Shown piece after piece: positions 1-64,000 of a DNA stretch of 64,000 bases. Source of the stretch: Porphyromonas sp. (GTDB taxonomy: Bacteria > Bacteroidota > Bacteroidia > Bacteroidales > Porphyromonadaceae); assembly GCA_022772085.1 (NCBI GenBank), contig JALFBN010000017.1:1-64000 (forward strand). Direction: 5' to 3'. Both the position numbers and the translations under genes were made by a program. Every line of letters starts with the position of its first letter. Position 1 is the stretch's first letter. Under the pieces are notes generated by a model. It was given only the letters and a program-made list of their open reading frames with translations, was not told the origin of the DNA and made no database searches.

Positions 1-42
1 TTTTCCATCGGACGCGCTCGCCCAAAAACCCGATTGCGACTG

Positions 43-75
43 CAAAGGTAATACAAATATTCCACCTAATCCAAA
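43..75 (-). promoter_or_regulatory. Bacteroidetes promoter firing left out of the window
   Basis: On the minus strand a TTTG box (72-75) is followed after 21 nt by TACCTTTG (43-50), matching the Bacteroidetes sigma-ABfr consensus TTTG-N19-21-TAnnTTTG. It would start a transcript near position 37 running out of the left edge, so its gene is not visible. Confidence 0.55.
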
Positions 76-237
76 TATCTATATCTAAATGCAATGTTAA
101 AGAAAGTTGATGCCCTGGAAAACAGGATATTAAAAATAAAAGATTTTCCTTCTACTCTTTGAATTCCTTGCGTGAATGCTCTTTTAAGAAGGAGCAACTG
201 CTCTCCAATGCGAGATGCGTTTGATAAGAAAAAGAAG

Positions 238-271
238 GAGGCGACCGATCCTACAATGGAACGATCGCCTC
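238..271 (-). terminator. Putative terminator of the LRR gene
   Basis: A 7-bp perfect stem, GAGGCGA (238-244) with TCGCCTC (265-271). On the minus strand it is followed by a pyrimidine tract rich in T. It lies about 150 nt past the stop of the LRR gene. A run of four T also follows on the plus strand, so it could work both ways. The rest of 1-421 shows no credible gene. Confidence 0.4.
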
Positions 272-421
272 TTTTGCACCCATCGATCTCAATACAAGAA
301 TAAATCAATCGAACGTGATAAGCCCTATTTGATTCGTTTTTTTACTCCAATATGTCAACGAAAACTTCTTTTCCCATCTTGCAAAATGGAGCGCAAATCA
401 CAAGAGCTTTTGCCTCGAGGA

Positions 422-2557
422 TCATAGTAGACATTTCACAGCCTCATTGTCCCCTTCCGCTTTTTTGATTACAACGATATAGCGATCCGAAGGCAGTTGA
501 GCAACGGAGATCGTTTCCCCTACACCCTCGGCAACAAGCTCTCCTTCCATACTATATACATACAGGTGTAGCGCTGAGGGGTAGATCAAACGATCTCCAT
601 CTCTACGGAGTTGAGTATCTCCGGAGGCAATATCCACAAGCCCCGTCTCTACGGCAAGGAGCATTTCACGTGATACTAGTTCGAGATTGGGAATTAGATC
701 ATGCGTTGCCTTACATACATATACTCCTTTGTGATCGGCTCCAACTTTAGCAATCTCATAGATGGGCTTTGTAGCTCCCTCAATCATTTTGCCATTGAGA
801 TACCACTGATACTTTGCAGGGATGTTTTCGGGGAAATTTTTCAAATGCCCTACATTGGGGACGTCCGACAACGAACCGTCAAGCAAGAGTTTCTCTCCCT
901 CTTTAAGGGTTAACACTTTCTCTTCTCCATAAACATTTTGTGGACTATAAATACACAAGTCGGTAACTAAACTAGAGGAAAAAGCATCTGTGAGGTTAGC
1001 AAAGTCTTTGAAGACAAAATCATTGTACGATACATTGACACCCTTGGGAAAAAATCCAAAGAATGGCTCTGCCTCTTGACTATAAATTTGAGTAGTGATG
1101 GGACCCTGAAAATGATTGTGAGAAATGTTACAACGCCCCAGGCTCTCAAAGTGTTTTCCATCAAAAAGACTTCCTATTGTGCCCGAAAATTGGTTATGAG
1201 AAATGTCAAGCGTATTCATTTGGGACCAATCTAGGATAATAGGAATAGGATTACCCGATAGTTTGTTTTCTAGCAGAAACAGAGTAGAAAGTTTGTCAAA
1301 AGACTTCCATTCCTCGGGAATCTCTCCCTCCAGCTGGTTATGGGAAAAGTCCAAGTGGAAAAGTTTTTCAATCCCATTGCCATTACCATCAGGAGCAAGT
1401 TCTTTGGGTAACGTTCCCGTCAGCCCCATCTTTGCCATACGAAGTGTAGTCAATTTTTTCAGTTTGGGAAGCCAAGTCGGGATTGTACCACCAATACCCT
1501 CGTTTTTCGTCAACTCTAACACTTGAAGATTAACAAGAGAACCAAGATCGGGCAAAGGACCTACAAATTGGTTGTTGCCTAGATATAAATTTTTCAACTT
1601 GACACACTCAGCAAGCTCTTGAGGGATTACACCATCCATTTGATTATCTGAGAGGTACAGATCAGTAAGAGTATTCTTAAGCAAATTGACGTCTTTGGGG
1701 ATTTGTCCTTTTACTTTTGTTCGCTGTATCTCTAGTTGAGCGAGAGAGGGGCATCCTGCAAAAGATTTTGGGAAGTGCCCTGAAAGGTTCGGATTCCCTC
1801 TCTGTTTTTGCCCAAAACCAAAGAAACATACAGACAACTTCTTTGCCTTAGTGAAGTCCGGCAACTCTCCCGAGAAATTATTGTCTTGGAAAGTAATCAT
1901 GCTCAAATTGGGGAGCAAAAACCATTCCTCCGGGATAGGACCGGAAAAATTATTATCTGAGAGAACCACAAAATTGAGCTTAGGAGCATTTAGATCTCTG
2001 GGCAACTCCCCCGTAAGTCCACACGTGCCGAGCGACAACGTCTGCAACTCCGGCATATCTATTTTGGAGGGAAGTTTGCCCGTGAGAGTATACTCTACCT
2101 CCGTAGCACTCTTGACAACCGTCTGATTATCCAATACAAGGGTTTGAAGTTTTTTGTGTGTAAAAAGGGCATCAGGCAATGCTCCCGATAGGCGATTACT
2201 TGAAAGCCAAAGTTCCCTCAACTCCGTAAGGTCGGCAATAGAGGCAGGCAACTCCCCCTTTAGTCTGGCACCATTAAGTTGAATCTTGATTACATGTCCC
2301 TGCTCTATCGTTACACCTTTCCACGAAGAGGGGCTCTCCGTAATATTCCAGCTATAAGAGCCTTTCCAATTAGCTCCATCAAGCTGATTGTAAAGACTGA
2401 GCAAGGCATTCTTTTCCTTCTCAGGAATTACCGAAGAGGTCTCTTCATTTCGGAGGGTTCGCTCCGCATTACGAACAAATTGAGCTTCCACTACAAGGGA
2501 AGATGAAAGCATCGCAGCTGCAACAAGGCAGCCTAACCGAGTAACTGTTTTTCTCAT
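422..2557 (-). CDS. Secreted leucine-rich-repeat protein with Ig-like domain and T9SS-type C-terminus
   Basis: 711 aa. A signal peptide (cleavage near VEAQ, about residue 26) is followed by an N-terminal cap (LLSLYNQLDGANWKG) like that of plant LRR proteins. From about residue 70 to 530 there are some 18 repeats containing LxGxIP/LxGxLP, the plant-specific LRR signature (for example LTGELP, FSGPIPEEW). An Ig-like segment follows at about 560-660 (YQWYLNG and VYVCKA mark the two core strands). The last 45 residues (LHLYVYSMEGELVAEG, then LPSDRYIVVIKK) resemble a T9SS type A sorting domain, so surface export and attachment are inferred. Ligand unknown; probably adhesion or protein binding. Monocistronic, with a strong promoter at 2629-2660. 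Confidence 0.8.
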   Translation of the reverse strand: MRKTVTRLGCLVAAAMLSSSLVVEAQFVRNAERTLRNEETSSVIPEKEKNALLSLYNQLDGANWKGSYSWNITESPSSWKGVTIEQGHVIKIQLNGARLKGELPASIADLTELRELWLSSNRLSGALPDALFTHKKLQTLVLDNQTVVKSATEVEYTLTGKLPSKIDMPELQTLSLGTCGLTGELPRDLNAPKLNFVVLSDNNFSGPIPEEWFLLPNLSMITFQDNNFSGELPDFTKAKKLSVCFFGFGQKQRGNPNLSGHFPKSFAGCPSLAQLEIQRTKVKGQIPKDVNLLKNTLTDLYLSDNQMDGVIPQELAECVKLKNLYLGNNQFVGPLPDLGSLVNLQVLELTKNEGIGGTIPTWLPKLKKLTTLRMAKMGLTGTLPKELAPDGNGNGIEKLFHLDFSHNQLEGEIPEEWKSFDKLSTLFLLENKLSGNPIPIILDWSQMNTLDISHNQFSGTIGSLFDGKHFESLGRCNISHNHFQGPITTQIYSQEAEPFFGFFPKGVNVSYNDFVFKDFANLTDAFSSSLVTDLCIYSPQNVYGEEKVLTLKEGEKLLLDGSLSDVPNVGHLKNFPENIPAKYQWYLNGKMIEGATKPIYEIAKVGADHKGVYVCKATHDLIPNLELVSREMLLAVETGLVDIASGDTQLRRDGDRLIYPSALHLYVYSMEGELVAEGVGETISVAQLPSDRYIVVIKKAEGDNEAVKCLL

Positions 2558-2628
2558 AATCTATCTTGTCATTATTGTACACTCACCAGGTAAATATAGT
2601 CTATTGAATATCTTTTCAATCAATATCG

Positions 2629-2660
2629 CAAAGATATAAAAGAGAATGTAAAATAACAAA
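2629..2660 (-). promoter_or_regulatory. Promoter of the LRR gene
   Basis: Minus strand: TTTG (2657-2660), 20-nt spacer, TATCTTTG (2629-2636), a full match to the Bacteroidetes consensus. The predicted start near 2622 gives a leader of about 65 nt. The element sits inside a 114-codon antisense frame (2561-2905), which argues against that frame being a gene. Confidence 0.7.
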
Positions 2661-2881
2661 TAGCACAAGAAACAAAACCCAAGCAATACAATTTGTAAGA
2701 AGATCAATGGATAATCACAGGGACACCCTGTACATTGGAGAAAAAACAAGATACTCGGTAATGTCTCGGCATTTTTCTTAGATAAATTGAGTACATTCGC
2801 ACCATTGATACAAGTAACATCTCTCGTCATGAACACAATACTCTGACTCCAAAAGAGAAAGAAATCGTAAAGTAAAAGCAT

Positions 2882-3616
2882 ATGAATAAGTATCTTATTG
2901 CACATTACATCTTACCTGTTATGTCATTGCTATTGTTCTGCCACACCAATCTGTCGGCACAATATGCAAAATTCGAGTATGAAACGGAACTATGCAACTG
3001 CAAAGCACAATTCGACACTACCAAATACTCAAGGCAACAGCTACAAAACACTTTTGAATACCTGTATAATAATCTGAGTATCATGAATACAGATCCCTTC
3101 GATTTTGATGAGGATCCGGCATTGCTCTTAGCCTCTCTCGAAAAAGAGCGTAAGCAAAAGTTAAAATCTCTCAAACAGTCCAACATAGTAAACGATGCCT
3201 TTTGGCAAAGAGAAAGGGTGAAAATGATAAAATACATCAATAGCACCTGTGAGCTTATGCGGGTAACGATCTTAGCAAGACTCGATCCTAAAGAACTACT
3301 CAACTACAAGTTGGTGGACAATACCTGCAAGTACTTCCGCAATGCCCTTATTGCGGGTGGCGACCAACTACTCAAAGCGTGGACGGCACTGAACGAGATG
3401 CAGAAAAAGAACAATGGATCGCCCGAAAACGTACAACAGAGCTTTGAAAACAAATACAACTCTCCTCAGAAACTACAACATGCTCTCAAAGAGGTTTTGA
3501 TGTATGGCTGGTGGAACAGTGCCAACAACCTGCTACCCCATATCAATCAAAAAGGCTACGAAAAAAATTTCAACAGACTCCTAAAAGACATTCAGTGTGA
3601 ATGCGACGAGCCATAA
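2882..3616 (+). CDS. Hypothetical secreted protein
   Basis: 244 aa; I do not recognise a family. A signal peptide ends near residue 26 (TNLSAQ). The mature part is polar and predicted mostly helical, with a Lys-rich stretch (EKERKQKLKSLKQS, about 85-98). Cysteines are clustered: two near the mature N-terminus (CNC), two in the middle, and two at the C-terminus (QCECDEP), consistent with periplasmic disulfides. It stands alone, divergent from the LRR gene. I found no clear TAnnTTTG element upstream. Real-gene status is supported by the signal peptide and length; function unknown. Confidence 0.6.
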   Translation: MNKYLIAHYILPVMSLLLFCHTNLSAQYAKFEYETELCNCKAQFDTTKYSRQQLQNTFEYLYNNLSIMNTDPFDFDEDPALLLASLEKERKQKLKSLKQSNIVNDAFWQRERVKMIKYINSTCELMRVTILARLDPKELLNYKLVDNTCKYFRNALIAGGDQLLKAWTALNEMQKKNNGSPENVQQSFENKYNSPQKLQHALKEVLMYGWWNSANNLLPHINQKGYEKNFNRLLKDIQCECDEP

Positions 3617-3838
3617 CAATATAGCTGAATACTTTTTGTTCTCTGCGCTACAATTTTACACTTACACGCCTGCAAATAAAAAACTCCTGCCCAACATTTT
3701 AGGCGGCAAGGGTCGTGTTTTAAATCACGCTGCAATATACCCATAACCAACAATCAAGATCCATACAGATCTGAACGCCCTATGTTAAGTAGCAAATATC
3801 TCTTTACGTGCACCTATTCTCTCGTCATCTTACCCCGT

Positions 3839-4384
3839 TTAGAGTGGGATCATAGACCGAAGATAGTCGGCAACGATTGAATAAATGGCAATTCCCCCAC
3901 TCACGCTTACATTCAAAGAGTGCTTAGTGCCATATTGCGGAATCTCAATGCAACGATCTGCTAAGGCGATCACTTCATCCGAAACTCCATGCACTTCATT
4001 CCCCACCACAAGAGCTACTTTTTCAGAGGCTTTCAGCGGAGATTCTTCCGGAGTAACACTACCCGTTGCCTGCTCCAAAGCCCAAATATGATACCCCTCA
4101 TCACGAAGAGCAAGAACAGCCTCCTCCGCGGAATGGGCTTTTTGCCATGTCATACTTAACTCCGCTCCAAGAGCTGTTTTGTGAATCATAGGATGCGGTG
4201 GAAGTGCCGTTATGCCGCACAAAATCAATCGCTCCAAACGGAATGCATCTGCCGTACGGAAGAGACTCCCTACATTATTCATACTACGCACATTGTCCAA
4301 CACAAGTGTCAAGGGGACTTTTGATTCCTGCTGAAAAGTCTCCACATCCAGTCGGTGCATCTCCTCTATCGTCAGTTTTTTCAT
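3839..4384 (-). CDS. TrmH/SpoU-family RNA 2'-O-ribose methyltransferase
   Basis: About 181 aa. All three SPOUT motifs are visible: motif 1 LVLDNVRSMNNVGSLFRTAD (with the RNA-binding Asn and the catalytic Arg), motif 2 ALVVGNEVHGVS, and motif 3 IEIPQYGTKHSLNVSVSGGI, which forms the SAM-binding knot. It transfers a methyl group from SAM to a ribose 2'-OH of tRNA or rRNA; the exact position cannot be told from sequence. There is no N-terminal substrate-binding extension, so it is the short TrmH/TrmL-like form. I start it at the second Met (4384, MKKLTIEE); 4390 is an alternative. A TACCTTTG element lies just upstream. Confidence 0.85.
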   Translation of the reverse strand: MKKLTIEEMHRLDVETFQQESKVPLTLVLDNVRSMNNVGSLFRTADAFRLERLILCGITALPPHPMIHKTALGAELSMTWQKAHSAEEAVLALRDEGYHIWALEQATGSVTPEESPLKASEKVALVVGNEVHGVSDEVIALADRCIEIPQYGTKHSLNVSVSGGIAIYSIVADYLRSMIPL

Positions 4385-4416
4385 TTGCATATTATATATC
4401 TCTCCATTCTAGGGAA

Positions 4417-4424
4417 CAAAGGTA
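4417..4424 (-). promoter_or_regulatory. Promoter -7 element of the methyltransferase gene
   Basis: Minus strand TACCTTTG, placing the transcript start near 4411, about 25 nt before the start codon. No good TTTG box at the expected upstream distance. Confidence 0.45.
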
Positions 4425-4606
4425 CACGGATCATATAAAAGAAGAAGAGGAGGACCATTCGGAATCCGAACAGAACAATCCACCTCTTCCCGGGGAATCA
4501 GTCTCCTCGCTAGAAGCCTTTACCCGAAAGGCGTACAGAGGGACTCTACAAATGGTAATAGATTTTTATATTTCCACAAAAGGGCACTCTCCCTCTTTGA
4601 TGCAAT

Positions 4607-4855
4607 TCAATGTTTCAAATTCATCCAATCCAGCAAACGACCACCCAATCGCCCCTTGCACCTCTGATGCATTTTGTGCCAAGAGAGCTTTTTCTGCTCT
4701 CGGAGTAAAGCAACCTTCGAACTCAGGAAAGAGGCTTGAACGGGTCTCTCTTGCTCCCGCTCCCCATCAAGGAAAGCAATTCGATCCTCGATAAGACGAC
4801 CTACCTCGTAGGCAGTTCTCGGGGGTCTATTTGCACTAGATCTCTTCAATTCCAT
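4607..4855 (-). CDS. Small hypothetical protein (doubtful)
   Basis: 82 aa if started at the internal Met (MELKRSSAN); an upstream Met at 4903 would give 98 aa. The product is highly charged and probably helical in the middle (LIEDRIAFLDGERE, then a Lys/Arg-rich tail). No family recognised. A near-consensus GACCTTTG lies at 4914-4921, about where a promoter would be, but the first base is wrong and no TTTG box precedes it. It overlaps a long antisense frame that is certainly spurious. Treat as possible only. Confidence 0.25.
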   Translation of the reverse strand: MELKRSSANRPPRTAYEVGRLIEDRIAFLDGEREQERPVQASFLSSKVALLREQKKLSWHKMHQRCKGRLGGRLLDWMNLKH

Positions 4856-4903
4856 AATCCCAAGACAGTACATTTGAGCAAAAGAGCAAAAAGCCATCTC
4901 CAT

Positions 4904-5751
4904 TCTTTGAAGACAAAGGTCACTTTATCTCCCCTTGGGGACTAGGATTTTCCCTTCATATCAACAAAAAAAACAAGACAAAATGTGGTAAAGCAACTTG
5001 GATAAAATACGCACAAATCCAAGATAAATCATTATAAATCAATTGGTATCACAAATCAAAAAATCCAACCTCAACTCAAGAAGTATAGTGCAAGTCTAAA
5101 TAAAGTAACGACTAGAAATCAAAAACTCTGAACAGGAAGAGCAAAAGAAAATCGGCAAACAATCCTGATCAATTATCATCTAGAATTGTCTGCCGATCGG
5201 AAAAATAGACTTCCACCCTTTGGGAAGCTCTCGGGAGAATTGTATATCAAAGATTCGAGCCTTAACTCGATCTAAAAGAGGCCTCTTACCTCTTCTTCCT
5301 GTGTTTTTTTGTAGGCCTCAACATCTTCTTAAGAGCCTACGGTATTAGGTTTCTATATTTTCGATAGGAGGGTCGATGCCTCCTCCACTTTACATTTGAT
5401 TAATGTAGCAATTTGAGCACCTCCAAAAAACCGGTATCCTTAACTGATTTTTCTAAAAACGAAAGTAGTACATGCTCATAGCTCCCATTTGGACAAATAA
5501 GCCATCTGTTTGGAAAAAAGAAGCAAGATCCTCAAATAAAGAGCTGAAAAGCTCACTCAAAGACTTGGACTTTTCGTGTCCAAATCAAAAAAAACAACAC
5601 TGATTATCAAATAGATAATTAAACAACAGAGCTAAAAGAGGCGGAGAGCCTTTCTTTAGAAAATTCTTGTTTCGGAATGAAAAGGATTGGGTGTTTTTGT
5701 TCTCAAGATCAAAACAAAAGGATCTAAGACTGATAGATGAAGAAGAAATAT
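4904..5751. other. Gene-free AT-rich stretch with inverted repeats
   Basis: No credible coding frame on either strand. It holds several inverted repeats: ATCGGCA/TGCCGAT (5151-5197, terminator-like on the minus strand), GAGGCCT/AGGCCTC around 5278-5319, AGGAGG/CCTCCT around 5366-5385, and TTGGAC/GTCCAA around 5566-5584. A lone plus-strand TACATTTG (5391-5398) has no gene behind it. It could be an extended 3' region of the upstream T9SS cargo gene, or house an unannotated small RNA. Confidence 0.4.
5151..5197 (-). terminator. Intrinsic terminator, minus strand, far from any gene
   Basis: Stem ATCGGCA/TGCCGAT (7 bp) extended by ACAAT/ATTGT after one mismatch. On the minus strand it is followed by TTTTCTTTTG. 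The nearest upstream minus-strand gene ends about 550 nt away at 5752, so either that mRNA has a long 3' tail or an unannotated RNA ends here. Confidence 0.45.
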
Positions 5752-7110
5752 CTAATTCGAAAAACCAGGAACTCCTGCCTGCAAATCACTTTGCAGGATG
5801 TTGAGATGTCCCCGCTCATTATAGACCTTGCCATCAGATCCTCGGGCGGAAATTACATAATAATAAACACCTCCCTCTACAAACTTACCTCCATAGGTAC
5901 CATCCCATCCACCATTCGGATCAGTCCAATGATACAACTCATTCCCCCATTCATTGTAAATCCGAGCATCAAACTCGACTAAAGAGGTATGAACAACACG
6001 GAAAATATCGTTAATTCCTGGCGATGCATTAGGGCTGAATGCGTTGGGAACTTCTAATCTAGAGGTCTGTACTGTAGTTGTCACTCGCTCTGCTGAGGCA
6101 CTACAAGCTCCGTTACGAGCCGTAGCAACCAACTCTATCGTATAGGTGCCCGCTTCCGAGAAAGTATAGTTACTCTCAGCCCCTGAAAACTGAAAAACAA
6201 TCTCACGATTTTCAGTATTTGCCACATCTCCTCGTACAATAGTCCACTGAAATAGCGAAGCAACAGGCCTATTCCCGATTGCCTTTAGGGTTACTTGGGC
6301 TGGAGCGGAAAGAGAACGAGGTAATTGCCCCTCCGCTAGACCTTCACTAGCAGAGGATTGGCCCTCCAACTTATAATAGCCATGCACTTCGACTCGCTGA
6401 CAAAAAAAACGGGGAGAACGAAGAGAAATTGAATATCCCAAAACCTCCGAAAAACGATCTCCCTCCAAAGTAAACTCAGTATCATCAAGCGGAGCTAAGA
6501 AGGATAATATCCCCCCATCTCGAGAGGGTCGGACTAATTGCGTCTGCCTTTGAAGCTCATAGGACAACTTATCGGAATTGTACTCCTGCGTTTGATAGGT
6601 TACCTTATACAGACGAGGTACGACGATCAAATCACCTTGCGGTGTATAGCAAAAAAATTCTCGGAATGGCGTCTTGGCTTTAAGCAACACCCGTTCGCAC
6701 GGCATTTCGGGATCAACAACAACCTCTAAAGGTGATTCGGGAAATGGTACTGAAGTGTAATCAATTAACCAATAGTAGACAGTCGGAAGCCCCGAAGCTG
6801 GTTGGACATAATATCCACATCCCAGTTTAGGATTTCTTACATGCCAAACAGAACCATCATAATTAGCCTCCACAACAGGAACGGCATCTTGAATCGACCG
6901 TTCATACCGCATTAGAGACTCCCCTCGATTGGCTTTTATTTTCAAATCAACAGCAGGAGAAGACTCGCTTAAAAGCCAAACCTGCATACGTTGTCCAGCA
7001 GGAGCTTCTGCCTCAGTAAAGCGCACTCCCGAAATAGACAACTGAGCATTAAGCCAACAGATGCTCCAACAACAAAATAGGATCGGTAGGATCAATCTTC
7101 TCCACTTCAT
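5752..7110 (-). CDS. T9SS type B sorting domain (gliding motility-associated C-terminal) protein
   Basis: 452 aa. A signal peptide (hydrophobic run LILPILFCCWSICW, cleavage near LNAQ) is followed by a mostly beta region. Around 285-345 there is a PKD-like segment (FQWTIVRGD, then YTFSEAGTYTIELVATA). The C-terminal 85 residues are the gliding-motility/CHU-type domain: VPNAFSPNASPGINDIFRV, IYNEWGNELYHW, GWDGTYGGKFVEGGVYYYVI. In the Bacteroidetes type IX secretion system this domain directs export, usually of adhesins or system-associated proteins. The substrate is unknown. Monocistronic by position; no consensus promoter seen directly upstream. Confidence 0.8.
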   Translation of the reverse strand: MKWRRLILPILFCCWSICWLNAQLSISGVRFTEAEAPAGQRMQVWLLSESSPAVDLKIKANRGESLMRYERSIQDAVPVVEANYDGSVWHVRNPKLGCGYYVQPASGLPTVYYWLIDYTSVPFPESPLEVVVDPEMPCERVLLKAKTPFREFFCYTPQGDLIVVPRLYKVTYQTQEYNSDKLSYELQRQTQLVRPSRDGGILSFLAPLDDTEFTLEGDRFSEVLGYSISLRSPRFFCQRVEVHGYYKLEGQSSASEGLAEGQLPRSLSAPAQVTLKAIGNRPVASLFQWTIVRGDVANTENREIVFQFSGAESNYTFSEAGTYTIELVATARNGACSASAERVTTTVQTSRLEVPNAFSPNASPGINDIFRVVHTSLVEFDARIYNEWGNELYHWTDPNGGWDGTYGGKFVEGGVYYYVISARGSDGKVYNERGHLNILQSDLQAGVPGFSN

Positions 7111-7200
7111 AGTAGGATAACGTTACGACCGTCCCTCTTAGTATAGTCAGGCCAATAAAGCAATACATCTGAAGCCATTTAGAAGAGAATCCTCTCCTCT

Positions 7201-7248
7201 AAAAACAAAGAAAACTCCCAATCTCTTGAAAACAAGAGACCGAGAGTT
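7201..7248 (-). terminator. Terminator of the 2-oxoacid:ferredoxin oxidoreductase operon
   Basis: A stem of about 16 bp (7213-7228 with 7233-7248, a few G-T pairs) with a four-base loop. On the minus strand it is followed directly by TTCTTTGTTTTT. It lies about 50 nt after the gamma-subunit stop. A textbook intrinsic terminator. Confidence 0.85.
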
Positions 7249-7294
7249 TCTGTCGTTTCTTACCTGAAATAGTCCCTGAAGAACTAACGAAAGA

Positions 7295-7840
7295 TTAGTT
7301 TTCTTGCTTAATAGCACCCATACCAATCTTGATCGCCTCTTCGTTCATCGGGATCAACTTATGGTGACGCTCTGGAAGAGACTTCCTAAGACCAGCTACA
7401 ACGCTTTCGAGCTTTACAACGGGGACAATATTAAGAAGCCCACCAAGGATAATCATGTTGAAAGCCTTGTCATTACCCAACTTAAGAGCTTCTGTCGTAG
7501 CATCTACTGAGTAAATACGGATATCGTCACGAGTTGTTTTCGTGTGAATACCATTGGGTTCGTAGATAAGGATACCACCCTTCTTTACGCGAGGAGCAAA
7601 CTTATCCAATGAAGGTTGGTTGAGTGCAATTACAATATCATATTGATTAACAACGGGAGAACTCACCTTCTCGTCACTTACAATCACAGTAACATTGGAG
7701 GTACCACCACGTTGTTCAGGACCATATGAAGGCATCCAACTAACTTCTTTGTCTTCCATAAGGCCGGAATATGCTAGAATCTTACCCAATGAAAGAACGC
7801 CTTGACCACCAAAGCCAGCAATTACAATTTCGTGTGTCAT
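7295..7840 (-). CDS. korC: 2-oxoacid:ferredoxin oxidoreductase, gamma subunit
   Basis: 181 aa, the usual length for a separate gamma subunit. The N-terminal GFGGQGVLSLGKIL is the hallmark of the POR/KOR gamma domain, followed by SWMPSYGPEQRGGTSNV, also conserved in the family. With alpha, beta and a ferredoxin-like subunit it oxidises a 2-oxoacid plus CoA to acyl-CoA and CO2, reducing ferredoxin. Last gene of the operon, 18 nt after beta. Substrate (2-oxoglutarate versus branched-chain 2-oxoacid) cannot be fixed by eye. 2-oxoglutarate is preferred because the nearby 4-hydroxybutyrate operon consumes succinyl-CoA and because the P. gingivalis counterpart is annotated that way. Confidence 0.85.
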   Translation of the reverse strand: MTHEIVIAGFGGQGVLSLGKILAYSGLMEDKEVSWMPSYGPEQRGGTSNVTVIVSDEKVSSPVVNQYDIVIALNQPSLDKFAPRVKKGGILIYEPNGIHTKTTRDDIRIYSVDATTEALKLGNDKAFNMIILGGLLNIVPVVKLESVVAGLRKSLPERHHKLIPMNEEAIKIGMGAIKQEN

Positions 7841-7858
7841 CTTATATTACTTGGGGGA

Positions 7859-8653
7859 TTATTGGTTATCTACATCCTTTAGATCTCCCAAAGTGTACTT
7901 AGGAGCCATATTTTCCATCATCCAATCGTTAGCCTTAGCAGGAGACATCTTCCAACCCGTGTTACAAGTTGCAACTACCTCAACTACAGAGCAACCCTTA
8001 CCAGCCATTGAGTTTTCAAAAGCCTTACGGATAGCTTTTTTAGCCTTACGAACAGCAGGCATCGTGTGTACCGTCTGACGTGTTACATAACAAGTACCAT
8101 CGAGCTCCGCGAGCAAGTTTGACATTGAAATGGGATAACCATTACGCTTTACATCGCGACCGTAGGGACAAGTAGCCGTCTTCATCCCCACAAGCGTAGA
8201 GGGCGACATTTGACCACCGGTCATACCATAAATCCCATTGTTGATGAATATGATTACGATGTTCTCGCCACGATTAGCCGCATGGATTGTTTCAGCGGTA
8301 CCTATAGCCGAGAGGTCTCCATCTCCTTGATAGGTGAAGACGAGCTTACTAGGATAGAGACGCTTAATAGCCGTCGCCAAAGCAGGAGCACGACCGTGAG
8401 CAGCTTCTTGCCAATCAATATCGATATAGTTATAAGCAAATACAGAGCAACCTACGGGGGCGATACCCACGCTTTCCTCTGCAAGACCCATCTCATCGAT
8501 GATTTCTGCAACGAGTTTGTGCACTACTCCATGGCTACAACCAGGGCAATAGTGCATCGTATTGTCATTGAGAAGACGAGGCTTCTCATACACCAAGTTC
8601 TCAGGTTTTACGATGTCTTCAAAAGAGAGAACCTTTCCGTCTGTCGTATTCAT
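7859..8653 (-). CDS. korB: 2-oxoacid:ferredoxin oxidoreductase, beta subunit (TPP-binding)
   Basis: 264 aa. Thiamine pyrophosphate is bound by GDGDLSAIGTAE together with the downstream INNGIYGMTGGQ, the classical GDG...NN motif with its metal ligands. The N-terminal CPGCSHG and the later VGCSVF/CNTG cysteines fit the beta subunit with its proximal Fe-S site. It follows the small membrane protein gene by 12 nt and precedes gamma by 18 nt, so all are one transcript. The alpha and beta chains together form the decarboxylating core. Confidence 0.88.
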   Translation of the reverse strand: MNTTDGKVLSFEDIVKPENLVYEKPRLLNDNTMHYCPGCSHGVVHKLVAEIIDEMGLAEESVGIAPVGCSVFAYNYIDIDWQEAAHGRAPALATAIKRLYPSKLVFTYQGDGDLSAIGTAETIHAANRGENIVIIFINNGIYGMTGGQMSPSTLVGMKTATCPYGRDVKRNGYPISMSNLLAELDGTCYVTRQTVHTMPAVRKAKKAIRKAFENSMAGKGCSVVEVVATCNTGWKMSPAKANDWMMENMAPKYTLGDLKDVDNQ

Positions 8654-8665
8654 TGTACTATTTAT

Positions 8666-8866
8666 TTATCTATTTATATGTCTCAACACGTAACTAGCGA
8701 TACGCACCACTATGGCAGGGATTGCCGCCCAAAGAAAAGTCATTTTTGCTCCTTCGTGCGAACGAAAAACGAGGAATAGGATAATCATCAAGACCACCAA
8801 CAGGAAGAAAGCCACATCGCAGATGGTAATCCATCGCTTGAGCGTTTTCGGATTCATATTAGCCAT
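8666..8866 (-). CDS. Small two-helix membrane protein embedded in the kor operon
   Basis: 66 aa when started at MANMNPKTLKRW (8866); an upstream in-frame Met at 8923 would make 85 aa but adds a polar, non-conserved-looking tail. Two membrane segments: about residues 15-33 (VAFFLLVVLMIILFLVF) and 42-60 (MTFLWAAIPAIVVRIASYVL). The protein has a basic start and a basic end. It sits between the alpha (8996) and beta (8653) genes on the same strand. I recall an uncharacterised ORF in the same position in P. gingivalis, which hints at a real function, perhaps anchoring the oxidoreductase at the membrane. That role is inference only. Confidence 0.65.
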   Translation of the reverse strand: MANMNPKTLKRWITICDVAFFLLVVLMIILFLVFRSHEGAKMTFLWAAIPAIVVRIASYVLRHINR

Positions 8867-8995
8867 ACAATCTTTTTGATTCAACCTCTTATTATCAACT
8901 TCTCTACCTAAGAAAACTATCATCCTCCAAAAGGCGAGAAGTATCTTCTAACAATCCTCTATAAAGGTGCTACATCAATACGTATGAGATGGGGC

Positions 8996-10081
8996 TTACT
9001 TGCGGTTGATAATACGTTCTTTGAGGGCATCAAGCACTTCATCCGGAGAGAAGAGCATACCACCCATACGGCCATAGTGAGCCACAGGGACGCGACCTTC
9101 GGCAGCGAGGCGAACATCTTCTACCATCTGACCAGCGTTAAGCTCAACAGAGAGGAATCCCTTAACCTGCTTGCTTAGGCGGGTAATTTCGTCATAAGCA
9201 AATGGCCAAAGAGTGATGGGGCGGAGAAGACCAACCTTGATACCACTTTCACGAGCGATCTGAACCACCTTTTGGCAGATACGGGCAGACGAACCAAAAG
9301 CGACGAGTACGTAGTCGGCATCGTCGGTCATATATTCTTCGAAGCGGACTTCATTCTTAGCGATCTCGGCATACTTAGCTTGGAAGCGTTCGTTGTTTTG
9401 CTCCATCACAGCAGAATCAAGTTCTAGAGAAGTGATAATGCGACGCTTACCACCCGTAGCACCCGTGGTAGCCCAAGGGCATTGCTCTTTGATTTCGGCA
9501 TCGGTACGACGAGGCTTGAAGTCGGGGAGGACTACCTTTTCCATCATCTGACCAATGATTCCATCGGCGAGCATCATAACAGGGTTGCGGTATTTGAATG
9601 CAAGCTCAATACCTTGGTCTACGAAGTCTACCATCTCTTGTACCGAATTAGGAGCAAGCACAATGAGATGATAGTCACCATGACCACCTCCCTTAGTAGC
9701 CTGAAAGTAATCTGCCTGACTAGGTTGGATGGTACCAAGACCAGGGCCTCCACGCATTACATTTACAATAAGGCAAGGGAGCTCAGCACCTGCGAGATAA
9801 CTAAGTCCTTCCGCCATAAGGCTAACACCGGGGCTTGAAGAAGAGGTCATTACCTTTTTACCCGCACCGGCACCACCGTAAACCATATTGATTGAAGAGA
9901 CTTCACTTTCTGCCTGAAGCACAACCATCCCGGTGGTATCTTCTGGATTTTCTGCAGTAAGCGTCTCTAGTACTTCTGACTGAGGAGTAATAGGATAGCC
10001 AAAGTAGCCATCCATACCTGCACGAATAGCGGCATGGGCAAGAGCCTCATTGCCTTTCATCAGTTTTATTTCTGCTGCCAT
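8996..10081 (-). CDS. korA: 2-oxoacid:ferredoxin oxidoreductase, alpha subunit
   Basis: 361 aa, typical for the separate alpha subunit. It begins with the POR N-terminal domain: IKLMKGNEALAHAAIRAG, then GYPITPQSEVLE, which positions the substrate carboxylate. MTSSSSPGVSLMAEGLSYLAG and RGGPGLGTIQPSQADYFQ are conserved family blocks. The C-terminal part (VLVAFGSSARICQKVV and GLLRPITLWPF) is the POR domain II. It follows the ferredoxin gene by 20 nt. Catalyses CoA-dependent oxidative decarboxylation of a 2-oxoacid, probably 2-oxoglutarate, in amino-acid fermentation. Confidence 0.9.
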   Translation of the reverse strand: MAAEIKLMKGNEALAHAAIRAGMDGYFGYPITPQSEVLETLTAENPEDTTGMVVLQAESEVSSINMVYGGAGAGKKVMTSSSSPGVSLMAEGLSYLAGAELPCLIVNVMRGGPGLGTIQPSQADYFQATKGGGHGDYHLIVLAPNSVQEMVDFVDQGIELAFKYRNPVMMLADGIIGQMMEKVVLPDFKPRRTDAEIKEQCPWATTGATGGKRRIITSLELDSAVMEQNNERFQAKYAEIAKNEVRFEEYMTDDADYVLVAFGSSARICQKVVQIARESGIKVGLLRPITLWPFAYDEITRLSKQVKGFLSVELNAGQMVEDVRLAAEGRVPVAHYGRMGGMLFSPDEVLDALKERIINRK

Positions 10082-10101
10082 ATTTCTTTGTTGTCCTTAG
10101 C

Positions 10102-10332
10102 TTATTTCTGAGTTACTTTATACACTGTGATGCAACCATCGGGGCATACCATACCGCAGCTGGTGCAGCCAATACAAGCCTCGGGGTTACTCATATAACA
10201 GTAGTGATATCCCTTGTCATTCATCTCATCGGGATGCAAGCTAATCGCCTGCGTAGGGCAAGCTACAACGCAGAGATTACAACCTTTACAACGCTGCTGA
10301 TTTACAACAACAGCTCCTCTAACTTTCGCCAT
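10102..10332 (-). CDS. korD: 2-oxoacid:ferredoxin oxidoreductase, ferredoxin-like delta subunit
   Basis: 76 aa with two [4Fe-4S] motifs: CKGCNLCVVACP (about 15-26) and CIGCTSCGMVCP (about 52-63). It is the electron-carrying subunit of four-subunit 2-oxoacid oxidoreductases and the first gene of the operon. The start MAKVRGAVVV is the only Met upstream of the first cluster. The leader is about 165 nt long and begins with a strong stem (see 10410-10497). Confidence 0.88.
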   Translation of the reverse strand: MAKVRGAVVVNQQRCKGCNLCVVACPTQAISLHPDEMNDKGYHYCYMSNPEACIGCTSCGMVCPDGCITVYKVTQK

Positions 10333-10409
10333 TATCTATCTGTCTATTAGAATTATACGTTCGTCTCTTTATTATTATTTCCTATATACACACATCTACT
10401 TTTGTATCA

Positions 10410-10497
10410 CCGATAAGGGACTTGGGTCTATCGTGGTCATTCCGCACATAGGGGAGGATTTGCAGAAATGCTCGCTCCTCGCGCTCTCCCTTATCAG
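10410..10497 (-). promoter_or_regulatory. Structured 5' leader of the kor operon
   Basis: On the minus strand an 11-bp stem closes an 88-nt element. CTGATAAGGGA (10487-10497) pairs with TCCCTTATCGG (10410-10420), with one G-U pair. Inside are smaller stems (GAGGA/TCCTC with GCA/TGC at its tip, and GTG/CAC). The stem begins almost exactly at the start site predicted from the TACCTTTG element at 10503-10510. It could be a 5' stabilising structure or a ligand-binding RNA. I match it to no riboswitch class. The remaining gene-free sequence (10511-10777) shows nothing else convincing. Confidence 0.5.
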
Positions 10498-10502
10498 CAC
10501 TC

Positions 10503-10510
10503 CAAAGGTA
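10503..10510 (-). promoter_or_regulatory. Promoter -7 element of the kor operon
   Basis: Minus-strand TACCTTTG; predicted transcript start near 10497. No clear TTTG box at the usual distance upstream. The nearest consensus element before the ferredoxin gene. Confidence 0.5.
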
Positions 10511-10777
10511 CAACTAAAATCCAACATATACCTACTTAATGCGATAAAGAATGCAAACAAGAGGGAGATTTATCCACAGAATACTCTAAAAAGCACAACA
10601 CTTTTACACTTCAATCCAACTAAAGCTGTGATAATAGGCTTTTTGTCCCGCAAAATCCACATAAAAAAAATTGCTTGGGAGATAGGATACCCCAAAGGAC
10701 ACGTTCCCCCACGAACAACCGAAAAAAGCTCCAACCTCTAACGATAAGTAGCTAAAGATTAAAGATCTGAAACTCCT

Positions 10778-11848
10778 CTACTGATTTTGAGAAAGATCTT
10801 TATGGACTAAGACAAACTGTGCCACGACAGGAAGGTGATCACTCACCCCTCCTATATAGGAATGTCCCCCGTAGGTTCGTTTGGGAGACAGTGCCCCATC
10901 AGCATCTTGTTGCATCCAGCGACGCACTACGACGGAGCGTGTGCTCTCCCATAGGTAGGATATCGGTGCCATCGGCAGAAGCATACTACCACTGACGATC
11001 ATACGGTCAATCTGCTGCCATACTCCGCGATAGCGATAACTACCGGGGATCACGCCCGAAGGGATCAAGGAAGTCAAATCGTACATAAGATCCCGACGAT
11101 AGGCCGTCCGACGAGAAACTAACGGATGCGCCCACACACGTGTCACACGATCTCTAGGAGTAGAATTAAAATCTCCCATCACTAAAATAGAGGCTTCCGG
11201 ATCTCGGTGTAGGATGCTGTCGCATTTGGCTTGCAAGACAGAGACCACATCTTGTCGCTTACGATCGGAAATCAGCCGTCCCTCCCGTCGAGAGGGCAGA
11301 TGCACTACCATCACATCCAACGGAGTTCCATTGTAAAAATGCCCATGAACATGCAGGATATTACGAGAGTGGGTATTGGGGCTGTGCGGAAAGTCTACCC
11401 GAAACTCCTCTACCCGATCAGGACGAAACAGATCTTTGATATAGAGCAGAGCCACATCAATTCCCCGTTCGTCGGGACTATGTGTAATGGCGTATTCATA
11501 TCCTCTCGCCCCAAGTGGAGTACTATGGAGAAGGTCATCCATAACCACCTCGTTCTCCACCTCCACAAGCCCTACTAAGAGCGGCCAACCGACACCACCC
11601 ACATCACTAATCACCTCTCCAATATTACGGAGTTTACGCAAGTAGCGCTCTCGAGTCCATTCATTAGCTCCATCGGGCAGAAATTCGTAATCATTCTTGC
11701 CCTCATCGTGTCTGGTATCAAAGAGGTTTTCTACGTTAAAGGTCATCACCTTAATCCGCTCTCCTCGTACTTTTACTGTAGGTTTTGCCATAAGAATCAG
11801 CAGACAAAGCACACACATGCGAATCGCTTGTTGGTTCGTATGTATCAT
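10778..11848 (-). CDS. Secreted endonuclease/exonuclease/phosphatase-family protein
   Basis: About 356 aa from MIHTNQQ (11848). The further upstream Met at 11869 is only about 5 nt from the transcript start implied by the promoter at 11881-11888, so 11848 is preferred. A hydrophobic leader (MCVLCLLILMAKP) precedes the EEP domain: VMTFNVENLF, LVGLVEVEN (metal-binding Glu), LVMGDFNSTP (catalytic Asp and Asn) and the final GVSDHLPVVAQF. Family members hydrolyse phosphodiesters; being exported it may be an extracellular nuclease or a phosphatase. Monocistronic. Confidence 0.75.
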   Translation of the reverse strand: MIHTNQQAIRMCVLCLLILMAKPTVKVRGERIKVMTFNVENLFDTRHDEGKNDYEFLPDGANEWTRERYLRKLRNIGEVISDVGGVGWPLLVGLVEVENEVVMDDLLHSTPLGARGYEYAITHSPDERGIDVALLYIKDLFRPDRVEEFRVDFPHSPNTHSRNILHVHGHFYNGTPLDVMVVHLPSRREGRLISDRKRQDVVSVLQAKCDSILHRDPEASILVMGDFNSTPRDRVTRVWAHPLVSRRTAYRRDLMYDLTSLIPSGVIPGSYRYRGVWQQIDRMIVSGSMLLPMAPISYLWESTRSVVVRRWMQQDADGALSPKRTYGGHSYIGGVSDHLPVVAQFVLVHKDLSQNQ

Positions 11849-11880
11849 GATTTTGTTCTTATTCGTCATTTATTCTTTTG

Positions 11881-11888
11881 CAAAGGTA
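11881..11888 (-). promoter_or_regulatory. Promoter -7 element of the secreted EEP gene
   Basis: Minus-strand TACCTTTG; predicted start near 11875 leaves a leader of about 26 nt to the ATG at 11848. The remaining intergenic sequence to 12116 shows nothing I can name. Confidence 0.5.
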
Positions 11889-12116
11889 CGCATTGAGAGG
11901 AATTGGAGGATGGAAAATGCATATCACAAGATCTACACTCCCCCTCAGCAGGTCATAAGAAAAAATTGCCCCATTCAGCCAGAGATTCACAGGAAGAATT
12001 TCATGCAAATAAAGGGCAGAGAAAAGAGAGCTTCCCTAGAGGGATAGAAATACCACCGATCAGAAAAAAACAAAGTAGAAGAAAAACATGATATTTACGG
12101 GATTTCAGATTCAGAA

Positions 12117-12154
12117 GAACCCCTCCCCCGGACTAGAGTCAAGGAGAGAGGTTC
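12117..12154 (-). terminator. Possible terminator of the TonB receptor gene
   Basis: Stem of about 12 bp with two or three G-T pairs, GAACC at one end and GGTTC at the other, 37 nt after the receptor stop. Only a short pyrimidine run (TTCT) follows on the minus strand, so termination strength is uncertain. Confidence 0.4.
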
Positions 12155-12190
12155 TATACATGATCAGGATTAAAATCCTGGTCTATACGT

Positions 12191-14929
12191 TTAGAAGTTC
12201 ACACGCATACCCATTTGCCAGGTACGTCCGAAGCCATACCATACAAGCGCATCTTCGCCCGTGAGCACATTCTTGTCATCGACCTTGCTACCATCGGTTG
12301 CATCAGCGATGTACTTCGTATTGAAGAGGTTGTTCACACCACCAAAGATCGTTGCACTCATACCCTTGTAAAGCTCAAAGTTGTAGCTTGCGGAGAGGTC
12401 CACGATAGAGTAGTTAGGCATCTTCCAAGAGTCACCTTTGAAGACCTCAAGTTCTCCTGTTTTCTTATTCTTGGAAAGACGATTGGTAGGCTCAAAGTCT
12501 GCAAAGTTTTTACCAAAATAGTTGAAGTTCCCACGCAGGTGTAGACGAGGGAACATCTCCCAATCAAAACCCAAAGCTGCCGTAACCTGAGCCGAATTAC
12601 CTACATGTACTCCATTGAGGTCGATTCGGCCTTCTCCCAAGAACTCCTGTGACTCGTTGTAGATGTCGTACTTGGAAACACCTCCCCAACGCCAGTCTCC
12701 CAAAGAGAGCATACCGGTAAGGCGAAGCTCCTTTGCAGGGCGATATTCCATATCAAGCTCAAGCCCCTTGTGGATAGCTGAGAGGTTACGGAAATTCCAA
12801 TACTGATTCTTTTCAAGTACACTTGTACGGCGGAGGAAGCGATCGTCCCACTTCGTAAAGTATCCATTAAAATTCAGACGGAACTCTTCATTTTGGAACC
12901 CATAACCGAGCTCTGCCGTCATAATCTTTTCATTGGTAAGGTGTCTATTCACCTGCGTTGAATAGTTCAAGAAGGCACCGGCAAACTTGGGAGCTCTAGT
13001 GAAATATCCGGCATTGATGAAGAAATTGTTATAGTCAAGGAACTTGTACGAAGCCCCTGCCTTGATGCTCCAGGGCATGAGATTAACGCGGTCGCTAGCT
13101 GTACGCTTTACAAACTCTTCGCCGTAGAGCGGATTCTTGAGGAAGTTGGCATGGTTAGCCACGCTATAACCATCGGGTACGAGATAACGATACCCTTCGT
13201 AGGTCACAGACCCCGAGAGGAATGCATCAAACACGTCGCTCGTGAATTCACCTTGAGCAAATACACCGGCCCATACGACCTCGCCCAAATTATGGTAGTC
13301 ATATTTATCTCCCTTACCAAGTTCCTTCTTACCATTATTTAGCTGAGATTGGAATTGAAGGCTTTGGAAGTTCTGACCACCCAAGAGGCTATAAATTTCT
13401 TTGTAGTGATCACCACGGTAGTAACGACCATCGAAACCGGCCGTCAAGGTAAAGTTATCGTCTAGGCGATTGCGATAAGAAGAGAGTAGACCGAACCATT
13501 TGTGGTTGTTCACACTATTACCAAGAATTACCTTGGAACCATTATCTCCATTAGCGGCATTGGCAGCATACACAGCTTCCCAATCAATCAAACCATCAGG
13601 AGTAGATTTGAAGTTGGTGGGGTTAGGACCAATAATGTTGCCATCCTTATCCCTGATTACCTGATATGAACGTTTCCCCTTATAGGTCTCAACCCAATTA
13701 GAGTAGTAGCCGTTTTTATCTCTAATACCGTCCACACGACGACCGCCACCCGATGCAATAGAAGCATAGAGAGCCGTGCTCAACGAAGAGCGATCATTGA
13801 TCGTCCAATAGTGGTTGAGCGAAAGTTGGGGTTTATGATAGTAGTTATAACGAGGCGTGAGCACTTTACCATCGAGGTAACCGTACTCCAAATTCATACG
13901 CGTACCGTCAGGATGCTCTTCGTATTGCGACTGCAAATGGCGAGCGGAACGCTGGTTGTGCCATTGGGGAGCACCAAATGCCGTAAATGAGAGCGTATGC
14001 GCCTCATCAATCTTCTTTGAAATATTAAGGAAATAGCTATATCCACGGAAGTCTGTTGCCTTCACATAGCCATCACCGTAAGAGGTGTTACCTGAAGCCG
14101 TAACAGCCCAACCATTATCCATAAGACCTGTAGAAACGTTAAATCCATATTTTACATAGCCATCATTACCAATGCCCATGAAGACGTTTCCACCCTTTTT
14201 AGCATCCGTGTTCTTGGTTACAATGTTGATTGTACCTCCAACTGATGAGATACCCAAACGAGAAGCACCGAGACCGCGTTGCACCTGAACAAGAGAAGAT
14301 ACGTCGGTAAGACCTACCCAGTTGCTCCAGTAGACCTTTCCTCCTTCCATGTCGTTTACGGGCACTCCGTTGATCAATACCCCAAGGTTATCGGTATCGA
14401 AACCTCGCATCATAATGCGAGAGTCTCCAAATCCTCCTCCTGAACGCGTCACGTATACCGAAGGAGTTGATTTGAGCAACTCGGGAAATTCCGTATTGAA
14501 AGCCTTAGCCTCTATTTGCTTGAGCGAAATGTTGCTCACGGGTACAGGGACCTTACGATCTTTGGGTACCACGGAAGCAATTACCTCTACCTGACCCAAG
14601 CTAACGGCATCGGGAGTAAGCATAATACGACCAAGGTCTACCTTCTTGGCACCTGCCTCAAGCTTATCGACAACAAGCTGGTTGTAACCCACGCTACGGA
14701 TCGTGATCTTGGCGCGGTTGGGTACGTCTATACGGAATTTTCCATCCAAGTCAGTCGTTACCCCTTTGAGGGTTGCACCTTGACCTGTGGTTACCGAAGC
14801 CCCAATGATAGGAGCGTTACTCTCTGAGTCCCATACCTGACCGGTCACAACGACTTGGGCAAAGGAGACTCCTACGCCTGCGATCGTAAGCACGAGAGCG
14901 CAGAGCAAACGGAATACATTTTGTCTCAT
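12191..14929 (-). CDS. TonB-dependent outer-membrane receptor with carboxypeptidase-like N-terminal domain
   Basis: 912 aa from MRQNVFRL (14929). The upstream Met at 14971 lies inside the promoter element, so it is excluded. Signal peptide (cleavage near VSFAQ), then a carboxypeptidase regulatory-like domain at about 22-110 (VTGQVWDSESNAPIIGASV). The plug domain follows (TPSVYVTRSGGG, IMMRGFDTDNLGVLINGVPV, GASRLGISSVGGTINIVTK), then a beta barrel ending in WYGFGRTWQMGMRVNF with the aromatic C-terminal residue. No SusD partner adjoins. Substrate unknown: a metal chelate, peptide or cofactor is possible. It sits between the kor and 4-hydroxybutyrate operons but has its own promoter. Confidence 0.9.
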   Translation of the reverse strand: MRQNVFRLLCALVLTIAGVGVSFAQVVVTGQVWDSESNAPIIGASVTTGQGATLKGVTTDLDGKFRIDVPNRAKITIRSVGYNQLVVDKLEAGAKKVDLGRIMLTPDAVSLGQVEVIASVVPKDRKVPVPVSNISLKQIEAKAFNTEFPELLKSTPSVYVTRSGGGFGDSRIMMRGFDTDNLGVLINGVPVNDMEGGKVYWSNWVGLTDVSSLVQVQRGLGASRLGISSVGGTINIVTKNTDAKKGGNVFMGIGNDGYVKYGFNVSTGLMDNGWAVTASGNTSYGDGYVKATDFRGYSYFLNISKKIDEAHTLSFTAFGAPQWHNQRSARHLQSQYEEHPDGTRMNLEYGYLDGKVLTPRYNYYHKPQLSLNHYWTINDRSSLSTALYASIASGGGRRVDGIRDKNGYYSNWVETYKGKRSYQVIRDKDGNIIGPNPTNFKSTPDGLIDWEAVYAANAANGDNGSKVILGNSVNNHKWFGLLSSYRNRLDDNFTLTAGFDGRYYRGDHYKEIYSLLGGQNFQSLQFQSQLNNGKKELGKGDKYDYHNLGEVVWAGVFAQGEFTSDVFDAFLSGSVTYEGYRYLVPDGYSVANHANFLKNPLYGEEFVKRTASDRVNLMPWSIKAGASYKFLDYNNFFINAGYFTRAPKFAGAFLNYSTQVNRHLTNEKIMTAELGYGFQNEEFRLNFNGYFTKWDDRFLRRTSVLEKNQYWNFRNLSAIHKGLELDMEYRPAKELRLTGMLSLGDWRWGGVSKYDIYNESQEFLGEGRIDLNGVHVGNSAQVTAALGFDWEMFPRLHLRGNFNYFGKNFADFEPTNRLSKNKKTGELEVFKGDSWKMPNYSIVDLSASYNFELYKGMSATIFGGVNNLFNTKYIADATDGSKVDDKNVLTGEDALVWYGFGRTWQMGMRVNF

Positions 14930-14970
14930 AGTTTCGCTTTTTCTATGCGTTCTTAAATTCTTTACGGGCA

Positions 14971-14978
14971 CAAAGATA
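14971..14978 (-). promoter_or_regulatory. Promoter -7 element of the TonB receptor gene
   Basis: Minus-strand TATCTTTG; start near 14965, leader about 36 nt to the ATG at 14929. It decides the start codon because the longer frame would begin inside it. The stretch 14979-15253 holds no gene I can support. Confidence 0.55.
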
Positions 14979-15253
14979 TTCCCTTTTTACCACATATCAT
15001 TCATTATTAAGAGAATAGATCAAAACAGATCCGAGTAGAAGAGATTCGATTCATCTCAAAAGCGATCTGGAACGTCAGTATTCGAAGCAAAGGCAATACA
15101 CTATGCCGGCATCATCTTTAAGAAAAGATCATTTTGACATAATAAGGGTAGTCTTTAACCTATTTGATAAAAAAGGAAAAGCCCTTTGACAAGACACCTC
15201 TCCCCTCCCTCTAACACCTAATGTCCAACAGCTGATAAAAAAACTCGTCCTTC

Positions 15254-15294
15254 TAAAAAAAAGAAGCCACTCTCCTCTACGAGGGAGTGACTTC
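15254..15294 (-). terminator. Terminator of the 4-hydroxybutyrate operon
   Basis: A near-perfect stem of about 14 bp (GAAG...CTTC ends, 15263-15294) with a three-base loop. On the minus strand eight T follow. It lies about 75 nt past the sucD stop. Strong intrinsic terminator. Confidence 0.88.
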
Positions 15295-15370
15295 CTCTAC
15301 ATATCTATGGGAATAACTGAGGGGAGCGCGTCTAGATCACACCACCACAGAAATCCCTATTGGGAACATC

Positions 15371-16729
15371 TTAGAGTTCCCAGATTTCTTGGTCATTGGG
15401 CACCTTGATCGCAGGATTCAGAGGAGCGATGCGAGATATGTTCATGAGGTGCTTGTAGGTAAAGTTCTCAGAAATTGAATTGTTACCCCAAGAACCGCAA
15501 CCCAACGTATTGGTTACGTTAAGACCATTTTGGATGTGACCGCCGGCCGTCGTTGCACTAGGTGCATTAACAACGATACGAGAAACCGTAGCCTTAGATC
15601 CCGTGAGAATGATGTGAGCTTGGTTGTTTGAGTGGATAGCACAAGAGTGACCATTACCTTCGTTAGCGAGGTTGCGACATGCAATGTCAACACCTTCTTC
15701 GAAGTGCTTGTAGCTGAGTGCGCACATTACAGGACACATCTTTTCGCGGCAGATCACGTCTTCTTCGCCAACACCGTTAGCTTCTACGATGATAACGCGA
15801 GAGCCTTCGGGGACATTGATACCGGCCATCTTAGCAATCTTTTGAACGCCTTGACCTACAACATCTTTGTTTATGGGACCTCCATTTTGGAAAAGGAGGT
15901 CGCGCATCTTCTGACCTTCCTCTTCAGTACAGATGTAAGCCCCGCGCTTGCGAAGGGCTGCAAATACAGCATCCTTGTCCGCTTCGTTATAAATAACACT
16001 TTGCTCTCCCGTGCAGATGATACCATTATCATAAGAACGACCATAGATAACCTTTTCGGCAGCATCTTCAAAGTCGATATCGCTATCAAAAATAACTTGC
16101 ACGTTACCGGCACCAACACCGTAAGAAGGCTTACCACTAGAATAAGCACTCTTAACCATAGCCATACCACCGGTGGCAACAACGACATCCACAGCACCCA
16201 TGAGTTGTTGGGTCATTTCAATGCTGGGTTCTTCAATAACCTGTACCATACCTTCGGGTACGTTGAAAGGCTTGATCGCTTCGAGGATGAGATCTACAGC
16301 GTGCTTAGAGCATTTTTTAGAACGGGGGTGCGGAGAGATAATGATGGCGTTGCAAGTCTTCAAAGCAAAGATGATGTTACTCATGGGAGTAACAATAGGA
16401 TTGGTGGTAGGAGTAACTGCACCAACAACGCCCATAGGCTTGGCAATCTCGATCATGCCCGTACGTTCGTCAATGTTGAGGATACCTACAGATTTCTTGT
16501 CATGGAGGTTATACCAAACACCCTTAGACTTACCACGGTTCTTAGATACTTTGTCTTCGTAAACACCCATACCTGTTTCGTCTACAGCTTCACGAGCGAG
16601 CATTTCTGCATTTTCGTAGATAACCTTAGCGGCGGCACGGCAGATGTTGTCTACTGATTGCTGATTGTGAGTAGCTTGGTACTCCTTTTGGGCCTTGCGA
16701 GCAAGGGCCACCATTTCTTTGATTTCCAT
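15371..16729 (-). CDS. sucD: CoA-acylating succinate-semialdehyde dehydrogenase
   Basis: 452 aa. Reduces succinyl-CoA to succinate semialdehyde with NAD(P)H. The fold is that of EutE/AdhE-type acylating aldehyde dehydrogenases: GVVGAVTPTTNPIVTPM, ALKTCNAIIISPHPRSKKCS, and the catalytic Cys in NGIICTGEQSVI (about residue 240). The C-terminal NLANEGNGHSCAIHSNN and CGSWGNNSISENF blocks are also typical. Last gene of the operon, 50 nt after 4-hydroxybutyrate dehydrogenase. Identification as the succinyl-CoA enzyme, rather than a generic acetaldehyde dehydrogenase, rests on its four neighbours, which form the rest of the pathway. Confidence 0.9.
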   Translation of the reverse strand: MEIKEMVALARKAQKEYQATHNQQSVDNICRAAAKVIYENAEMLAREAVDETGMGVYEDKVSKNRGKSKGVWYNLHDKKSVGILNIDERTGMIEIAKPMGVVGAVTPTTNPIVTPMSNIIFALKTCNAIIISPHPRSKKCSKHAVDLILEAIKPFNVPEGMVQVIEEPSIEMTQQLMGAVDVVVATGGMAMVKSAYSSGKPSYGVGAGNVQVIFDSDIDFEDAAEKVIYGRSYDNGIICTGEQSVIYNEADKDAVFAALRKRGAYICTEEEGQKMRDLLFQNGGPINKDVVGQGVQKIAKMAGINVPEGSRVIIVEANGVGEEDVICREKMCPVMCALSYKHFEEGVDIACRNLANEGNGHSCAIHSNNQAHIILTGSKATVSRIVVNAPSATTAGGHIQNGLNVTNTLGCGSWGNNSISENFTYKHLMNISRIAPLNPAIKVPNDQEIWEL

Positions 16730-16779
16730 TGGATTTATTCTAATTGTATCGTTTATAATACGATGGATTGATTCCTAAA

Positions 16780-17895
16780 TTAAAACAAGCGATTGTAGAT
16801 ACCTTCGATCTCTTCTACACTAAAGGGTACGTAGTTATTCTTTAAGAGACGTTGTTGCGTAACAAGTACAGACTCCGCAAAGCCACGACGCTCCTCGGGC
16901 TTCATGCCATACTCTTGCAGAGGCTTGCGACTGATGAGCTGACCGAGCAAGCCGTCAAGCGCATCGTATACGTTATCTACCGTAGAGCCGAGAAGCTCTG
17001 CCAAGTGCGCTTCCAAAGGAGCAATAGCCCCCTGAGGATTCTTAGCATGATAGAGCTTAAACACCTCAGTAAAGAACTGGTAGTTAGCTTCACCGTGGGG
17101 CACATGGTAGTTACCACCTAAGGGATAAGAGAGGGCGTGAACGGCACCTACCCCGGCATTACCGAAAGCGATACCTGCCATATTAGCAGCAATAAGCATT
17201 TCGGCTGCATACTTATGACGCTCTTCGGGTGTCGTAGCGGCGATTTTTTTGAATACATCAATGATCGTATCCATAGCGGCTAGACTGAACACACGGGTAT
17301 AGGGATTGCACTTAGGAGATACATAAGCCTCTACTGCGTGGATCAGGGCATCAATAGAAGATGCGGCATAGAAGCGGAAAGGCAATCCGGCAAGAAGTTC
17401 GGGAATGATCACTGCATCATCAGCCACGATCACATCATCGGCAAGCCCCATCTTGGTATGGCGAGACTTAATCTCTGCAATAGAGATATTAGTCACTTCA
17501 CTACCCGTACCGCACGTTGTGGGGATAATCACAAGCTGACGATCCTTGATCAGAGGAATTTTGTGGTCGAAAGCATCCATTACATCGGTCAGATCTTTGA
17601 TTACAAAGAGCTTAGCGATATCGATAACCGTACCACCACCCACTGCGATAACGCGACGGAAAGTTGCACCACCGAGATCGCGAAGGATGCTATTCATCAT
17701 TTCGTCGGAGGGTTCGCCCTGTCCGTATTTCTCTTGCATAACAAAGCGGCAAGGAAGACCGAGCTTCTCCATGAAGGGTTGATAAATGAACTCATTAGTA
17801 AGAACGAGGTCATGCTCGTTCAGTTCAAATTCCTTTGCAAACTCAGCAAAAGTCTCCGAACGGTGCAACTTAGTGCTTAACTTAAATAATTGCAT
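16780..17895 (-). CDS. 4hbD: 4-hydroxybutyrate dehydrogenase (iron-type alcohol dehydrogenase)
   Basis: 371 aa. Reduces succinate semialdehyde to 4-hydroxybutyrate. Family III ADH features: GGGTVIDIAKL (nucleotide binding), IPTTCGTGSEVTN, and the metal-binding SSIDALIHAVEAYVS and HALSYPLGGNYHVPHGEAN with the two metal His. It starts 9 nt after the CoA-transferase stop, so the two are co-transcribed. The ATG is followed by QLFKLSTKLHR. Product call combines family and context. Confidence 0.9.
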   Translation of the reverse strand: MQLFKLSTKLHRSETFAEFAKEFELNEHDLVLTNEFIYQPFMEKLGLPCRFVMQEKYGQGEPSDEMMNSILRDLGGATFRRVIAVGGGTVIDIAKLFVIKDLTDVMDAFDHKIPLIKDRQLVIIPTTCGTGSEVTNISIAEIKSRHTKMGLADDVIVADDAVIIPELLAGLPFRFYAASSIDALIHAVEAYVSPKCNPYTRVFSLAAMDTIIDVFKKIAATTPEERHKYAAEMLIAANMAGIAFGNAGVGAVHALSYPLGGNYHVPHGEANYQFFTEVFKLYHAKNPQGAIAPLEAHLAELLGSTVDNVYDALDGLLGQLISRKPLQEYGMKPEERRGFAESVLVTQQRLLKNNYVPFSVEEIEGIYNRLF

Positions 17896-17904
17896 GGATT
17901 GGGT

Positions 17905-19194
17905 TTATTTTGAGGGAAAACGTTTATTGAATTCTTCTGTAAGGGCAGGACGGAAGTCGGGATGGGCAATGGCAATAAGGGCTTTGGCACGCTCACGGAG
18001 TGTTTTTCCTTTGAGCTTAGCCGCGCCATACTCGGTTACCACATAATCCACATCGTTACGAGAAGTGGTAACAGCAGCCCCCTCAGCGAGAAGAGGCACG
18101 ATACGAGACACCTTACCCTTAGCAGCAGTAGCAGGCATAGCCATGATGCTGATACCATGAGCGGACATAGAGGCACCACGTACATAGTCTACCTGACCGC
18201 CCGTTCCGCTGAATTGCTTGTAGCCGATCGTTTCACTAGCCACTTGACCCATAAGGTCCACTTCAATACAACTATTGATGCTGACCATGCGATCGAAGTT
18301 CATTACGGTAACAGGGTCGTTCACCCAGTCTACCGAAGCAAGACGTACGTCGGGATTGTTGTTGACAAAGTCATAAAGATCTTTTGTTCCCATCAAGAAG
18401 GTCGCTGTCAATTTGCCATTGTCCAACTCTTTTTTCTTACCGGTTACAACGCCGGCACGGACGAGCTCAAGTACCCCATCAGAGAACATTTCAGTGTGGA
18501 TACCAAGATCCTTCTTTTCTTTGAGGAAGAGAAGCACAGCATCGGGAATGGCACCAATACCCAACTGGAGGGTATCTCCATCCTTCACGAGCTGAGCCAC
18601 ATTGTTACCGATCGCCTTTTCTACCTCACCAATTTTGGGGAGAGCGATCTCGTACAAAGGATAATCAGCCTCTACGATATAGTCAAGTTTAGATACATGG
18701 ATCAGGTTGTCTCCATGTACAAAAGGCATCTGCTTATTCATTTCAGCAATCACCACTTTGGCACACTCGGCAGCAGGCTTCGTATAGTCGCACGAAACTC
18801 CATAGCTACAATAGCCCTCTTCGTTGGGTTCGGATACGTGTACAACTGCCACATCCACGGGCATCGTCCCGTCTCTGAACAGACGAGGTACCTGATAGAA
18901 GAAGAGGGGGAAGAAATCCACACGACCATCAAGCAATGCCTGACGCGTATTACCACCGATAAAGTTAGTAACGTGCCTGAAATGACCATCCATCTCGGGA
19001 GCGCAATAGGGAGCATCTCCCAAAACGAGCATATGGAAAATCTTCACATCTCGATAGTTCTGATAATTATCTGCCAGAGCACGGCTGATTAACTGAGGAG
19101 CTCCTGCAGCGTGAGCCATGACTACAAAATTACCATTTTTGATGGCACGTATCGCCTCTTGTGCCGATACGATTTTGTCTTTGTACTCTTCCAT
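17905..19194 (-). CDS. abfT: 4-hydroxybutyrate CoA-transferase
   Basis: 429 aa, the size of AbfT/Cat2. Moves CoA from an acyl-CoA donor such as acetyl-CoA to 4-hydroxybutyrate. Conserved blocks: QLGIGAIPDAVLLFL (CoA binding), HTEMFSDGVLELV (containing the Glu that forms the glutamyl-CoA thioester) and FSGTGGQVDYVRGA. The C-terminal part (RNDVDYVVTEYGAAKLKGKT) is characteristic of the acetyl-CoA hydrolase/transferase family. 82 nt after the NifU-like gene. Confidence 0.9.
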   Translation of the reverse strand: MEEYKDKIVSAQEAIRAIKNGNFVVMAHAAGAPQLISRALADNYQNYRDVKIFHMLVLGDAPYCAPEMDGHFRHVTNFIGGNTRQALLDGRVDFFPLFFYQVPRLFRDGTMPVDVAVVHVSEPNEEGYCSYGVSCDYTKPAAECAKVVIAEMNKQMPFVHGDNLIHVSKLDYIVEADYPLYEIALPKIGEVEKAIGNNVAQLVKDGDTLQLGIGAIPDAVLLFLKEKKDLGIHTEMFSDGVLELVRAGVVTGKKKELDNGKLTATFLMGTKDLYDFVNNNPDVRLASVDWVNDPVTVMNFDRMVSINSCIEVDLMGQVASETIGYKQFSGTGGQVDYVRGASMSAHGISIMAMPATAAKGKVSRIVPLLAEGAAVTTSRNDVDYVVTEYGAAKLKGKTLRERAKALIAIAHPDFRPALTEEFNKRFPSK

Positions 19195-19276
19195 CGGGTA
19201 AATTATTATGGGGTTTATTCGCTATTTATTGTAGATTCTATTCCAAGCCTTAGAAGGGGATCGGATTTAGGGCTTA

Positions 19277-19600
19277 TCAGGGGTGGTGCGTTATTTCCTG
19301 GGAGCGAGATCCGAATTTACGGAGGATGTCGCGAGCCTCCTGGAGCAACTCCTCATCGGTATCCCACACGAGTATCAGATTAAACGGTATATCAGGGAAT
19401 GCTGCACGTAGCTGACCTTCCACCAAAGCATCCATGGTTTCGGTCATTGACGGACAGGTAGCACAAGCCCCCTTGAAGGCAACACGAATGTCACCTTCAG
19501 GGGATATGCTACAGAGTTTGACACCACCTCCGTGCAACGCAAGTTGCGGAGCGACGTGCGTATTCAGCACTTCTTGTACGGCATCAAAGTCTAAATTCAT
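19277..19600 (-). CDS. NifU C-terminal-domain Fe-S scaffold protein
   Basis: 107 aa. The core (HVAPQLALHGGGVKLCSI, then FKGACATCPSMTETM with a CxxC pair) is the NifU/Nfu domain that carries a labile [4Fe-4S] cluster and passes it to target enzymes. It lies between abfD, whose product needs a [4Fe-4S] cluster, and abfT. This suggests, as inference, a dedicated cluster-delivery role. A gene of this kind occupies the same place in P. gingivalis as I recall. The second half is acidic and ends in a polar tail. 23 nt downstream of the abfD stop. Confidence 0.8.
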   Translation of the reverse strand: MNLDFDAVQEVLNTHVAPQLALHGGGVKLCSISPEGDIRVAFKGACATCPSMTETMDALVEGQLRAAFPDIPFNLILVWDTDEELLQEARDILRKFGSRSQEITHHP

Positions 19601-19623
19601 AGGAATATCAATCTCTTAAAAGA

Positions 19624-21096
19624 TTACTTTCCGACTACTTGATCCTTTGTCACGTCGATATGAGCGATCTCACGAGCCATTTGCTTCTTGGCCTCAAGAT
19701 TGCCTTGACGTTGAATCATGATGCGTTGAGCCTGAGGAGACCCGGCTCCGTGCATAGACTCCGTACGATAACCAACGGCAGCCGTACCGAGTGTGATGTT
19801 TTCGATCAAGCGAAGTACACGCATACGGTTCTCTACATCCGTACCCGTTGCTCCCTGTAGGTATTTACGTACAATGGGACCGAGCATATCATCACGAAGG
19901 TCTTGCTCTGCAGGCATTGTAACCATGATACCTCCGGCGATATCTTCAGCAAGACGAGCAATTTCGTAAGGGAGACGCGTTACATTTTGCTTACATACGT
20001 TTGCAAGAAGGAGGTCGATAAGGTAGTTACCACTCTTGGTGGGTTTACCTTCTGCCGAACAAGCGATACCACAAGCGTACAATGTTTCATTAAGATGGAT
20101 CATCTCGATGAGTTTATCCTTGATGTGCGATGCCTTAGGTACACCATTGTAGTCAGCGGCGAGAGCGGCAGCACCAATGAGGACGTCGCCCACACCTACC
20201 TTACAACCACCATAAGACTGACGGTGATAACCGGCGAAACGCTCAACCATCATACCGGCATACTTAAATTCTTGGCACATGAATACGCGTTCGTTGGGGA
20301 TGAATACGTTGTCAAAAACAACTAATGCTTCATGACCACCGAAAGTATTGTTTCCAAGGTCGATGTCAGCACCCTCTTCCATCTTACGGGTATCACAGCT
20401 CTGACGACCATAGATCATGATAATACCGGGAGCGTCACTTTCGATGGCGAAAGATACGGCATAAGCCTTATCCTCTTCCTTCATAGCCTGAGTAGGCATG
20501 ATGAGGTGTTCGTGAGAGTTCACAGCACCCGTTTGGTGAGCTTTAGCTCCACAAACTACAATACCGTCGGGACGGATCTCTGTAATGTGCATGAACATAT
20601 CGGGATCGGGTTGCTGAGAGGGGCTCAAACTGCGGTCTCCCTTGGGATCAGTCATAGCACCATCGACAACGAGGTCTCGCTCTTGTACCATCTCGAGGTA
20701 CTTAACGAATCTCTTGTGATACTCGGTACCAAGATCTTGATCCATGTCGTAAGTCGTAGAATAGATCGCATTGAAAGCATCCATACCCACGCAACGTTGG
20801 AAGCAAGCTGCCGTCTTTTGGCCCATGAGACGTTGCATCTTCACCTTCTTTACGAGGTCACCGGCATTTTGATGGATGTGGCAAAAACGGTTAATGGTCT
20901 TACCGGTCAAATGGCTGGTAGCGGTCATTAGCTCCTTGTACTCGTCCTTTTGAGCTAGTTCGTAGCTCATTGCAATAGAGTTGAGAGATGGACGGATCAT
21001 GGGGTGATCTACGGGATTGTCAATACGCTTACCCATGAAGTAAACCTTTAGATCGAGTTTACGCAAGCTCTCAATGTACTCTTCTCTCGTCATCAT
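19624..21096 (-). CDS. abfD: 4-hydroxybutyryl-CoA dehydratase / vinylacetyl-CoA isomerase
   Basis: 490 aa from MMTREEYIES (21096; 21093 also possible). A purine-rich GGAAAGGAATTAAAG precedes it. The enzyme dehydrates 4-hydroxybutyryl-CoA to crotonyl-CoA with FAD and a [4Fe-4S] cluster. The cluster ligands known from the Clostridium enzyme (Cys99, Cys103, His292, Cys299) all have counterparts: CFQRC near residue 98-102 and H-x6-C in YHRQSYGGC near residue 290. Further family blocks are SYELAQKDEYKEL, GVVCGAK-like and QDLRDDMLGPIVRKYLQG. First gene of the operon. The nearest convincing promoter is about 1 kb upstream, ahead of a cobalamin riboswitch. Confidence 0.93.
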   Translation of the reverse strand: MMTREEYIESLRKLDLKVYFMGKRIDNPVDHPMIRPSLNSIAMSYELAQKDEYKELMTATSHLTGKTINRFCHIHQNAGDLVKKVKMQRLMGQKTAACFQRCVGMDAFNAIYSTTYDMDQDLGTEYHKRFVKYLEMVQERDLVVDGAMTDPKGDRSLSPSQQPDPDMFMHITEIRPDGIVVCGAKAHQTGAVNSHEHLIMPTQAMKEEDKAYAVSFAIESDAPGIIMIYGRQSCDTRKMEEGADIDLGNNTFGGHEALVVFDNVFIPNERVFMCQEFKYAGMMVERFAGYHRQSYGGCKVGVGDVLIGAAALAADYNGVPKASHIKDKLIEMIHLNETLYACGIACSAEGKPTKSGNYLIDLLLANVCKQNVTRLPYEIARLAEDIAGGIMVTMPAEQDLRDDMLGPIVRKYLQGATGTDVENRMRVLRLIENITLGTAAVGYRTESMHGAGSPQAQRIMIQRQGNLEAKKQMAREIAHIDVTKDQVVGK

Positions 21097-21856
21097 AACT
21101 TTAATTCCTTTCCTTTTTATACCAAGGCACACTGACCTCTCCGCTAAGCGACTCTATAAGTCCTCTTGAAATGCCTCATGCTTTCCGTCCCACAGGAAAC
21201 AGGGACACCACGCGAGGGAATCACAAGAGGGGCGAATAGGGATCGGGGGGTACCCTGTCTATTCTTTGTAGTTATATTCTAATTCTATCGGCACAGTGCA
21301 TTTCCTTTAGAGTCCTGCTGATCGTTTGTTGCAAAGAGAGAACACACGACACAAAAGAAAAAGCCCCTACACTTCTTGTCCGACCTCGCACCTCCTTTTC
21401 ATCAATGAAAGGGGTACACACTCGTCAAAGCGGGGAGCCATACTAGCAGGCAGTGTTTGGTTCTCTAGGAGGAATCTATCAAGCGTGCGATAAGGACAGC
21501 GACAAAGAGCCTGCAAAACTCCGAGAGAGGATGGTTCCTCCCTCAGGCTCTTGGGATAAGCACCTTTTCAAAAAGGTCTTCCCAAGCTCTACATCAATCC
21601 CGAAGTTCCACTCACGTCTTCAGAGAGATTCTGAGAGTGCTCTAGAGAGGGGCACCCAGAGAAAGAGAGTGAGAGCAGAACCTCTCTCAGAAGAGTTTTA
21701 CACACATACAATTACAATCAATTATAATATGTGAAACTCCCACGCTACAATGAGGCATCTCTTACAGATGTAAACATCCGAATACCTCATCCCTTCTTTT
21801 TCACCCACCGTCTCCTATTCCCCCGGAATAGGCGGGTTTGTCTTACAATACAAGTT
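21097..21856 (-). other. Long structured leader between the B12 riboswitch and abfD
   Basis: About 750 nt without a credible frame on the minus strand. It is rich in hairpins: CCTATTCC/GGAATAGG (21814-21832), a 9-bp stem with an inner stem (21750-21790), CTTGGGA/TCCCAAG enclosing ACCTTTT/AAAAGGT (21550-21586), an overlapping AAGAGCCTG/CAGGCTCTT stem enclosing a 9-bp hairpin (21505-21552), and a terminator-like element (21353-21414). The 13-mer GTCTTCCCAAGCT occurs both here (21576-21588) and in the riboswitch (21891-21903). No TAnnTTTG promoter was seen on the minus strand between the riboswitch and abfD. It may be an extended attenuating leader or a separate B12-controlled non-coding RNA. 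Confidence 0.5.
21353..21414 (-). terminator. Possible attenuator/terminator in the abfD leader
   Basis: CCCCT (minus strand, 21410-21414) can pair with AGGGG (21364-21368) around an inner CCTTTCAT/ATGAAAAGG hairpin. TTTTTCTTTT follows directly on the minus strand. The outer stem is short (5 bp), so strength is uncertain. If active, it would end riboswitch transcripts about 260 nt before abfD. Confidence 0.35.
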
Positions 21857-22063
21857 ATGGCAGGTCTTCTGACTTCCTCTCCAAGACAGCGTCTTCCCAA
21901 GCTTCGTTTTCTTTTACACTTCGCTAAGTGACCTAGTGCCGCTCAGAATGGGGCTACCCAAACAAGGTTACAGCTGTGGGGACAGTCTCGGACTTACACC
22001 GAATTCCCTTTTCAAAGGCGTGCGATCAAGAGAGAGCAACTGAACCCAGTAAAATCACCTTAA
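21857..22063 (-). promoter_or_regulatory. Cobalamin (adenosylcobalamin-type) riboswitch
   Basis: Minus strand. The B12 box reads AGTCAGAAGACCTGCC (21859-21874). Upstream lie the other conserved core blocks in the right order: AAAAGGGAA, then TCGGTGTAAGTCCGA, ACTGTCCCCACAGCTGTAA, and a TTGGGAAGA block just before the box. The element begins about 20 nt after the start predicted from the promoter at 22089-22119. Such riboswitches normally shut expression when B12 is present. The only sense-strand gene downstream is abfD and its operon; no B12 transport or synthesis gene is nearby. Confidence 0.93.
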
Positions 22064-22088
22064 CACATCGTCTTCACCATAACACCTG

Positions 22089-22119
22089 CAAAGGTAGTAC
22101 TTCTTTTTTGTTTTGCCAA
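22089..22119 (-). promoter_or_regulatory. Promoter of the riboswitch transcript
   Basis: Minus strand TTG (22117-22119), 20-nt spacer, TACCTTTG (22089-22096). Predicted start near 22083, just before the riboswitch. By this consensus it is the closest good promoter upstream of abfD. Confidence 0.7.
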
Positions 22120-22207
22120 GCCTAAGACGTTAATATCCATCTCCACCCCCGGAGACACTAAAAAAACACTCAAAGAGGCACCCCTTAGCATCTTACAGCC
22201 CAAGAGA

Positions 22208-22298
22208 TTAAAAAATCCAGCCCAATAGCAAATAAACCGTTGGGCAAGATTTTCATAACTTCTGCCCTGCAGTTTTGGAAGTTCTCTGAGTAGCGTTA
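22208..22298 (-). ncRNA. Candidate small RNA of about 90 nt
   Basis: Minus strand. TACATTTG at 22304-22311 predicts a start near 22298. Two hairpins follow: AACTTC/GAAGTT (22257-22283) and GCCCAA/TTGGGC (22220-22245). The second is followed by TGGATTTTTT, which ends it like an intrinsic terminator. No open frame and no adjoining gene on this strand. The absence of a TTTG box upstream lowers confidence. Confidence 0.3.
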
Positions 22299-22412
22299 TA
22301 TATCAAATGTAAGAGATAGGTAAAGACTCGTAGTCCTATATCGGCACAAGACAATCTACCTAAATAAAAGGAAAGCGAGCGACCATCACGATCATCGAAA
22401 CCCTAAAATCGC

Positions 22413-22420
22413 TATCTTTG
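22413..22420 (+). promoter_or_regulatory. Promoter -7 element of the mltG operon
   Basis: TATCTTTG; start near 22427, giving a leader of about 23 nt to the ATG at 22450. It supports ATG 22450 over the TTG codon at 22432, which would lie almost at the transcript start. Confidence 0.5.
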
Positions 22421-22449
22421 CGACACCTAATTTGTATAAAGCGAAGCCG

Positions 22450-23547
22450 ATGAAAAGAAGAAAAACCTATTATCAGCCGAAATGGCGTCCGGGGCAAGAT
22501 CGACGCAAGGCACGTCGCCGTCGTACTCGTCGCTCGTTTATCGTTACTTTTTTTGTGCTTTTGGCACTCCTCATAATGATCACTCTTGGGCTTTATCGCC
22601 TAGCACCTATTGGGAAATCAGGCGAGGGGACCTATGTATATATCACCGAAGAGACTACCCAAGAGGAGGTACTTCAACAAATCGAAAAGCGAATCCTCAT
22701 ACGTTACCCCAGTGTACTGCACCGTGTTGCCTCATGGGTACTCCCCAAAGAGAAACTCCTCAAGGAGGGTCGTTACCGCATTGAGCCCTCCATGAGTATG
22801 CGTACACTCTTTGCCACCCTTCAAGGGGGTGAGGAGAGTCTCATCACCCTCAAACTCAATCGAACAACTCGCACCCAAGAGGATTTGATCAAGACGCTCA
22901 CCCAAGAGCTCCGCATGAAGCCCGAAGAGCTCCGAGACAAACTCCATGATGCAACCTATTGTTTGTCGTTGGGACTCGACACCATTTCGATACGAACACT
23001 CTTTATTCCAGGGGAATACAAAGTGCACTGGGACATCAGCCCCGACTCTCTTATCGCCACTTTCCAAAAGCAGTACAACGAGTTTTGGACCTCAGAGCGC
23101 AAGCAACTGGCTTCAGAAGTGGGATTCTCTCCCGCAGAAATCACCACTATCGCCTCTATCGTCCAAGAGGAGAGTGCCAAGAAAGACGAATATGCCACCA
23201 TCGCAGGACTTTATATTAATCGGTTACGCAATAACATGAAGTTGCAGGCGGACCCGACCGCCCGCTACGCCTATGGAGATTTTTCGGTGAATAGAATTGG
23301 GAAAGATCAGCTGAACGCCAACTCGCCCTACAATACTTACAAGGTCAAAGGTCTTCCCCCGGGCCCCATCTGCTACCCGGAAACAGAGACCATAGACCAA
23401 GTACTCCACTACAAAAAGCATGACTATATATATATGTGTGCTAAAGCTGATTTCTCAGGCTATCACGCCTTTGCCTCTCGCTACATGGAACACAAGCAAA
23501 ACGCAAAAGCCTATCAAGCGGAGTTAGATAGACGTTCGATACACTAA
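22450..23547 (+). CDS. mltG: Endolytic murein transglycosylase MltG (YceG-like)
   Basis: 365 aa. A basic N-terminus (MKRRKTYYQ and an Arg-rich stretch) leads into one membrane anchor (about 30-50, FIVTFFVLLALLIMITLGLY). The YceG domain follows, with the catalytic Glu in ASIVQEESAKKDEYATIAG and the conserved NRLRNNMKLQADPTARYA and NTYKVKGLPPGPIC motifs. It cleaves nascent glycan strands in peptidoglycan and thereby limits their length. First gene of a six-gene plus-strand run. The start is set by the promoter at 22413. Confidence 0.9.
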   Translation: MKRRKTYYQPKWRPGQDRRKARRRRTRRSFIVTFFVLLALLIMITLGLYRLAPIGKSGEGTYVYITEETTQEEVLQQIEKRILIRYPSVLHRVASWVLPKEKLLKEGRYRIEPSMSMRTLFATLQGGEESLITLKLNRTTRTQEDLIKTLTQELRMKPEELRDKLHDATYCLSLGLDTISIRTLFIPGEYKVHWDISPDSLIATFQKQYNEFWTSERKQLASEVGFSPAEITTIASIVQEESAKKDEYATIAGLYINRLRNNMKLQADPTARYAYGDFSVNRIGKDQLNANSPYNTYKVKGLPPGPICYPETETIDQVLHYKKHDYIYMCAKADFSGYHAFASRYMEHKQNAKAYQAELDRRSIH

Positions 23548-23575
23548 ATTAGCTAGAGAGAAAAGGCACAAACAA

Positions 23576-24301
23576 ATGCCCCAAGATATTGCTATGTACA
23601 GCCGTACCGAACTACTCATCGGTCAAGAGGCTCTCGCACGATTGCAGGCAACCCACCTCTTACTCGTCGGACTAGGTGGCGTCGGTGGTGCCGTGGCTCA
23701 CATGTTAGTGCGAGCAGGTATCGGACAAATGACCCTCGTAGATGGAGACATTGTAGCTCCGAGTAACCTCAACAGGCAGCTCGTAGCCTATCAAGATACC
23801 TTGGGGATGCCCAAAACCATCGCATTGGAACAGGAACTTCGACGGATCAACCCTGAGCTACAGCTGACCCTCATCACAAAATTTCTCACCCCTGAGAACA
23901 TTGCGCCTATGTTGGAAGAGATACAACCGCACTTCGTAGTGGATGCGATCGATACCCTAGCACCTAAAACGGAACTCCTCCTAGAGGCACACAATCGACA
24001 GCTCCCCATAGTATCTTCCATGGGAGCAGGAGCCAAACTTGATCCCTCAGCCATCCGCATTGGAGATATTGGAACGAGCCACACCTGTGCTCTAGCCAAA
24101 GCGGTGCGCAAGGCTCTCAGAGAACGGGGGCTTCATAAAGGGATACCCGTAGTCTACTCCATCGAAAAAGCTCGTCCCGAGGCGATCCAAGCAACCACGG
24201 CAGAGCGAGGGAAACGCTCCACCGTAGGCACGATTTCCTATATGCCCAATATGTTTGGGTGCTACCTCGCAAGTTACGTACTGCAACAACTGATCAAGTA
24301 A
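23576..24301 (+). CDS. tcdA: tRNA threonylcarbamoyladenosine dehydratase (E1-like)
   Basis: 241 aa. ThiF/E1-type fold: nucleotide-binding [39 protein letters not shown], then [14 protein letters not shown] and the ATP-contacting [12 protein letters not shown]. TcdA (CsdL) converts t6A37 of tRNA into its cyclic form using ATP. ThiF/MoeB relatives are the main alternative, but the GAGAKLDP block and the length fit TcdA. Starts 28 nt after mltG; MYSRTE at 23594 is a possible alternative start. Its stop overlaps the next start by one base (TAATG). Confidence 0.85.
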
Positions 24302-25002
24302 TGGATACCCCCTTTATATCAATAAGCGATCTACGTAAAAGTTTTGGCACTCTAGAGGTACTTCGTGGACTCTCCTTCTCGGTACAAAAGGGAGAAGTCG
24401 TAGCCATTGTAGGTTCTAGTGGTGCCGGCAAGACCACTCTCCTGCAGATAATGGGGACACTCGACTCCCCTTCCTCGGGCGAAGTACAAATCCATGGTGT
24501 AAATCCACATATCCTATCGGCACGCAAGCAGGCAGTGTTCCGCAATAGGCATCTCGGCTTTGTATTCCAATTTCATGAGCTATTACCCGAATTTACCGCC
24601 CTCGAAAACGTAGCTCTACCCGCTTTCATTGCAGGCGACCTCAGCCGGAGAGATGCTCTCCGTGAGGCAAAAGAGCTACTGACCTCTCTTGGGCTTGCCG
24701 ACCGTCTGCACCATGCTCCACGCACCCTCTCAGGTGGAGAAAAGCAACGAGTGGCCGTTGCACGAGCCCTTATCAACCATCCCGATGTACTTCTTGCCGA
24801 TGAACCCTCAGGGAGCCTCGATAGCAAGAATAAAGAGGAATTGCATCAACTTTTTTTTCGTCTCAGTAGAGAGCGTGAACTCACCATCATTTTTGTCACC
24901 CATGATCACGCTATGGCGGAGCGAGCCGATCGCATCATAACCCTGCACGATGGACTTATTGCCTCGGAGCAGAGTCCATCGTCCATCATATCGAAGGTCT
25001 AA
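24301..25002 (+). CDS. lolD: Lipoprotein-releasing ABC transporter ATPase (LolD-like)
   Basis: 233 aa. Walker [12 protein letters not shown]-loop [17 protein letters not shown], signature [15 protein letters not shown], Walker [13 protein letters not shown], and the H-loop FVTHD. The pattern of [13 protein letters not shown] and DEPSGSLD is that of LolD/MacB-type ATPases, which energise extraction of lipoproteins (LolCDE) or efflux. No permease gene adjoins, so the partner is elsewhere. The ATG overlaps the tcdA stop by one base, implying translational coupling. Confidence 0.82.
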
Positions 25003-25011
25003 CGAGAGCCC

Positions 25012-25716
25012 ATGAACCCACAATTGAGTAAATACTTTCGGTTTGGCAAAAGCGACTTGATTGTCTTTGTCTTCTTCGTCGCTCTCGCAGGAGTCGGAGC
25101 AACATTGCTTCTTTGGGGTAAACCTCAAGATGCATGCAAAGCGAACTCAGGAAAGCTTCCTCCGAAACAAAACGATAATGCCATCATCTCCAAAGCCACA
25201 AACTCAACACCGGCACTAGGTAGTAGTACACGAACTCGGGACAGCTTGATCCTTAGCAGAGCCTATGTTGGACCTCCTCAGTCCGAGGGGAACTATACCC
25301 CCTCTCGCAAGATCCCTGAAGGAATTACCCTACCACTCAACCAAGTGGACTCGGCCACACTCACTCAAATACCCGGTATCGGTCCTGCCTTTGCTCGACG
25401 TATCATAAACTATCGAGAGCAACTGGGTGGTTTCTATACCCTATTGCAACTCCAAGAGGTATACGGCATGACAACCGAACGATTTCTCAAAATAAGGAAC
25501 TATCTGACTCTCGGCGAATCACCCCGGCGTATTGCCCTTGGCTCCATTGCCTACGACAGCATCCCCAAACATCCCTATCTCAATTACAAGCAACGCCAAG
25601 CAATCGCTCGCATTCTCTATCGAGATGGTGCCCTCAAAGGATGGGCGCAACTAGCTCTTCTGCCCGAATTTTCTCAAGAAGATAGCATCAGACTAACCCC
25701 CTACTTCACCTTTTAG
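25012..25716 (+). CDS. Membrane-anchored helix-hairpin-helix protein (ComEA-like)
   Basis: 234 aa. One N-terminal membrane segment (about 15-36, LIVFVFFVALAGVGATLLLWG), a low-complexity polar linker, then HhH repeats at about 105-160: LNQVDSATLTQIPGIGPAFARRIINYRE and QLQEVYGMTTERF. The C-terminal third has a second, weaker HhH-like part (LNYKQRQAIARILYRDG). Domain order resembles ComEA DNA-uptake proteins, and in Bacteroidetes such proteins are common. DNA binding at the cell surface is inferred. 9 nt after lolD. Confidence 0.72.
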   Translation: MNPQLSKYFRFGKSDLIVFVFFVALAGVGATLLLWGKPQDACKANSGKLPPKQNDNAIISKATNSTPALGSSTRTRDSLILSRAYVGPPQSEGNYTPSRKIPEGITLPLNQVDSATLTQIPGIGPAFARRIINYREQLGGFYTLLQLQEVYGMTTERFLKIRNYLTLGESPRRIALGSIAYDSIPKHPYLNYKQRQAIARILYRDGALKGWAQLALLPEFSQEDSIRLTPYFTF

Positions 25717-25748
25717 TTCAAGCGTATAGAACAACCCTATTTGCACTT

Positions 25749-26372
25749 ATGATCACCAAAATTTATCCCGACAACCCCGATAGAGTACTCCTCGATGCCC
25801 TCGTGGCTCAGCTCCGAGATGGAGCCTTGGTTATTTATCCTACGGGGATCAGCTATGCCTATGGCTGCTCGGCGTATAAGGCACGTGCCATTGAGGAGGT
25901 TTGCAGACTTAAAGGGGTAGATCCCAGGCGTCATCGGCTCGCTATCATGTGTGCAGATATAGCGGATTTTACGCACTATGCCAAGGTGGACAATCAAGCC
26001 TTTCGATTCATCCGAGAACACAAAAAGGAGCCTATCACCTACCTATTGCCCGCCACTTCGGGTCTCTCCAAACTCCTCATCAATAAACACGAAGTAGGAC
26101 TTCGACTCCCCTTACACCCTCTAGCATCCCTACTTATAGAGGCTTTAGGAGAGCCCCTTTTGACCGCTTCTCTACCTCTCAAAGAGGAAGATCCCGAGTA
26201 CCGAACCACCCCTGAACTCATCGACGAAGTCTATGGTCACGAAGTTTTTACAATCCTTGATGGAGGGTGTACCATGGGCGGTACAACGGCTATGGTATCT
26301 CTAGTTGGTGGGACTATCAAGGAGATTCGCCCTGCCCATATACCCAACGCATCACACCCATTTGATTTATGA
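25749..26372 (+). CDS. Sua5/YciO/YrdC-family protein, YciO-like
   Basis: 207 aa. The fold is that of threonylcarbamoyl-AMP synthases (VIYPTGISYAYGCSA, RLAIMCADIADFTHYA, YLLPATSGLSKLL, VGLRLPLHPLASLLIEALGEPLLTASL). The motif spacing and the DPEYRTTPELIDEVYG block match E. coli YciO more than TsaC. YciO is a paralogue with much weaker t6A activity. In this operon TcdA, two genes upstream, acts on t6A, so a tRNA-modification role is reasonable but unproven. It overlaps the next gene by 4 nt (ATGA). Confidence 0.78.
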   Translation: MITKIYPDNPDRVLLDALVAQLRDGALVIYPTGISYAYGCSAYKARAIEEVCRLKGVDPRRHRLAIMCADIADFTHYAKVDNQAFRFIREHKKEPITYLLPATSGLSKLLINKHEVGLRLPLHPLASLLIEALGEPLLTASLPLKEEDPEYRTTPELIDEVYGHEVFTILDGGCTMGGTTAMVSLVGGTIKEIRPAHIPNASHPFDL

Positions 26373-28636
26373 AAAAAAGCGGCTCAGCCCTATCAGCATC
26401 GGCAGTTCTATTGCTTATATTCCTCACTTATATTGTAGGGAGCTGTGCCAAACAAGGCACACCCGAAGGGGGCCCCTACGATATGACTCCACCGAGGTTT
26501 ATCAAAAGTACGCCTATCAATGGATCTGTACAGGTCAAAGGCAATAAAATAAAACTCACCTTTGATGAAAATGTAAAGGTGGAAAAGAGCAACGAAAAGG
26601 TCATCTTCACGCCACCTCAAAATACACCTCCTCGTATCATTTCAGGAACGGGAAAAAGTATTACCATCATCTTTGAGGATTCGCTTCAGAGCAATACGAC
26701 CTACGTAATCGACTTCACCGATGCTATCGTAGATCTAAATGAGGGGAATCCACTAGAAGGATTCGTCTTTGCATTCTCGACGGGAGATAAAATTGACAGT
26801 ATGGAAATTCGAGGTCGCGTATTCGATGCCGAGGGGCTTTACCCTATCCCCGATCTCATGGTAGGGGTACACAGAGAGGATGTGGATAGCCTCTTCCAGA
26901 AGCGTCCTCTACTTCGCACAGGTAAAACATTGAGCGACGGTTCTTTTGTGATCTCACACCTCGCCCCGGGTCGATACCGCCTATTTGCATTGAACGATCT
27001 CGATCACTCCTTCAGCTACTCCCAACGAACCGAAGGATTTGCATTCTTACCTCAGATGGTTGATGCAGTAGCTCCCAAGCCCAAGCAATCAGACCAAGAT
27101 ACCCTTCAGAAAAGGGATTCCATCCGGCCGAGCGATAGTTCAGCCCTCATAACACCCCATAAAAATATAGAGAGAGACTCCTCTATGCAAAAAAAGGAGA
27201 ATCTAACGGTAGAGCATCTATTGCTCTACTCCGTCGATATCCTCAAGCGCACCTATTTGCAAAAGAGCACACGCCCCGACTCGACACTCTTCACTCTCAG
27301 TTTCACACAACCTCTGGAGACCCTGCCCCAAGTACGGATCATCGGGGCTCCCTCCGAGAGCCAATCGCTACTTCTCCCCCAAGTCAAAGAGAAGCGTATG
27401 GAGGTTTCTTACTGGATTACTGACAGCACCTATTACAAACAAGATACTCTTCAGATCGAAGCTCGGTATGACACACTCGATTCACTGGAACATCCTACCC
27501 TACAGACCGATACTCTGAAATTGATTTATCGTCCTTCAAAAAAGAAGAGATTGGATAATCAACGATCGGAGGGCTTGAACCTTACCTCCTCCAATGGATT
27601 CGGGGGACAAGGTAATTCTACCCATCTTACAGGAGCCTCCAACACACCCAAAGAAGCAGTATCATCAGCCCCAACACCCCCACAGGAGACAGGGGCTTCA
27701 GTTGCAGACTCTGCACAAATGACAAGAGAGCTCACGCCACACCTCCACCCCGAATTCGTAAAAAAGGAATCACCCTTTGCCCTCTTCCCCCGAGATACCA
27801 TTGCCATTCGCTTTGAGCAACCACCGCTTCATATCGATACTAACAAGGTACATTTCTACTCTGTTGAGGACTCCACAGAGACCCCTCACCCCCTGCACCT
27901 GCGCCTACATCCCGAGAATGCACTCCAACTGCAACTCCTTGCGCCACTACAGATTGGCACTCAATATCGCTTGCGGCTGGACTCCGCTGCCATACACTCC
28001 TGCTACGGGATGCCCAACCGTGCTACAACTCTGGATTTCTCCATAGAGAACGAGGAAAAGTTCGGCACACTTTCCCTACGCATCGACAGCCTCCAACAAC
28101 ACCAAGGGAAAGCCTACTTTGAACTGCGATCCGAAGATAATAATATCATCATGACTCGAGAGGCAATCCCTGACAGTCTGCTCTTGCTCGATCTACTCCC
28201 TGCGGGCACCTTCTACGGACACCTATGGATAGATCTCAACGGCAATGGGAAATGGGATCCGGCACATTACCCCACACACCAACCCGAACCCTCCTTTTTC
28301 TACTCCAAACCAATCGGCATACAGGCCAAATTCACCAACGAAATCCGTTGGAATCCGACAGAAGAGCCGCTTAAGAAACAGCGTCCTTCGGGCCTAAAGA
28401 TTCCTGAAGAGGCGGGCAATAAAAACACCCAATCAGGAGAAAAAAGGCAACGACAAAACCTAAATGAGGAATACGTCAAACGTATGCGGGAGCGATATGG
28501 ACCGAAATGGAACCCTTCAGACCACGATCGTAAGATCTTGGGGCTCCCCTCCCGTGCAGAGGAAAAAGTCCAACGAAAAGCCGAAGAGGAGGCCCTCAAA
28601 GCCAAAAGGAATAAAAATAGGTCTCGTAACTCATAA
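26369..28636 (+). CDS. Ig-like domain lipoprotein, Bacteroidetes-specific
   Basis: 755 aa. Lipoprotein signal with lipobox IVGSC (Cys about 26). An N-terminal SbsA/Big_5-like Ig domain (KIKLTFDENVKVEKSNEKVIFTP, TYVIDFTDAIVDLNEGN) occupies about 40-140. A carboxypeptidase-regulatory-like domain comes next (IRGRVFDAEGLYPIPDLMVGV, DGSFVISHLAPGRYRLFALND). Its middle part is low-complexity and Ser/Pro/Thr-rich. Near the end GTFYGHLWIDLNGNGKWDP resembles a second such module, and the final 80 residues are very basic (KRNKNRSRNS). Outer-membrane or surface location inferred; function unknown. Last gene of the mltG run. Confidence 0.75.
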   Translation: MKKSGSALSASAVLLLIFLTYIVGSCAKQGTPEGGPYDMTPPRFIKSTPINGSVQVKGNKIKLTFDENVKVEKSNEKVIFTPPQNTPPRIISGTGKSITIIFEDSLQSNTTYVIDFTDAIVDLNEGNPLEGFVFAFSTGDKIDSMEIRGRVFDAEGLYPIPDLMVGVHREDVDSLFQKRPLLRTGKTLSDGSFVISHLAPGRYRLFALNDLDHSFSYSQRTEGFAFLPQMVDAVAPKPKQSDQDTLQKRDSIRPSDSSALITPHKNIERDSSMQKKENLTVEHLLLYSVDILKRTYLQKSTRPDSTLFTLSFTQPLETLPQVRIIGAPSESQSLLLPQVKEKRMEVSYWITDSTYYKQDTLQIEARYDTLDSLEHPTLQTDTLKLIYRPSKKKRLDNQRSEGLNLTSSNGFGGQGNSTHLTGASNTPKEAVSSAPTPPQETGASVADSAQMTRELTPHLHPEFVKKESPFALFPRDTIAIRFEQPPLHIDTNKVHFYSVEDSTETPHPLHLRLHPENALQLQLLAPLQIGTQYRLRLDSAAIHSCYGMPNRATTLDFSIENEEKFGTLSLRIDSLQQHQGKAYFELRSEDNNIIMTREAIPDSLLLLDLLPAGTFYGHLWIDLNGNGKWDPAHYPTHQPEPSFFYSKPIGIQAKFTNEIRWNPTEEPLKKQRPSGLKIPEEAGNKNTQSGEKRQRQNLNEEYVKRMRERYGPKWNPSDHDRKILGLPSRAEEKVQRKAEEEALKAKRNKNRSRNS

Positions 28637-28705
28637 ACCCACCGAGACACGAATCAAAAAGTACAACAATGAAATACGGCACATAGATCCCTAGAGATAA
28701 AAGGA

Positions 28706-28735
28706 TTGATGTGTCGTATCTTTTTAGTATATTTG
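28706..28735 (+). promoter_or_regulatory. Promoter of the nucleoside-recognition/ybeY operon
   Basis: TTG (28706-28708), 19-nt spacer, TATATTTG (28728-28735). Start near 28742, so the leader is about 170 nt and contains the structured element 28771-28844. Confidence 0.65.
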
Positions 28736-28770
28736 CACAAGAATTATAGGTTGAACACTCGACAAAAGGG

Positions 28771-28844
28771 CTCTCCGCGGGAACTCTTTTCTCTAAAAGA
28801 GTACAAAACACCACCCGCCATCTTTAGGGAATACCCTAGGAGAG
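28771..28844 (+). promoter_or_regulatory. Three-way-junction RNA element in a 5' leader
   Basis: By eye: P1 CTCTCC/GGAGAG (28771-28776 with 28839-28844), P2 GCGGG/CCCGC (28777-28781 with 28814-28818) topped by a perfect 8-bp hairpin ACTCTTTT/AAAAGAGT (28783-28802), and P3 TAGGG/CCCTA (28825-28838). The three helices meet at one junction with an unpaired CATCTT linker. The size (74 nt) and shape resemble small riboswitch aptamers, but the sequence does not match the purine class or any other class I know. Confidence 0.45.
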
Positions 28845-28910
28845 AAACCGGTTGGGTAACAGGTGTAGAAACAGGTATTGCAAAGGAGAAGAAAAGAAGT
28901 CGAATAGAGA

Positions 28911-30146
28911 ATGTTTTTAGACTATCTTTTTGTAGCGTTTTTTGTCCTTGCACTCATGGCAGGGATTGTTCGTAGCGTACTTTCGGGGGATTTAACCATC
29001 TTCAATACAATGCTACAAGCAGCGTTTGGGTCTGCTCAAACGGCATTCGAGATCGCTCTAGCCCTAACAGGGATTCTTTGCTTTTGGATGGGTCTGATGC
29101 AGGTCGCGGAGAAGAGTGGATTGATGCCTCGCTTAGCGGGGTGGATAAGCCCTCTTTTGCGAGCTCTCTTTCCCTCAATCCCCGAAGGAGACCCTGCTTT
29201 GGGAAAAATCTTCATGAGTATCTCCGCCAATCTTCTGGGGCTGGACAATGCAGCAACTCCACTCGGGCTAGAGTCAATGAAACGCCTACAAGAGTTAAAC
29301 AAAGGTGCGAGTCGGGCTTCCGATGCCATGATCATGTTCCTTGCTATCAACGCCAGTGGTTTGACCTTGATCCCAACTAGTATTATGGCCTTTCGGATGC
29401 AAGCAGGATCAAGCAACCCTGCCGATGTATTCTTCCCGATCCTCCTCGTGACACTTATCTCCACGACCACGGCTATCATCCTCGTTGCCACTAAACAACG
29501 TATCAACCTTTGGCAACTCCCTCTGCTCCTCTTTTTTAGCTTCATTGCCCTCTTTATTGCTCTCGTTGTCGGGCTCAAACAGGTGCTTTCACCCGAGCTG
29601 TTCAGTACCTATACGACTCTTGCGGCAAGCCTCATACTCCTCTCTACAATCACTCTTTTCTTAGTGAGTGGATTACGAGCCAAGATCGGCGTTTTTAGCA
29701 CCTTTGTAGAGGGAGCAAAAAAGGGATTCCCAACGGCTGTTAAGATTGTCCCTTACCTCGTGGCTATGCTTGTCGGAATTGCTGTTTTTCGAGCCTCAGG
29801 GGCAATGGACTTTCTCATCGAAGCGCTGAGATACATCGTCACCCTATTCGGTGGAGACACAAACTGGATTGAAGCCCTCCCGACGATGCTTATGAAACCC
29901 CTCAGTGGCAGTGGTAGTCGAGCTTTGATGGTCGATGCCATGCAAACCTATGGAGCAGATAGCTTCGTGGGTAGAATTACCTCTATCGTACAGGGCAGTA
30001 CAGACACGACCTTATACATAATAGCACTTTACTATGGAGCCGTAGGAATCAAACGGATCCGTTATACCCTCGGCTACTCCCTCATTGCCGATGCCGTAGG
30101 ACTTGTGGCATCCGTTGTCATCGGCTACCTCTTTTTTGTATCATAA
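28911..30146 (+). CDS. Nucleoside-recognition (Gate) domain membrane protein, SpmA-SpmB fusion type
   Basis: 411 aa, about 10 membrane segments. The N-terminal half carries the Gate/SpmA block (LTGILCFWMGLMQVAEKSG, FMSISANLLGLDNAATPLGLE, LAINASGLTLIPTSI) and the C-terminal half the SpmB block (KIVPYLVAMLVGIAVFRASG, LMKPLSGSGSRALMVDAM, IVQGSTDTTLYIIALYYGA). In spore-formers SpmA and SpmB are separate. This non-sporulating lineage carries the fusion, whose transport substrate is unknown. Starts with ATG 28911 after a long structured leader; ybeY follows after 21 nt. Confidence 0.82.
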   Translation: MFLDYLFVAFFVLALMAGIVRSVLSGDLTIFNTMLQAAFGSAQTAFEIALALTGILCFWMGLMQVAEKSGLMPRLAGWISPLLRALFPSIPEGDPALGKIFMSISANLLGLDNAATPLGLESMKRLQELNKGASRASDAMIMFLAINASGLTLIPTSIMAFRMQAGSSNPADVFFPILLVTLISTTTAIILVATKQRINLWQLPLLLFFSFIALFIALVVGLKQVLSPELFSTYTTLAASLILLSTITLFLVSGLRAKIGVFSTFVEGAKKGFPTAVKIVPYLVAMLVGIAVFRASGAMDFLIEALRYIVTLFGGDTNWIEALPTMLMKPLSGSGSRALMVDAMQTYGADSFVGRITSIVQGSTDTTLYIIALYYGAVGIKRIRYTLGYSLIADAVGLVASVVIGYLFFVS

Positions 30147-30167
30147 ATCTCTAACAGAAGATAGCGT

Positions 30168-30626
30168 ATGAAGATCAATTACTATACCGATCAGGGCGTC
30201 CAAGTACCACACCTCAGACGCCAAATTATATCAAGATGGATCAAGCAAGTGGCTAACGAACTGGGCAAGTCGCTTGGAGAGATTTCTTATAAATTCACTA
30301 ACGACACGGGCATCCTCGAAGCCAATAAACTCTTCCTCCAGCATGACTATTTCACCGATATCCTCACTTTCGATAGCTCGCCGGCAGGGTCGTCGTACAT
30401 TGCAGGAGACATTTTGATCAGCCTGGAGACCGTAGCCAGCAATGCGGAGAAATTTAACGTCCCCTATGAAGAAGAGCTTCATCGTGTACTTATTCATGGA
30501 GTGCTTCATTTGGCCGGGCTTGATGACCAAACGCCTCAAGAGGAAAAATTGATGCGCTTGGCTGAGGATAGAGCACTCATATTACTTCGCCGCCTGGTAG
30601 GAGATAGACCATTCCTCTCTACCTAA
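30168..30626 (+). CDS. ybeY: rRNA maturation endoribonuclease YbeY
   Basis: 152 aa. The metal site HRVLIHGVLHLAGLDDQ matches the UPF0054 motif HGxLHLxGYDH except that the third ligand His is Asp here. I recall the same change in other Bacteroidetes, so it looks like a lineage feature, not damage. YbeY trims the 16S rRNA 3' end and takes part in ribosome quality control. The N-terminal half includes NDTGILEANKLFLQHDYFTDILTFD, with the expected LTFD. Co-transcribed with the upstream membrane protein. Confidence 0.88.
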   Translation: MKINYYTDQGVQVPHLRRQIISRWIKQVANELGKSLGEISYKFTNDTGILEANKLFLQHDYFTDILTFDSSPAGSSYIAGDILISLETVASNAEKFNVPYEEELHRVLIHGVLHLAGLDDQTPQEEKLMRLAEDRALILLRRLVGDRPFLST

Positions 30627-30670
30627 TAAAGGGATTGATCGCTCTCCATACGATCTGCGAATTATCTCGG

Positions 30671-30734
30671 AGGGGCATCCCTCTGATCGAATAAGAGTAT
30701 GCCCCTTCTCTACCACTAAAAAAGAAGGTAGAGA
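30671..30734 (+). terminator. Tandem hairpins after ybeY, probable terminator
   Basis: Two perfect 8-bp stems back to back: AGGGGCAT/ATGCCCCT (30671-30706) and TCTCTACC/GGTAGAGA (30707-30734), followed by GGGGTTTG. The weak T-run makes the terminator call tentative. They lie 45 nt past the ybeY stop. Confidence 0.4.
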
Positions 30735-30820
30735 GGGGTTTGTCGCTTATGTTGCTTGACACGCCTTGCGATATACCCCAAAACCATCAAAAGAAATTAC
30801 CTACTATAAGGTATTTTGCC

Positions 30821-30828
30821 TATCTTTG
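30821..30828 (+). promoter_or_regulatory. Promoter -7 element of the frdCAB operon
   Basis: TATCTTTG; start near 30835, leaving a leader of about 187 nt before frdC. No good TTTG box at the expected distance. Confidence 0.5.
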
Positions 30829-30840
30829 CACGGGAATCGA

Positions 30841-30912
30841 GTAGGGGGCTCTTCGCACCGCTACCAGAGTAAATATAAGTATAGATAGGGATGTGGGATA
30901 ACGAAGCCCTAC
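30841..30912 (+). promoter_or_regulatory. Structured 5' leader of the frd operon
   Basis: GTAGGG and CTTCG (30841-30846 and 30851-30855, a 4-nt bulge between) pair with CGAAGCCCTAC (30902-30912), an 11-bp bulged stem enclosing about 46 nt. It begins a few bases after the predicted start site. A smaller TCGGA/TCCGA hairpin lies further down near 30940-30955. No known class recognised. Confidence 0.4.
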
Positions 30913-31021
30913 CTTCCATCGAAAAAGGTTGCTTTCACCTTCGGAGCATATCCGATGCATGAGAGTTTTTTGTTTTGGCAATCGCAATTAATTAGTACAC
31001 TATAAACAAGAAAGAATCACT

Positions 31022-31726
31022 ATGTGGCTTTGTAATTCTTCCGTTGGGCGGAAGGTAGTGATGAGTATCACGGGTTTGGCTCTTGTACTCTTCCTCCTCT
31101 TCCATATGTCTATGAACCTCGTAGCACTTTTCAGTCCTACGGGCTACAACGCAGTCTGTGAATTCCTCGGAGCTAATTGGTACGCCCTTATTGCTTCTAT
31201 GGGACTTGCAGGTTTGATGCTGTTACACATCATTTATGCATTTTGGCTCAATGTCCAAAATCATCGAGCCAGAGGTAACGACCGCTACGCGATTACCGAC
31301 CGCCCCAAAGGAGTAGAATGGTCTTCTCAAAACATGCTTCTCCTCGGAGTGATCATCGTATTCGGGATTGGTCTTCACCTGTTCAACTTTTGGGCAAAGA
31401 TGCAACTTGCCGAAATAGTGGGGAACCATGACCTCGGTATCGCTGGTGTTGCCGGACCTACCGATGGAGCAGGACTTATCGAGTACACTTTCTCTAATCC
31501 AATATTTGTAGTGCTTTATGCCATTTGGCTTCTTGCTCTATGGTTCCATATCAACCACGGTTTTTGGAGTGCCCTTCAGACAATCGGATGGAATAACTTG
31601 ATTTGGATGAAACGTATTCGCACCATCTCCGTCTGGGTTTCTTCAGTCCTTATGTTAGGATTTGCTAGTGTAATGTTCTACTACTTTGGGCAAAGTGTCG
31701 TAAGTGGTAATCTTTGGCTCTTTTAA
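31022..31726 (+). CDS. frdC: Fumarate reductase/succinate dehydrogenase cytochrome b subunit
   Basis: 234 aa with five membrane segments, the B-type (single large, dihaem) anchor found in Wolinella and Bacteroidetes. Candidate haem-binding His lie in [30 protein letters not shown] and [13 protein letters not shown]. It carries electrons from menaquinol to FrdB for fumarate respiration. ATG 31022 is followed by [17 protein letters not shown], typical of the family. First gene of frdCAB, 14 nt before frdA. Confidence 0.92.
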
Positions 31727-31740
31727 ATGTGGCTATCTCT

Positions 31741-33684
31741 ATGACTAAAATTGACGCAAAAATACCTCAAGGACCACTGGAACTTAAGTGGACGAACTAC
31801 AAGAATCATCAGAAATTAGTCAATCCTGCCAACAAACGTCGTCTCGATGTGATCGTGGTTGGAACGGGGCTTGCCGGAGCTTCGGCAGCGGCTTCTCTTG
31901 GAGAGATGGGCTTCAATGTTCTAAATTTCTGTATCCAGGACTCTCCTCGTCGCGCACACTCCATTGCGGCACAGGGAGGGATCAATGCAGCAAAAAACTA
32001 TCAAAACGATGGAGACTCCGTGTATCGGTTGTTTTATGATACGATCAAGGGAGGAGACTATCGTGCTCGCGAGGCTAATGTATACCGTTTGGCAGAAGTC
32101 AGCAACGCCATTATAGATCAATGTGTAGCTCAGGGAGTTCCTTTTGCCCGCGAATATGGCGGATTACTGGACAACCGCTCTTTCGGAGGGGCACAAGTGT
32201 CACGCACATTCTATGCCCGTGGACAAACGGGACAGCAACTCCTACTCGGAGCCTATTCAGCTCTTAGCCGTCAGGTAGCTAAAGGCAGTGTTAAGCTCTA
32301 CACTCGCCACGAAATGCTTGATGTTGTGATCATAGAGGGGCGTGCTCGAGGGATCATTGCTCGCAATCTTTCCACAGGAGCGATTGAGCGTTACGCTGCA
32401 CACGCTGTAGTAGTAGCCACAGGTGGATATGGCAATACCTATTTTCTTTCGACCAATGCGATGGCATCCAACGGATCAGCCGCATGGCAGTGTTATAAAA
32501 AGGGCGCATTTTTTGCGAATCCTTGTATGGCACAAATCCACCCCACCTGCATCCCCAAACATGGTGATTACCAATCGAAACTGACTCTCATGAGTGAGTC
32601 GTTGCGCAACGATGGTCGCATTTGGGTCCCCAAAAAGATTGAAGATGCAAAGAAGTTGCAGGCCGGGACTCTTAAAGGGCATGAAATCCCCGAAGAGGAT
32701 CGTGACTACTACTTAGAGCGTCGTTATCCTGCGTTTGGTAACCTCGTGCCTCGTGACGTGGCCAGTCGTGCTGCCAAGGAGCGTTGCGATGCGGGCTTCG
32801 GTGTGAACAATACAGGGCTTGCGGTATTCCTCGACTTCAATGATGCAATCCGCCGTATGGGCGAGGAGGTTGTAGCGCAAAAGTATGGAAACCTCTTCCA
32901 GATGTACGAAAAGATAACCAACGACAACCCCTATAAAACACCCATGATGATCTACCCTGCCATCCACTACACCATGGGAGGACTTTGGGTAGATTACGAA
33001 TTGCAAACAACGATACCCGGACTTTTTGCGATCGGTGAAGCCAACTTCTCCGACCACGGAGCAAACCGCCTCGGAGCCTCAGCCTTGATGCAAGGGCTTG
33101 CCGATGGGTATTTCATCCTCCCTTACACTCTGCAAAATTATTTGGCCGATCAGATCCGGATTCCTCGTTTCAGTACTGACTTACCCGAGTTTAAGGAAGC
33201 AGAGGATGCCATCAACGAACGCATCCAAAAACTTATGAACAACAAGGGTAGTCGCACTGTAGATAGCCTCCATAAGGAATTGGGGAATATCATGTGGGAA
33301 TACGTTGGAATGGGTCGTGACAAAGAGGGTTTGAAAAAGGGTATTACACTCCTTGCAGAACTCAAAAAAACGTTCTGGAAAGAGGTAAGTGTACCCGGAT
33401 CGGGCAACGACCTCAACATCGAACTTGAGAAGGCACTGCGCCTTGCGGACTTCATTGAGATTGGCGAACTCATGGCACACGATGCCCTTAATAGGGAGGA
33501 GAGTTGCGGAGGACATTTCCGCCTCGAGCATCAGACCGAAGAGGGTGAAGCTCTACGTCATGATGATCAGTTTGCCTATGCTTCGTGCTGGGAGTACCAA
33601 GGCGATACACAAGAGCCCACCATGCACAAAGAGGCACTCGACTATGAATTTACGGAACGTCTAACACGTAACTACAAGAACTAA
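31741..33684 (+). CDS. frdA: Fumarate reductase flavoprotein subunit
   Basis: 647 aa from [10 protein letters not shown] (31741); an upstream in-frame codon at 31714 overlaps frdC and is rejected. FAD binding: [20 protein letters not shown], and [20 protein letters not shown] with the His that holds FAD covalently. [21 protein letters not shown] carries the substrate-site His, and [13 protein letters not shown] the catalytic Arg region. The C-terminus (RNYKN) is short. It reduces fumarate to succinate at the cytoplasmic face. Between frdC and frdB. Confidence 0.93.
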
Positions 33685-33700
33685 ATAGGGAGACTAAGCA

Positions 33701-34456
33701 ATGGATCACAATATAAATATTACTGTGCGCGTCTGGCGACAAAAAGGTCCCCGCGAAAAGGGTCGTTTTGAGACCTACAGCCTGAAGGAGGTATCGCAGA
33801 GTGCATCCTTCCTAGAGATGCTGGACCTCCTCAACGAACAACTCGTTGCCGAAGGGAAAGAACCCGTTGTATATGATCACGATTGCCGAGAAGGTATCTG
33901 TGGTATGTGTTCTCTATACATCAATGGTCACCCTCACGGACCCGACGATAGCATTACAACGTGTCAGCTCCATATGCGTCGCTTCAACGATGGCGATACC
34001 ATTACGATAGAGCCTTGGCGTTCGGCAGGATTCCCAATCATCCGAGACTTAATGGTAGATCGCTCTGCCTATGACAAGATCATTCAAGCCGGCGGTTTTG
34101 TTTCCGTCAATACCGGAGGGATTCCTGATGCAAATGCCATAGCCATCCCCAAAGAAAAGGCAGATGAGGCCATGGACGCTGCCGCTTGTATCGGTTGTGG
34201 AGCTTGTGCTGCTGCATGTAAAAACGGCTCTGCCATGCTCTTCCTGAGTGCCAAAGTTAGTCAGTTGGCTCTGCTCCCTCAAGGGAGACCCGAAGCAGCT
34301 CGCCGCGCTAAAGCTATGATTGCGAAGATGGATGAGCTCGGATTTGGCAACTGTACCAATACAAGAGCTTGCGAAATGGAATGTCCAAAGAACATCTCGA
34401 TCACACACATTGCTCGCCTAAATCGCGAATTTATCAAAGCTAAATGTAAAGACTGA
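33701..34456 (+). CDS. frdB: Fumarate reductase iron-sulfur subunit
   Basis: 251 aa. Three cluster motifs in the usual order: [2Fe-2S] CREGICGMC with a later Cys in TTCQLHM (about 65-93), [4Fe-4S] [14 protein letters not shown] (about 164-177), and the third-cluster ligands in [16 protein letters not shown] (about 218-233). It links the flavin in FrdA to the haems in FrdC. Last gene of the operon; a strong terminator follows after 30 nt. Confidence 0.93.
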
Positions 34457-34486
34457 TCTCTCCACTAAAGAGATACAGATTTATAT

Positions 34487-34527
34487 CCACCTCCTTTGCC
34501 CTTTAGGGCGGGAAGGTGGGCTTTTTT
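34487..34527 (+). terminator. Terminator of frdCAB
   Basis: Stem CCACCT/AGGTGG (34487-34519) with an inner GCCC/GGGC hairpin, then a six-T run. Textbook intrinsic terminator 30 nt past frdB. Confidence 0.9.
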
Positions 34528-34683
34528 ATTGCATTATGAAAATCATTCTAGTGCTCATTGTCAGAAACTAAGATTTTGAGAGTCCTCTCTTGATGCGAGA
34601 AAGGAATAAACGGGGTCCCTTTCAGGAATAGACTCTGAGCAAAAAAGGGAAGGGTCCATGATGACTAAATAAAAACTATTTAC

Positions 34684-34691
34684 TACCTTTG
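34684..34691 (+). promoter_or_regulatory. Promoter -7 element of tRNA-Leu
   Basis: TACCTTTG, 12 nt before the mature tRNA 5' end; predicted start near 34698. No clear TTTG box upstream. Confidence 0.55.
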
Positions 34692-34703
34692 TCCCTTGGA
34701 ATT

Positions 34704-34785
34704 GCGGCCGTGGTGTAATTGGTAGCCACGTTAGACTTAGGATCTAATGCTGCGAGGCGTGAGGGTTCGAGTCCCTCCGGCCGCA
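34704..34785 (+). tRNA. tRNA-Leu (anticodon TAG)
   Basis: 82 nt. Acceptor GCGGCCG pairs with CGGCCGC. The anticodon stem TTAGA/TCTAA closes the loop CTTAGGA, so the anticodon is TAG (reads CUA/CUG). There is a class II variable arm and the T-loop GTTCGAGTC. The CCA end is not encoded. Single gene with its own promoter and terminator. Confidence 0.95.
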
Positions 34786-34821
34786 CTTCTTAGGGAGAAA
34801 TAGTGTAGCACAAGTGGACCG

Positions 34822-34848
34822 GCTCTAGGGAAACCCTAGGGCTTTTTT
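34822..34848 (+). terminator. Terminator of tRNA-Leu
   Basis: Nine-bp stem GCTCTAGGG/CCCTAGGGC (one G-T pair) with an AAA loop, followed by six T. 36 nt past the tRNA. Confidence 0.9.
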
Positions 34849-35023
34849 GTATTCTGTTAGGAACGAAATGGAGTAGACTCTATTGAATAACAAATTTAGT
34901 TCTACCGCAAAATCACTTAATACCCACTCTGTTTCTTAGCCATTTAGGAGTTCAACCATTTCGACAGGTACCAATCTCTCCTGCCACAAGCAACAAAGCA
35001 CTCCTTCAATCAAGAAACCTTTA

Positions 35024-35031
35024 TACTTTTG
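35024..35031 (+). promoter_or_regulatory. Promoter -7 element of bioD-rsh
   Basis: TACTTTTG; start near 35038, leader about 29 nt. The preceding stretch from 34849 holds nothing else I can support. Confidence 0.45.
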
Positions 35032-35066
35032 TAGTTGTAAGTAGAGATAGATATTTTAAGAAAGAT

Positions 35067-35711
35067 ATGAACAAGATCTTATTTGTCAGTGGTATAGACA
35101 CAGGGGTAGGCAAAACCTACGCTACAGGGCTTCTTCTGAGAGAAATGGCTCAGCAGGGACTTCGTATCATCAGTCAAAAGCCGGTACAAACAGGCTGCCT
35201 CGGGCGAAGCGAAGATCTAGATGTTCATGACCAATTGGCTACCAATCTGCATGCGAAGGAAGAAGCAGAGCCCTATCGTTGCAGCTATTTATTCAAATAC
35301 CCGGCCTCCCCTCACCTCTCGGCAGAAATGGAACAGATTTGCATTGATCCTGCAAAAATCGATCATGATACGGAGGAATTACTCCGTTTAGGTTACGATC
35401 GCATCCTTATGGAGGGGGCCGGTGGACTTATGGTACCTTTAACAAGAAATCTTTTGACCATAGACTTTGTGGCAAAGAGAAACTACCCCGTAGCACTTGT
35501 TACCTCGGGAAAGCTCGGGAGTATCAACCATACGATCCTATCATTGGAGGCCCTAGAGCGGAGATCCATCCCCATTGAACGGCTTATTTATAACCATTAT
35601 CCCAAGGAGGAGGCTCCCATCACGGCAGAAACCATTGACTATCTCAAAAGCTATTTAGCCCATCATTATCCTCAAACTCTTTGGCAAGAGATTGCCTACC
35701 AACAAAGCTGA
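35067..35711 (+). CDS. bioD: Dethiobiotin synthetase
   Basis: 214 aa. P-loop GIDTGVGKTYATGLLL, the substrate-contacting QKPVQTGC, and EGAGGLMVPLTRN in the second half are diagnostic for BioD. It forms dethiobiotin from 7,8-diaminopelargonate, CO2 and ATP, the penultimate step of biotin synthesis. No other biotin gene is in the window, so the pathway is split. The next gene, the (p)ppGpp enzyme, starts 29 nt downstream and is probably co-transcribed. Confidence 0.92.
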   Translation: MNKILFVSGIDTGVGKTYATGLLLREMAQQGLRIISQKPVQTGCLGRSEDLDVHDQLATNLHAKEEAEPYRCSYLFKYPASPHLSAEMEQICIDPAKIDHDTEELLRLGYDRILMEGAGGLMVPLTRNLLTIDFVAKRNYPVALVTSGKLGSINHTILSLEALERRSIPIERLIYNHYPKEEAPITAETIDYLKSYLAHHYPQTLWQEIAYQQS

Positions 35712-35740
35712 ACCATTCCGATACTAACGAATAGAGGTTT

Positions 35741-38005
35741 ATGAAAGAGATATCGAATGCCCAATCCGCGGGATTGCAAAATATTGAATACTTGGGTAGC
35801 GAGGAGGAACAACTCGCCGTACGCACGGCTTTTGAGGCACTACTTCTCGACTATCAACAGAGTAATCACCGTCGCAAAGACGAAGTAATTATCAAGGCCT
35901 TTAACCTGGCGAATAAGGCTCATGCAGGGGTACGCCGTCGCAGTGGGGAGCCTTATATCATGCACCCTATTGCGGTGGCCTATATTGTAAGCCACGAGAT
36001 GGGATTGGGATCAACCTCTATTGCCTCAGCACTCCTGCACGATGTAATCGAAGATACCGAATACACCGAAGAGGATATACGAGATATATTCGGGGAGAAA
36101 ATTGCTCAAATCGTACAAGGATTGACCAAAATATCGGGTGAAAACTTCGAGGACCGAGAGGATGTTTCGGCACAGGCGGAGAACTTCCGCAAGCTAATCC
36201 TAACGATGAATGATGACATACGTGTCGTGCTCATCAAGATCGCCGACCGCCTACACAATATGCGTACGCTTGGCTCTATGCCCCCTCGTAAGCAGCTTAA
36301 AATTACGGGAGAAACTCTTTATGTTTACGCTCCCATTGCCCATCGGTTAGGGCTCTTCACCATTAAAACAGAGCTGGAAGATCTCTGCTTCCATATTGAG
36401 CATCCCACCGAGTATGACGATATAAAAAGCAAAATCGAAATGAGCAAGGAGCAGCGTGCCCAGCTTTTTGAAAATTTTGCACGTCCCATACGAGAAGTCT
36501 TTGCACGCCAGCAGCTCCAATACGAGATGAAGGCTCGTGTCAAAAGTTGCTACTCTATCTGGCGCAAAATGCAGGAGAAAAAAATTCCTTTTGAAGAGGT
36601 GTACGACCTCTATGCCGTGCGTATTATCTTTGAAAGCAAAGAGGGTATTTCAGACAAAAAACTCTGTTGGGACATATATTCTGAGATCACCGATATTTAT
36701 CGTACAAAGAGCGACCGCATACGAGATTGGATCAGCACTCCCAAGACCAATGGATATCGTGCTCTTCACCTTACCGTGATGAGCCCTGATGGTGAATGGG
36801 TGGAAATACAAATCCGATCCCGTCAAATGGATGATATTGCCGAACGTGGATTTGCCGCTCACTGGAAATACAAAAATGAAAATGTGGAAGAGGACTCTGA
36901 GCTGGACAAGTGGCTCAAAAATATCCGTGAAATATTGGAGAATCCCACTCCCGACTCCATGGACTTTTTGGACACGATTAAACTCAATCTCTATTCGGAC
37001 GAGATCAACGTCTTCACCCCAAAAGGTAAACTATTTACCCTGCCCCAAGGGGCCACAGGATTGGATTTTGCCTATGCACTGCACGGAGAGATCGGATCAA
37101 CTTGTATCGGCATCAAAGTCAATCATGCCCTACGCCCTCTCAGTAGCCCATTGAGTAATGGAGATCAGGTAGAGGTAATCACAAGCGCATCCCAAGAGCC
37201 TCAGCCCGAGTGGCTCAAATATGTCGTGACAAGTAGAGCCAGCATGAAGATCAAGGCGGCTCTGCGCAAAAAGAATCGTGAGTACGTAACCTTAGGCGAA
37301 CGGTTGGTAACAGACCTACTCATGCGAGAGGGACAATCCGTTACCTCCAACTTACTCGACAAAATCGCCAACTTCTACAACTTCCAAAGACGAGAGGACT
37401 ATTTCCTCGCCGTTGGCAATCGGTCAATCGAGTTGCCCGAGTCTTTCGGGAAAGCCTCTCAGGGCGAAGATGGAAATTTCTTCTCAAGACTATTCCGCCC
37501 CTCCCAAAAAAAACGAAAACAAGCTCAGGAGCTCTCCAACGGAGGAAAACCCAATATCAAAAAATCATACCTCCTGGAGCAACACGCCATGGAGGCAAAT
37601 TATGAAATAGCCCCTTGTTGTTCTCCGATCTTGGGCGATGATATTGTCGGCTTCGTTTCGGATCAGGGAGTTGTAACCATACACAAACGCAATTGTCCCG
37701 AGGCCATGAGACTGAAGAGCAGCAAAGGCGACCACCTGCTCGATACCATCTGGGGCGATCACCCTCAAATACTCTTTGAGACGACCCTTTCGTTTAAAGG
37801 GATTGACTCTATCGGAATCCTCAATACCATTATTCAGAATATTACGGAGGACTTTAACCGCTCCATTACCAACATTAACTTCTCAGCGCATGGGGGGGTG
37901 TTTAGCGGAGTTATCAAAGTGATGGTGCACGACACTGAGGAGGTCAAGCGCATCATTGAGGGACTTAAAAAGAATCCTTCAATCAAATCGGTGAGTAGGA
38001 TCTAA
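35741..38005 (+). CDS. rsh: Bifunctional (p)ppGpp synthetase/hydrolase (RelA/SpoT homologue)
   Basis: 754 aa with the full domain order: HD hydrolase (about 45-200; YIMHPIAVA, ALLHDVIEDTEYTEED, IADRLHNMRTLGSM), synthetase (about 260-370; SCYSIWRKMQ, DLYAVRIIF, TPKTNGYRALHLTV, AERGFAAHWKYK), TGS (about 415-475; VFTPKGKLFTLPQGATGLDFAY), a zinc-finger-like region (APCCSPILGDDIVGFVSDQGVVTIHKRNC) and a C-terminal ACT domain. Both catalytic sites look intact, so it should make and degrade the stringent-response alarmone. Confidence 0.95.
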   Translation: MKEISNAQSAGLQNIEYLGSEEEQLAVRTAFEALLLDYQQSNHRRKDEVIIKAFNLANKAHAGVRRRSGEPYIMHPIAVAYIVSHEMGLGSTSIASALLHDVIEDTEYTEEDIRDIFGEKIAQIVQGLTKISGENFEDREDVSAQAENFRKLILTMNDDIRVVLIKIADRLHNMRTLGSMPPRKQLKITGETLYVYAPIAHRLGLFTIKTELEDLCFHIEHPTEYDDIKSKIEMSKEQRAQLFENFARPIREVFARQQLQYEMKARVKSCYSIWRKMQEKKIPFEEVYDLYAVRIIFESKEGISDKKLCWDIYSEITDIYRTKSDRIRDWISTPKTNGYRALHLTVMSPDGEWVEIQIRSRQMDDIAERGFAAHWKYKNENVEEDSELDKWLKNIREILENPTPDSMDFLDTIKLNLYSDEINVFTPKGKLFTLPQGATGLDFAYALHGEIGSTCIGIKVNHALRPLSSPLSNGDQVEVITSASQEPQPEWLKYVVTSRASMKIKAALRKKNREYVTLGERLVTDLLMREGQSVTSNLLDKIANFYNFQRREDYFLAVGNRSIELPESFGKASQGEDGNFFSRLFRPSQKKRKQAQELSNGGKPNIKKSYLLEQHAMEANYEIAPCCSPILGDDIVGFVSDQGVVTIHKRNCPEAMRLKSSKGDHLLDTIWGDHPQILFETTLSFKGIDSIGILNTIIQNITEDFNRSITNINFSAHGGVFSGVIKVMVHDTEEVKRIIEGLKKNPSIKSVSRI

Positions 38006-38089
38006 TACCACCTCTCGCCATCGAAAGAGGAATTTACCACTTAGGAATCTTTGAGTACAAGGCAGGGCCCGTTGTACATATTAAATATG

Positions 38090-38097
38090 TATCTTTG
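38090..38097 (+). promoter_or_regulatory. Promoter -7 element of the M20 peptidase operon
   Basis: TATCTTTG; start near 38104, leader about 29 nt to the ATG at 38133. Confidence 0.5.
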
Positions 38098-38132
38098 GGG
38101 AGATAATGAAACGCCATTAAACAAAGAATCCT

Positions 38133-39488
38133 ATGACAGTAAAAGAGTACATTCAAGCTCACGAAGAACAGTTCTTACAAGATCTCTTTGCCCTACTTCG
38201 CATCCCTAGCATCAGCTCCAAGAGCGAACATAAGCCCGATATGGTACGCACCGCTGAGCATTGGCGTGATTACCTCATCGCGTCGGGAATGCAGCGTGCC
38301 GAAGTCTATCCGACTCCGGGCAATCCTGTAGTTTTTGCAGAACGCATCATAGACCCCACCGCCAAGACTATACTTATCTATGGACACTACGATGTGATGC
38401 CCGTAGAACCCCTTGATTTATGGAAAAGCGATCCCTTTGAACCCGTTATCCGCGATGGGCACATTTGGGCACGTGGTGCCGATGACGACAAAGGTCAGAC
38501 CATGATACAAGTAGCAGGTTTGCGCACGGCTCTAGCCCTAGACCTTGTTCGTTGCAATGTAAAGATCATATTCGAGGGCGAAGAGGAAATTGGCTCTACC
38601 CATCTCGAAGCCTTCTGCGAAGAGCACAAAGAGATGCTCAAGGCCGATGTAATCCTCGTATCCGATACAAGCATGGTAGGGCGTACAACACCTTCCCTTA
38701 CCACGGGACTTCGCGGACTCGCCTACTGGGAAATTGAGGTTACAGGCCCCAACCGGGATCTCCATTCGGGACACTTCGGAGGTGCCGTAGCCAATCCTAT
38801 TAACGAACTCTCCAAGATCATTGCTCAAATGGTGGATACCGATGGACGTATTACCATCCCTCACTTCTATGACGATGTAGTACCTTTGACCCAAGAGGAG
38901 CGTGATATGATCGCCCAAGTACCCTTCTCCGAAGAGAGCTATTGCAAGGCGATTGACGTCGATGCCCTCTTTGGAGAAAAAGGTTACAGCACCCTTGAGA
39001 GGAACAGTTGCCGTCCGAGCTTCGACGTATGCGGTATTTGGGGAGGTTATACAGGCGAAGGTGCTAAAACGGTACTCCCATCAAAAGCCTATGCCAAGGT
39101 ATCGACCCGTCTTGTTGCCAACCAAGATCATGACAAAATATCTCAACTCTTCGTGGACTATGTGAAGCAAATCGCGCCTCCTTACGTACGTGTCAAGGTG
39201 ACTCCTATGCATGGTGGCGAGGCTTACCTGTGTCCGATAGACCTTCCCGCCTATAAAGCGGCTGAAGAGGCTTGTACCATAGCCTTTGGTCAGCGTCCGC
39301 TTGCCGTACGTCGTGGAGGGAGCATTCCTATCATTGCCACCTTCGAAAAGGTACTCGGCATCAAGAGCGTTTTGATGGGTTTTGGACTTGAAAGTAATGC
39401 TATCCACTCTCCCAACGAAAACTTCCCTCTAGACCTATTCCGTATCGGGATAGAAGCTGTGGCTGAATTTTATAAGCTCTACCGATGA
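38133..39488 (+). CDS. M20-family dipeptidase/peptidase
   Basis: 451 aa. Two-zinc M20 metallopeptidase: YGHYDVMPVEPLDLWKSDPF (His ligand and catalytic Asp), RGADDDKGQ (bridging Asp), EGEEEIGSTHLE (catalytic Glu and ligand), HSGHFGGAVANP in the dimerisation lid, and the final His in NAIHSPNENF. Close to the dipeptidase/CNDP-like group, consistent with the peptide diet of an asaccharolytic organism. Cytoplasmic, no signal peptide. The next gene overlaps by 4 nt. Confidence 0.88.
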   Translation: MTVKEYIQAHEEQFLQDLFALLRIPSISSKSEHKPDMVRTAEHWRDYLIASGMQRAEVYPTPGNPVVFAERIIDPTAKTILIYGHYDVMPVEPLDLWKSDPFEPVIRDGHIWARGADDDKGQTMIQVAGLRTALALDLVRCNVKIIFEGEEEIGSTHLEAFCEEHKEMLKADVILVSDTSMVGRTTPSLTTGLRGLAYWEIEVTGPNRDLHSGHFGGAVANPINELSKIIAQMVDTDGRITIPHFYDDVVPLTQEERDMIAQVPFSEESYCKAIDVDALFGEKGYSTLERNSCRPSFDVCGIWGGYTGEGAKTVLPSKAYAKVSTRLVANQDHDKISQLFVDYVKQIAPPYVRVKVTPMHGGEAYLCPIDLPAYKAAEEACTIAFGQRPLAVRRGGSIPIIATFEKVLGIKSVLMGFGLESNAIHSPNENFPLDLFRIGIEAVAEFYKLYR

Positions 39489-40771
39489 ATCAACCCAATC
39501 CTATTTTAATTGTTGGAGCTACCGTAAATGGCTCTATACAAGATCTGCTCATAAAGGGGAATCGAATAGCCCGCATAGCTCCGACTATACCCGTAGAGGA
39601 TGACTACGAAGTACTCGAAGGGTGCCGTCGTGTCGTCGTACCCGGAATGGCCAATACGCACACGCATGCAGCGATGACACTCTTTCGTGGCTATGGAGAT
39701 GATCTGCCCCTCATGCGTTGGCTCGAAGAGTATATTTGGCCCGTAGAGGCTCACATGACCGAGGAGGACGTCTATTGGGGTGTCCGTTTGGCCTGCCTCG
39801 AGATGATGCGCACCGGGACAACCGCTTTCCTTGATATGTATTCATTCCCAATGGCCACGGCTCAAGCAGTGGAAGATTCGGGACTTCGAGGTGTTGTAAG
39901 CTACACACTCTTTGACAGAGGAAATGCCAAAAGGGCTCAAGAGGATCGGGACAATTGTACACGCTACCGTAAAGAATTTGAGCATTTTTCAGATCGTGTT
40001 ATCTTCTCTATCGGTCCGCATGCCATCTATACGGTGACAGCTCCTCAGCTGCGATTCTGCCGTGACTTTGCAGACGAGACGGGGGTACTTGTACATCTGC
40101 ACCTCTCCGAAACACAAATAGAGGTACAGAATGCAATCAAAGAATACGGTCTACGCCCCGTACATTACCTTGAAAAAATCGGGGCCCTAAGTGATCGGTT
40201 TATCCTCGCCCACGCTCTGTGGATGGAAGAGGAGGAGCTTGACATCATAGCACGCTACGGAGCAGCTACGGTACACAACCCGGCATCCAATATGAAACTC
40301 GCCTCGGGCTACGCATTTAAATTCGAAGAGATGAAACGCCGTGGCATTCGAGTAGGTATTGGTACGGATGGATGCTCCTCCAGCAACAACCTCGATATGT
40401 TCATCGCCATGCGCCTAGCGGCCCTTTTGGGTAAGGTATGGCGTTTCGATCCTACGGCAACAGCCTCTGAGTCAATCTATCGAGCAGCAACCCTCGATGG
40501 CTATCGTATTTTAGGGCTTGACGGAGGACGCATCGAAGAAGGAGCTTTGGCAGATCTTTGTCTACTGCGCACCGATCGTCCCACAATGGTACCGATGCAT
40601 AACCTCGTCTCCAACCTCGTTTATTCCGCAGATGGATCGGTAGTAGACTCTACTATAGTAAATGGTAAAATCTTAATGCGTGAGGGCGTGATCCCGGGCG
40701 AAGAAGAGGTCATTACCCAAGCCAACCAACGCGCATATAAGCTCATTAGCAACTATGGCATTCATAAATAG
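39485..40771 (+). CDS. mtaD: 5'-methylthioadenosine/S-adenosylhomocysteine deaminase-family amidohydrolase
   Basis: 428 aa. Metal-binding [45 protein letters not shown] and [13 protein letters not shown] match the MTA/SAH deaminase branch of the TRZ/ATZ family. It deaminates MTA, SAH or adenosine to the inosyl compound. It overlaps the peptidase stop (ATGA) and precedes a purine nucleoside phosphorylase by 8 nt, so purine or SAH salvage is the likely job. The exact substrate preference is not readable from sequence. Confidence 0.85.
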
Positions 40772-40779
40772 ATCATACT

Positions 40780-41604
40780 ATGGAAATGAAAATGTATCAA
40801 GAAGCAGCAGACTTCTTACTAAAACGCTTGCCCTACAAAGCCAAAATCGGTATCATTCTCGGTAGCGGATTGGGCGAACTCGGCAATCAAATCGAAGAGG
40901 CTACTATTGTCCCTTACAGTGAAATCCCCAACTTTGCCCACTCAACAGCCATTGGTCATAAAGGCAATTTGATCTGTGGCAAACTCGGAGGAGTACCCGT
41001 TATTGCCATGCAGGGACGGTTCCATTATTACGAAGGCTACCCCATGGAACGGGTAACGTTCCCCGTACGTGTCATGAAACTCATTGGAGTGGAGACGCTC
41101 TTTGTTTCTAATGCAGCAGGGGGGATCAACAACACCTTCCGCGTAGGGGATTTAATGATCATACGAGATCATATCAACAACCTGCCTAATCCGCTTATCG
41201 GTCCCAATATGGAAGAATTTGGCGTGCGCTTCCCCGATATGACAAGAGCGTACGATCGAGATCTGATCGCTCGGGCAGAACGCATTGCGGCCGAGGAGAA
41301 GATTGATGTAAAGAAAGGGGTCTATGTAGGACTCACGGGGCCATCTTACGAAACACCTGCCGAATACCTTTTCTACCAACGTGTGGGAGGAGATGCCATT
41401 GGTATGAGTACCGTACCCGAAGTGCTCGTGGCAAGGCATGCAGGAATACGTGTCTTTGGAATGTCTGTTATCACTAACGAGGGTTGGCACTTTGAGGGTG
41501 ATTATACCAACGATGCCCAAGAAGTCATTGATGCGGCAAATGCAGCAAGTGAACGAATGGGACGTATATTCCGCCGTTTAATCTCGGAAATTGCCAACAA
41601 TTGA
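40780..41604 (+). CDS. punA: Purine-nucleoside phosphorylase
   Basis: 274 aa, trimeric PNP class. [13 protein letters not shown] and [21 protein letters not shown] bind phosphate and ribose; [27 protein letters not shown] and SVITN complete the purine site. The base-binding Glu lies in [10 protein letters not shown]. It splits inosine/guanosine (or methylthioinosine-like products of the neighbouring deaminase) to base plus ribose-1-phosphate. ATG 40780 (MEMKMYQ); a few residues further, MKMYQ, is an alternative start. Its stop overlaps the next ATG by one base. Confidence 0.92.
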
Positions 41605-42272
41605 TGACTCAACGACTCTATTTAGATAACGCACCTTCGCGCTCGGATGAGGAGATCATATCCTCACTTAGGGCGAGGGTGCGCTCCCGTATGGATGGAG
41701 TTACTGCTGCTGCAATGCGGACATCAGGAGTTGATTATGCTTACAATTTTGGGCTTTCGATCCCCCAATTACGAGAATTAGCTCAGTCTATTCCACCTCG
41801 CAAGAGCCTTGCCGAGAAATTACTCTCAGGAAAACTTCGGGAAATGCGCATCCTTGGGCTGATGGTCTACCCCGCAACGGAACTCTCACAGACTGCGCTT
41901 TATGATTTGGCACAAACCCTAGATACCGAAGAACTTCGTAACCTATTTGCCTTTCACCTCTTAGCAGCAATCCCCCATCTCGCAACATGGTTTCCTCTCC
42001 ATGAGAGCCTTTTACTACAACGTATTTGGCTTGCAGCCCTAACACGCCAACTCACCCTACATCCCCATACGCCTCAGATGGAAGAGATCATACAAGCGAC
42101 CGAAAAGCGATTAACAGATGCACCCGAGACGCTCTCCTCTATAGAAGTGGCCTTCCTAGAGCGTCTTTTGGAGTCAGATCTATACCATCCAACGATCTCC
42201 CTCCTACTAGAGCAGTGGCAGAAAGAGCCCGAGGGAAGCCCCCTCAACAATGTGGCTTCATTCCTCTTATAG
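41604..42272 (+). CDS. AlkD-like HEAT-repeat DNA alkylation repair protein
   Basis: 222 aa, all-helical. FGLSIPQLRELAQSIPP, LAEKLLSGKLREMRILGLMVYP and LRNLFAFHLLA match the AlkC/AlkD-type HEAT-repeat DNA glycosylase family as found in Bacteroidales. Such proteins remove alkylated bases, but key AlkD active-site residues could not be placed with certainty. Translationally coupled to punA. I use ATG 41604; a TTG three bases earlier is not needed. Confidence 0.65.
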   Translation: MTQRLYLDNAPSRSDEEIISSLRARVRSRMDGVTAAAMRTSGVDYAYNFGLSIPQLRELAQSIPPRKSLAEKLLSGKLREMRILGLMVYPATELSQTALYDLAQTLDTEELRNLFAFHLLAAIPHLATWFPLHESLLLQRIWLAALTRQLTLHPHTPQMEEIIQATEKRLTDAPETLSSIEVAFLERLLESDLYHPTISLLLEQWQKEPEGSPLNNVASFLL

Positions 42273-42323
42273 TCACTCGCATCAAGCCAACAGAAGGTAA
42301 AATAGAGGGGGAATCTTTTAACA

Positions 42324-44051
42324 TTACTCGTTCTGCACCGCTACCATTCGAGCAAACTCCCCCCCCTGTTCTAAGAGCTCCGCAGGTGCTCCCATTTCAA
42401 CAACCTCTCCCTCTTTGATCACAACAATCTTGTGCGCATGAGCGATCGTGCGCATACGATGCGCTATGATAAGCACAGTCTTATTTTTGATTAGGGCAGA
42501 GATTGCCGCCTGAATTTTGGATTCATTCTCCACATCCAAACTGGCCGTTGCTTCATCAAGCAACACAATCGGAGCATCCTTAAGCAAAGCTCGAGCAATG
42601 GATATCCGTTGCCGCTCTCCTCCCGAGAGAGTCTCTCCATTCTCTCCGATCAGTGTGTTGTAGCCATTGGGCATCCGTTGTACAAAGTCATCACATTGAG
42701 CCAGTGCGGCCACTCGACGTACCTCCTCATCCGTCGCACTCTGCCGTCCGATACGGATATTATCGGCAATGGAAGCATTGAAGAGCAAAACATCTTGAAA
42801 TACCACCGAATAGTATTGCAATAGGGTCTCAGGATCAATTTGACTAATATCCTCTCCCCCTAGTGTTATGCATCCCGAGTTGATATCCCAAAAGCGAGCA
42901 GCTAACTTTGCTGTTGTACTTTTACCACCACCCGAAGGTCCCACGAGGGCTGTCACCTCTCCTTGACGAGCAACGAAAGAAACTCCTTTTAGGACCTGCC
43001 TTCCCTCTTCATAAGCAAAATTGACCCCCTCAAACCGAATATCAAATCCCTTAGGATGACACTCTGTCCTACCCGTTTGGGCAGGCATGGACTCCATCTC
43101 TCGCAATCGATTGATCCGAACATCAAGGTAGATTAGTACGGCAAAGTTATTCATCACTTCTATGATTGGATTGTAAACCGAAGCCGAGATAATCAAAAAG
43201 ATAAGGTAGGTGATCATTGGGATAGCCCCATTAGCTAATAAATAAGCCCCTACAATAATGACGAGGGCGACTCCCAGTTGCAATAACATGTAAGAGAAAT
43301 TGAGGACTGATCCAACAAAAGCTTCTCCTCTGATGAGCTGTCGCTCATAGTCATCAACAGTTGATTCAAAACGTTTGAGGTAGTCTACTTCTCCATTATA
43401 AGCCTTTATCTCTTGAATACTTTCGAGCCCCTCTTGGATCTGTTGTGCGATAGAGAGTTTGACAATATTGGCTTTTTGGTGTACTCGTTCCATGGCTTTT
43501 TTGCTCCACCAGATAAGTAAGAAAGCAATAGGAACAACCACAAAGAGTGCTAAAGCGAGTTGCCAATTGTAGCAAAATAGCCCCAGTGCAATGAGAAAAA
43601 TACTACCCAAAGCGGCAAAGAGCTGTGGCACCGCATGCGCAAAGATGTGTTCCATCTGAGTACAATCATTCATGATCGTTGTTGTCAAATCCGAGAGATT
43701 CCGTTCTCCGAAAAAGGCTAGAGGGAGCTTACGTAACTTCTCCGCAAGGGTTATACGTCGCTCTGCACTATCATTGTACACTTTGCTATAAGTAGATCCG
43801 TATTGGTAGTAAGCCACTACGGCAATCACAACCATAAAAAAAAGTGCTAAGAGTAAATAAAAAGAAAATCCATACCGAGGACTTGCCCCTCGAGTACTGA
43901 TCGGAGTCAAATAGTCGGTAAGGTATAGAAAAAGGTAAACGGCCGGCAACATGAGGGCGAGGTTCAACAGCAGAGACCAAGCGACAGCAACGAGGAACGA
44001 TTTGGCCCCCTTTGCCGAGAGGACAAAACGTTTTTGTATGGAGATAAGCAT
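42324..44051 (-). CDS. ABC exporter half-transporter (permease + ATPase), second of a pair
   Basis: 575 aa from MLISIQKRFV (44051). The longer frame to 44189 runs into the upstream gene. Six membrane segments (about 15-300) precede the ATPase: Walker A GPSGGGKSTTAKL, signature LSGGERQRISIARALL, Walker B IVLLDEATASLD, H-loop IIAHR. It starts 29 nt after its partner gene and would form a heterodimer. Substrate unknown. Confidence 0.85.
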   Translation of the reverse strand: MLISIQKRFVLSAKGAKSFLVAVAWSLLLNLALMLPAVYLFLYLTDYLTPISTRGASPRYGFSFYLLLALFFMVVIAVVAYYQYGSTYSKVYNDSAERRITLAEKLRKLPLAFFGERNLSDLTTTIMNDCTQMEHIFAHAVPQLFAALGSIFLIALGLFCYNWQLALALFVVVPIAFLLIWWSKKAMERVHQKANIVKLSIAQQIQEGLESIQEIKAYNGEVDYLKRFESTVDDYERQLIRGEAFVGSVLNFSYMLLQLGVALVIIVGAYLLANGAIPMITYLIFLIISASVYNPIIEVMNNFAVLIYLDVRINRLREMESMPAQTGRTECHPKGFDIRFEGVNFAYEEGRQVLKGVSFVARQGEVTALVGPSGGGKSTTAKLAARFWDINSGCITLGGEDISQIDPETLLQYYSVVFQDVLLFNASIADNIRIGRQSATDEEVRRVAALAQCDDFVQRMPNGYNTLIGENGETLSGGERQRISIARALLKDAPIVLLDEATASLDVENESKIQAAISALIKNKTVLIIAHRMRTIAHAHKIVVIKEGEVVEMGAPAELLEQGGEFARMVAVQNE

Positions 44052-44079
44052 ATTAAAATCAGAGATAAAGAGATAAAAC

Positions 44080-45831
44080 TTAGATAGTCCAACGGATTGA
44101 GCGATTATATTCTTCCCACAACGAGTGGTAGAGACCTCCCTCGGAGAGAAGCTGCTCGTGCGATCCTTGTTGTACGATTTGCCCACCATCTATGACCAAA
44201 ATAGCATCGGCATCGACAACGTTGGAGAGACGATGTGCAATAAGTAAAACCGTTTTAGAACGCATCAACTCGTGCAAAGCCCGGCGAATCATATGTTCGT
44301 TTTCAGGATCGGCAAATGCCGTTGCCTCGTCCAGCACCACGATAGGGGCATCTTTGAGAAGGGCACGTGCAAGGGCAATACGCTGTTGCTCTCCCCCTGA
44401 GAGATACGTTCCCTCTGCTCCTATTTCGGTATCGAGTCCTAGGGGCAGGCGATCTATAATATCCCGACATTGCGCCAAATCCAATGCTCGTTGGATTTCC
44501 TCTTCCGTAGCGTTGGGGGCTCCGTAGGTGATGTTATGGCGTAATGTGGTATGAAAAAGCTTAGTATTCTGAAAAACAAAAGAGATCTGCTCCATCAGTT
44601 GTTGCTTGGGGATCTGTCGTATATCGACACCGCCAATACAGATGCTCCCTTCTTGCACATCATAAAAACGGGGGATTAGGCGAGCAATCGTGCTTTTACC
44701 TCCTCCGGAAGGCCCCACGAGGGCGTACAACTTACCCTCAGGAAGGATAAAAGAGATCTCCCTCAGTACGGGGACTTCTGATGATGGATAGGTAAAACTT
44801 ACATTGAGAAAACGGATTTCATGGTCAACAGGCGTTTTAGTGGGATGATCTGAAACGGGTAAGGGTTGCTCCGAAGAGATCGCCTCCAAACGGTCAATAG
44901 CCTCCCCTGCAATAAAGAGTTCCTGCTGGAGGTACATGACTTTCATAATGTTGGTGGAGATCACGGGTGTAATCAAAAGATAGAGCAACATATCAGCTGT
45001 TATGCCTCCATAGTCGCCCGAATGAGCAATCAAGATAATGGATACAGGCACCAAGAAAAACCCGAATCCATTGATAATCATCGTATAAAAGCTCATTGGA
45101 CGGCGCCATATTAGCGAACACTTGGTTACAAGATCCCGATAGGCAATAATACTGCTATAGAAGCGTTTAAACGAAAATACCGACTGCTGAAAAACTTTGA
45201 CCACAGGAATCCCTCGTACATATTCTACAGCTTCGGTACTCATCTGCTCTTGAGCATCCATGTAGGCCCTCTGAAAACTTTTTTGCTCGGTATTCATCAT
45301 GGTAGCCATCGTAGTAAAAGCCATTAAGATAGGGCATAAACAAGCCAATCCCAATCGCCAATCCACAACAAACAGCAAGATCAAAACACCCAAGGGGGAG
45401 ACAATACTACCTGCAAAATCAGGCAGAAGATGTGCAACGAAAGTATGCGTCTGCGAGGAGTCCTCGTCAATGATCTTGCGAATACGCCCCGTAGTCTGTG
45501 TATCAAAATAGCCTAGGGGCATCTGCATGAGGCGTTGCATAGCCGTTTTACGCATGGAGCACTCAACCCGAAATGCAGCCAAATGCGACAAGATCAAGGC
45601 GAGGAAATAGAGTAAAATAGAGCAAACGGTGGTCGCAAAAGCCCACCAAGCCCATTGAAAGTAATCAACGATAGCCTCCTCGGGATGGGTAAGCAGAAGG
45701 CGAATGATCAACCAAACGAAGATTAACGGAAGTAAAGAGAGTAATCCGTGGAGGGCAGAGAGGAGTAAACTTATCGGCATCAATACCCTCTTGCGTCCCA
45801 TATAAAAACTCAAACAACGGAATACATTCAT
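44080..45831 (-). CDS. ABC exporter half-transporter (permease + ATPase), first of a pair
   Basis: 583 aa, six membrane segments then ATPase: GPSGGGKSTIARL, YLSGGEQQRIALARALL, VLDEATAFADPENEHMI and LLIAHRL. The Walker B extension ATAFADPENE is the form I associate with the IrtAB/YbtPQ siderophore-type exporters-turned-importers. That hints at metal-chelate handling, but many Bacteroidetes multidrug-like pairs share it. Expressed from the promoter at 45879-45909 with the 575-aa partner. Confidence 0.85.
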   Translation of the reverse strand: MNVFRCLSFYMGRKRVLMPISLLLSALHGLLSLLPLIFVWLIIRLLLTHPEEAIVDYFQWAWWAFATTVCSILLYFLALILSHLAAFRVECSMRKTAMQRLMQMPLGYFDTQTTGRIRKIIDEDSSQTHTFVAHLLPDFAGSIVSPLGVLILLFVVDWRLGLACLCPILMAFTTMATMMNTEQKSFQRAYMDAQEQMSTEAVEYVRGIPVVKVFQQSVFSFKRFYSSIIAYRDLVTKCSLIWRRPMSFYTMIINGFGFFLVPVSIILIAHSGDYGGITADMLLYLLITPVISTNIMKVMYLQQELFIAGEAIDRLEAISSEQPLPVSDHPTKTPVDHEIRFLNVSFTYPSSEVPVLREISFILPEGKLYALVGPSGGGKSTIARLIPRFYDVQEGSICIGGVDIRQIPKQQLMEQISFVFQNTKLFHTTLRHNITYGAPNATEEEIQRALDLAQCRDIIDRLPLGLDTEIGAEGTYLSGGEQQRIALARALLKDAPIVVLDEATAFADPENEHMIRRALHELMRSKTVLLIAHRLSNVVDADAILVIDGGQIVQQGSHEQLLSEGGLYHSLWEEYNRSIRWTI

Positions 45832-45878
45832 AAGTGAGTTATGGAAGAAGTTCGTACATCATACATCTAAATTCGGAG

Positions 45879-45909
45879 CAAAAGTACGATGGAACTCTAG
45901 GTATTACAA
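45879..45909 (-). promoter_or_regulatory. Promoter of the ABC exporter pair
   Basis: Minus strand TTG (45907-45909), 20-nt spacer, TACTTTTG (45879-45886). Start near 45873, leader about 42 nt. Confidence 0.65.
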
Positions 45910-46018
45910 TCCCCACTACTGGTGATTTTATGACAAAAAGGGTAACCATATCGGGTGATACAGTCGTTTGTAAGCTGTTAAAACAGCTCACAAACCGGCC
46001 TTAGAATCCTAATTGGAA

Positions 46019-46059
46019 CAAAAAAATCCCTTGGAAAAGATTTTGATCTTCCAAGGGAT
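46019..46059 (-). terminator. Terminator of pflB-pflA
   Basis: An 11-bp stem ATCCCTTGGAA/TTCCAAGGGAT (46026-46059), closed by a small AT-rich hairpin, followed on the minus strand by TTTTTTTG. 42 nt past the pflA stop. Confidence 0.9.
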
Positions 46060-46100
46060 AACTCAAAAAGAGAGCCATAAAAAGGCCCCAAACAAAAAGT

Positions 46101-46829
46101 CTATTGTGTCCAAATCTGGGAAAAATAGGGCGATAAGATCTCACGAGCCCGTTCCACCTCCTCTGCCGTTGGCTCCGCAACCTCCTCTAGCGGATAGATC
46201 CAACCTAGCGTTTCGTACTTATGCTTTCCATACGTATGGTAAGGAAGAATCTCCAAACGCTCTATGTTGGAAAAGGCTCCAAAGTACTCTCCCAAGGCGC
46301 GTAAATGCTCAGGATCATCGCTATACCCGGGAAGCAGGACATGACGCAGGCGCACCGGTTTGCCGATTTCCGCCAAATAGCGTGCCGTGGCAAGTGTGCG
46401 CTGATTGTCACAACGGGTGATTACATGATGTTGCTCGGGAAGGATGTGTTTGCAATCCAGCAGTACCATATCAACGAGGGCAAGGAGCTCCGTTACATAC
46501 TCGTTGCGGATGCTTCCGTTGGTATCCAGGCAAATATGAATACCCTCTTCTCGCAGTGCCTCACAAACAGGAATTAGCTCTCGGGCTTGCACCGTAGGTT
46601 CACCACCACTGAAGGTGATACCACCACGCTTTCCGAAAAAGGGTTTTTCGCTCACAGCTCGGCGCACCACCTCTTCATCGGGAATAAGTTTGCCCCCCTG
46701 CCCTATGGCTATCGTATCGGGATTGGCGCAGTAGAGACAGCGAAAGTTGCACCCTTGCAGGAAAACGACGAGCCGGAGACCCGGCCCGTCGAACGTTCCC
46801 ATAGATTCAAAAGAGTGTACGCGTAGCAC
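46101..46829 (-). CDS. pflA: Pyruvate formate-lyase activating enzyme
   Basis: 242 aa radical-SAM enzyme. The cluster motif CNFRCLYC (about 30-37) follows FDGPGLRLVVFLQG. GGITFSGGEPTVQ binds SAM, and the C-terminal LPYHTYGKHKYETLGWIYPL is the PFL-AE signature. It places the glycyl radical on PflB under anaerobic conditions. Starts 5 nt after the pflB stop, so the pair is one transcript. Confidence 0.93.
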   Translation of the reverse strand: MLRVHSFESMGTFDGPGLRLVVFLQGCNFRCLYCANPDTIAIGQGGKLIPDEEVVRRAVSEKPFFGKRGGITFSGGEPTVQARELIPVCEALREEGIHICLDTNGSIRNEYVTELLALVDMVLLDCKHILPEQHHVITRCDNQRTLATARYLAEIGKPVRLRHVLLPGYSDDPEHLRALGEYFGAFSNIERLEILPYHTYGKHKYETLGWIYPLEEVAEPTAEEVERAREILSPYFSQIWTQ

Positions 46830-46834
46830 CTCCC

Positions 46835-49066
46835 TTAGCGCATACGTTTGTGGAATGATCGAGAGATCACTTCCAATTGGTGTTCACGGCTGAGCTTCAC
46901 AAAGTTCACCGCATAACCCGATACACGGATAGTGAGTTGTGGATAGTTCTCCGGGTGCTCCATGGCATCCTCGAGCATCTCACGGTTCAGTACATTCACA
47001 TTAAGATGATGTGCTCCCTTGGAGAAGTAACCGTCCATCATGGAAATGAGGTTTTCTATCTGCTCCTCCGCATTCGATCCGAGAGAGTGCGGTACGATAC
47101 TGAATGTATTGCTAATACCGTCTTCGGCATCGGTATAGTCGAGCTTAGCCACCGAAGAAAGCGAGGCGATAGCACCGTGATTGTCACGTCCATGCATAGG
47201 GTTGGCACCAGGGGCGAAAGCCTCACCCTTAGCACGACCATCGGGAGTAGCCCCCGTCTTCTTACCATACATCACGTTAGAGGTAATCGTGAGCACAGAG
47301 AGCGTAGGTTGCGCATTCTTGTAGATGGGGAGTGCCTTAAGGAGGGTTGAGAATGTGTGTGTAATGTCAAAAGCGATCCGGTCTACACGGTCGTCGTCGT
47401 TACCATAGCAGGGGTACTCGCCCTCCACGTCAAAGCCTTCGGTCAAGCCCTGTTCGTTACGACGAGGCTTCACTTGGGCAAACTTGATGGCAGACAAAGA
47501 GTCGGCAGCAATGGAGAGACCGGCAACACCGTAGGCAAGGTTAATCTTGGGATCAGTATCGACAAAAGCCATCTGTGCACGTTCGTAGTAATACTTATCG
47601 TGCATGTAATGGATAATGTTCATTGATTCATTGTAAACACGAGCCACCGTCTCAAGTACCTTTTGGTAATTTTTCCACACTTCGTCGAAGTTGAGGACGT
47701 CACCCTTGAGTTCGGGTATTCCTTCCACCATGAGTGTACCGGTATTCTCGCAACGCCCACCGTTGATCGCAAGGAGGAGAGCCTTGGCAAGGTTGGTACG
47801 TGCACCGAAGAATTGGATCTGCTTACCGATCTCTTGGAACGATACACAGCAGGCGATACCATAGTCATCGGAATGACGAGTATCACGCATTAGGTCATCG
47901 TTTTCATACTGGATCGAAGAGGTATCGATAGAGACTTTCGCTGCAAACTCCTTGAACCCCTCGGGGAGCGTAGGGCTCCACAAAACAGTCATATTGGGCT
48001 CCGGACTCGGTCCGAGGTTGTAAAGGGTCTGAAGGAAGCGGAAGCTGGTCTTCGTTACTTTGTGGCGACCATCGAAGAGGCGACCACCAATAGACTCGGT
48101 TACCCAAGTTGGGTCTCCTGCGAAGATCTCATTGTACGAAGCCATACGAAGGTGACGCACCATACGGAGCTTGATCACGAATTGGTCAACCAACTCCTGA
48201 GCCAACTCCTCGCTGAGTCCACGATGGTCTTGATCGTATTGAATATAAATATCGAGGAATGAGGATACATTACCGAGAGACATAGCGGCTCCGTCTTGGT
48301 CTTTCACTGCAGCAAGGTAGGCAAAATAGACCCATTGTACGGCCTCGGCAGCCGTATAGGCAGGACGCTTCACGTCAAAACCATATGCCGCAGCCATTTC
48401 AATGATTTCATGTAGCGCACGGATCTGCTCATTTACCTCCTCACGAAGGCGTACAACGTGCTCTGTCATCGGACCCTTGATAGCACTAAGATCTTCATGC
48501 TTCCAAGCAATAAGGCGATCTGCACCGTAGAGAGCAAGACGACGGTAGTCGCCAATAACACGACCACGAGCGTAATTATCGGGCAATCCCGTAAGGAAGC
48601 CAAGCGAACGGAACGAACGGATCTCATCGGTATAAGCATCGAATACACCGTCGTTGTGGGTCTTACGGTAGTGAGTAAAAATCTCCTTTACTTTGGGATC
48701 GACCTCCAAACCATTTTCTTGAACAGCCTTCTCTACCACCTTGTAGCCTCCAAAAGGCTTCATGGCGCGACGGAGGACTTCGTCAGTTTGTAGGCCGACA
48801 ACAACTTCGTTGTCCTTGTCAATGTAACCGGGGGCAAAGGCATTGATCCCCGAGATCGTATGGGTATCAATGGAGCGAACGCCATTGTTCTTGCGTTCTT
48901 CTTCGAGGGCCTTGAGGCAAACACTCCACACGCTCTTGGTCTTGTCCGTAGGACCCACCAAAAACGAGGCATCACCATCATAGGGTGTTACGTTCTGGGC
49001 GACGAAGTCGCGCACGTTAAGCTCGGTTTCCCAAGCTCCTTTTTTGAATTGAGGTTGGTCTATCAT
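46835..49066 (-). CDS. pflB: Formate C-acetyltransferase (pyruvate formate-lyase)
   Basis: 743 aa, full length. Active-site pair of Cys in [12 protein letters not shown], the glycyl-radical loop [19 protein letters not shown] near the C-terminus, and [20 protein letters not shown] in the N-terminal half. It converts pyruvate and CoA to acetyl-CoA and formate. The leader of about 125 nt carries a terminator-like hairpin (49119-49172), suggesting attenuation. Confidence 0.95.
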
Positions 49067-49118
49067 AATAGAGGATTAGGGGTATGGATTTATACCGTAC
49101 TTATGTATTCTACTTAAC

Positions 49119-49172
49119 AAAAAGCTCTCCCTCTCCTTTGATATAAGGGATATTTAGCCCCGGAGAGAGGAG
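49119..49172 (-). terminator. Terminator-like attenuator in the pflB leader
   Basis: Minus strand: CTCC-T-CTCTCC pairs with GGAGAGGGAG (10 bp, one bulge; 49127-49172), followed by AGCTTTTTG. It lies between the predicted start (about 49191) and the pflB ATG. A second hairpin, CAAATG/CATTTG (49176-49191), sits at the very 5' end of the leader. Confidence 0.5.
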
Positions 49173-49196
49173 GAACAAATGCTCCCATTTGCAATG

Positions 49197-49204
49197 CAAA
49201 GATA
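49197..49204 (-). promoter_or_regulatory. Promoter -7 element of pflB
   Basis: Minus strand TATCTTTG; start near 49191. The nearest TTTG box is 26 nt upstream, further than usual. Between here and the plus-strand promoter at 49523 I see nothing else. Confidence 0.5.
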
Positions 49205-49522
49205 GCAATATCTGCTAAATAACGAAAATTCAAACGACCAAAATCGTCTCTATTTATACCCACGAAAGGGGAAAATAGGGGCAAAATCCCCTATAAGTTG
49301 GGATCAATGCTTGGACAAGAAGTGGCAATCCTCTTCTCAACCATCATCCTTGTGGCAAAAACACCGTCCGTGAAACGTACAAAAAACGCAGCCCTATTCA
49401 AAAAATTTTTCTGCCCTACATTTTTTTGTTTCACAGGTCACAAAGAAAAGCCTCTAACCCTACAAATAAGAAACAATCAGCCCTGAATACGAAAGAGAAT
49501 GCTTTAATTCGTATTTTTCATA

Positions 49523-49530
49523 TACCTTTG
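49523..49530 (+). promoter_or_regulatory. Promoter -7 element of the 620-aa lipoprotein gene
   Basis: TACCTTTG; start near 49537 gives a 19-nt leader to ATG 49556. Confidence 0.5.
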
Positions 49531-49555
49531 GAACAGAATTAAATACAGAAAAACC

Positions 49556-51418
49556 ATGATTAAAAGACAACCAACCGCACTCTTGTATATGATGCTCCTA
49601 TTGGGTCTACTCGGGGCTTGTAAATCTAAAACCAAAGAAACTCCTCAAGGGGAAATCTCAATGACACGTATCGTTACGCTGCCAAGTGGAGAAAAGATGG
49701 AACTCACCTACAATATCCTCTATCCTGAGGCATGGAATAAAGGCGAGACGGCGACCCCGACCGAAGCCTATGCAACCAAACGACTTTTCGGGGCAGAGGC
49801 TCCCCAAAAGCTGAAAGAAGCCGTTCCATGGCAAGCCGACAAAGACAGTATTTTCTACACCCAAGGAGAGAGGGGGAAATCCCTAGCCAAGAAGTCGCTA
49901 TCTTGCCAAATATCAGAAGCCAATGAGCTACTGCTCACCCTCGTTGCTCAAACGGATCAAATCCTCCCCTCAGGAGAGACCGACACCTCCTACTACACAA
50001 TGGGCAACTTCTCTCTCAAACAAAACACACCCATCGCACTCAAGGACTTCTTGCAAGATGTCGTTCAAGAGACAATCTATGGAGAAGAAAAAGATGCCTT
50101 CTCTTTCAAACTAAAATACCTAATAAGCCGGAAAATCATCCACGAGATGCAAAATAGAGACTGCGTCTCTAAAGTCGATTATGAAGGACCAAGCAATACC
50201 AACTTTTTTGAGGAACGTCTTTCGGATCAAGACTTGGAGAACTTTGTCCTCTCTCCTACGGGACTGCGCTACCGTCACTACTACAACTTCCACAAAGAGG
50301 GGGCAATCTCTACTTTTGAGGTCGAAGTAGCTTACGATGAAGTGTTAGAATACCTAAATACCTCCGTCCTTGACAACTACTACCCCGACCTATCAAAAAA
50401 AGTTACGGGACAATACAATCCTGATGGGCTTACAATAAAGGATGCCGACTTCATCTACATCGGACGAGATAAACAGCTCTATGGCTATAACCTCGCAAAG
50501 CAACAAAAGTACCTCCTCTCAAAAAAAATCGGCAAAATCTTCTCCGTAGTTCGCCGTCCCCAAGAACCAGAAGCTCTATACTACCTCACCGAGGTCAATG
50601 GAACAATATACGTATGCCGTGCAGATTATAGCAATCCGAATGACCTCAAAATAGAGCAAATCTGTAATGTAGGCATCTCCGAAAAGCAACTCCCCATGGA
50701 TGACTATATAAGCTCTATTCTGGAAATCAATGATAAAAAAATGATCCTCGTCCGCTACCTCAAAAACGATAGTGAATTCTGGGCTGTAGAGTTTATGGGG
50801 AGTGACTTTTTCTTTGATCCTCAAACAAAAGAGACGAGGCACTTCAGTAACAAAGAGCGATGGAGTAATAGCGAACATCAAGCATGGTTTGACAAATTCT
50901 CCAATAATATGACCGAACACTCAGAACAAAAGGAGGAAGAAGTAGAAGAAGTCTATATTGAGAAGTCGGACGATCTCGCACAATGGCAACAAAAGAATCC
51001 CAACAAGATCGGATTCTATTCTGACCACCAAGAAGGTAAAACATATATTATACAAGGAGGGAAGAAAACCTGTGTCTCGAACAAACTAAATATCAAGACT
51101 GATGAACCCGACGTGAATGCCTACACCAATTTTACCGCTTTATCCCCCAATAAAGATCGGATCGTATTCAGTGCCGAAGAGTTTATAGGAGGAGACTTTG
51201 CCTATGGATCATTCTACATGGCAAGCCTTGACGGCTCTATACAAAGAAGCTTACCTTATACTGCTCAAGGATTACTTGGCAATAGGCTCCTGATTTGGAT
51301 GGATAATGATCACTGTTACTACCTATCCAGCCTAGATCAGCTTGTCTACTACGATATAGCCAAAGATCAAGCAACGCTACTCGCGGGGGGAATTCTAAAT
51401 TGGATCATAATGAAATAG
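49556..51418 (+). CDS. Lipoprotein with DUF3298-like and beta-propeller-like parts
   Basis: 620 aa. Lipobox LLGAC (Cys about 22) predicts an outer-membrane lipoprotein. Residues about 70-280 resemble DUF3298/DUF4163-type domains: an extended sheet ending in FVLSPTGLRYRHYYNFHKEG and STFEVEVAYDEVLEYL. From about 300 on, repeated short blades (ADFIYIGRDKQLYGYNLAKQ, ALYYLTEVNGTIYVCRADYS, LLIWMDNDHCYYLSSL) look like a beta-propeller. There is an acidic linker near 455 (EQKEEEVEEVY). No enzymatic motif seen. Function unknown. Stands alone; own promoter. Confidence 0.65.
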   Translation: MIKRQPTALLYMMLLLGLLGACKSKTKETPQGEISMTRIVTLPSGEKMELTYNILYPEAWNKGETATPTEAYATKRLFGAEAPQKLKEAVPWQADKDSIFYTQGERGKSLAKKSLSCQISEANELLLTLVAQTDQILPSGETDTSYYTMGNFSLKQNTPIALKDFLQDVVQETIYGEEKDAFSFKLKYLISRKIIHEMQNRDCVSKVDYEGPSNTNFFEERLSDQDLENFVLSPTGLRYRHYYNFHKEGAISTFEVEVAYDEVLEYLNTSVLDNYYPDLSKKVTGQYNPDGLTIKDADFIYIGRDKQLYGYNLAKQQKYLLSKKIGKIFSVVRRPQEPEALYYLTEVNGTIYVCRADYSNPNDLKIEQICNVGISEKQLPMDDYISSILEINDKKMILVRYLKNDSEFWAVEFMGSDFFFDPQTKETRHFSNKERWSNSEHQAWFDKFSNNMTEHSEQKEEEVEEVYIEKSDDLAQWQQKNPNKIGFYSDHQEGKTYIIQGGKKTCVSNKLNIKTDEPDVNAYTNFTALSPNKDRIVFSAEEFIGGDFAYGSFYMASLDGSIQRSLPYTAQGLLGNRLLIWMDNDHCYYLSSLDQLVYYDIAKDQATLLAGGILNWIIMK

Positions 51419-51530
51419 GAAAGAAGCATCACAGCAACCTTTCGGAGCAATTCATCCTCTACGATATCCCCAATCATCAAGTGATACTACTCCCTTGCTG
51501 TGCATTGTATTAGTTCACTCTGAAGTATCA

Positions 51531-51608
51531 AAAAAAACTCCCTCTAGGTCGCCCGAACTCTACCGATTTATTCGGGAAATAGAGCTCCTCAAATGACCTA
51601 GAGGGAGT
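51531..51608 (-). terminator. Terminator of the SDR/acyl-CoA ligase operon
   Basis: Perfect 14-bp stem ACTCCCTCTAGGTC/GACCTAGAGGGAGT (51537-51550 with 51595-51608) around a 44-nt loop that itself contains CCCGAA/TTCGGG. On the minus strand eight T follow. Unusually long for a terminator, but clear. Confidence 0.85.
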
Positions 51609-51637
51609 CGATCTTCCACTCAATAATGAGATGCAAC

Positions 51638-53152
51638 CTATGCACGCTTGCCGGTAGAAAGGATATCCAACGCCCCAAAGAGAATCGCATGCGGACATTC
51701 GGCTCGAGAGAGTCGAGAACGAAGCCAATCCAATAAAGCCGATTCCGTGCAAGAAGACTGCGGGAATAGCTCCACACGGGCCTCCAATACATTACCAAAT
51801 CGAGCACTCTCCACAGCATACACTCGGGCAGCAACCACTTCAGGATGCGCCTCCAAAGTGCGCTCCACGAGTTCGGGATAAACATTTTCTCCTGCACACA
51901 CCACCATCCGATCGGCTCTACCTCGATGGAAATAGAAGCCATCCGCATCGCAAAACATTCGATCACCTGTAGATTGCCAAGCGTTCTGTTTTGATTGCAT
52001 CGCCCAACGAGATCGCACCCACAATACGCCAACACCATGTGCATCTTTATCGCGCAAATCACATTGCACGCCTCGAATCGGATAGCCCAACGTACTCTCC
52101 TCAGGATAACGATCTAGGTCTGAAGGTGTAGCAAGCAGGAAGAACCCGGCCTCGGAAGTGCCATACAGATTATAAATAATAGGGGCAACCTGACGGTGCA
52201 CCTCTGCTACTAGTTTGCGATCCAATCGGTCACCTCCGGAGATAATGCAACGCAAACTCTTCAGTTGCTCCGAAGCTTCAGGTAATTGCATCATGCGTGC
52301 CAACATCACCGGAACAATAGGTAAAACATCCACGCCATAGCGGTCGATACCCTTCAGAGCCTCACACTCTCGGAATCGACGTGTGAGCCAAATGCGTTTG
52401 CCCATAACCAACGAGATCAAAAGAGTTGCCAACCCAAAACCGTGATAGAGCGGTAAAGCCACATATGTAGTACTGCCCTGGTGAATCCCAATGGAGCGAA
52501 TGAGAGCCAACAATGAGGGCAAAAAATTGAGGGCAGATGGTCTCCGTGAAGCCTCCTTATAGGTGCCACTTGACCCTCCTGTGAGCACAGCAAGCTCTGC
52601 TCCGCGCCAAACACGAGGCAATCGCTTCAGATCAATCTGCTTGCCATCCGACACGTCCTTGAGCGACTCGATCGTGATATGCGGTATCACCAATCCCTCT
52701 TGAGGAAGGCAGCGAGCAGTAAGCTCTTCATCAATGATCAGGAGATCGTAACGAGATTGTCCCAAGAGTCTGTTCGCCACTTGCTCTCTACTCATATCCG
52801 TATTGAGCAGGTGGACGCCAACGCCCAGCCTCGACAGTGCGGGAAGGAGCAATACCAAATCAACATGGTTGCGACAGAGCAACGCCACTCGATTGCCCGA
52901 CTTAAGTCCGTAGTGCCCATGCATCAAACGGGCTAGGGCAAGAGCTTTACGATAGAGTCGCTCATACGAGTAAATCTCTCCCTCATAGATTATCGCTTCC
53001 CGATGGGGATAAATGGAGGAAGCATAGGCAAAAAGCGTCATCAAAGTAACTCCCTCTCGCATAAAGGATCGGCACCAGGTATATACGCCGCGAGGTGTGA
53101 TAAAATGCAATTGCCAAAGAGCTGAACGAAGAGAATAGGTAAGAGACGGCAT
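51638..53152 (-). CDS. AMP-binding acyl-CoA synthetase-like enzyme
   Basis: 504 aa, ANL superfamily. ATP-binding LTGGSSGTYKEASRRP (a degenerate P-loop; the usual Lys is near its end), LPLYHGFGLATLL, NLYGTSEAGF, STGDRMFCDADGFYFHRGRADRMV (adenylate-binding Asp and Arg) and the catalytic Lys near the end in DILSTGKRA, where the protein stops soon after. It would activate a fatty acid or similar carboxylate as acyl-AMP/acyl-CoA. The gene starts 3 nt after the SDR stop, so the two enzymes likely act in one pathway, perhaps making a modified lipid. Substrate unknown. Confidence 0.78.
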   Translation of the reverse strand: MPSLTYSLRSALWQLHFITPRGVYTWCRSFMREGVTLMTLFAYASSIYPHREAIIYEGEIYSYERLYRKALALARLMHGHYGLKSGNRVALLCRNHVDLVLLLPALSRLGVGVHLLNTDMSREQVANRLLGQSRYDLLIIDEELTARCLPQEGLVIPHITIESLKDVSDGKQIDLKRLPRVWRGAELAVLTGGSSGTYKEASRRPSALNFLPSLLALIRSIGIHQGSTTYVALPLYHGFGLATLLISLVMGKRIWLTRRFRECEALKGIDRYGVDVLPIVPVMLARMMQLPEASEQLKSLRCIISGGDRLDRKLVAEVHRQVAPIIYNLYGTSEAGFFLLATPSDLDRYPEESTLGYPIRGVQCDLRDKDAHGVGVLWVRSRWAMQSKQNAWQSTGDRMFCDADGFYFHRGRADRMVVCAGENVYPELVERTLEAHPEVVAARVYAVESARFGNVLEARVELFPQSSCTESALLDWLRSRLSRAECPHAILFGALDILSTGKRA

Positions 53153-53155
53153 AAT

Positions 53156-54001
53156 CTATCGTGATTTAGCTTTAAAAAAAAGCAAATAGCGGTACCCCCA
53201 GTTCACAAGAGGAGAAGCAAGACGTGCAAGCGGAGCAGAAATCCGTGCCCACCAGGGTATATATAGAAAACGTCGCCCCATCGCAAGGCGAACCAACAAA
53301 GCTGCCGCTTCATCGGCAGAATACCCCATCCAATGGGCATAACGAGGATTGACATCCGCCATCAAGGTATGCACGAGTGGCAGATATCCTATGCGAATAC
53401 GAACGCCCGAAGCCCACCACTCCTGCCGAGCGGTACGAAGCCACAGATCTGCCGCTCCCTTGGATGCATGGTAAGCCGCCCAACACGGAGCCGGTGGATA
53501 GAGCAAACTGACCGAAGAGGTATAAATCAAACGCCCCTTAGAGGCCATAAGTGCGGGGAGTAGCGTCTGTACAAGGCTCACCATTGAACGATAATTAACG
53601 GCCATCGTACGGTCAAAGTCGTGCAGTCGATCTTGGGATGCCGACAGAGAGCGACAAATAGATTTCCCCGCATTAGCAAAGAGATAATCCACTCGTGGAT
53701 AGCGAGTTTTGAGGCGGAACATCAACTCAGCCAACGCCTCCACATTCCGAAAATCTATCGTATAACAATCTGCCTTTGAGCCCTCTCGGTGCACCTCTTC
53801 AGCCAATGCATCCAGATCCTCTTCCATACGAGCTAAAAAAATAAAGTGTACCTTGTAGGGCATAAGTAGCCGTGCCATTGCAGCACCAATCCCCCGAGAA
53901 GCCCCCGTTATAACGACTACTTTATTTTGGAAAGTGACCTCTAAAGCAGAAAGTCGTAAGTGTGCCTTTGGATAACAAAGGGCTCGTACAATTTTTTTCA
54001 T
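53156..54001 (-). CDS. Short-chain dehydrogenase/reductase
   Basis: 281 aa. Rossmann motif VVVITGASRGIGAAMA (about 29-44), NAG at LFANAGKS, catalytic Ser in IYTSSVSLLYPPA and the YxxxK in YHASKGAADLW. The substrate region is followed by a hydrophobic, aromatic C-terminus (FLYIPWWARISAPLARLASPLVNWGYRYLLFFKAK), suggesting membrane association and a lipid substrate, like fatty-acyl-CoA reductase relatives. First gene of a two-gene operon with the acyl-CoA ligase. Confidence 0.8.
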   Translation of the reverse strand: MKKIVRALCYPKAHLRLSALEVTFQNKVVVITGASRGIGAAMARLLMPYKVHFIFLARMEEDLDALAEEVHREGSKADCYTIDFRNVEALAELMFRLKTRYPRVDYLFANAGKSICRSLSASQDRLHDFDRTMAVNYRSMVSLVQTLLPALMASKGRLIYTSSVSLLYPPAPCWAAYHASKGAADLWLRTARQEWWASGVRIRIGYLPLVHTLMADVNPRYAHWMGYSADEAAALLVRLAMGRRFLYIPWWARISAPLARLASPLVNWGYRYLLFFKAKSR

Positions 54002-54012
54002 TGCATATCAGC

Positions 54013-54062
54013 AAAAGAGAGTACAGGCTCATCCATATTCAGGATAAGGTACCCATACTCTC
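54013..54062 (-). terminator. Possible terminator of the LRR lipoprotein operon
   Basis: GAGAGTA/TACTCTC (54017-54023 with 54056-54062), followed on the minus strand by TTTTGC. It lies 26 nt after the stop at 54088 and just ahead of the SDR start. Confidence 0.4.
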
Positions 54063-54087
54063 TCGGTGCATGGTTACATAAAAGATA

Positions 54088-55326
54088 CTAGAGAACAATG
54101 CGTTGCGTAATGGGTAAATTAGTCCCCCATTGCACACTTACAAGATAAGTTCCCGAGGGCAAAGCCATCTCCAACGCTTGTGTACCGGCAACTCCCATTT
54201 GGGCGTATAAACTGCGCCCCATTAGATCATAAACTCGAATTTGATAGCCATCACGTGGAGTCACAATCCAGATTAACCCATCATGAGCAAAGGCACGTAC
54301 AAGGGGTTCTTCTCCAATAGATTCGAGAGCAGTCTCGCATCCCGATCCATCTCCCTTTTGGTCAATTGTCCACCTCTTTTCCTCGGCGAGATCACTTTTT
54401 GCCGTCTTAGCTCCGGGATTATTCTTCACGAGAAGATCCTTTCCATAGGTTGTTTTTGCGGATTTTTCAGGTAGAGCTCTGTAAAAAGCATCCAAAGCAC
54501 AAGCATCCAACAGGTTTTCTGTAAGATCAATAGTGCTTAGTACTTGATTGTCTTTAAGTTTTACCACAGTTAGTTTATTGCCACTTGCCTCTAGCTTCGT
54601 GAGCTTCGTAAGACCCGATAGATCAAGAGAGGTCAAATTACATTTCTTGGCTTTGACTGTTTGCAGTGCAGGACACGCTTTGAAGCTTATCCCCGAAGCC
54701 AACGAATTGCGACTGCAGTCAATACTTTCGAGAAGGGAAAGCTTCAGGTCAAGCGCAGCCAAAGCGTTTCCACCTACACTGAGATTTTTTAGATTGGAAC
54801 AGGGGGTAAGGTCAACTTGCTTCAGCCCACACCCATCAAGGCGAAGGTCTTCAAGTTTCTCCTGTCGGAGCAAGGAGATTGAAGTTAATGGATTACGAGA
54901 TAAATTAAGATAGGTCAGTGCCGTACACTTCTCTAGATTGACTTCGGAGAGCTCATTGCCTGTTGCCGATAATTCTGTGAGTGCTTCCACTCCGAGGAGG
55001 TCCAGACGAGTTAAAGCCATACCACCCACGGTGAGTTTTTCGATTGCGTTGTTTGTCGTATAAATGTGGATTGTCCCATCAGGAGCTGTACCCGTTATAT
55101 CACCAGCCGATTCGTCCAGTTCCGCAATGGTATAGCTCTTTTCTGTACCACCCCATAGAACACGAATAGGCGCATTGGCAGTGATCGTGAGGGTTAGTTC
55201 TTCATTTTTTTCGCTAGTGTAGAGCGATACAACAGGATTATCAGTGGCAGACTGAGCGAACAAACAAGGCGTCGCAAAGGCATAGCTAATAGCCGCCAGG
55301 AGTAAAAGGAGTAGAGTCTTTTTCAT
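54088..55326 (-). CDS. Secreted leucine-rich-repeat protein with T9SS type A C-terminus
   Basis: 412 aa. Signal peptide (cleavage near CLFAQ), then about 10 LRRs of 21-22 residues (ALTYLNLSRNPLTSISL, LEDLRLDGCGLKQVDL) from about 95 to 270. These are the bacterial internalin-like repeat, unlike the plant-type repeats in the protein at 422-2557. The last 70 residues (GYQIRVYDLMGRSLYAQMG, LPSGTYLVSVQWG, ITQRIVL) form a T9SS type A sorting domain, so cell-surface display is expected. It follows the related LRR lipoprotein gene by 20 nt. Confidence 0.82.
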   Translation of the reverse strand: MKKTLLLLLLAAISYAFATPCLFAQSATDNPVVSLYTSEKNEELTLTITANAPIRVLWGGTEKSYTIAELDESAGDITGTAPDGTIHIYTTNNAIEKLTVGGMALTRLDLLGVEALTELSATGNELSEVNLEKCTALTYLNLSRNPLTSISLLRQEKLEDLRLDGCGLKQVDLTPCSNLKNLSVGGNALAALDLKLSLLESIDCSRNSLASGISFKACPALQTVKAKKCNLTSLDLSGLTKLTKLEASGNKLTVVKLKDNQVLSTIDLTENLLDACALDAFYRALPEKSAKTTYGKDLLVKNNPGAKTAKSDLAEEKRWTIDQKGDGSGCETALESIGEEPLVRAFAHDGLIWIVTPRDGYQIRVYDLMGRSLYAQMGVAGTQALEMALPSGTYLVSVQWGTNLPITQRIVL

Positions 55327-55346
55327 CGCAAATTACTTATTAAGTA

Positions 55347-57002
55347 TCAATTATTAGCACGGACTTTCCATCCCTTGTCTCGAGCAATTTGAAGTGAAGA
55401 GGGATCTAAAGAAGATATACCTTGCAGATCAAAAACGCACTTCCACGGCTTTTCATCTTCGGATATTGAGACCGAACGCACATCGGGTAGCGCAACGCAA
55501 ATCGATTTAATCTCCTCCGAAGAGATAGAAAGTTGTGCCAATTGGAGTGTGAGCAACTCACGAAACGAAGGAAGTTTCCCCAATGTCCTCAACTTCGTAG
55601 CAGAAAGGGTCAATTCTTGCAGGTGATCAAGTGCATGAAGATCTATACGTTCAAGAGGATTATTGGCCAAGACCAAATTACGTAATAGGGGATTAGCCGA
55701 AAAATCAACCTCTGTCAAATTATTTTTTTGCGTATAGAGCAGATTCAGTTTGGGGCAGAATCTCAAATTGAGTTCTGTTAAACGATTACGATAGCAGTGC
55801 AACTCCTCCAACTTGCGATTGTTACTCAAATCCAAGTACGTGAGTTGATTATTACCCACGGATAGGATACGTAACTCGGGACAAGTGGTCACGTTGAGCG
55901 ATTTGAGGTTACCTCCGATAAGACGCAATTCCTCCAATTTGGAAGCTTTACCCACCGAAATGGCATTAAGTTTGACCCCATAAACGCCGAAAGAGGTTAT
56001 TTGGGGTGCAACTACTTTCACAGAAGTACCCAAAAGTTGACCTCGAATCGTTTTGTCAAAGTCCTCATAATCACCAGCAGGATAATTTCTAAGCTTACCA
56101 TCACCCCAATCAATAGAAAAAGCCTCTGGAGAACGGAGGGCCAAAGTCATTGAGCCATTCCCCTCTGATGATGGGGTTAGCACAAAGGTGGCTTCCTCCG
56201 TCTTCGGGTCATCGGGCTCGACAACGGGCTCTTCGCTATCGAAAAAGTCAAACATCATATAAGTAGAACCGGCCTTAAGGCGAGGTCCATAATAGCACAT
56301 TAGTTTGAGGTCTGCACTCCAAGCCACAGCCGTCGGATAGACATTTTCGTTGTCATAACCATAGAAACGGAATCCCCATTGGGTAATTAGATTTTGTGCT
56401 TTTTCCGCTGGGCGACCAGCGTCAGCCATTGACCAAAACTCCTCAAAATCGTTTACATAGACTCGACTTTCGACCAGTTTACCCCGCTCCAAAAAGTATT
56501 CTCGAAGGGGATAGTCATTATTTTTCACCCGAAAGGTAAGGTAAATCTCCTGCTCCGAACCGGCAACCTCACCACTCATAAAAATCTCACCACCATGAAC
56601 AGACTCCCACACACGCACCTCCTCTTCAGAAGCACCCATGCGCAAAAGGGGAAGCATCGGGAAGCGTTCCTGATCAAAAGTGGGAGCATGAACCTCTACG
56701 TGAATTCGCTGTTGTGCCCCTTGATAGGTGCATAAAATATCCGTATTCCCCACTGCCAGAGCTCGAATGCGCAAGGCATGGTCAATAGATGCAATAGAGG
56801 GGTCTTTGACTTCACAGGTCACCTCCTCAAGAGGTACTGATACTGTCAACACCAATTCCCCACCGACCTCCAACGAAACCGTACCGGGCGATACCAAAAA
56901 GGAGGATTCCGGTGTTACTACTCTAGGCTGACAACTTAGGAACAATCCACCAAGAAGGGTTATAAATCCAATAGTCCACAGAATTTTGATAGATGGTTTC
57001 AT
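55347..57002 (-). CDS. LRR lipoprotein with Big2-like Ig domain
   Basis: 551 aa from MKPSIKILW (57002); the upstream Met would place 28 basic residues before the signal peptide. Lipobox LFLSC gives a lipidated Cys at about residue 24. A Big2-like domain follows (LVSPGTVSLEVGGELVLTVSV, IRALAVGNTDILCTY), then a beta region (about 130-300). LRRs of the internalin-like type fill about 310-500 (LEELRLIGGNLKSLNVTTC, ILSVGNNQLTYLDLSNN). Same operon and repeat type as the T9SS-exported protein at 54088, so the two may work together at the cell surface. Confidence 0.8.
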   Translation of the reverse strand: MKPSIKILWTIGFITLLGGLFLSCQPRVVTPESSFLVSPGTVSLEVGGELVLTVSVPLEEVTCEVKDPSIASIDHALRIRALAVGNTDILCTYQGAQQRIHVEVHAPTFDQERFPMLPLLRMGASEEEVRVWESVHGGEIFMSGEVAGSEQEIYLTFRVKNNDYPLREYFLERGKLVESRVYVNDFEEFWSMADAGRPAEKAQNLITQWGFRFYGYDNENVYPTAVAWSADLKLMCYYGPRLKAGSTYMMFDFFDSEEPVVEPDDPKTEEATFVLTPSSEGNGSMTLALRSPEAFSIDWGDGKLRNYPAGDYEDFDKTIRGQLLGTSVKVVAPQITSFGVYGVKLNAISVGKASKLEELRLIGGNLKSLNVTTCPELRILSVGNNQLTYLDLSNNRKLEELHCYRNRLTELNLRFCPKLNLLYTQKNNLTEVDFSANPLLRNLVLANNPLERIDLHALDHLQELTLSATKLRTLGKLPSFRELLTLQLAQLSISSEEIKSICVALPDVRSVSISEDEKPWKCVFDLQGISSLDPSSLQIARDKGWKVRANN

Positions 57003-57156
57003 ATAAACTCTCTCTTCATTCGTCTCTTGATACCTCTCTAGGCGACACCGACATACCAATCTCTTTCTTTGGAATCCATATCGCAACCAATTGGCCTAAT
57101 GGAGACGCTAGGGAGAAGAGAATCTTCTAGGCACAAAAGACAAAACATTTACTTCG

Positions 57157-57164
57157 CAAATGTA
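57157..57164 (-). promoter_or_regulatory. Promoter -7 element of the LRR pair
   Basis: Minus strand TACATTTG; start near 57151, leader about 150 nt. No TTTG box at the expected distance. Nothing else found between 57003 and 57330. Confidence 0.4.
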
Positions 57165-57330
57165 CAAAATAATTGGTTCGAAGGGAAATACCTCTCTCGC
57201 TCTTTATGGTATAATTAACGATAAAAAGGGGCGTAGAATCAACAGCCTATTCCTATGAAACAAAGGGTCACAATTATTTGCATTACGTAACCCCACCTCT
57301 GTTCACAGATAAAATTCTAAAGAAATTGCA

Positions 57331-57365
57331 CAAAAAGAACACCCATGGCAGAGTTGCCATGAGTG
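57331..57365 (-). terminator. Terminator of the tRNA-Glu/rpsT transcript
   Basis: 11-bp stem with one G-T pair (57340-57350 with 57355-57365), four-base loop, followed on the minus strand by TTCTTTTTG. Immediately after the tRNA-Glu. Confidence 0.85.
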
Positions 57366-57370
57366 CTTTG

Positions 57371-57442
57371 TAGCCCCTAGGGGAATCGAACCCCTCTTTC
57401 AAGGATGAAAACCTTGCGTCCTAACCGATAGACGAAAGGGCC
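57371..57442 (-). tRNA. tRNA-Glu (anticodon TTC), copy 1
   Basis: 72 nt. Anticodon stem CAAGG/CCTTG around TTTTCAT gives TTC. T-loop GTTCGATTC present. Acceptor GGCCCTT pairs with AGGGGCT with two G-T pairs, including the end pair. CCA not encoded. Identical to the copy at 57913-57984. Confidence 0.95.
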
Positions 57443-57605
57443 ATCAGAGATCGATCTTCTACCAAATCATTAAATTGGTAATCCATTAACGAATACCCGA
57501 AGACCGAAAGGTGTGGAACAGATCCACCCCACTTCTCTATTTTGTACCTCAGCAACTAGAGCATTAACCCTAGAGACCAAGTAAGGTATAGCAGAACCTT
57601 ATCGT

Positions 57606-57866
57606 TTACGCTGCCATCATGCGGTTAACCTGACGAGCGAGCTTGCTCTTTAGGTTAGCAGCCTTATTCTTGTGAATGATACGTTCGCGAGCGAGCTTAT
57701 CAATCATAGAACTCACCTTGGGAAGCAACGCCTTAGCTTCATCCTTATCAGTCAGCATACGGAAACGCTTAATCTGGTTACGGGTCGTGCGACCATAATA
57801 GCGATTGTGCAGACGACGCGCGCTAGCTTGACGGATTCTCTTCAGTGATGACTTATGATTTGCCAT
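57606..57866 (-). CDS. rpsT: 30S ribosomal protein S20
   Basis: 86 aa, usual length, strongly basic and helical: [19 protein letters not shown] at the start and [19 protein letters not shown] at the end are diagnostic. It binds 16S rRNA early in 30S assembly. It lies between two identical tRNA-Glu genes, all on one strand with a promoter only before the first and a terminator only after the last, so the three are probably co-transcribed. Confidence 0.97.
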
Positions 57867-57912
57867 TTCTCTTTACTATATTCTTACTTTGATATATACA
57901 TTTCTTGCACAG

Positions 57913-57984
57913 TAGCCCCTAGGGGAATCGAACCCCTCTTTCAAGGATGAAAACCTTGCGTCCTAACCGATAGACGAAAGGGCC
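57913..57984 (-). tRNA. tRNA-Glu (anticodon TTC), copy 2
   Basis: Same sequence as copy 1 across all 72 nt, upstream of rpsT on the same strand. Same anticodon loop and T-loop. Promoter at 58052-58081. Confidence 0.95.
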
Positions 57985-58051
57985 ACAACTTCTCGAAGCA
58001 ACGGAACAACGCACTCTGAAAACCCAAAGCGGGAGCTCTCAATTGCGACGA

Positions 58052-58081
58052 CAAAGGTACAAACATTTTTCATTCCTGCAA
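58052..58081 (-). promoter_or_regulatory. Promoter of the tRNA-Glu/rpsT transcript
   Basis: Minus strand TTG (58079-58081), 19-nt spacer, TACCTTTG (58052-58059). Start near 58046. Confidence 0.65.
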
Positions 58082-58247
58082 TAGGGAGACCTCTTTTTTC
58101 TTCAATTATTATCGAAAGGGGAGTACAAAACCTATTGAACAGGAATAGAGATCAGGGATTCGCTACACCTCTGAGAAGAGCTCCAAGAATCAAGCTTTAA
58201 GCATTCAAAGAATGTACTGAAGTTCCAGCTGACCGGTCATCCACCCT

Positions 58248-59195
58248 CTACCGCTTCGCACCTATTTTGTGTCTTCGTCGCAACTTCCACACCTCCAGAC
58301 GATAGGCGATACGTCCCGAAAGGGCTATCAGCAATACTGAGACGAGGATCAAAACAATCCCCAATAGGTGCAGCAGGGTTAGTTTTTCATCAAAGACAAA
58401 AAAGCCGATAACAACAGCAGTTAGGGGTTCAAGTGCGCCCAATACGGCACTCATCGTAGAGCCCACCTGTTTCACTCCCTCCACAAGTGAGATATTCGCT
58501 ACTACTGTCGGGACAATAGCAAGTGCAAGCGTCAGCCCCCAAGCCTCTAGCGAGGGGATTGCCTGAATCCCATCCCAAAAGAGAGCAATCACAAAAAAGC
58601 CCATACCACAGACCAATAGAGCAAAGAAACTGAGCTTGATGTTGTTCATCGTCCGCACAACACTTTTGTTGACAATTACCATATACGATGCATAGGCCAA
58701 TCCCGTAGGAGCTACAATAAGCATCCCAATGAGGAAATGACGATCCACGGCAAAGCCCCCCACTCCCGAGAGGAAAAGCACACCCAGGAAAGCTAAGAGA
58801 ATCGCAAAAACAGTGACTCCGGAAGGCTTCTGCCCATAAAGGAGAAACATTAACAAGATTACATAAACCGGATAAGTGAAATGTACAACCGTCGCAATCC
58901 CCGAAGGCATATAGAGATAGCCTAGTTGCAACCCCATAGCCGAGCAGACATAGATCAACCCCAATGTAAGTAGAATACCGGCCTCTCGCCACGTGAGCTT
59001 GAGATCAATTCGCTTGTAGAGCAAAAGCGGAAACATCGCCAAGGCGGCAATGAGAAAACGATAAGCCAAGATGGAGGGGGTACGCAACCCTAGAGCCATC
59101 AGGGGCAATGTAAACAGGGGAATGAAGCCAAAGGCTATCGAAGAGCTTCCGGCAATAATAAATCCGCGCAATTTGTTCTGTGGCAATCCATCCAT
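58248..59195 (-). CDS. EamA-family (drug/metabolite) transporter
   Basis: 315 aa with ten membrane segments in two EamA repeats (about 10-140 and 155-295). The end-of-repeat motif GALEPLTAVVIGFFVFDEKLT is characteristic of DMT-superfamily exporters. C-terminal tail short and very basic (KLRRRHKIGAKR). Substrate unknown: amino acids or other metabolites in related proteins. It lies 12 nt after the EEP hydrolase gene on the same strand and may share its transcript. Confidence 0.82.
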   Translation of the reverse strand: MDGLPQNKLRGFIIAGSSSIAFGFIPLFTLPLMALGLRTPSILAYRFLIAALAMFPLLLYKRIDLKLTWREAGILLTLGLIYVCSAMGLQLGYLYMPSGIATVVHFTYPVYVILLMFLLYGQKPSGVTVFAILLAFLGVLFLSGVGGFAVDRHFLIGMLIVAPTGLAYASYMVIVNKSVVRTMNNIKLSFFALLVCGMGFFVIALFWDGIQAIPSLEAWGLTLALAIVPTVVANISLVEGVKQVGSTMSAVLGALEPLTAVVIGFFVFDEKLTLLHLLGIVLILVSVLLIALSGRIAYRLEVWKLRRRHKIGAKR

Positions 59196-59207
59196 TACAA
59201 TCGTAAA

Positions 59208-60413
59208 CTACTCTAGAGAGATAAAACAGGAAATGGGTTTATGGTCGCTAATCTTCGCCTCCTGATCAACCTTGCAATTGTAAGATTTAATCTTGCGACT
59301 GTGAATAATATGATCAATTCTAAAACCAAGATGCTTGAAGGTGAAGCTATACCCTACTCCGTGTCCGGACGAGGCATATGCATCGGTCATACCAGAGGCG
59401 ATCCGCTGATGAGCATAAGAAATCGGAGTATCGTTAAAGTCGCCACAGATGAGGACGTAGGGCGTCAACTCCCGTATCACCTCCACATGTACCTTATCGG
59501 CCTGCTTGGCTCGTTTGAGGAAAGCGGCTCCCAACTTCTGCTCCATCTGCTCTTTGAGTGCCAATGCGTCAGCATCTCGTGCTAAACGGACGTAGCGATT
59601 ACCGTCTTCAGCTGTCAGTTTAAATGACTCTAGATGAAGATTGTAAAGGGTCAGTTCCTTGCCCAGAACATCTAACGTATAGGCAATACCTCCGTTAAAC
59701 GTCGACTCTATAGAGAGCATTCGGGTATTGCGTACAGGATATTTGGAGAGCAACATAAGACTACTCCCTCTATCTCCTTGGGCATAACGAGTTACAATAT
59801 AAGGATACTCGGGAAGGAAGTCTGAAAGGACCTTTGTTGAAACATACGGTGTATCGTCACGCATAGTTGCCGCCTCTTGCAGGCAAACAATATCCGCATG
59901 ACTATCCTTGATATATTGCAGCGTCGGATTGGGCTGCTCTGCGGTGTGCCTTTCGTATGCAAATCCCTGACAGTTGAGAGAAAGTACCTTGATAGCCTGC
60001 GGAGGAATCACTGCTGTATGAGGGTGAATAGGCATATATGTACCGATGCTCCACCACGAGAGAATAAGCAGGAAAAGATTGAAAAAGAAGCCTCTCCACT
60101 GTCTCCGCAAAAGACGGAAACAGAGAAAAACAACCACCATAAACAACAAAAAGGGAAAAGCCAAACCCAAATAGGCTGAAGGGAGAAAGAATCGAGGAGA
60201 GAGGTATTGCCCCAAAAGTGCCAACAAATAAGGCAGGGCAACCAAAAAGAGGTTAATCAGCCACGAAACCGAATGGAAGAGCTTATACCAAAAACCACGC
60301 CCCTCAGGGTGCCTGGTTGTGGAAGACTGGCGAGAAGGGCTACGCTTGGGTAAAGGCCTCGTAAAGATTTCCCGTGCCTCCTGCTCCTGTGCTGTAAACT
60401 CTGTTCTTGCCAT
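59208..60413 (-). CDS. Membrane-anchored endonuclease/exonuclease/phosphatase-family protein
   Basis: 401 aa. Residues about 45-130 hold three membrane segments (SWLINLFLVALPYLLALLGQ onward). The EEP domain follows with LSLNCQGF, IVCLQEAATM (metal Glu), LICGDFNDTP (catalytic Asp/Asn) and the final KISDHKPISCFI. Unlike the secreted EEP protein at 10778-11848 it is held in the inner membrane, probably with the domain outside. The function of this widespread Bacteroidetes type is not known to me. Confidence 0.8.
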   Translation of the reverse strand: MARTEFTAQEQEAREIFTRPLPKRSPSRQSSTTRHPEGRGFWYKLFHSVSWLINLFLVALPYLLALLGQYLSPRFFLPSAYLGLAFPFLLFMVVVFLCFRLLRRQWRGFFFNLFLLILSWWSIGTYMPIHPHTAVIPPQAIKVLSLNCQGFAYERHTAEQPNPTLQYIKDSHADIVCLQEAATMRDDTPYVSTKVLSDFLPEYPYIVTRYAQGDRGSSLMLLSKYPVRNTRMLSIESTFNGGIAYTLDVLGKELTLYNLHLESFKLTAEDGNRYVRLARDADALALKEQMEQKLGAAFLKRAKQADKVHVEVIRELTPYVLICGDFNDTPISYAHQRIASGMTDAYASSGHGVGYSFTFKHLGFRIDHIIHSRKIKSYNCKVDQEAKISDHKPISCFISLE

Positions 60414-60460
60414 TCTACCGAAAACGCTCCTCCTGCCGGGGGTTATCCCCTAAAGCAGTA

Positions 60461-60468
60461 CAAAGCTA
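60461..60468 (-). promoter_or_regulatory. Promoter -7 element of the membrane EEP gene
   Basis: Minus strand TAGCTTTG; start near 60455, leader about 42 nt that includes a GGGG/CCCC hairpin. Confidence 0.45.
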
Positions 60469-60525
60469 GCAAATAAATCAGAAAAAGGAAGCCTTCCCTC
60501 CTTCAATCAAGAGAGATCCTAACAA

Positions 60526-61398
60526 TTACCTCCGAAAGAGACGTGCTCGCTCCTCTTCTGTAAGGGCACTATATCCGGAGCGTTTCACCTTAGCGAGAAT
60601 TTCGTCAATCTCCACATCGTCAGATGGTATAGGCTCTTGCTTTTCTCGAGTCTCTGAGGGAGGGGGCGTTCGCTTCGGACGCTTGACCCAAGACGAGGGG
60701 CAGAACAGAGCACGCACAGACCGATAGACATGCAGTACAGGTACAGTCATATCAACACGGTGGTGCAGCAAACGAGCGAATAATAACCCGAGAAAACCAC
60801 CACCCAAGTGAGCTACAGATCCTCCAATATTACTATGGAGATTGAGAAGCAATGAGCAGAAGACAAAAAGCAATGCGATCACGTAATAGGGCACACGCCC
60901 CACCCACACGAGTCGCACTCGATCAAAAGGGCGATAGAATCCAACAGCAACAACCAATGAAAGGATTGCTGCCGAGGAGCCATAGAGAGGTAGATGAATA
61001 TAAAACTGCCCCATGGCATCCAATGCAGAGAAAAAGAGCGGATAAAAAAGCCCTCCGACCATACCACCTAGAATATAGAGCGCATAAAATTGCTGTTTTG
61101 TGAAATAGGCCAAGAACATTCGCCCAAAGGTGTACAACAGCAACATATTGATCACCAAATGCCCAAGAGCATTGTGACTCCACATGTAGGTAAAAAGCGT
61201 CCATGGACGCAATCCCAAGGAATACAGACTCCCGGGCAAAGCCAAATTGACATCTAGCCACGAAGTAGGCAAGCCTACCAAATTTAGCACCACTTTAATA
61301 AACCAAAGAGCGAGAGTTGTCCCTACCGTTATAAGGATCAGACGAAGCGAAGGTGAAGCTCCACGCCAATACGATACCATAGATGCACTTCCTCTCAT
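60526..61398 (-). CDS. Rhomboid-family protein with variant active-site motif
   Basis: 290 aa. Six membrane segments with HNALGHLVINMLLLYTFG in helix 2 (the HxxxxHxxxN motif) and a catalytic-type His in SVAHLGGGFLGLLFARLL. The Ser motif reads GSSAAIL, not the canonical GxSG: the Gly after Ser is Ala, so activity is uncertain. A cytosolic C-terminal tail (about 230-290, ending RSGYSALTEEERARLFRR) looks like the small conserved tail domain found on Bacteroidetes rhomboids. Its ATG overlaps the stop of the canonical rhomboid gene by 4 nt. Confidence 0.82.
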   Translation of the reverse strand: MRGSASMVSYWRGASPSLRLILITVGTTLALWFIKVVLNLVGLPTSWLDVNLALPGSLYSLGLRPWTLFTYMWSHNALGHLVINMLLLYTFGRMFLAYFTKQQFYALYILGGMVGGLFYPLFFSALDAMGQFYIHLPLYGSSAAILSLVVAVGFYRPFDRVRLVWVGRVPYYVIALLFVFCSLLLNLHSNIGGSVAHLGGGFLGLLFARLLHHRVDMTVPVLHVYRSVRALFCPSSWVKRPKRTPPPSETREKQEPIPSDDVEIDEILAKVKRSGYSALTEEERARLFRR

Positions 61399-62093
61399 CG
61401 CAAAAGCCCCTTCTTACGCCAAATAAGCAGTAGTACTAAACCACCGAGCATCCCCCCCAAATGAGCATAATGGGCAATACCATCACTATAACTCGACACC
61501 CCAAGGAAGAGCTCCAAAAGACCGTAACCGAGTACAACGAACTTAGCCTTTATGGGGATGGGGATAAACATGATATACATCGGCACATTGGGGTAAAGCA
61601 TCCCAAAAGCCAATAACAAACCAAATACGGCTCCCGAGGCTCCCACCGTAACAAACATGTTAAAGAAGTCGGCCTTGGGAAGCATCTGTACACCATTGAG
61701 ATGGATTATATCAGCACTCGAAAAGACAACATCGCGTAATTCTGTAAACCAAAAGAGCTCCTGCGAAAGCCCTGCAACAATCAAACAAGTGACGTAAAAG
61801 AATAGATATCGCCACGATCCCATCCGTTGCTCTACAGCCCCACCGAACATGAACAAAGAGAACATATTGAAGAGGATATGCGCAAAACCTTGAGTATCAT
61901 GCAGAAAAGCGTACGTGAACAATTGGAACGGATAGAAAGAATCGGCTGCATAGAACTTAAGCCCCAAGATCTGCGACAGATCAAATCCCAACCGCCGGAA
62001 TACGATCTGAGCGAGCCAAACTAACAAGTTAATGAGAATGAGATTTAGGGTAATCGGTGGAATGCGCTGTTTGAGCTGTTCGTAAAAGGACAT
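61395..62093 (-). CDS. Rhomboid-family intramembrane serine protease
   Basis: 232 aa, six membrane segments. HDTQGFAHILFNMFSLFMFG holds the helix-2 His/Asn motif, GASGAVFGLLLAFG the catalytic Ser (GxSG), and HYAHLGGMLGGLVLLL the catalytic His. It should cleave membrane proteins within or near the bilayer. 26 nt after lptD, and overlapping the second rhomboid gene by 4 nt: a tandem pair in one operon. Confidence 0.9.
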   Translation of the reverse strand: MSFYEQLKQRIPPITLNLILINLLVWLAQIVFRRLGFDLSQILGLKFYAADSFYPFQLFTYAFLHDTQGFAHILFNMFSLFMFGGAVEQRMGSWRYLFFYVTCLIVAGLSQELFWFTELRDVVFSSADIIHLNGVQMLPKADFFNMFVTVGASGAVFGLLLAFGMLYPNVPMYIMFIPIPIKAKFVVLGYGLLELFLGVSSYSDGIAHYAHLGGMLGGLVLLLIWRKKGLLR

Positions 62094-62119
62094 ACTATAC
62101 TAAGTTGTTGAAATTAGGA

Positions 62120-64000
62120 TCAATACCACGAAACAGTACTACCGGAGGAATTTACATTGCTCTGTTGATACTTCAAATCTTTGAGCAACTGCGACTTTAC
62201 CCCAATCGTTACCGAGTAACTCTTATAAGGCCCTACCGGTATTATACTGGCGGATAGCTGCCAGCAGTGCAGGTCTCGTGAGATAGAAAGCGTCATATTG
62301 GTGATCCGTTTGAGATCAAAATTGTAGTTCGCATCAAACATGAACGACCAATTTTTTGTTGGCTTAAAATCCCCTCGGAAACTCAAGTTATGGGTCAATT
62401 TATATGGGAACTCTCGCCGTTCTATATCAAAATTTTCCCGATCGTAGGAGAGATTCATGCTGTAATTAAAAGAGAAGTTCCAAGGGAAGTCCCACAAAAC
62501 ATACCCATCGGCATCTCGACTCCCCTGCACATCGTGCAACGACCGCTGCCTGGAAATGCCGGGGCCGATACCTGCACCTCCCATAGAGAGATCTGATGAA
62601 CCATCTGTGCTGCCACCGGGCGCGGAAGGCGCAGGCACGTCATTGGGCAAAGGTTGTCCTGTATCTCCCTCATCCTCTTTCTTGAACAACTTCCGATAAA
62701 GTGCAACCAATTTACCCCAAGATTGGTTGTTGAACTGATAACTAAACCCCGTACCGGTACTAATCAATCGCCCCAAGCCTCGACCATTGAGCAGTCGCAA
62801 CTTATTAACCCGAAATGGAATAGGCTTGCCATCAGACGTCAGTTTATAATCGTACATGTAAGTGTCAAACTCTCCGCTGAGACGAAGGGTAAATTGGGAA
62901 GGAAGGCGAAAAGCGATTGTTGCAGAGATATTGCTCCAACGCATGGAGTCTGCCATCATATTATAACTTGCACGCCAGTCCAATTGATCAATGAGACTGA
63001 TTTTTTTGAATGCCTCGCCCCCATCGGTGGAGTCAGACGCTACCGTACGAACTTTCATCTCCAGATTGTTGGTAAAGCTGAATGAGATAGAACCCGACTT
63101 CCCCCTACCGGGAGTACCAAAGATCCCATTACGATAAAGACTGTACGGCTCCTCATGCTCCACTCCATCGGGCGTCGTGTACTGCACCGTACGGTAGTAC
63201 CCCCAAAAAGGATCTCCAAAATCGGGCGTATAGCCAAGCGAAATCGAAGGCGTTACGCGATGGCGGATCATCTGTATCTTATCGCCAAATATCTTCCACG
63301 GCTTGTAGAATCCGTACAACGTCGTAGAGGCCGAGAGCGAGGTACTGAAATCATTGATATGATAAAAGCCATACGTCGTATCAGCATCCACCAGGCGTTG
63401 TCGTTCCTCATCATAGCGCATCGTGCTTCGACTCGTATACCACTTGGCATTATAATTAAACGAGGGGGTAATTCGAATCACCTCGAAAAGGTCAAACGAA
63501 GCAGAGATGGGAATACTATGCTGTATCCCATTACGCCAATCACGGATGAGATTACTCTGTAAAATGAGATTCTCCTTCGTCGTAATGCTGTTGCGGAACG
63601 ACCCCGAGTAACTCATAGAAATCTTCTCGTACCAACGCTCCTTACCCACTCTTTTCTTGCGTTTAAATGGATAAATCGTACTCAGAGAGACGGACAGGTT
63701 TGGGAAAGAGACCGAAATAGTGGAGTCTCTCGAACGCTGATCAATATTAAGAGCCGCTGTAAGCGATAAAGGAATTGTGGTAAACCTGCGTGAATAACTC
63801 ACACTTGATCCCTTAGTATTTTCTGCGCGCTTGTCGGGATCGTACATAGTCTCTACCGAATTATGGTTGTAACTACTGGTGGAGAAATTGACACTCGCCG
63901 AGAAGGTACGCAACGGATCGACCTTTTGATCTTGTGTATGTGACCAATTAAACGTAAAATCTTTACTCTTGGAGTAATCATTGGGGATCTGTTTATCTCC
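62120..64000 (-). CDS. LPS-assembly outer-membrane protein LptD-like (5' end outside the window)
   Basis: Partial: the frame stays open to the right edge and the Met/Leu near 63913 is internal. At least 626 residues of alternating beta-barrel strands are visible, ending in VGVKSQLLKDLKYQQSNVN and a final TVSWY with a terminal aromatic. Strands such as SVSYSRRFTTIPLSLTAALN, HRVTPSISLGYTPDF and WNFSFNYSMNLSYDRENFD match the Bacteroidetes LptD/OstA C-terminal barrel. It inserts LPS into the outer leaflet. A Gly/Ser/Pro-rich surface loop (about 430-470 from the Met) is unusually long. Confidence 0.85.
   Translation of the reverse strand, partial: GDKQIPNDYSKSKDFTFNWSHTQDQKVDPLRTFSASVNFSTSSYNHNSVETMYDPDKRAENTKGSSVSYSRRFTTIPLSLTAALNIDQRSRDSTISVSFPNLSVSLSTIYPFKRKKRVGKERWYEKISMSYSGSFRNSITTKENLILQSNLIRDWRNGIQHSIPISASFDLFEVIRITPSFNYNAKWYTSRSTMRYDEERQRLVDADTTYGFYHINDFSTSLSASTTLYGFYKPWKIFGDKIQMIRHRVTPSISLGYTPDFGDPFWGYYRTVQYTTPDGVEHEEPYSLYRNGIFGTPGRGKSGSISFSFTNNLEMKVRTVASDSTDGGEAFKKISLIDQLDWRASYNMMADSMRWSNISATIAFRLPSQFTLRLSGEFDTYMYDYKLTSDGKPIPFRVNKLRLLNGRGLGRLISTGTGFSYQFNNQSWGKLVALYRKLFKKEDEGDTGQPLPNDVPAPSAPGGSTDGSSDLSMGGAGIGPGISRQRSLHDVQGSRDADGYVLWDFPWNFSFNYSMNLSYDRENFDIERREFPYKLTHNLSFRGDFKPTKNWSFMFDANYNFDLKRITNMTLSISRDLHCWQLSASIIPVGPYKSYSVTIGVKSQLLKDLKYQQSNVNSSGSTVSWY

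What the first reader, a model, noticed from the sequence alone, without database searches (positions are those of the whole stretch)
19277..22119. A cobalamin riboswitch appears to control the 4-hydroxybutyrate (butyrate) operon
The conserved B12-riboswitch blocks and box lie on the minus strand at 21857-22063 behind a good promoter. The only downstream gene on that strand is abfD, followed by the rest of the succinyl-CoA to crotonyl-CoA route. No TAnnTTTG promoter was found between them. None of these enzymes needs B12. Methylmalonyl-CoA mutase, which does need B12, competes for succinyl-CoA and leads to propionate. A B12-off switch on this operon would send carbon to butyrate when B12 is scarce and to propionate when it is plentiful. 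I do not know of a description of this logic.
Basis: partly seen in the sequence, partly recalled or inferred. Interest (0 to 1): 0.85.

Follow-up and report, generated by a model that had tools for sequence, protein, structure and literature searches.

The report
B12 riboswitch on a butyrate operon
An RNA element of the kind that senses vitamin B12 sits in front of the genes that turn succinyl-CoA into butyrate in this Porphyromonas-type bacterium and in a number of relatives, which suggests that B12 supply helps decide whether they make butyrate or propionate; the response itself has not been measured.

Summary
The riboswitch is real: RF00174, 71.4 bits (gathering 31.5), window 21842-22059 minus. 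The pairing with abfD is not a one-off: 15 of 19 judged genus genomes and 18 further Bacteroidales, Tannerella forsythia included. The switch's hairpin P13 lies just 3' of the aptamer and its loop L13 covaries with aptamer loop L5 (0 of 300 permutations reach the observed pairing). All 33 genomes with the switch at abfD have a methylmalonyl-CoA mutase match; of 26 without it, 7 have none (p 0.0019). In P. circumdentaria and a near relative neither mutase nor any cobalamin aptamer was found, yet abfD, the leader promoter and P13 remain. Not shown: ligand binding, sign of the response, or that the transcript reaches abfD. The leader here is long (745 nt; median of 33 is 255) and holds a terminator-like hairpin, so the step after P13 is open. 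A 2020 paper mentions the abfD link for Tannerella in one sentence; the butyrate/propionate logic was not found in ten paper searches. Verdict: new variant of a known kind.

The parts
22089..22119 (-). Bacteroidetes-type promoter: TTGG 22119-22116 and TACCTTTG 22096-22089 (consensus recalled)
   Evidence: same block in G005, and in G003 and G007 where no aptamer was found
21842..22059 (-). Cobalamin riboswitch aptamer (RF00174), B12 box intact
   Evidence: 71.4 bits; one of two in the genome
21977..21982 (-). Loop L5 (UCCCCA) of the aptamer
21803..21837 (-). Expression-platform hairpin P13, loop L13 GGGGGAAUA at 21824-21816, five contiguous pairs with L5
   Evidence: fold; covariation with L5; core 20-mer exact in 6 genomes, one exact place each
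21352..21460 (-). Terminator-like element: CCAAACACTGCC 21460-21449, hairpin 21439-21362, T-rich tail to 21352
   Evidence: segment -31.1 kcal/mol, shuffles -21.6 sd 5.3; counterparts in G005, G003, G007
21097..21841 (-). Leader between aptamer and abfD start (745 nt); 661 bases of it match nothing else in 26 genus genomes by DNA search
19624..21096 (-). abfD, 4-hydroxybutyryl-CoA dehydratase
19277..19600 (-). NifU-domain protein
17905..19194 (-). CoA-transferase (annotated 4-hydroxybutyrate CoA-transferase; P. gingivalis homologue acts on butyryl-CoA and propionyl-CoA)
   Evidence: PMC4949257 passages
16780..17895 (-). iron-type alcohol dehydrogenase, probable 4-hydroxybutyrate dehydrogenase
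15371..16729 (-). sucD, CoA-dependent succinate-semialdehyde dehydrogenase

Best explanation
A cobalamin riboswitch in the leader of the abfD operon lowers expression of the B12-independent succinyl-CoA to butyrate route when adenosylcobalamin is present and releases it when it is scarce. Shown here: aptamer, promoter motif, L5-L13 kissing-loop hairpin, operon, conservation, tie to methylmalonyl-CoA mutase. Inferred: ligand binding; P13 being stabilised by L5 when ligand is bound; an OFF sign (usual for this class); reading through the leader to abfD; and the physiological use, namely that succinyl-CoA goes to propionate through methylmalonyl-CoA mutase when its cofactor is at hand and to butyrate when it is not. 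How P13 acts on a start codon 706 nt further on is unknown; attenuation at the terminator-like hairpin 21439-21362 or Rho-type polarity are the likeliest routes.
For: RF00174 far above gathering. Directly before abfD in 33 distinct genomes (15 in the genus; 18 others), with the CoA-transferase after abfD in all 33. L5 and L13 covary (CCCC/GGGG, CUCU/AGAG, GCG/CGC types), at least 4 contiguous pairs in 24 of 33, 0 of 300 permutations. Mutase match in 33 of 33 with the switch, none in 7 of 26 without (p 0.0019); among genomes with a cobalamin aptamer match somewhere, 33 of 33 against 17 of 22 (p 0.0076). In G003 and G007 neither mutase nor aptamer was found, but promoter and P13 remain before abfD. 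The genus uses the same aptamer class before nrdD, an anaerobic reductase that needs no B12 (recalled), in 8 of 84 cases; in five of the eight the start codon lies in the P13-like hairpin (by eye).
Against: No expression or binding data. The gap is 745 nt here and holds a terminator-like hairpin found in four species. No pairing of L13 with the later leader beyond chance (mean z -0.01 over 31 leaders, one at 2.7), so no antiterminator was found. The mutase is also present in 19 of 26 genomes without the switch, so the tie is one-sided; genomes are related and many are metagenome assemblies. TAnnTTTG is seen upstream of the aptamer in only 10 of 33 leaders (3.4 expected). An activating corrinoid switch is known (PMC10653944).
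Confidence: 0.68

Rival explanations
1. The switch controls only a short leader RNA that ends at the hairpin 21439-21362; abfD has its own promoter downstream.
For: Terminator-like hairpin with T-rich tail in G000, G005, G003 and G007 (segments -31.1, -26.2, -19.7, -19.7 kcal/mol; shuffles -21.6, -19.7, -11.2, -11.5 with sd about 5). 13 terminator-like sites in 37 leaders against 4.3 expected, 7 of the 13 in the 33 leaders with a switch. An AT-rich stretch follows it (by eye). abfD stands in a table of high expression values for P. gingivalis (PMC5807917, passage without the table's heading).
Against: No TAnnTTTG in the gap; the simple terminator scan of the region is near chance (5 found, 3.0 sd 1.7 expected); in the 33 leaders the median distance is 255 nt; the leader promoter is kept where the aptamer is gone.
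Confidence: 0.15
2. In this species the switch is decoupled: the leader has grown and the aptamer no longer matters for abfD.
For: Gap 745 nt against a median of 255; gap sequence without a DNA match in the genus; aptamer scores lower than most in the genus (71.4 bits).
Against: L5-L13 match is five pairs, tied best (6 of 33 have five); the close relative G005 scores 87.2 bits with a 578-nt gap; in G003 and G007 the aptamer has decayed beyond recognition, so keeping it here suggests use.
Confidence: 0.1
3. B12 activates the operon (ON switch).
For: One activating corrinoid riboswitch, called the first known, is described (PMC10653944 passages).
Against: In that case P13 and the terminator overlap; here the only terminator-like hairpin found lies over 360 nt from P13. 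An operon that needs no B12 and competes with a B12 enzyme fits repression better.
Confidence: 0.07

Closest known systems
Cobalamin riboswitches on isozymes of B12-dependent enzymes
   Same: Same aptamer class and same logic of releasing a B12-free alternative when B12 is short; nrdD cases in the same genus; the category is named in PMC3766115 (passages).
   Different: The target is a fermentation branch that competes for a substrate, not an enzyme doing the same reaction; P13 is far from the start codon.
Cobalamin riboswitch upstream of 4-hydroxybutyryl-CoA dehydratase in Tannerella (PMC7160235, passages)
   Same: The same element; found here in T. forsythia (L120, L121).
   Different: That paper gives one sentence, labels the gene adenosylcobalamin biosynthesis and, in the passages seen, draws no link to butyrate (the word does not occur in its main text); it puts a Porphyromonas switch upstream of a hypothetical protein.
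M. tuberculosis ppe2 B12 switch with an upstream ORF (PMC11260477, passages)
   Same: The L13 hairpin masks a site other than the main gene's own start.
   Different: No conserved upstream ORF was seen in these leaders by eye; not tested.
Xylanibacter ruminicola B12-dependent propionate (PMC11575231, passages)
   Same: B12 decides propionate output in a Bacteroidales member.
   Different: There no cobalamin riboswitch lies near the propionate genes, and the term 4-hydroxybutyr does not occur in the main text.

Membership tests
Cobalamin riboswitch (RF00174) | Covariance model score above gathering, full length | tested here: met
   71.4 against 31.5 bits, model 1-189
Cobalamin riboswitch (RF00174) | L5-L13 kissing loop with a P13 hairpin 3' of the aptamer | tested here: met
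   five pairs UCCCC/GGGGA here; covariation over 33 leaders
Cobalamin riboswitch (RF00174) | Binds adenosylcobalamin or relatives | not testable with these tools
   needs in-line probing or ITC
Cobalamin riboswitch (RF00174) | Changes expression of the gene downstream | not testable with these tools
   no expression data; P13 is 706 nt from the abfD start
B12 switch on a B12-independent alternative | Target needs no B12 | tested here: met
   AbfD matches the dehydratase 1u8v over its length; that this enzyme uses FeS and FAD and no B12 is recalled
B12 switch on a B12-independent alternative | B12-dependent competitor in the same genome | tested here: met
   PF01642 twice in G000; 33 of 33 genomes with the switch, fragmentary in L122, L123 and L162
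B12 switch on a B12-independent alternative | No switch where the competitor is absent | tested here: met
   0 of 7 counted mutase-less abfD genomes have it; at least five of the seven are metagenome assemblies of unstated completeness
B12 switch on a B12-independent alternative | Expression platform next to the start codon or a terminator it can toggle | tested here: inconclusive
   terminator-like hairpin present but no toggling pairing found

The most novel reading that the evidence does not exclude
Across several Bacteroidales lineages adenosylcobalamin acts as a branch-point signal through RNA: it represses the 4-hydroxybutyrate/butyrate operon while it powers the competing propionate branch, so the B12 supply in a microbial community sets the butyrate to propionate ratio. 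After the mutase is lost the aptamer decays, while the P13 hairpin and promoter stay and may have a second role in the leader.
Probability: 0.55. Interest if true: 0.8.

Novelty: new variant of a known kind. Interest (0 to 1): 0.62.

Why it matters
Butyrate and propionate from oral and gut Bacteroidales act on host tissue, and what sets their ratio is not settled (recalled). A cofactor-sensing switch on the butyrate branch would make the ratio depend on B12 from the host or neighbours, and a vitamin-supplementation experiment can test it. It would also extend B12 riboswitch targets from isozymes to a competing pathway.

Tried and rejected
Other RNA families around the leader (21090-22300): besides RF00174 only matches with E 2.2 or worse. 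Gap as a mobile or repeated element: 661 bases of it match only themselves in 26 genus genomes. Antiterminator made by L13 with the later leader: mean z -0.01 over 31 leaders (29 of the 33 with a switch, plus G003 and G007). Upstream ORF starting in the P13 3' arm: read by eye in the leaders; start codons there differ (ATG, ACG, ATA or none); no test run. Promoter contrast between leaders with and without the switch: 4 of 33 against 7 of 26 have TAnnTTTG in the last 250 nt, p 0.19, no support. Energy folding of 22085-21800 (aptamer plus P13) is no better than shuffles (z 0.53). The first L5 pattern was too narrow and was replaced. Papers: all ten searches used; two searches returned none. Hovik et al., credited by PMC5771137 with describing the P. 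gingivalis riboswitches, was looked up by a recalled PubMed id and is not held under it, so prior notice there cannot be excluded.
Full report
What was checked. The window is G000:C9:1-64000 of a genome of 2,056,487 bases; no tool names the species, and its genus-mates include named Porphyromonas. A covariance search of the whole window finds one riboswitch, RF00174, at 21842-22059 on the minus strand, 71.4 bits against a gathering score of 31.5, matching the model end to end with the B12 box intact. It is one of two in the genome.

The operon. Downstream on the same strand lie abfD (19624-21096), a NifU-domain protein (19277-19600), a CoA-transferase (17905-19194), an iron-type dehydrogenase (16780-17895) and sucD (15371-16729). 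PDB sequence matches support the names: 1u8v for AbfD, 3eh7 and 3d3u for the CoA-transferase, 30sm (Cvir-Hbd2) for the dehydrogenase, 8cei for SucD; NifU by Pfam. None of the four enzymes reached an NCBIfam curated cut-off. Spaces between genes are 9 to 82 nt. The neighbour on the far side, an MltG-type gene, is divergent. In P. [quoted passage not shown] The operon thus seems to hold a butyrate-forming step as well.

Conservation. In the genus, RF00174 matches in 23 of 26 genomes and abfD in 20 of 26. One of the 20 (G021) has its abfD at a contig end; of the other 19, 15 have the aptamer directly upstream on the same strand, the exceptions being G003, G007, G009 and G016. I located 84 of the 85 listed aptamers; the one left out is below the cut-off. 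A scan of named genomes kept the best 80 of 525 abfD relatives; I scanned 60 of the 80 with Rfam, and 22 of the 60 have the aptamer upstream of abfD on its strand: Tannerella forsythia, P. levii, P. somerae, P. crevioricanis, P. uenonis and uncultured Bacteroidales among them. Four of the 22 are genus genomes already counted (by equal contig length), leaving 18 new ones, 33 in all. None of the ten scanned loci titled as Bacillota, Thermotogae or Geothrix has it; an eleventh, L133, titled Ruminococcus, groups with Bacteroidales on the tree and was counted with them. In a broader draw abfD itself is rare: 11 of 295 genomes of the order. The gap between aptamer and abfD is 167 to 818 nt, median 255; the longest (L134) holds an ORF (by eye). 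The CoA-transferase follows abfD in all 33. On an AbfD tree of 64 rows the switch needs 10 gains or losses against 21.6 in shuffled labels, so it is inherited in clusters, with several losses or gains.

The switch's own hairpin. Directly 3' of the aptamer is a hairpin at 21837-21803 with loop GGGGGAAUA. Corrinoid switches work through a kissing loop between L5 of the aptamer and L13 of this hairpin (PMC10653944, passages). I read L5 from 102 of 102 aptamers (84 of the genus, 18 others). In the 33 abfD leaders L13 follows L5 when it changes: CCCC with GGGG, CUCU with AGAG, UCGCG with CGCG, CCCU with AGGG. At least four contiguous pairs occur in 24 of 33; the mean is 3.85 with a leader's own L5 and 3.01 with that of other leaders, and 0 of 300 permutations of L5 reach the observed mean. 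Nine leaders have fewer pairs, four of them (L150, L154-L156) with a form that seems to need a bulge. Relatedness inflates such tests, but the different loop types are compensatory changes. In this window the match is five pairs.

Tie to the B12-dependent competitor. Methylmalonyl-CoA mutase (PF01642) is found in 24 of 26 genus genomes; the two without it, G003 and G007, are among the three genomes with no cobalamin aptamer match (the third, G020, is 54% complete). Both keep an abfD (in G007 in two pieces, and that genome is 88% complete). Outside the genus list I examined the mutase in 46 genomes (39 with it); 40 of the 46 enter the count. Dropped: L114 (duplicate), L118, L149, L157 and L170 (too little upstream sequence; the first three have the mutase, L170 has none and no aptamer in its 556 nt) and L174 (no mutase, not scanned for aptamers). 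In all: with the switch at abfD 33 of 33 have a mutase match; without it 19 of 26, 7 lacking (Fisher p 0.0019). Restricted to genomes with a cobalamin aptamer match somewhere: 33 of 33 against 17 of 22, p 0.0076 (two of the 22, L137 and L138, have only a below-cut-off match). This suggests that the switch at abfD follows the mutase and not just B12 use. Caveats: the rows are related, at least five of the seven mutase-less genomes are metagenome assemblies, the mutase of L122, L123 and L162 is fragmentary, and 19 genomes have the mutase but no switch. On the tree joint absence lies in at least three places: G003, L144/L147 (near L162, which has both) and L158/L167 (G007 was not in the tree).

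A natural relic. Between promoter and abfD, no aptamer is found in G003 and G007, yet the promoter block TTGGCAgAACAAAAA..TAACTTTG and the P13 hairpin remain. The 20 bases of its core are exact in G000, G003, G005, G007, G010 and G022, one exact place each (3-mismatch matches lie elsewhere in G006, G009 and G000). This suggests that the promoter before the aptamer is the one abfD uses, and that P13 may have a role of its own.

What speaks against, or is open. This species has a 745-nt leader, 661 bases of which have no DNA match elsewhere in 26 genomes. In it, and in G005, G003 and G007, a shared sequence CCAAACACTGCC is followed by a hairpin with a T-rich tail; segment energies are -31.1, -26.2, -19.7 and -19.7 kcal/mol against shuffle means of -21.6, -19.7, -11.2 and -11.5 (sd about 5), so each alone is only one to two sd beyond chance; its sharing by four species counts for more. 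Over 37 leaders (33 with a switch, 4 without) I count 13 terminator-like sites against 4.3 expected, 7 in the 33 and 6 in the 4 (that scan is too short-ranged for the element in this window). The simple scan of 19000-22500 gives 5 against 3.0 (sd 1.7), no excess. A transcript that stops before abfD is therefore possible. No consensus promoter was found in this gap, but Bacteroidetes promoters are degenerate (recalled). A simple antiterminator by L13 was not supported. TAnnTTTG is found within 150 nt upstream of the aptamer in 10 of 33 leaders against 3.4 expected, so in 23 leaders this pattern shows no promoter. Leaders without the switch do not clearly have a nearer promoter. The sign of the response is inferred. 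abfD (PG0692) stands in a table of PMC5807917 with a high expression value beside rpoB and fusA (passage, heading not seen), so repression there may be partial.

Comparison with what is known. The same genus has the aptamer in front of nrdD in 8 of 84 cases (sequence match; two checked by Pfam NRDD); in five of the eight the start codon lies in the P13-like hairpin (by eye). That is the known logic: release the B12-free alternative when B12 is short (category of isozymes in PMC3766115, passages). The abfD case extends it from an isozyme to a competing branch. PMC7160235 has one sentence on the riboswitch upstream of 4-hydroxybutyryl-CoA dehydratase in Tannerella, labelled adenosylcobalamin biosynthesis (passages). 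PMC5771137 says that five cobalamin riboswitches are annotated in P. gingivalis strains and were described by Hovik et al. (passage; that paper is not held). PMC3764172 mentions one before the receptor gene PGN_0704 (passages). I found no statement of the butyrate/propionate logic in searches, of which I opened ten papers by passages only (searches cover eleven look-ups); the library lacks most subscription papers.

Verdict. The reading as a B12-responsive butyrate switch is the best explanation (0.68), with the mechanism after P13, the sign and the physiology still to be measured.

Noticed in passing
G000:C7:82392-82578 plus (L096 4393-4579): The genome's second cobalamin riboswitch has no convincing ORF for 1115 nt, until a peptidase M3 gene; G005 is alike (1040 nt). 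Aptamers of G024:C30, G025:C1:1817256, G001:C1:1586052, G021:C210 and G023:C3:140119 also lack an ORF of 100 aa on their strand for at least 1.2 kb of the sequence held. Candidates for switch-controlled noncoding RNA.
   Followed up: partly
L010 (G012:C1:1588005-1588204 minus): Aptamer faces a convergent epimerase-like ORF (named by eye) on the other strand, 300-1278 nt downstream: possible antisense arrangement.
   Followed up: no
L071 (G012:C1:409109-409323 and 407256-407459): Two aptamers in tandem before abfD, with no ORF of 100 aa between them.
   Followed up: no
L134 1683-2500: Aptamer, then a MarC-like ORF (named by eye), then abfD: the switch may cover both genes.
   Followed up: no
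L105 and L108 (G003, G007): P13 hairpin core kept letter for letter where no aptamer is found.
   Followed up: partly
L051/L052 (G007:C34), L048 (G018:C34): abfD split into two overlapping matches in G007, and one stop in the G018 match; assembly error or decay not decided.
   Followed up: no
window 12191-14971 minus: TonB-dependent receptor 400 nt after sucD, with a carboxypeptidase-regulatory N-terminal domain and sub-cut-off likeness to B12 and heme receptors; not part of the operon on present evidence.
   Followed up: no
L025 (G008:C8) and L026 (G006:C1:985515): Cobalamin riboswitch about 500 nt upstream of a permease gene (Asp-Al_Ex, TrkA_C by Pfam in L025; L026 alike by sequence): unusual target.
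   Followed up: no
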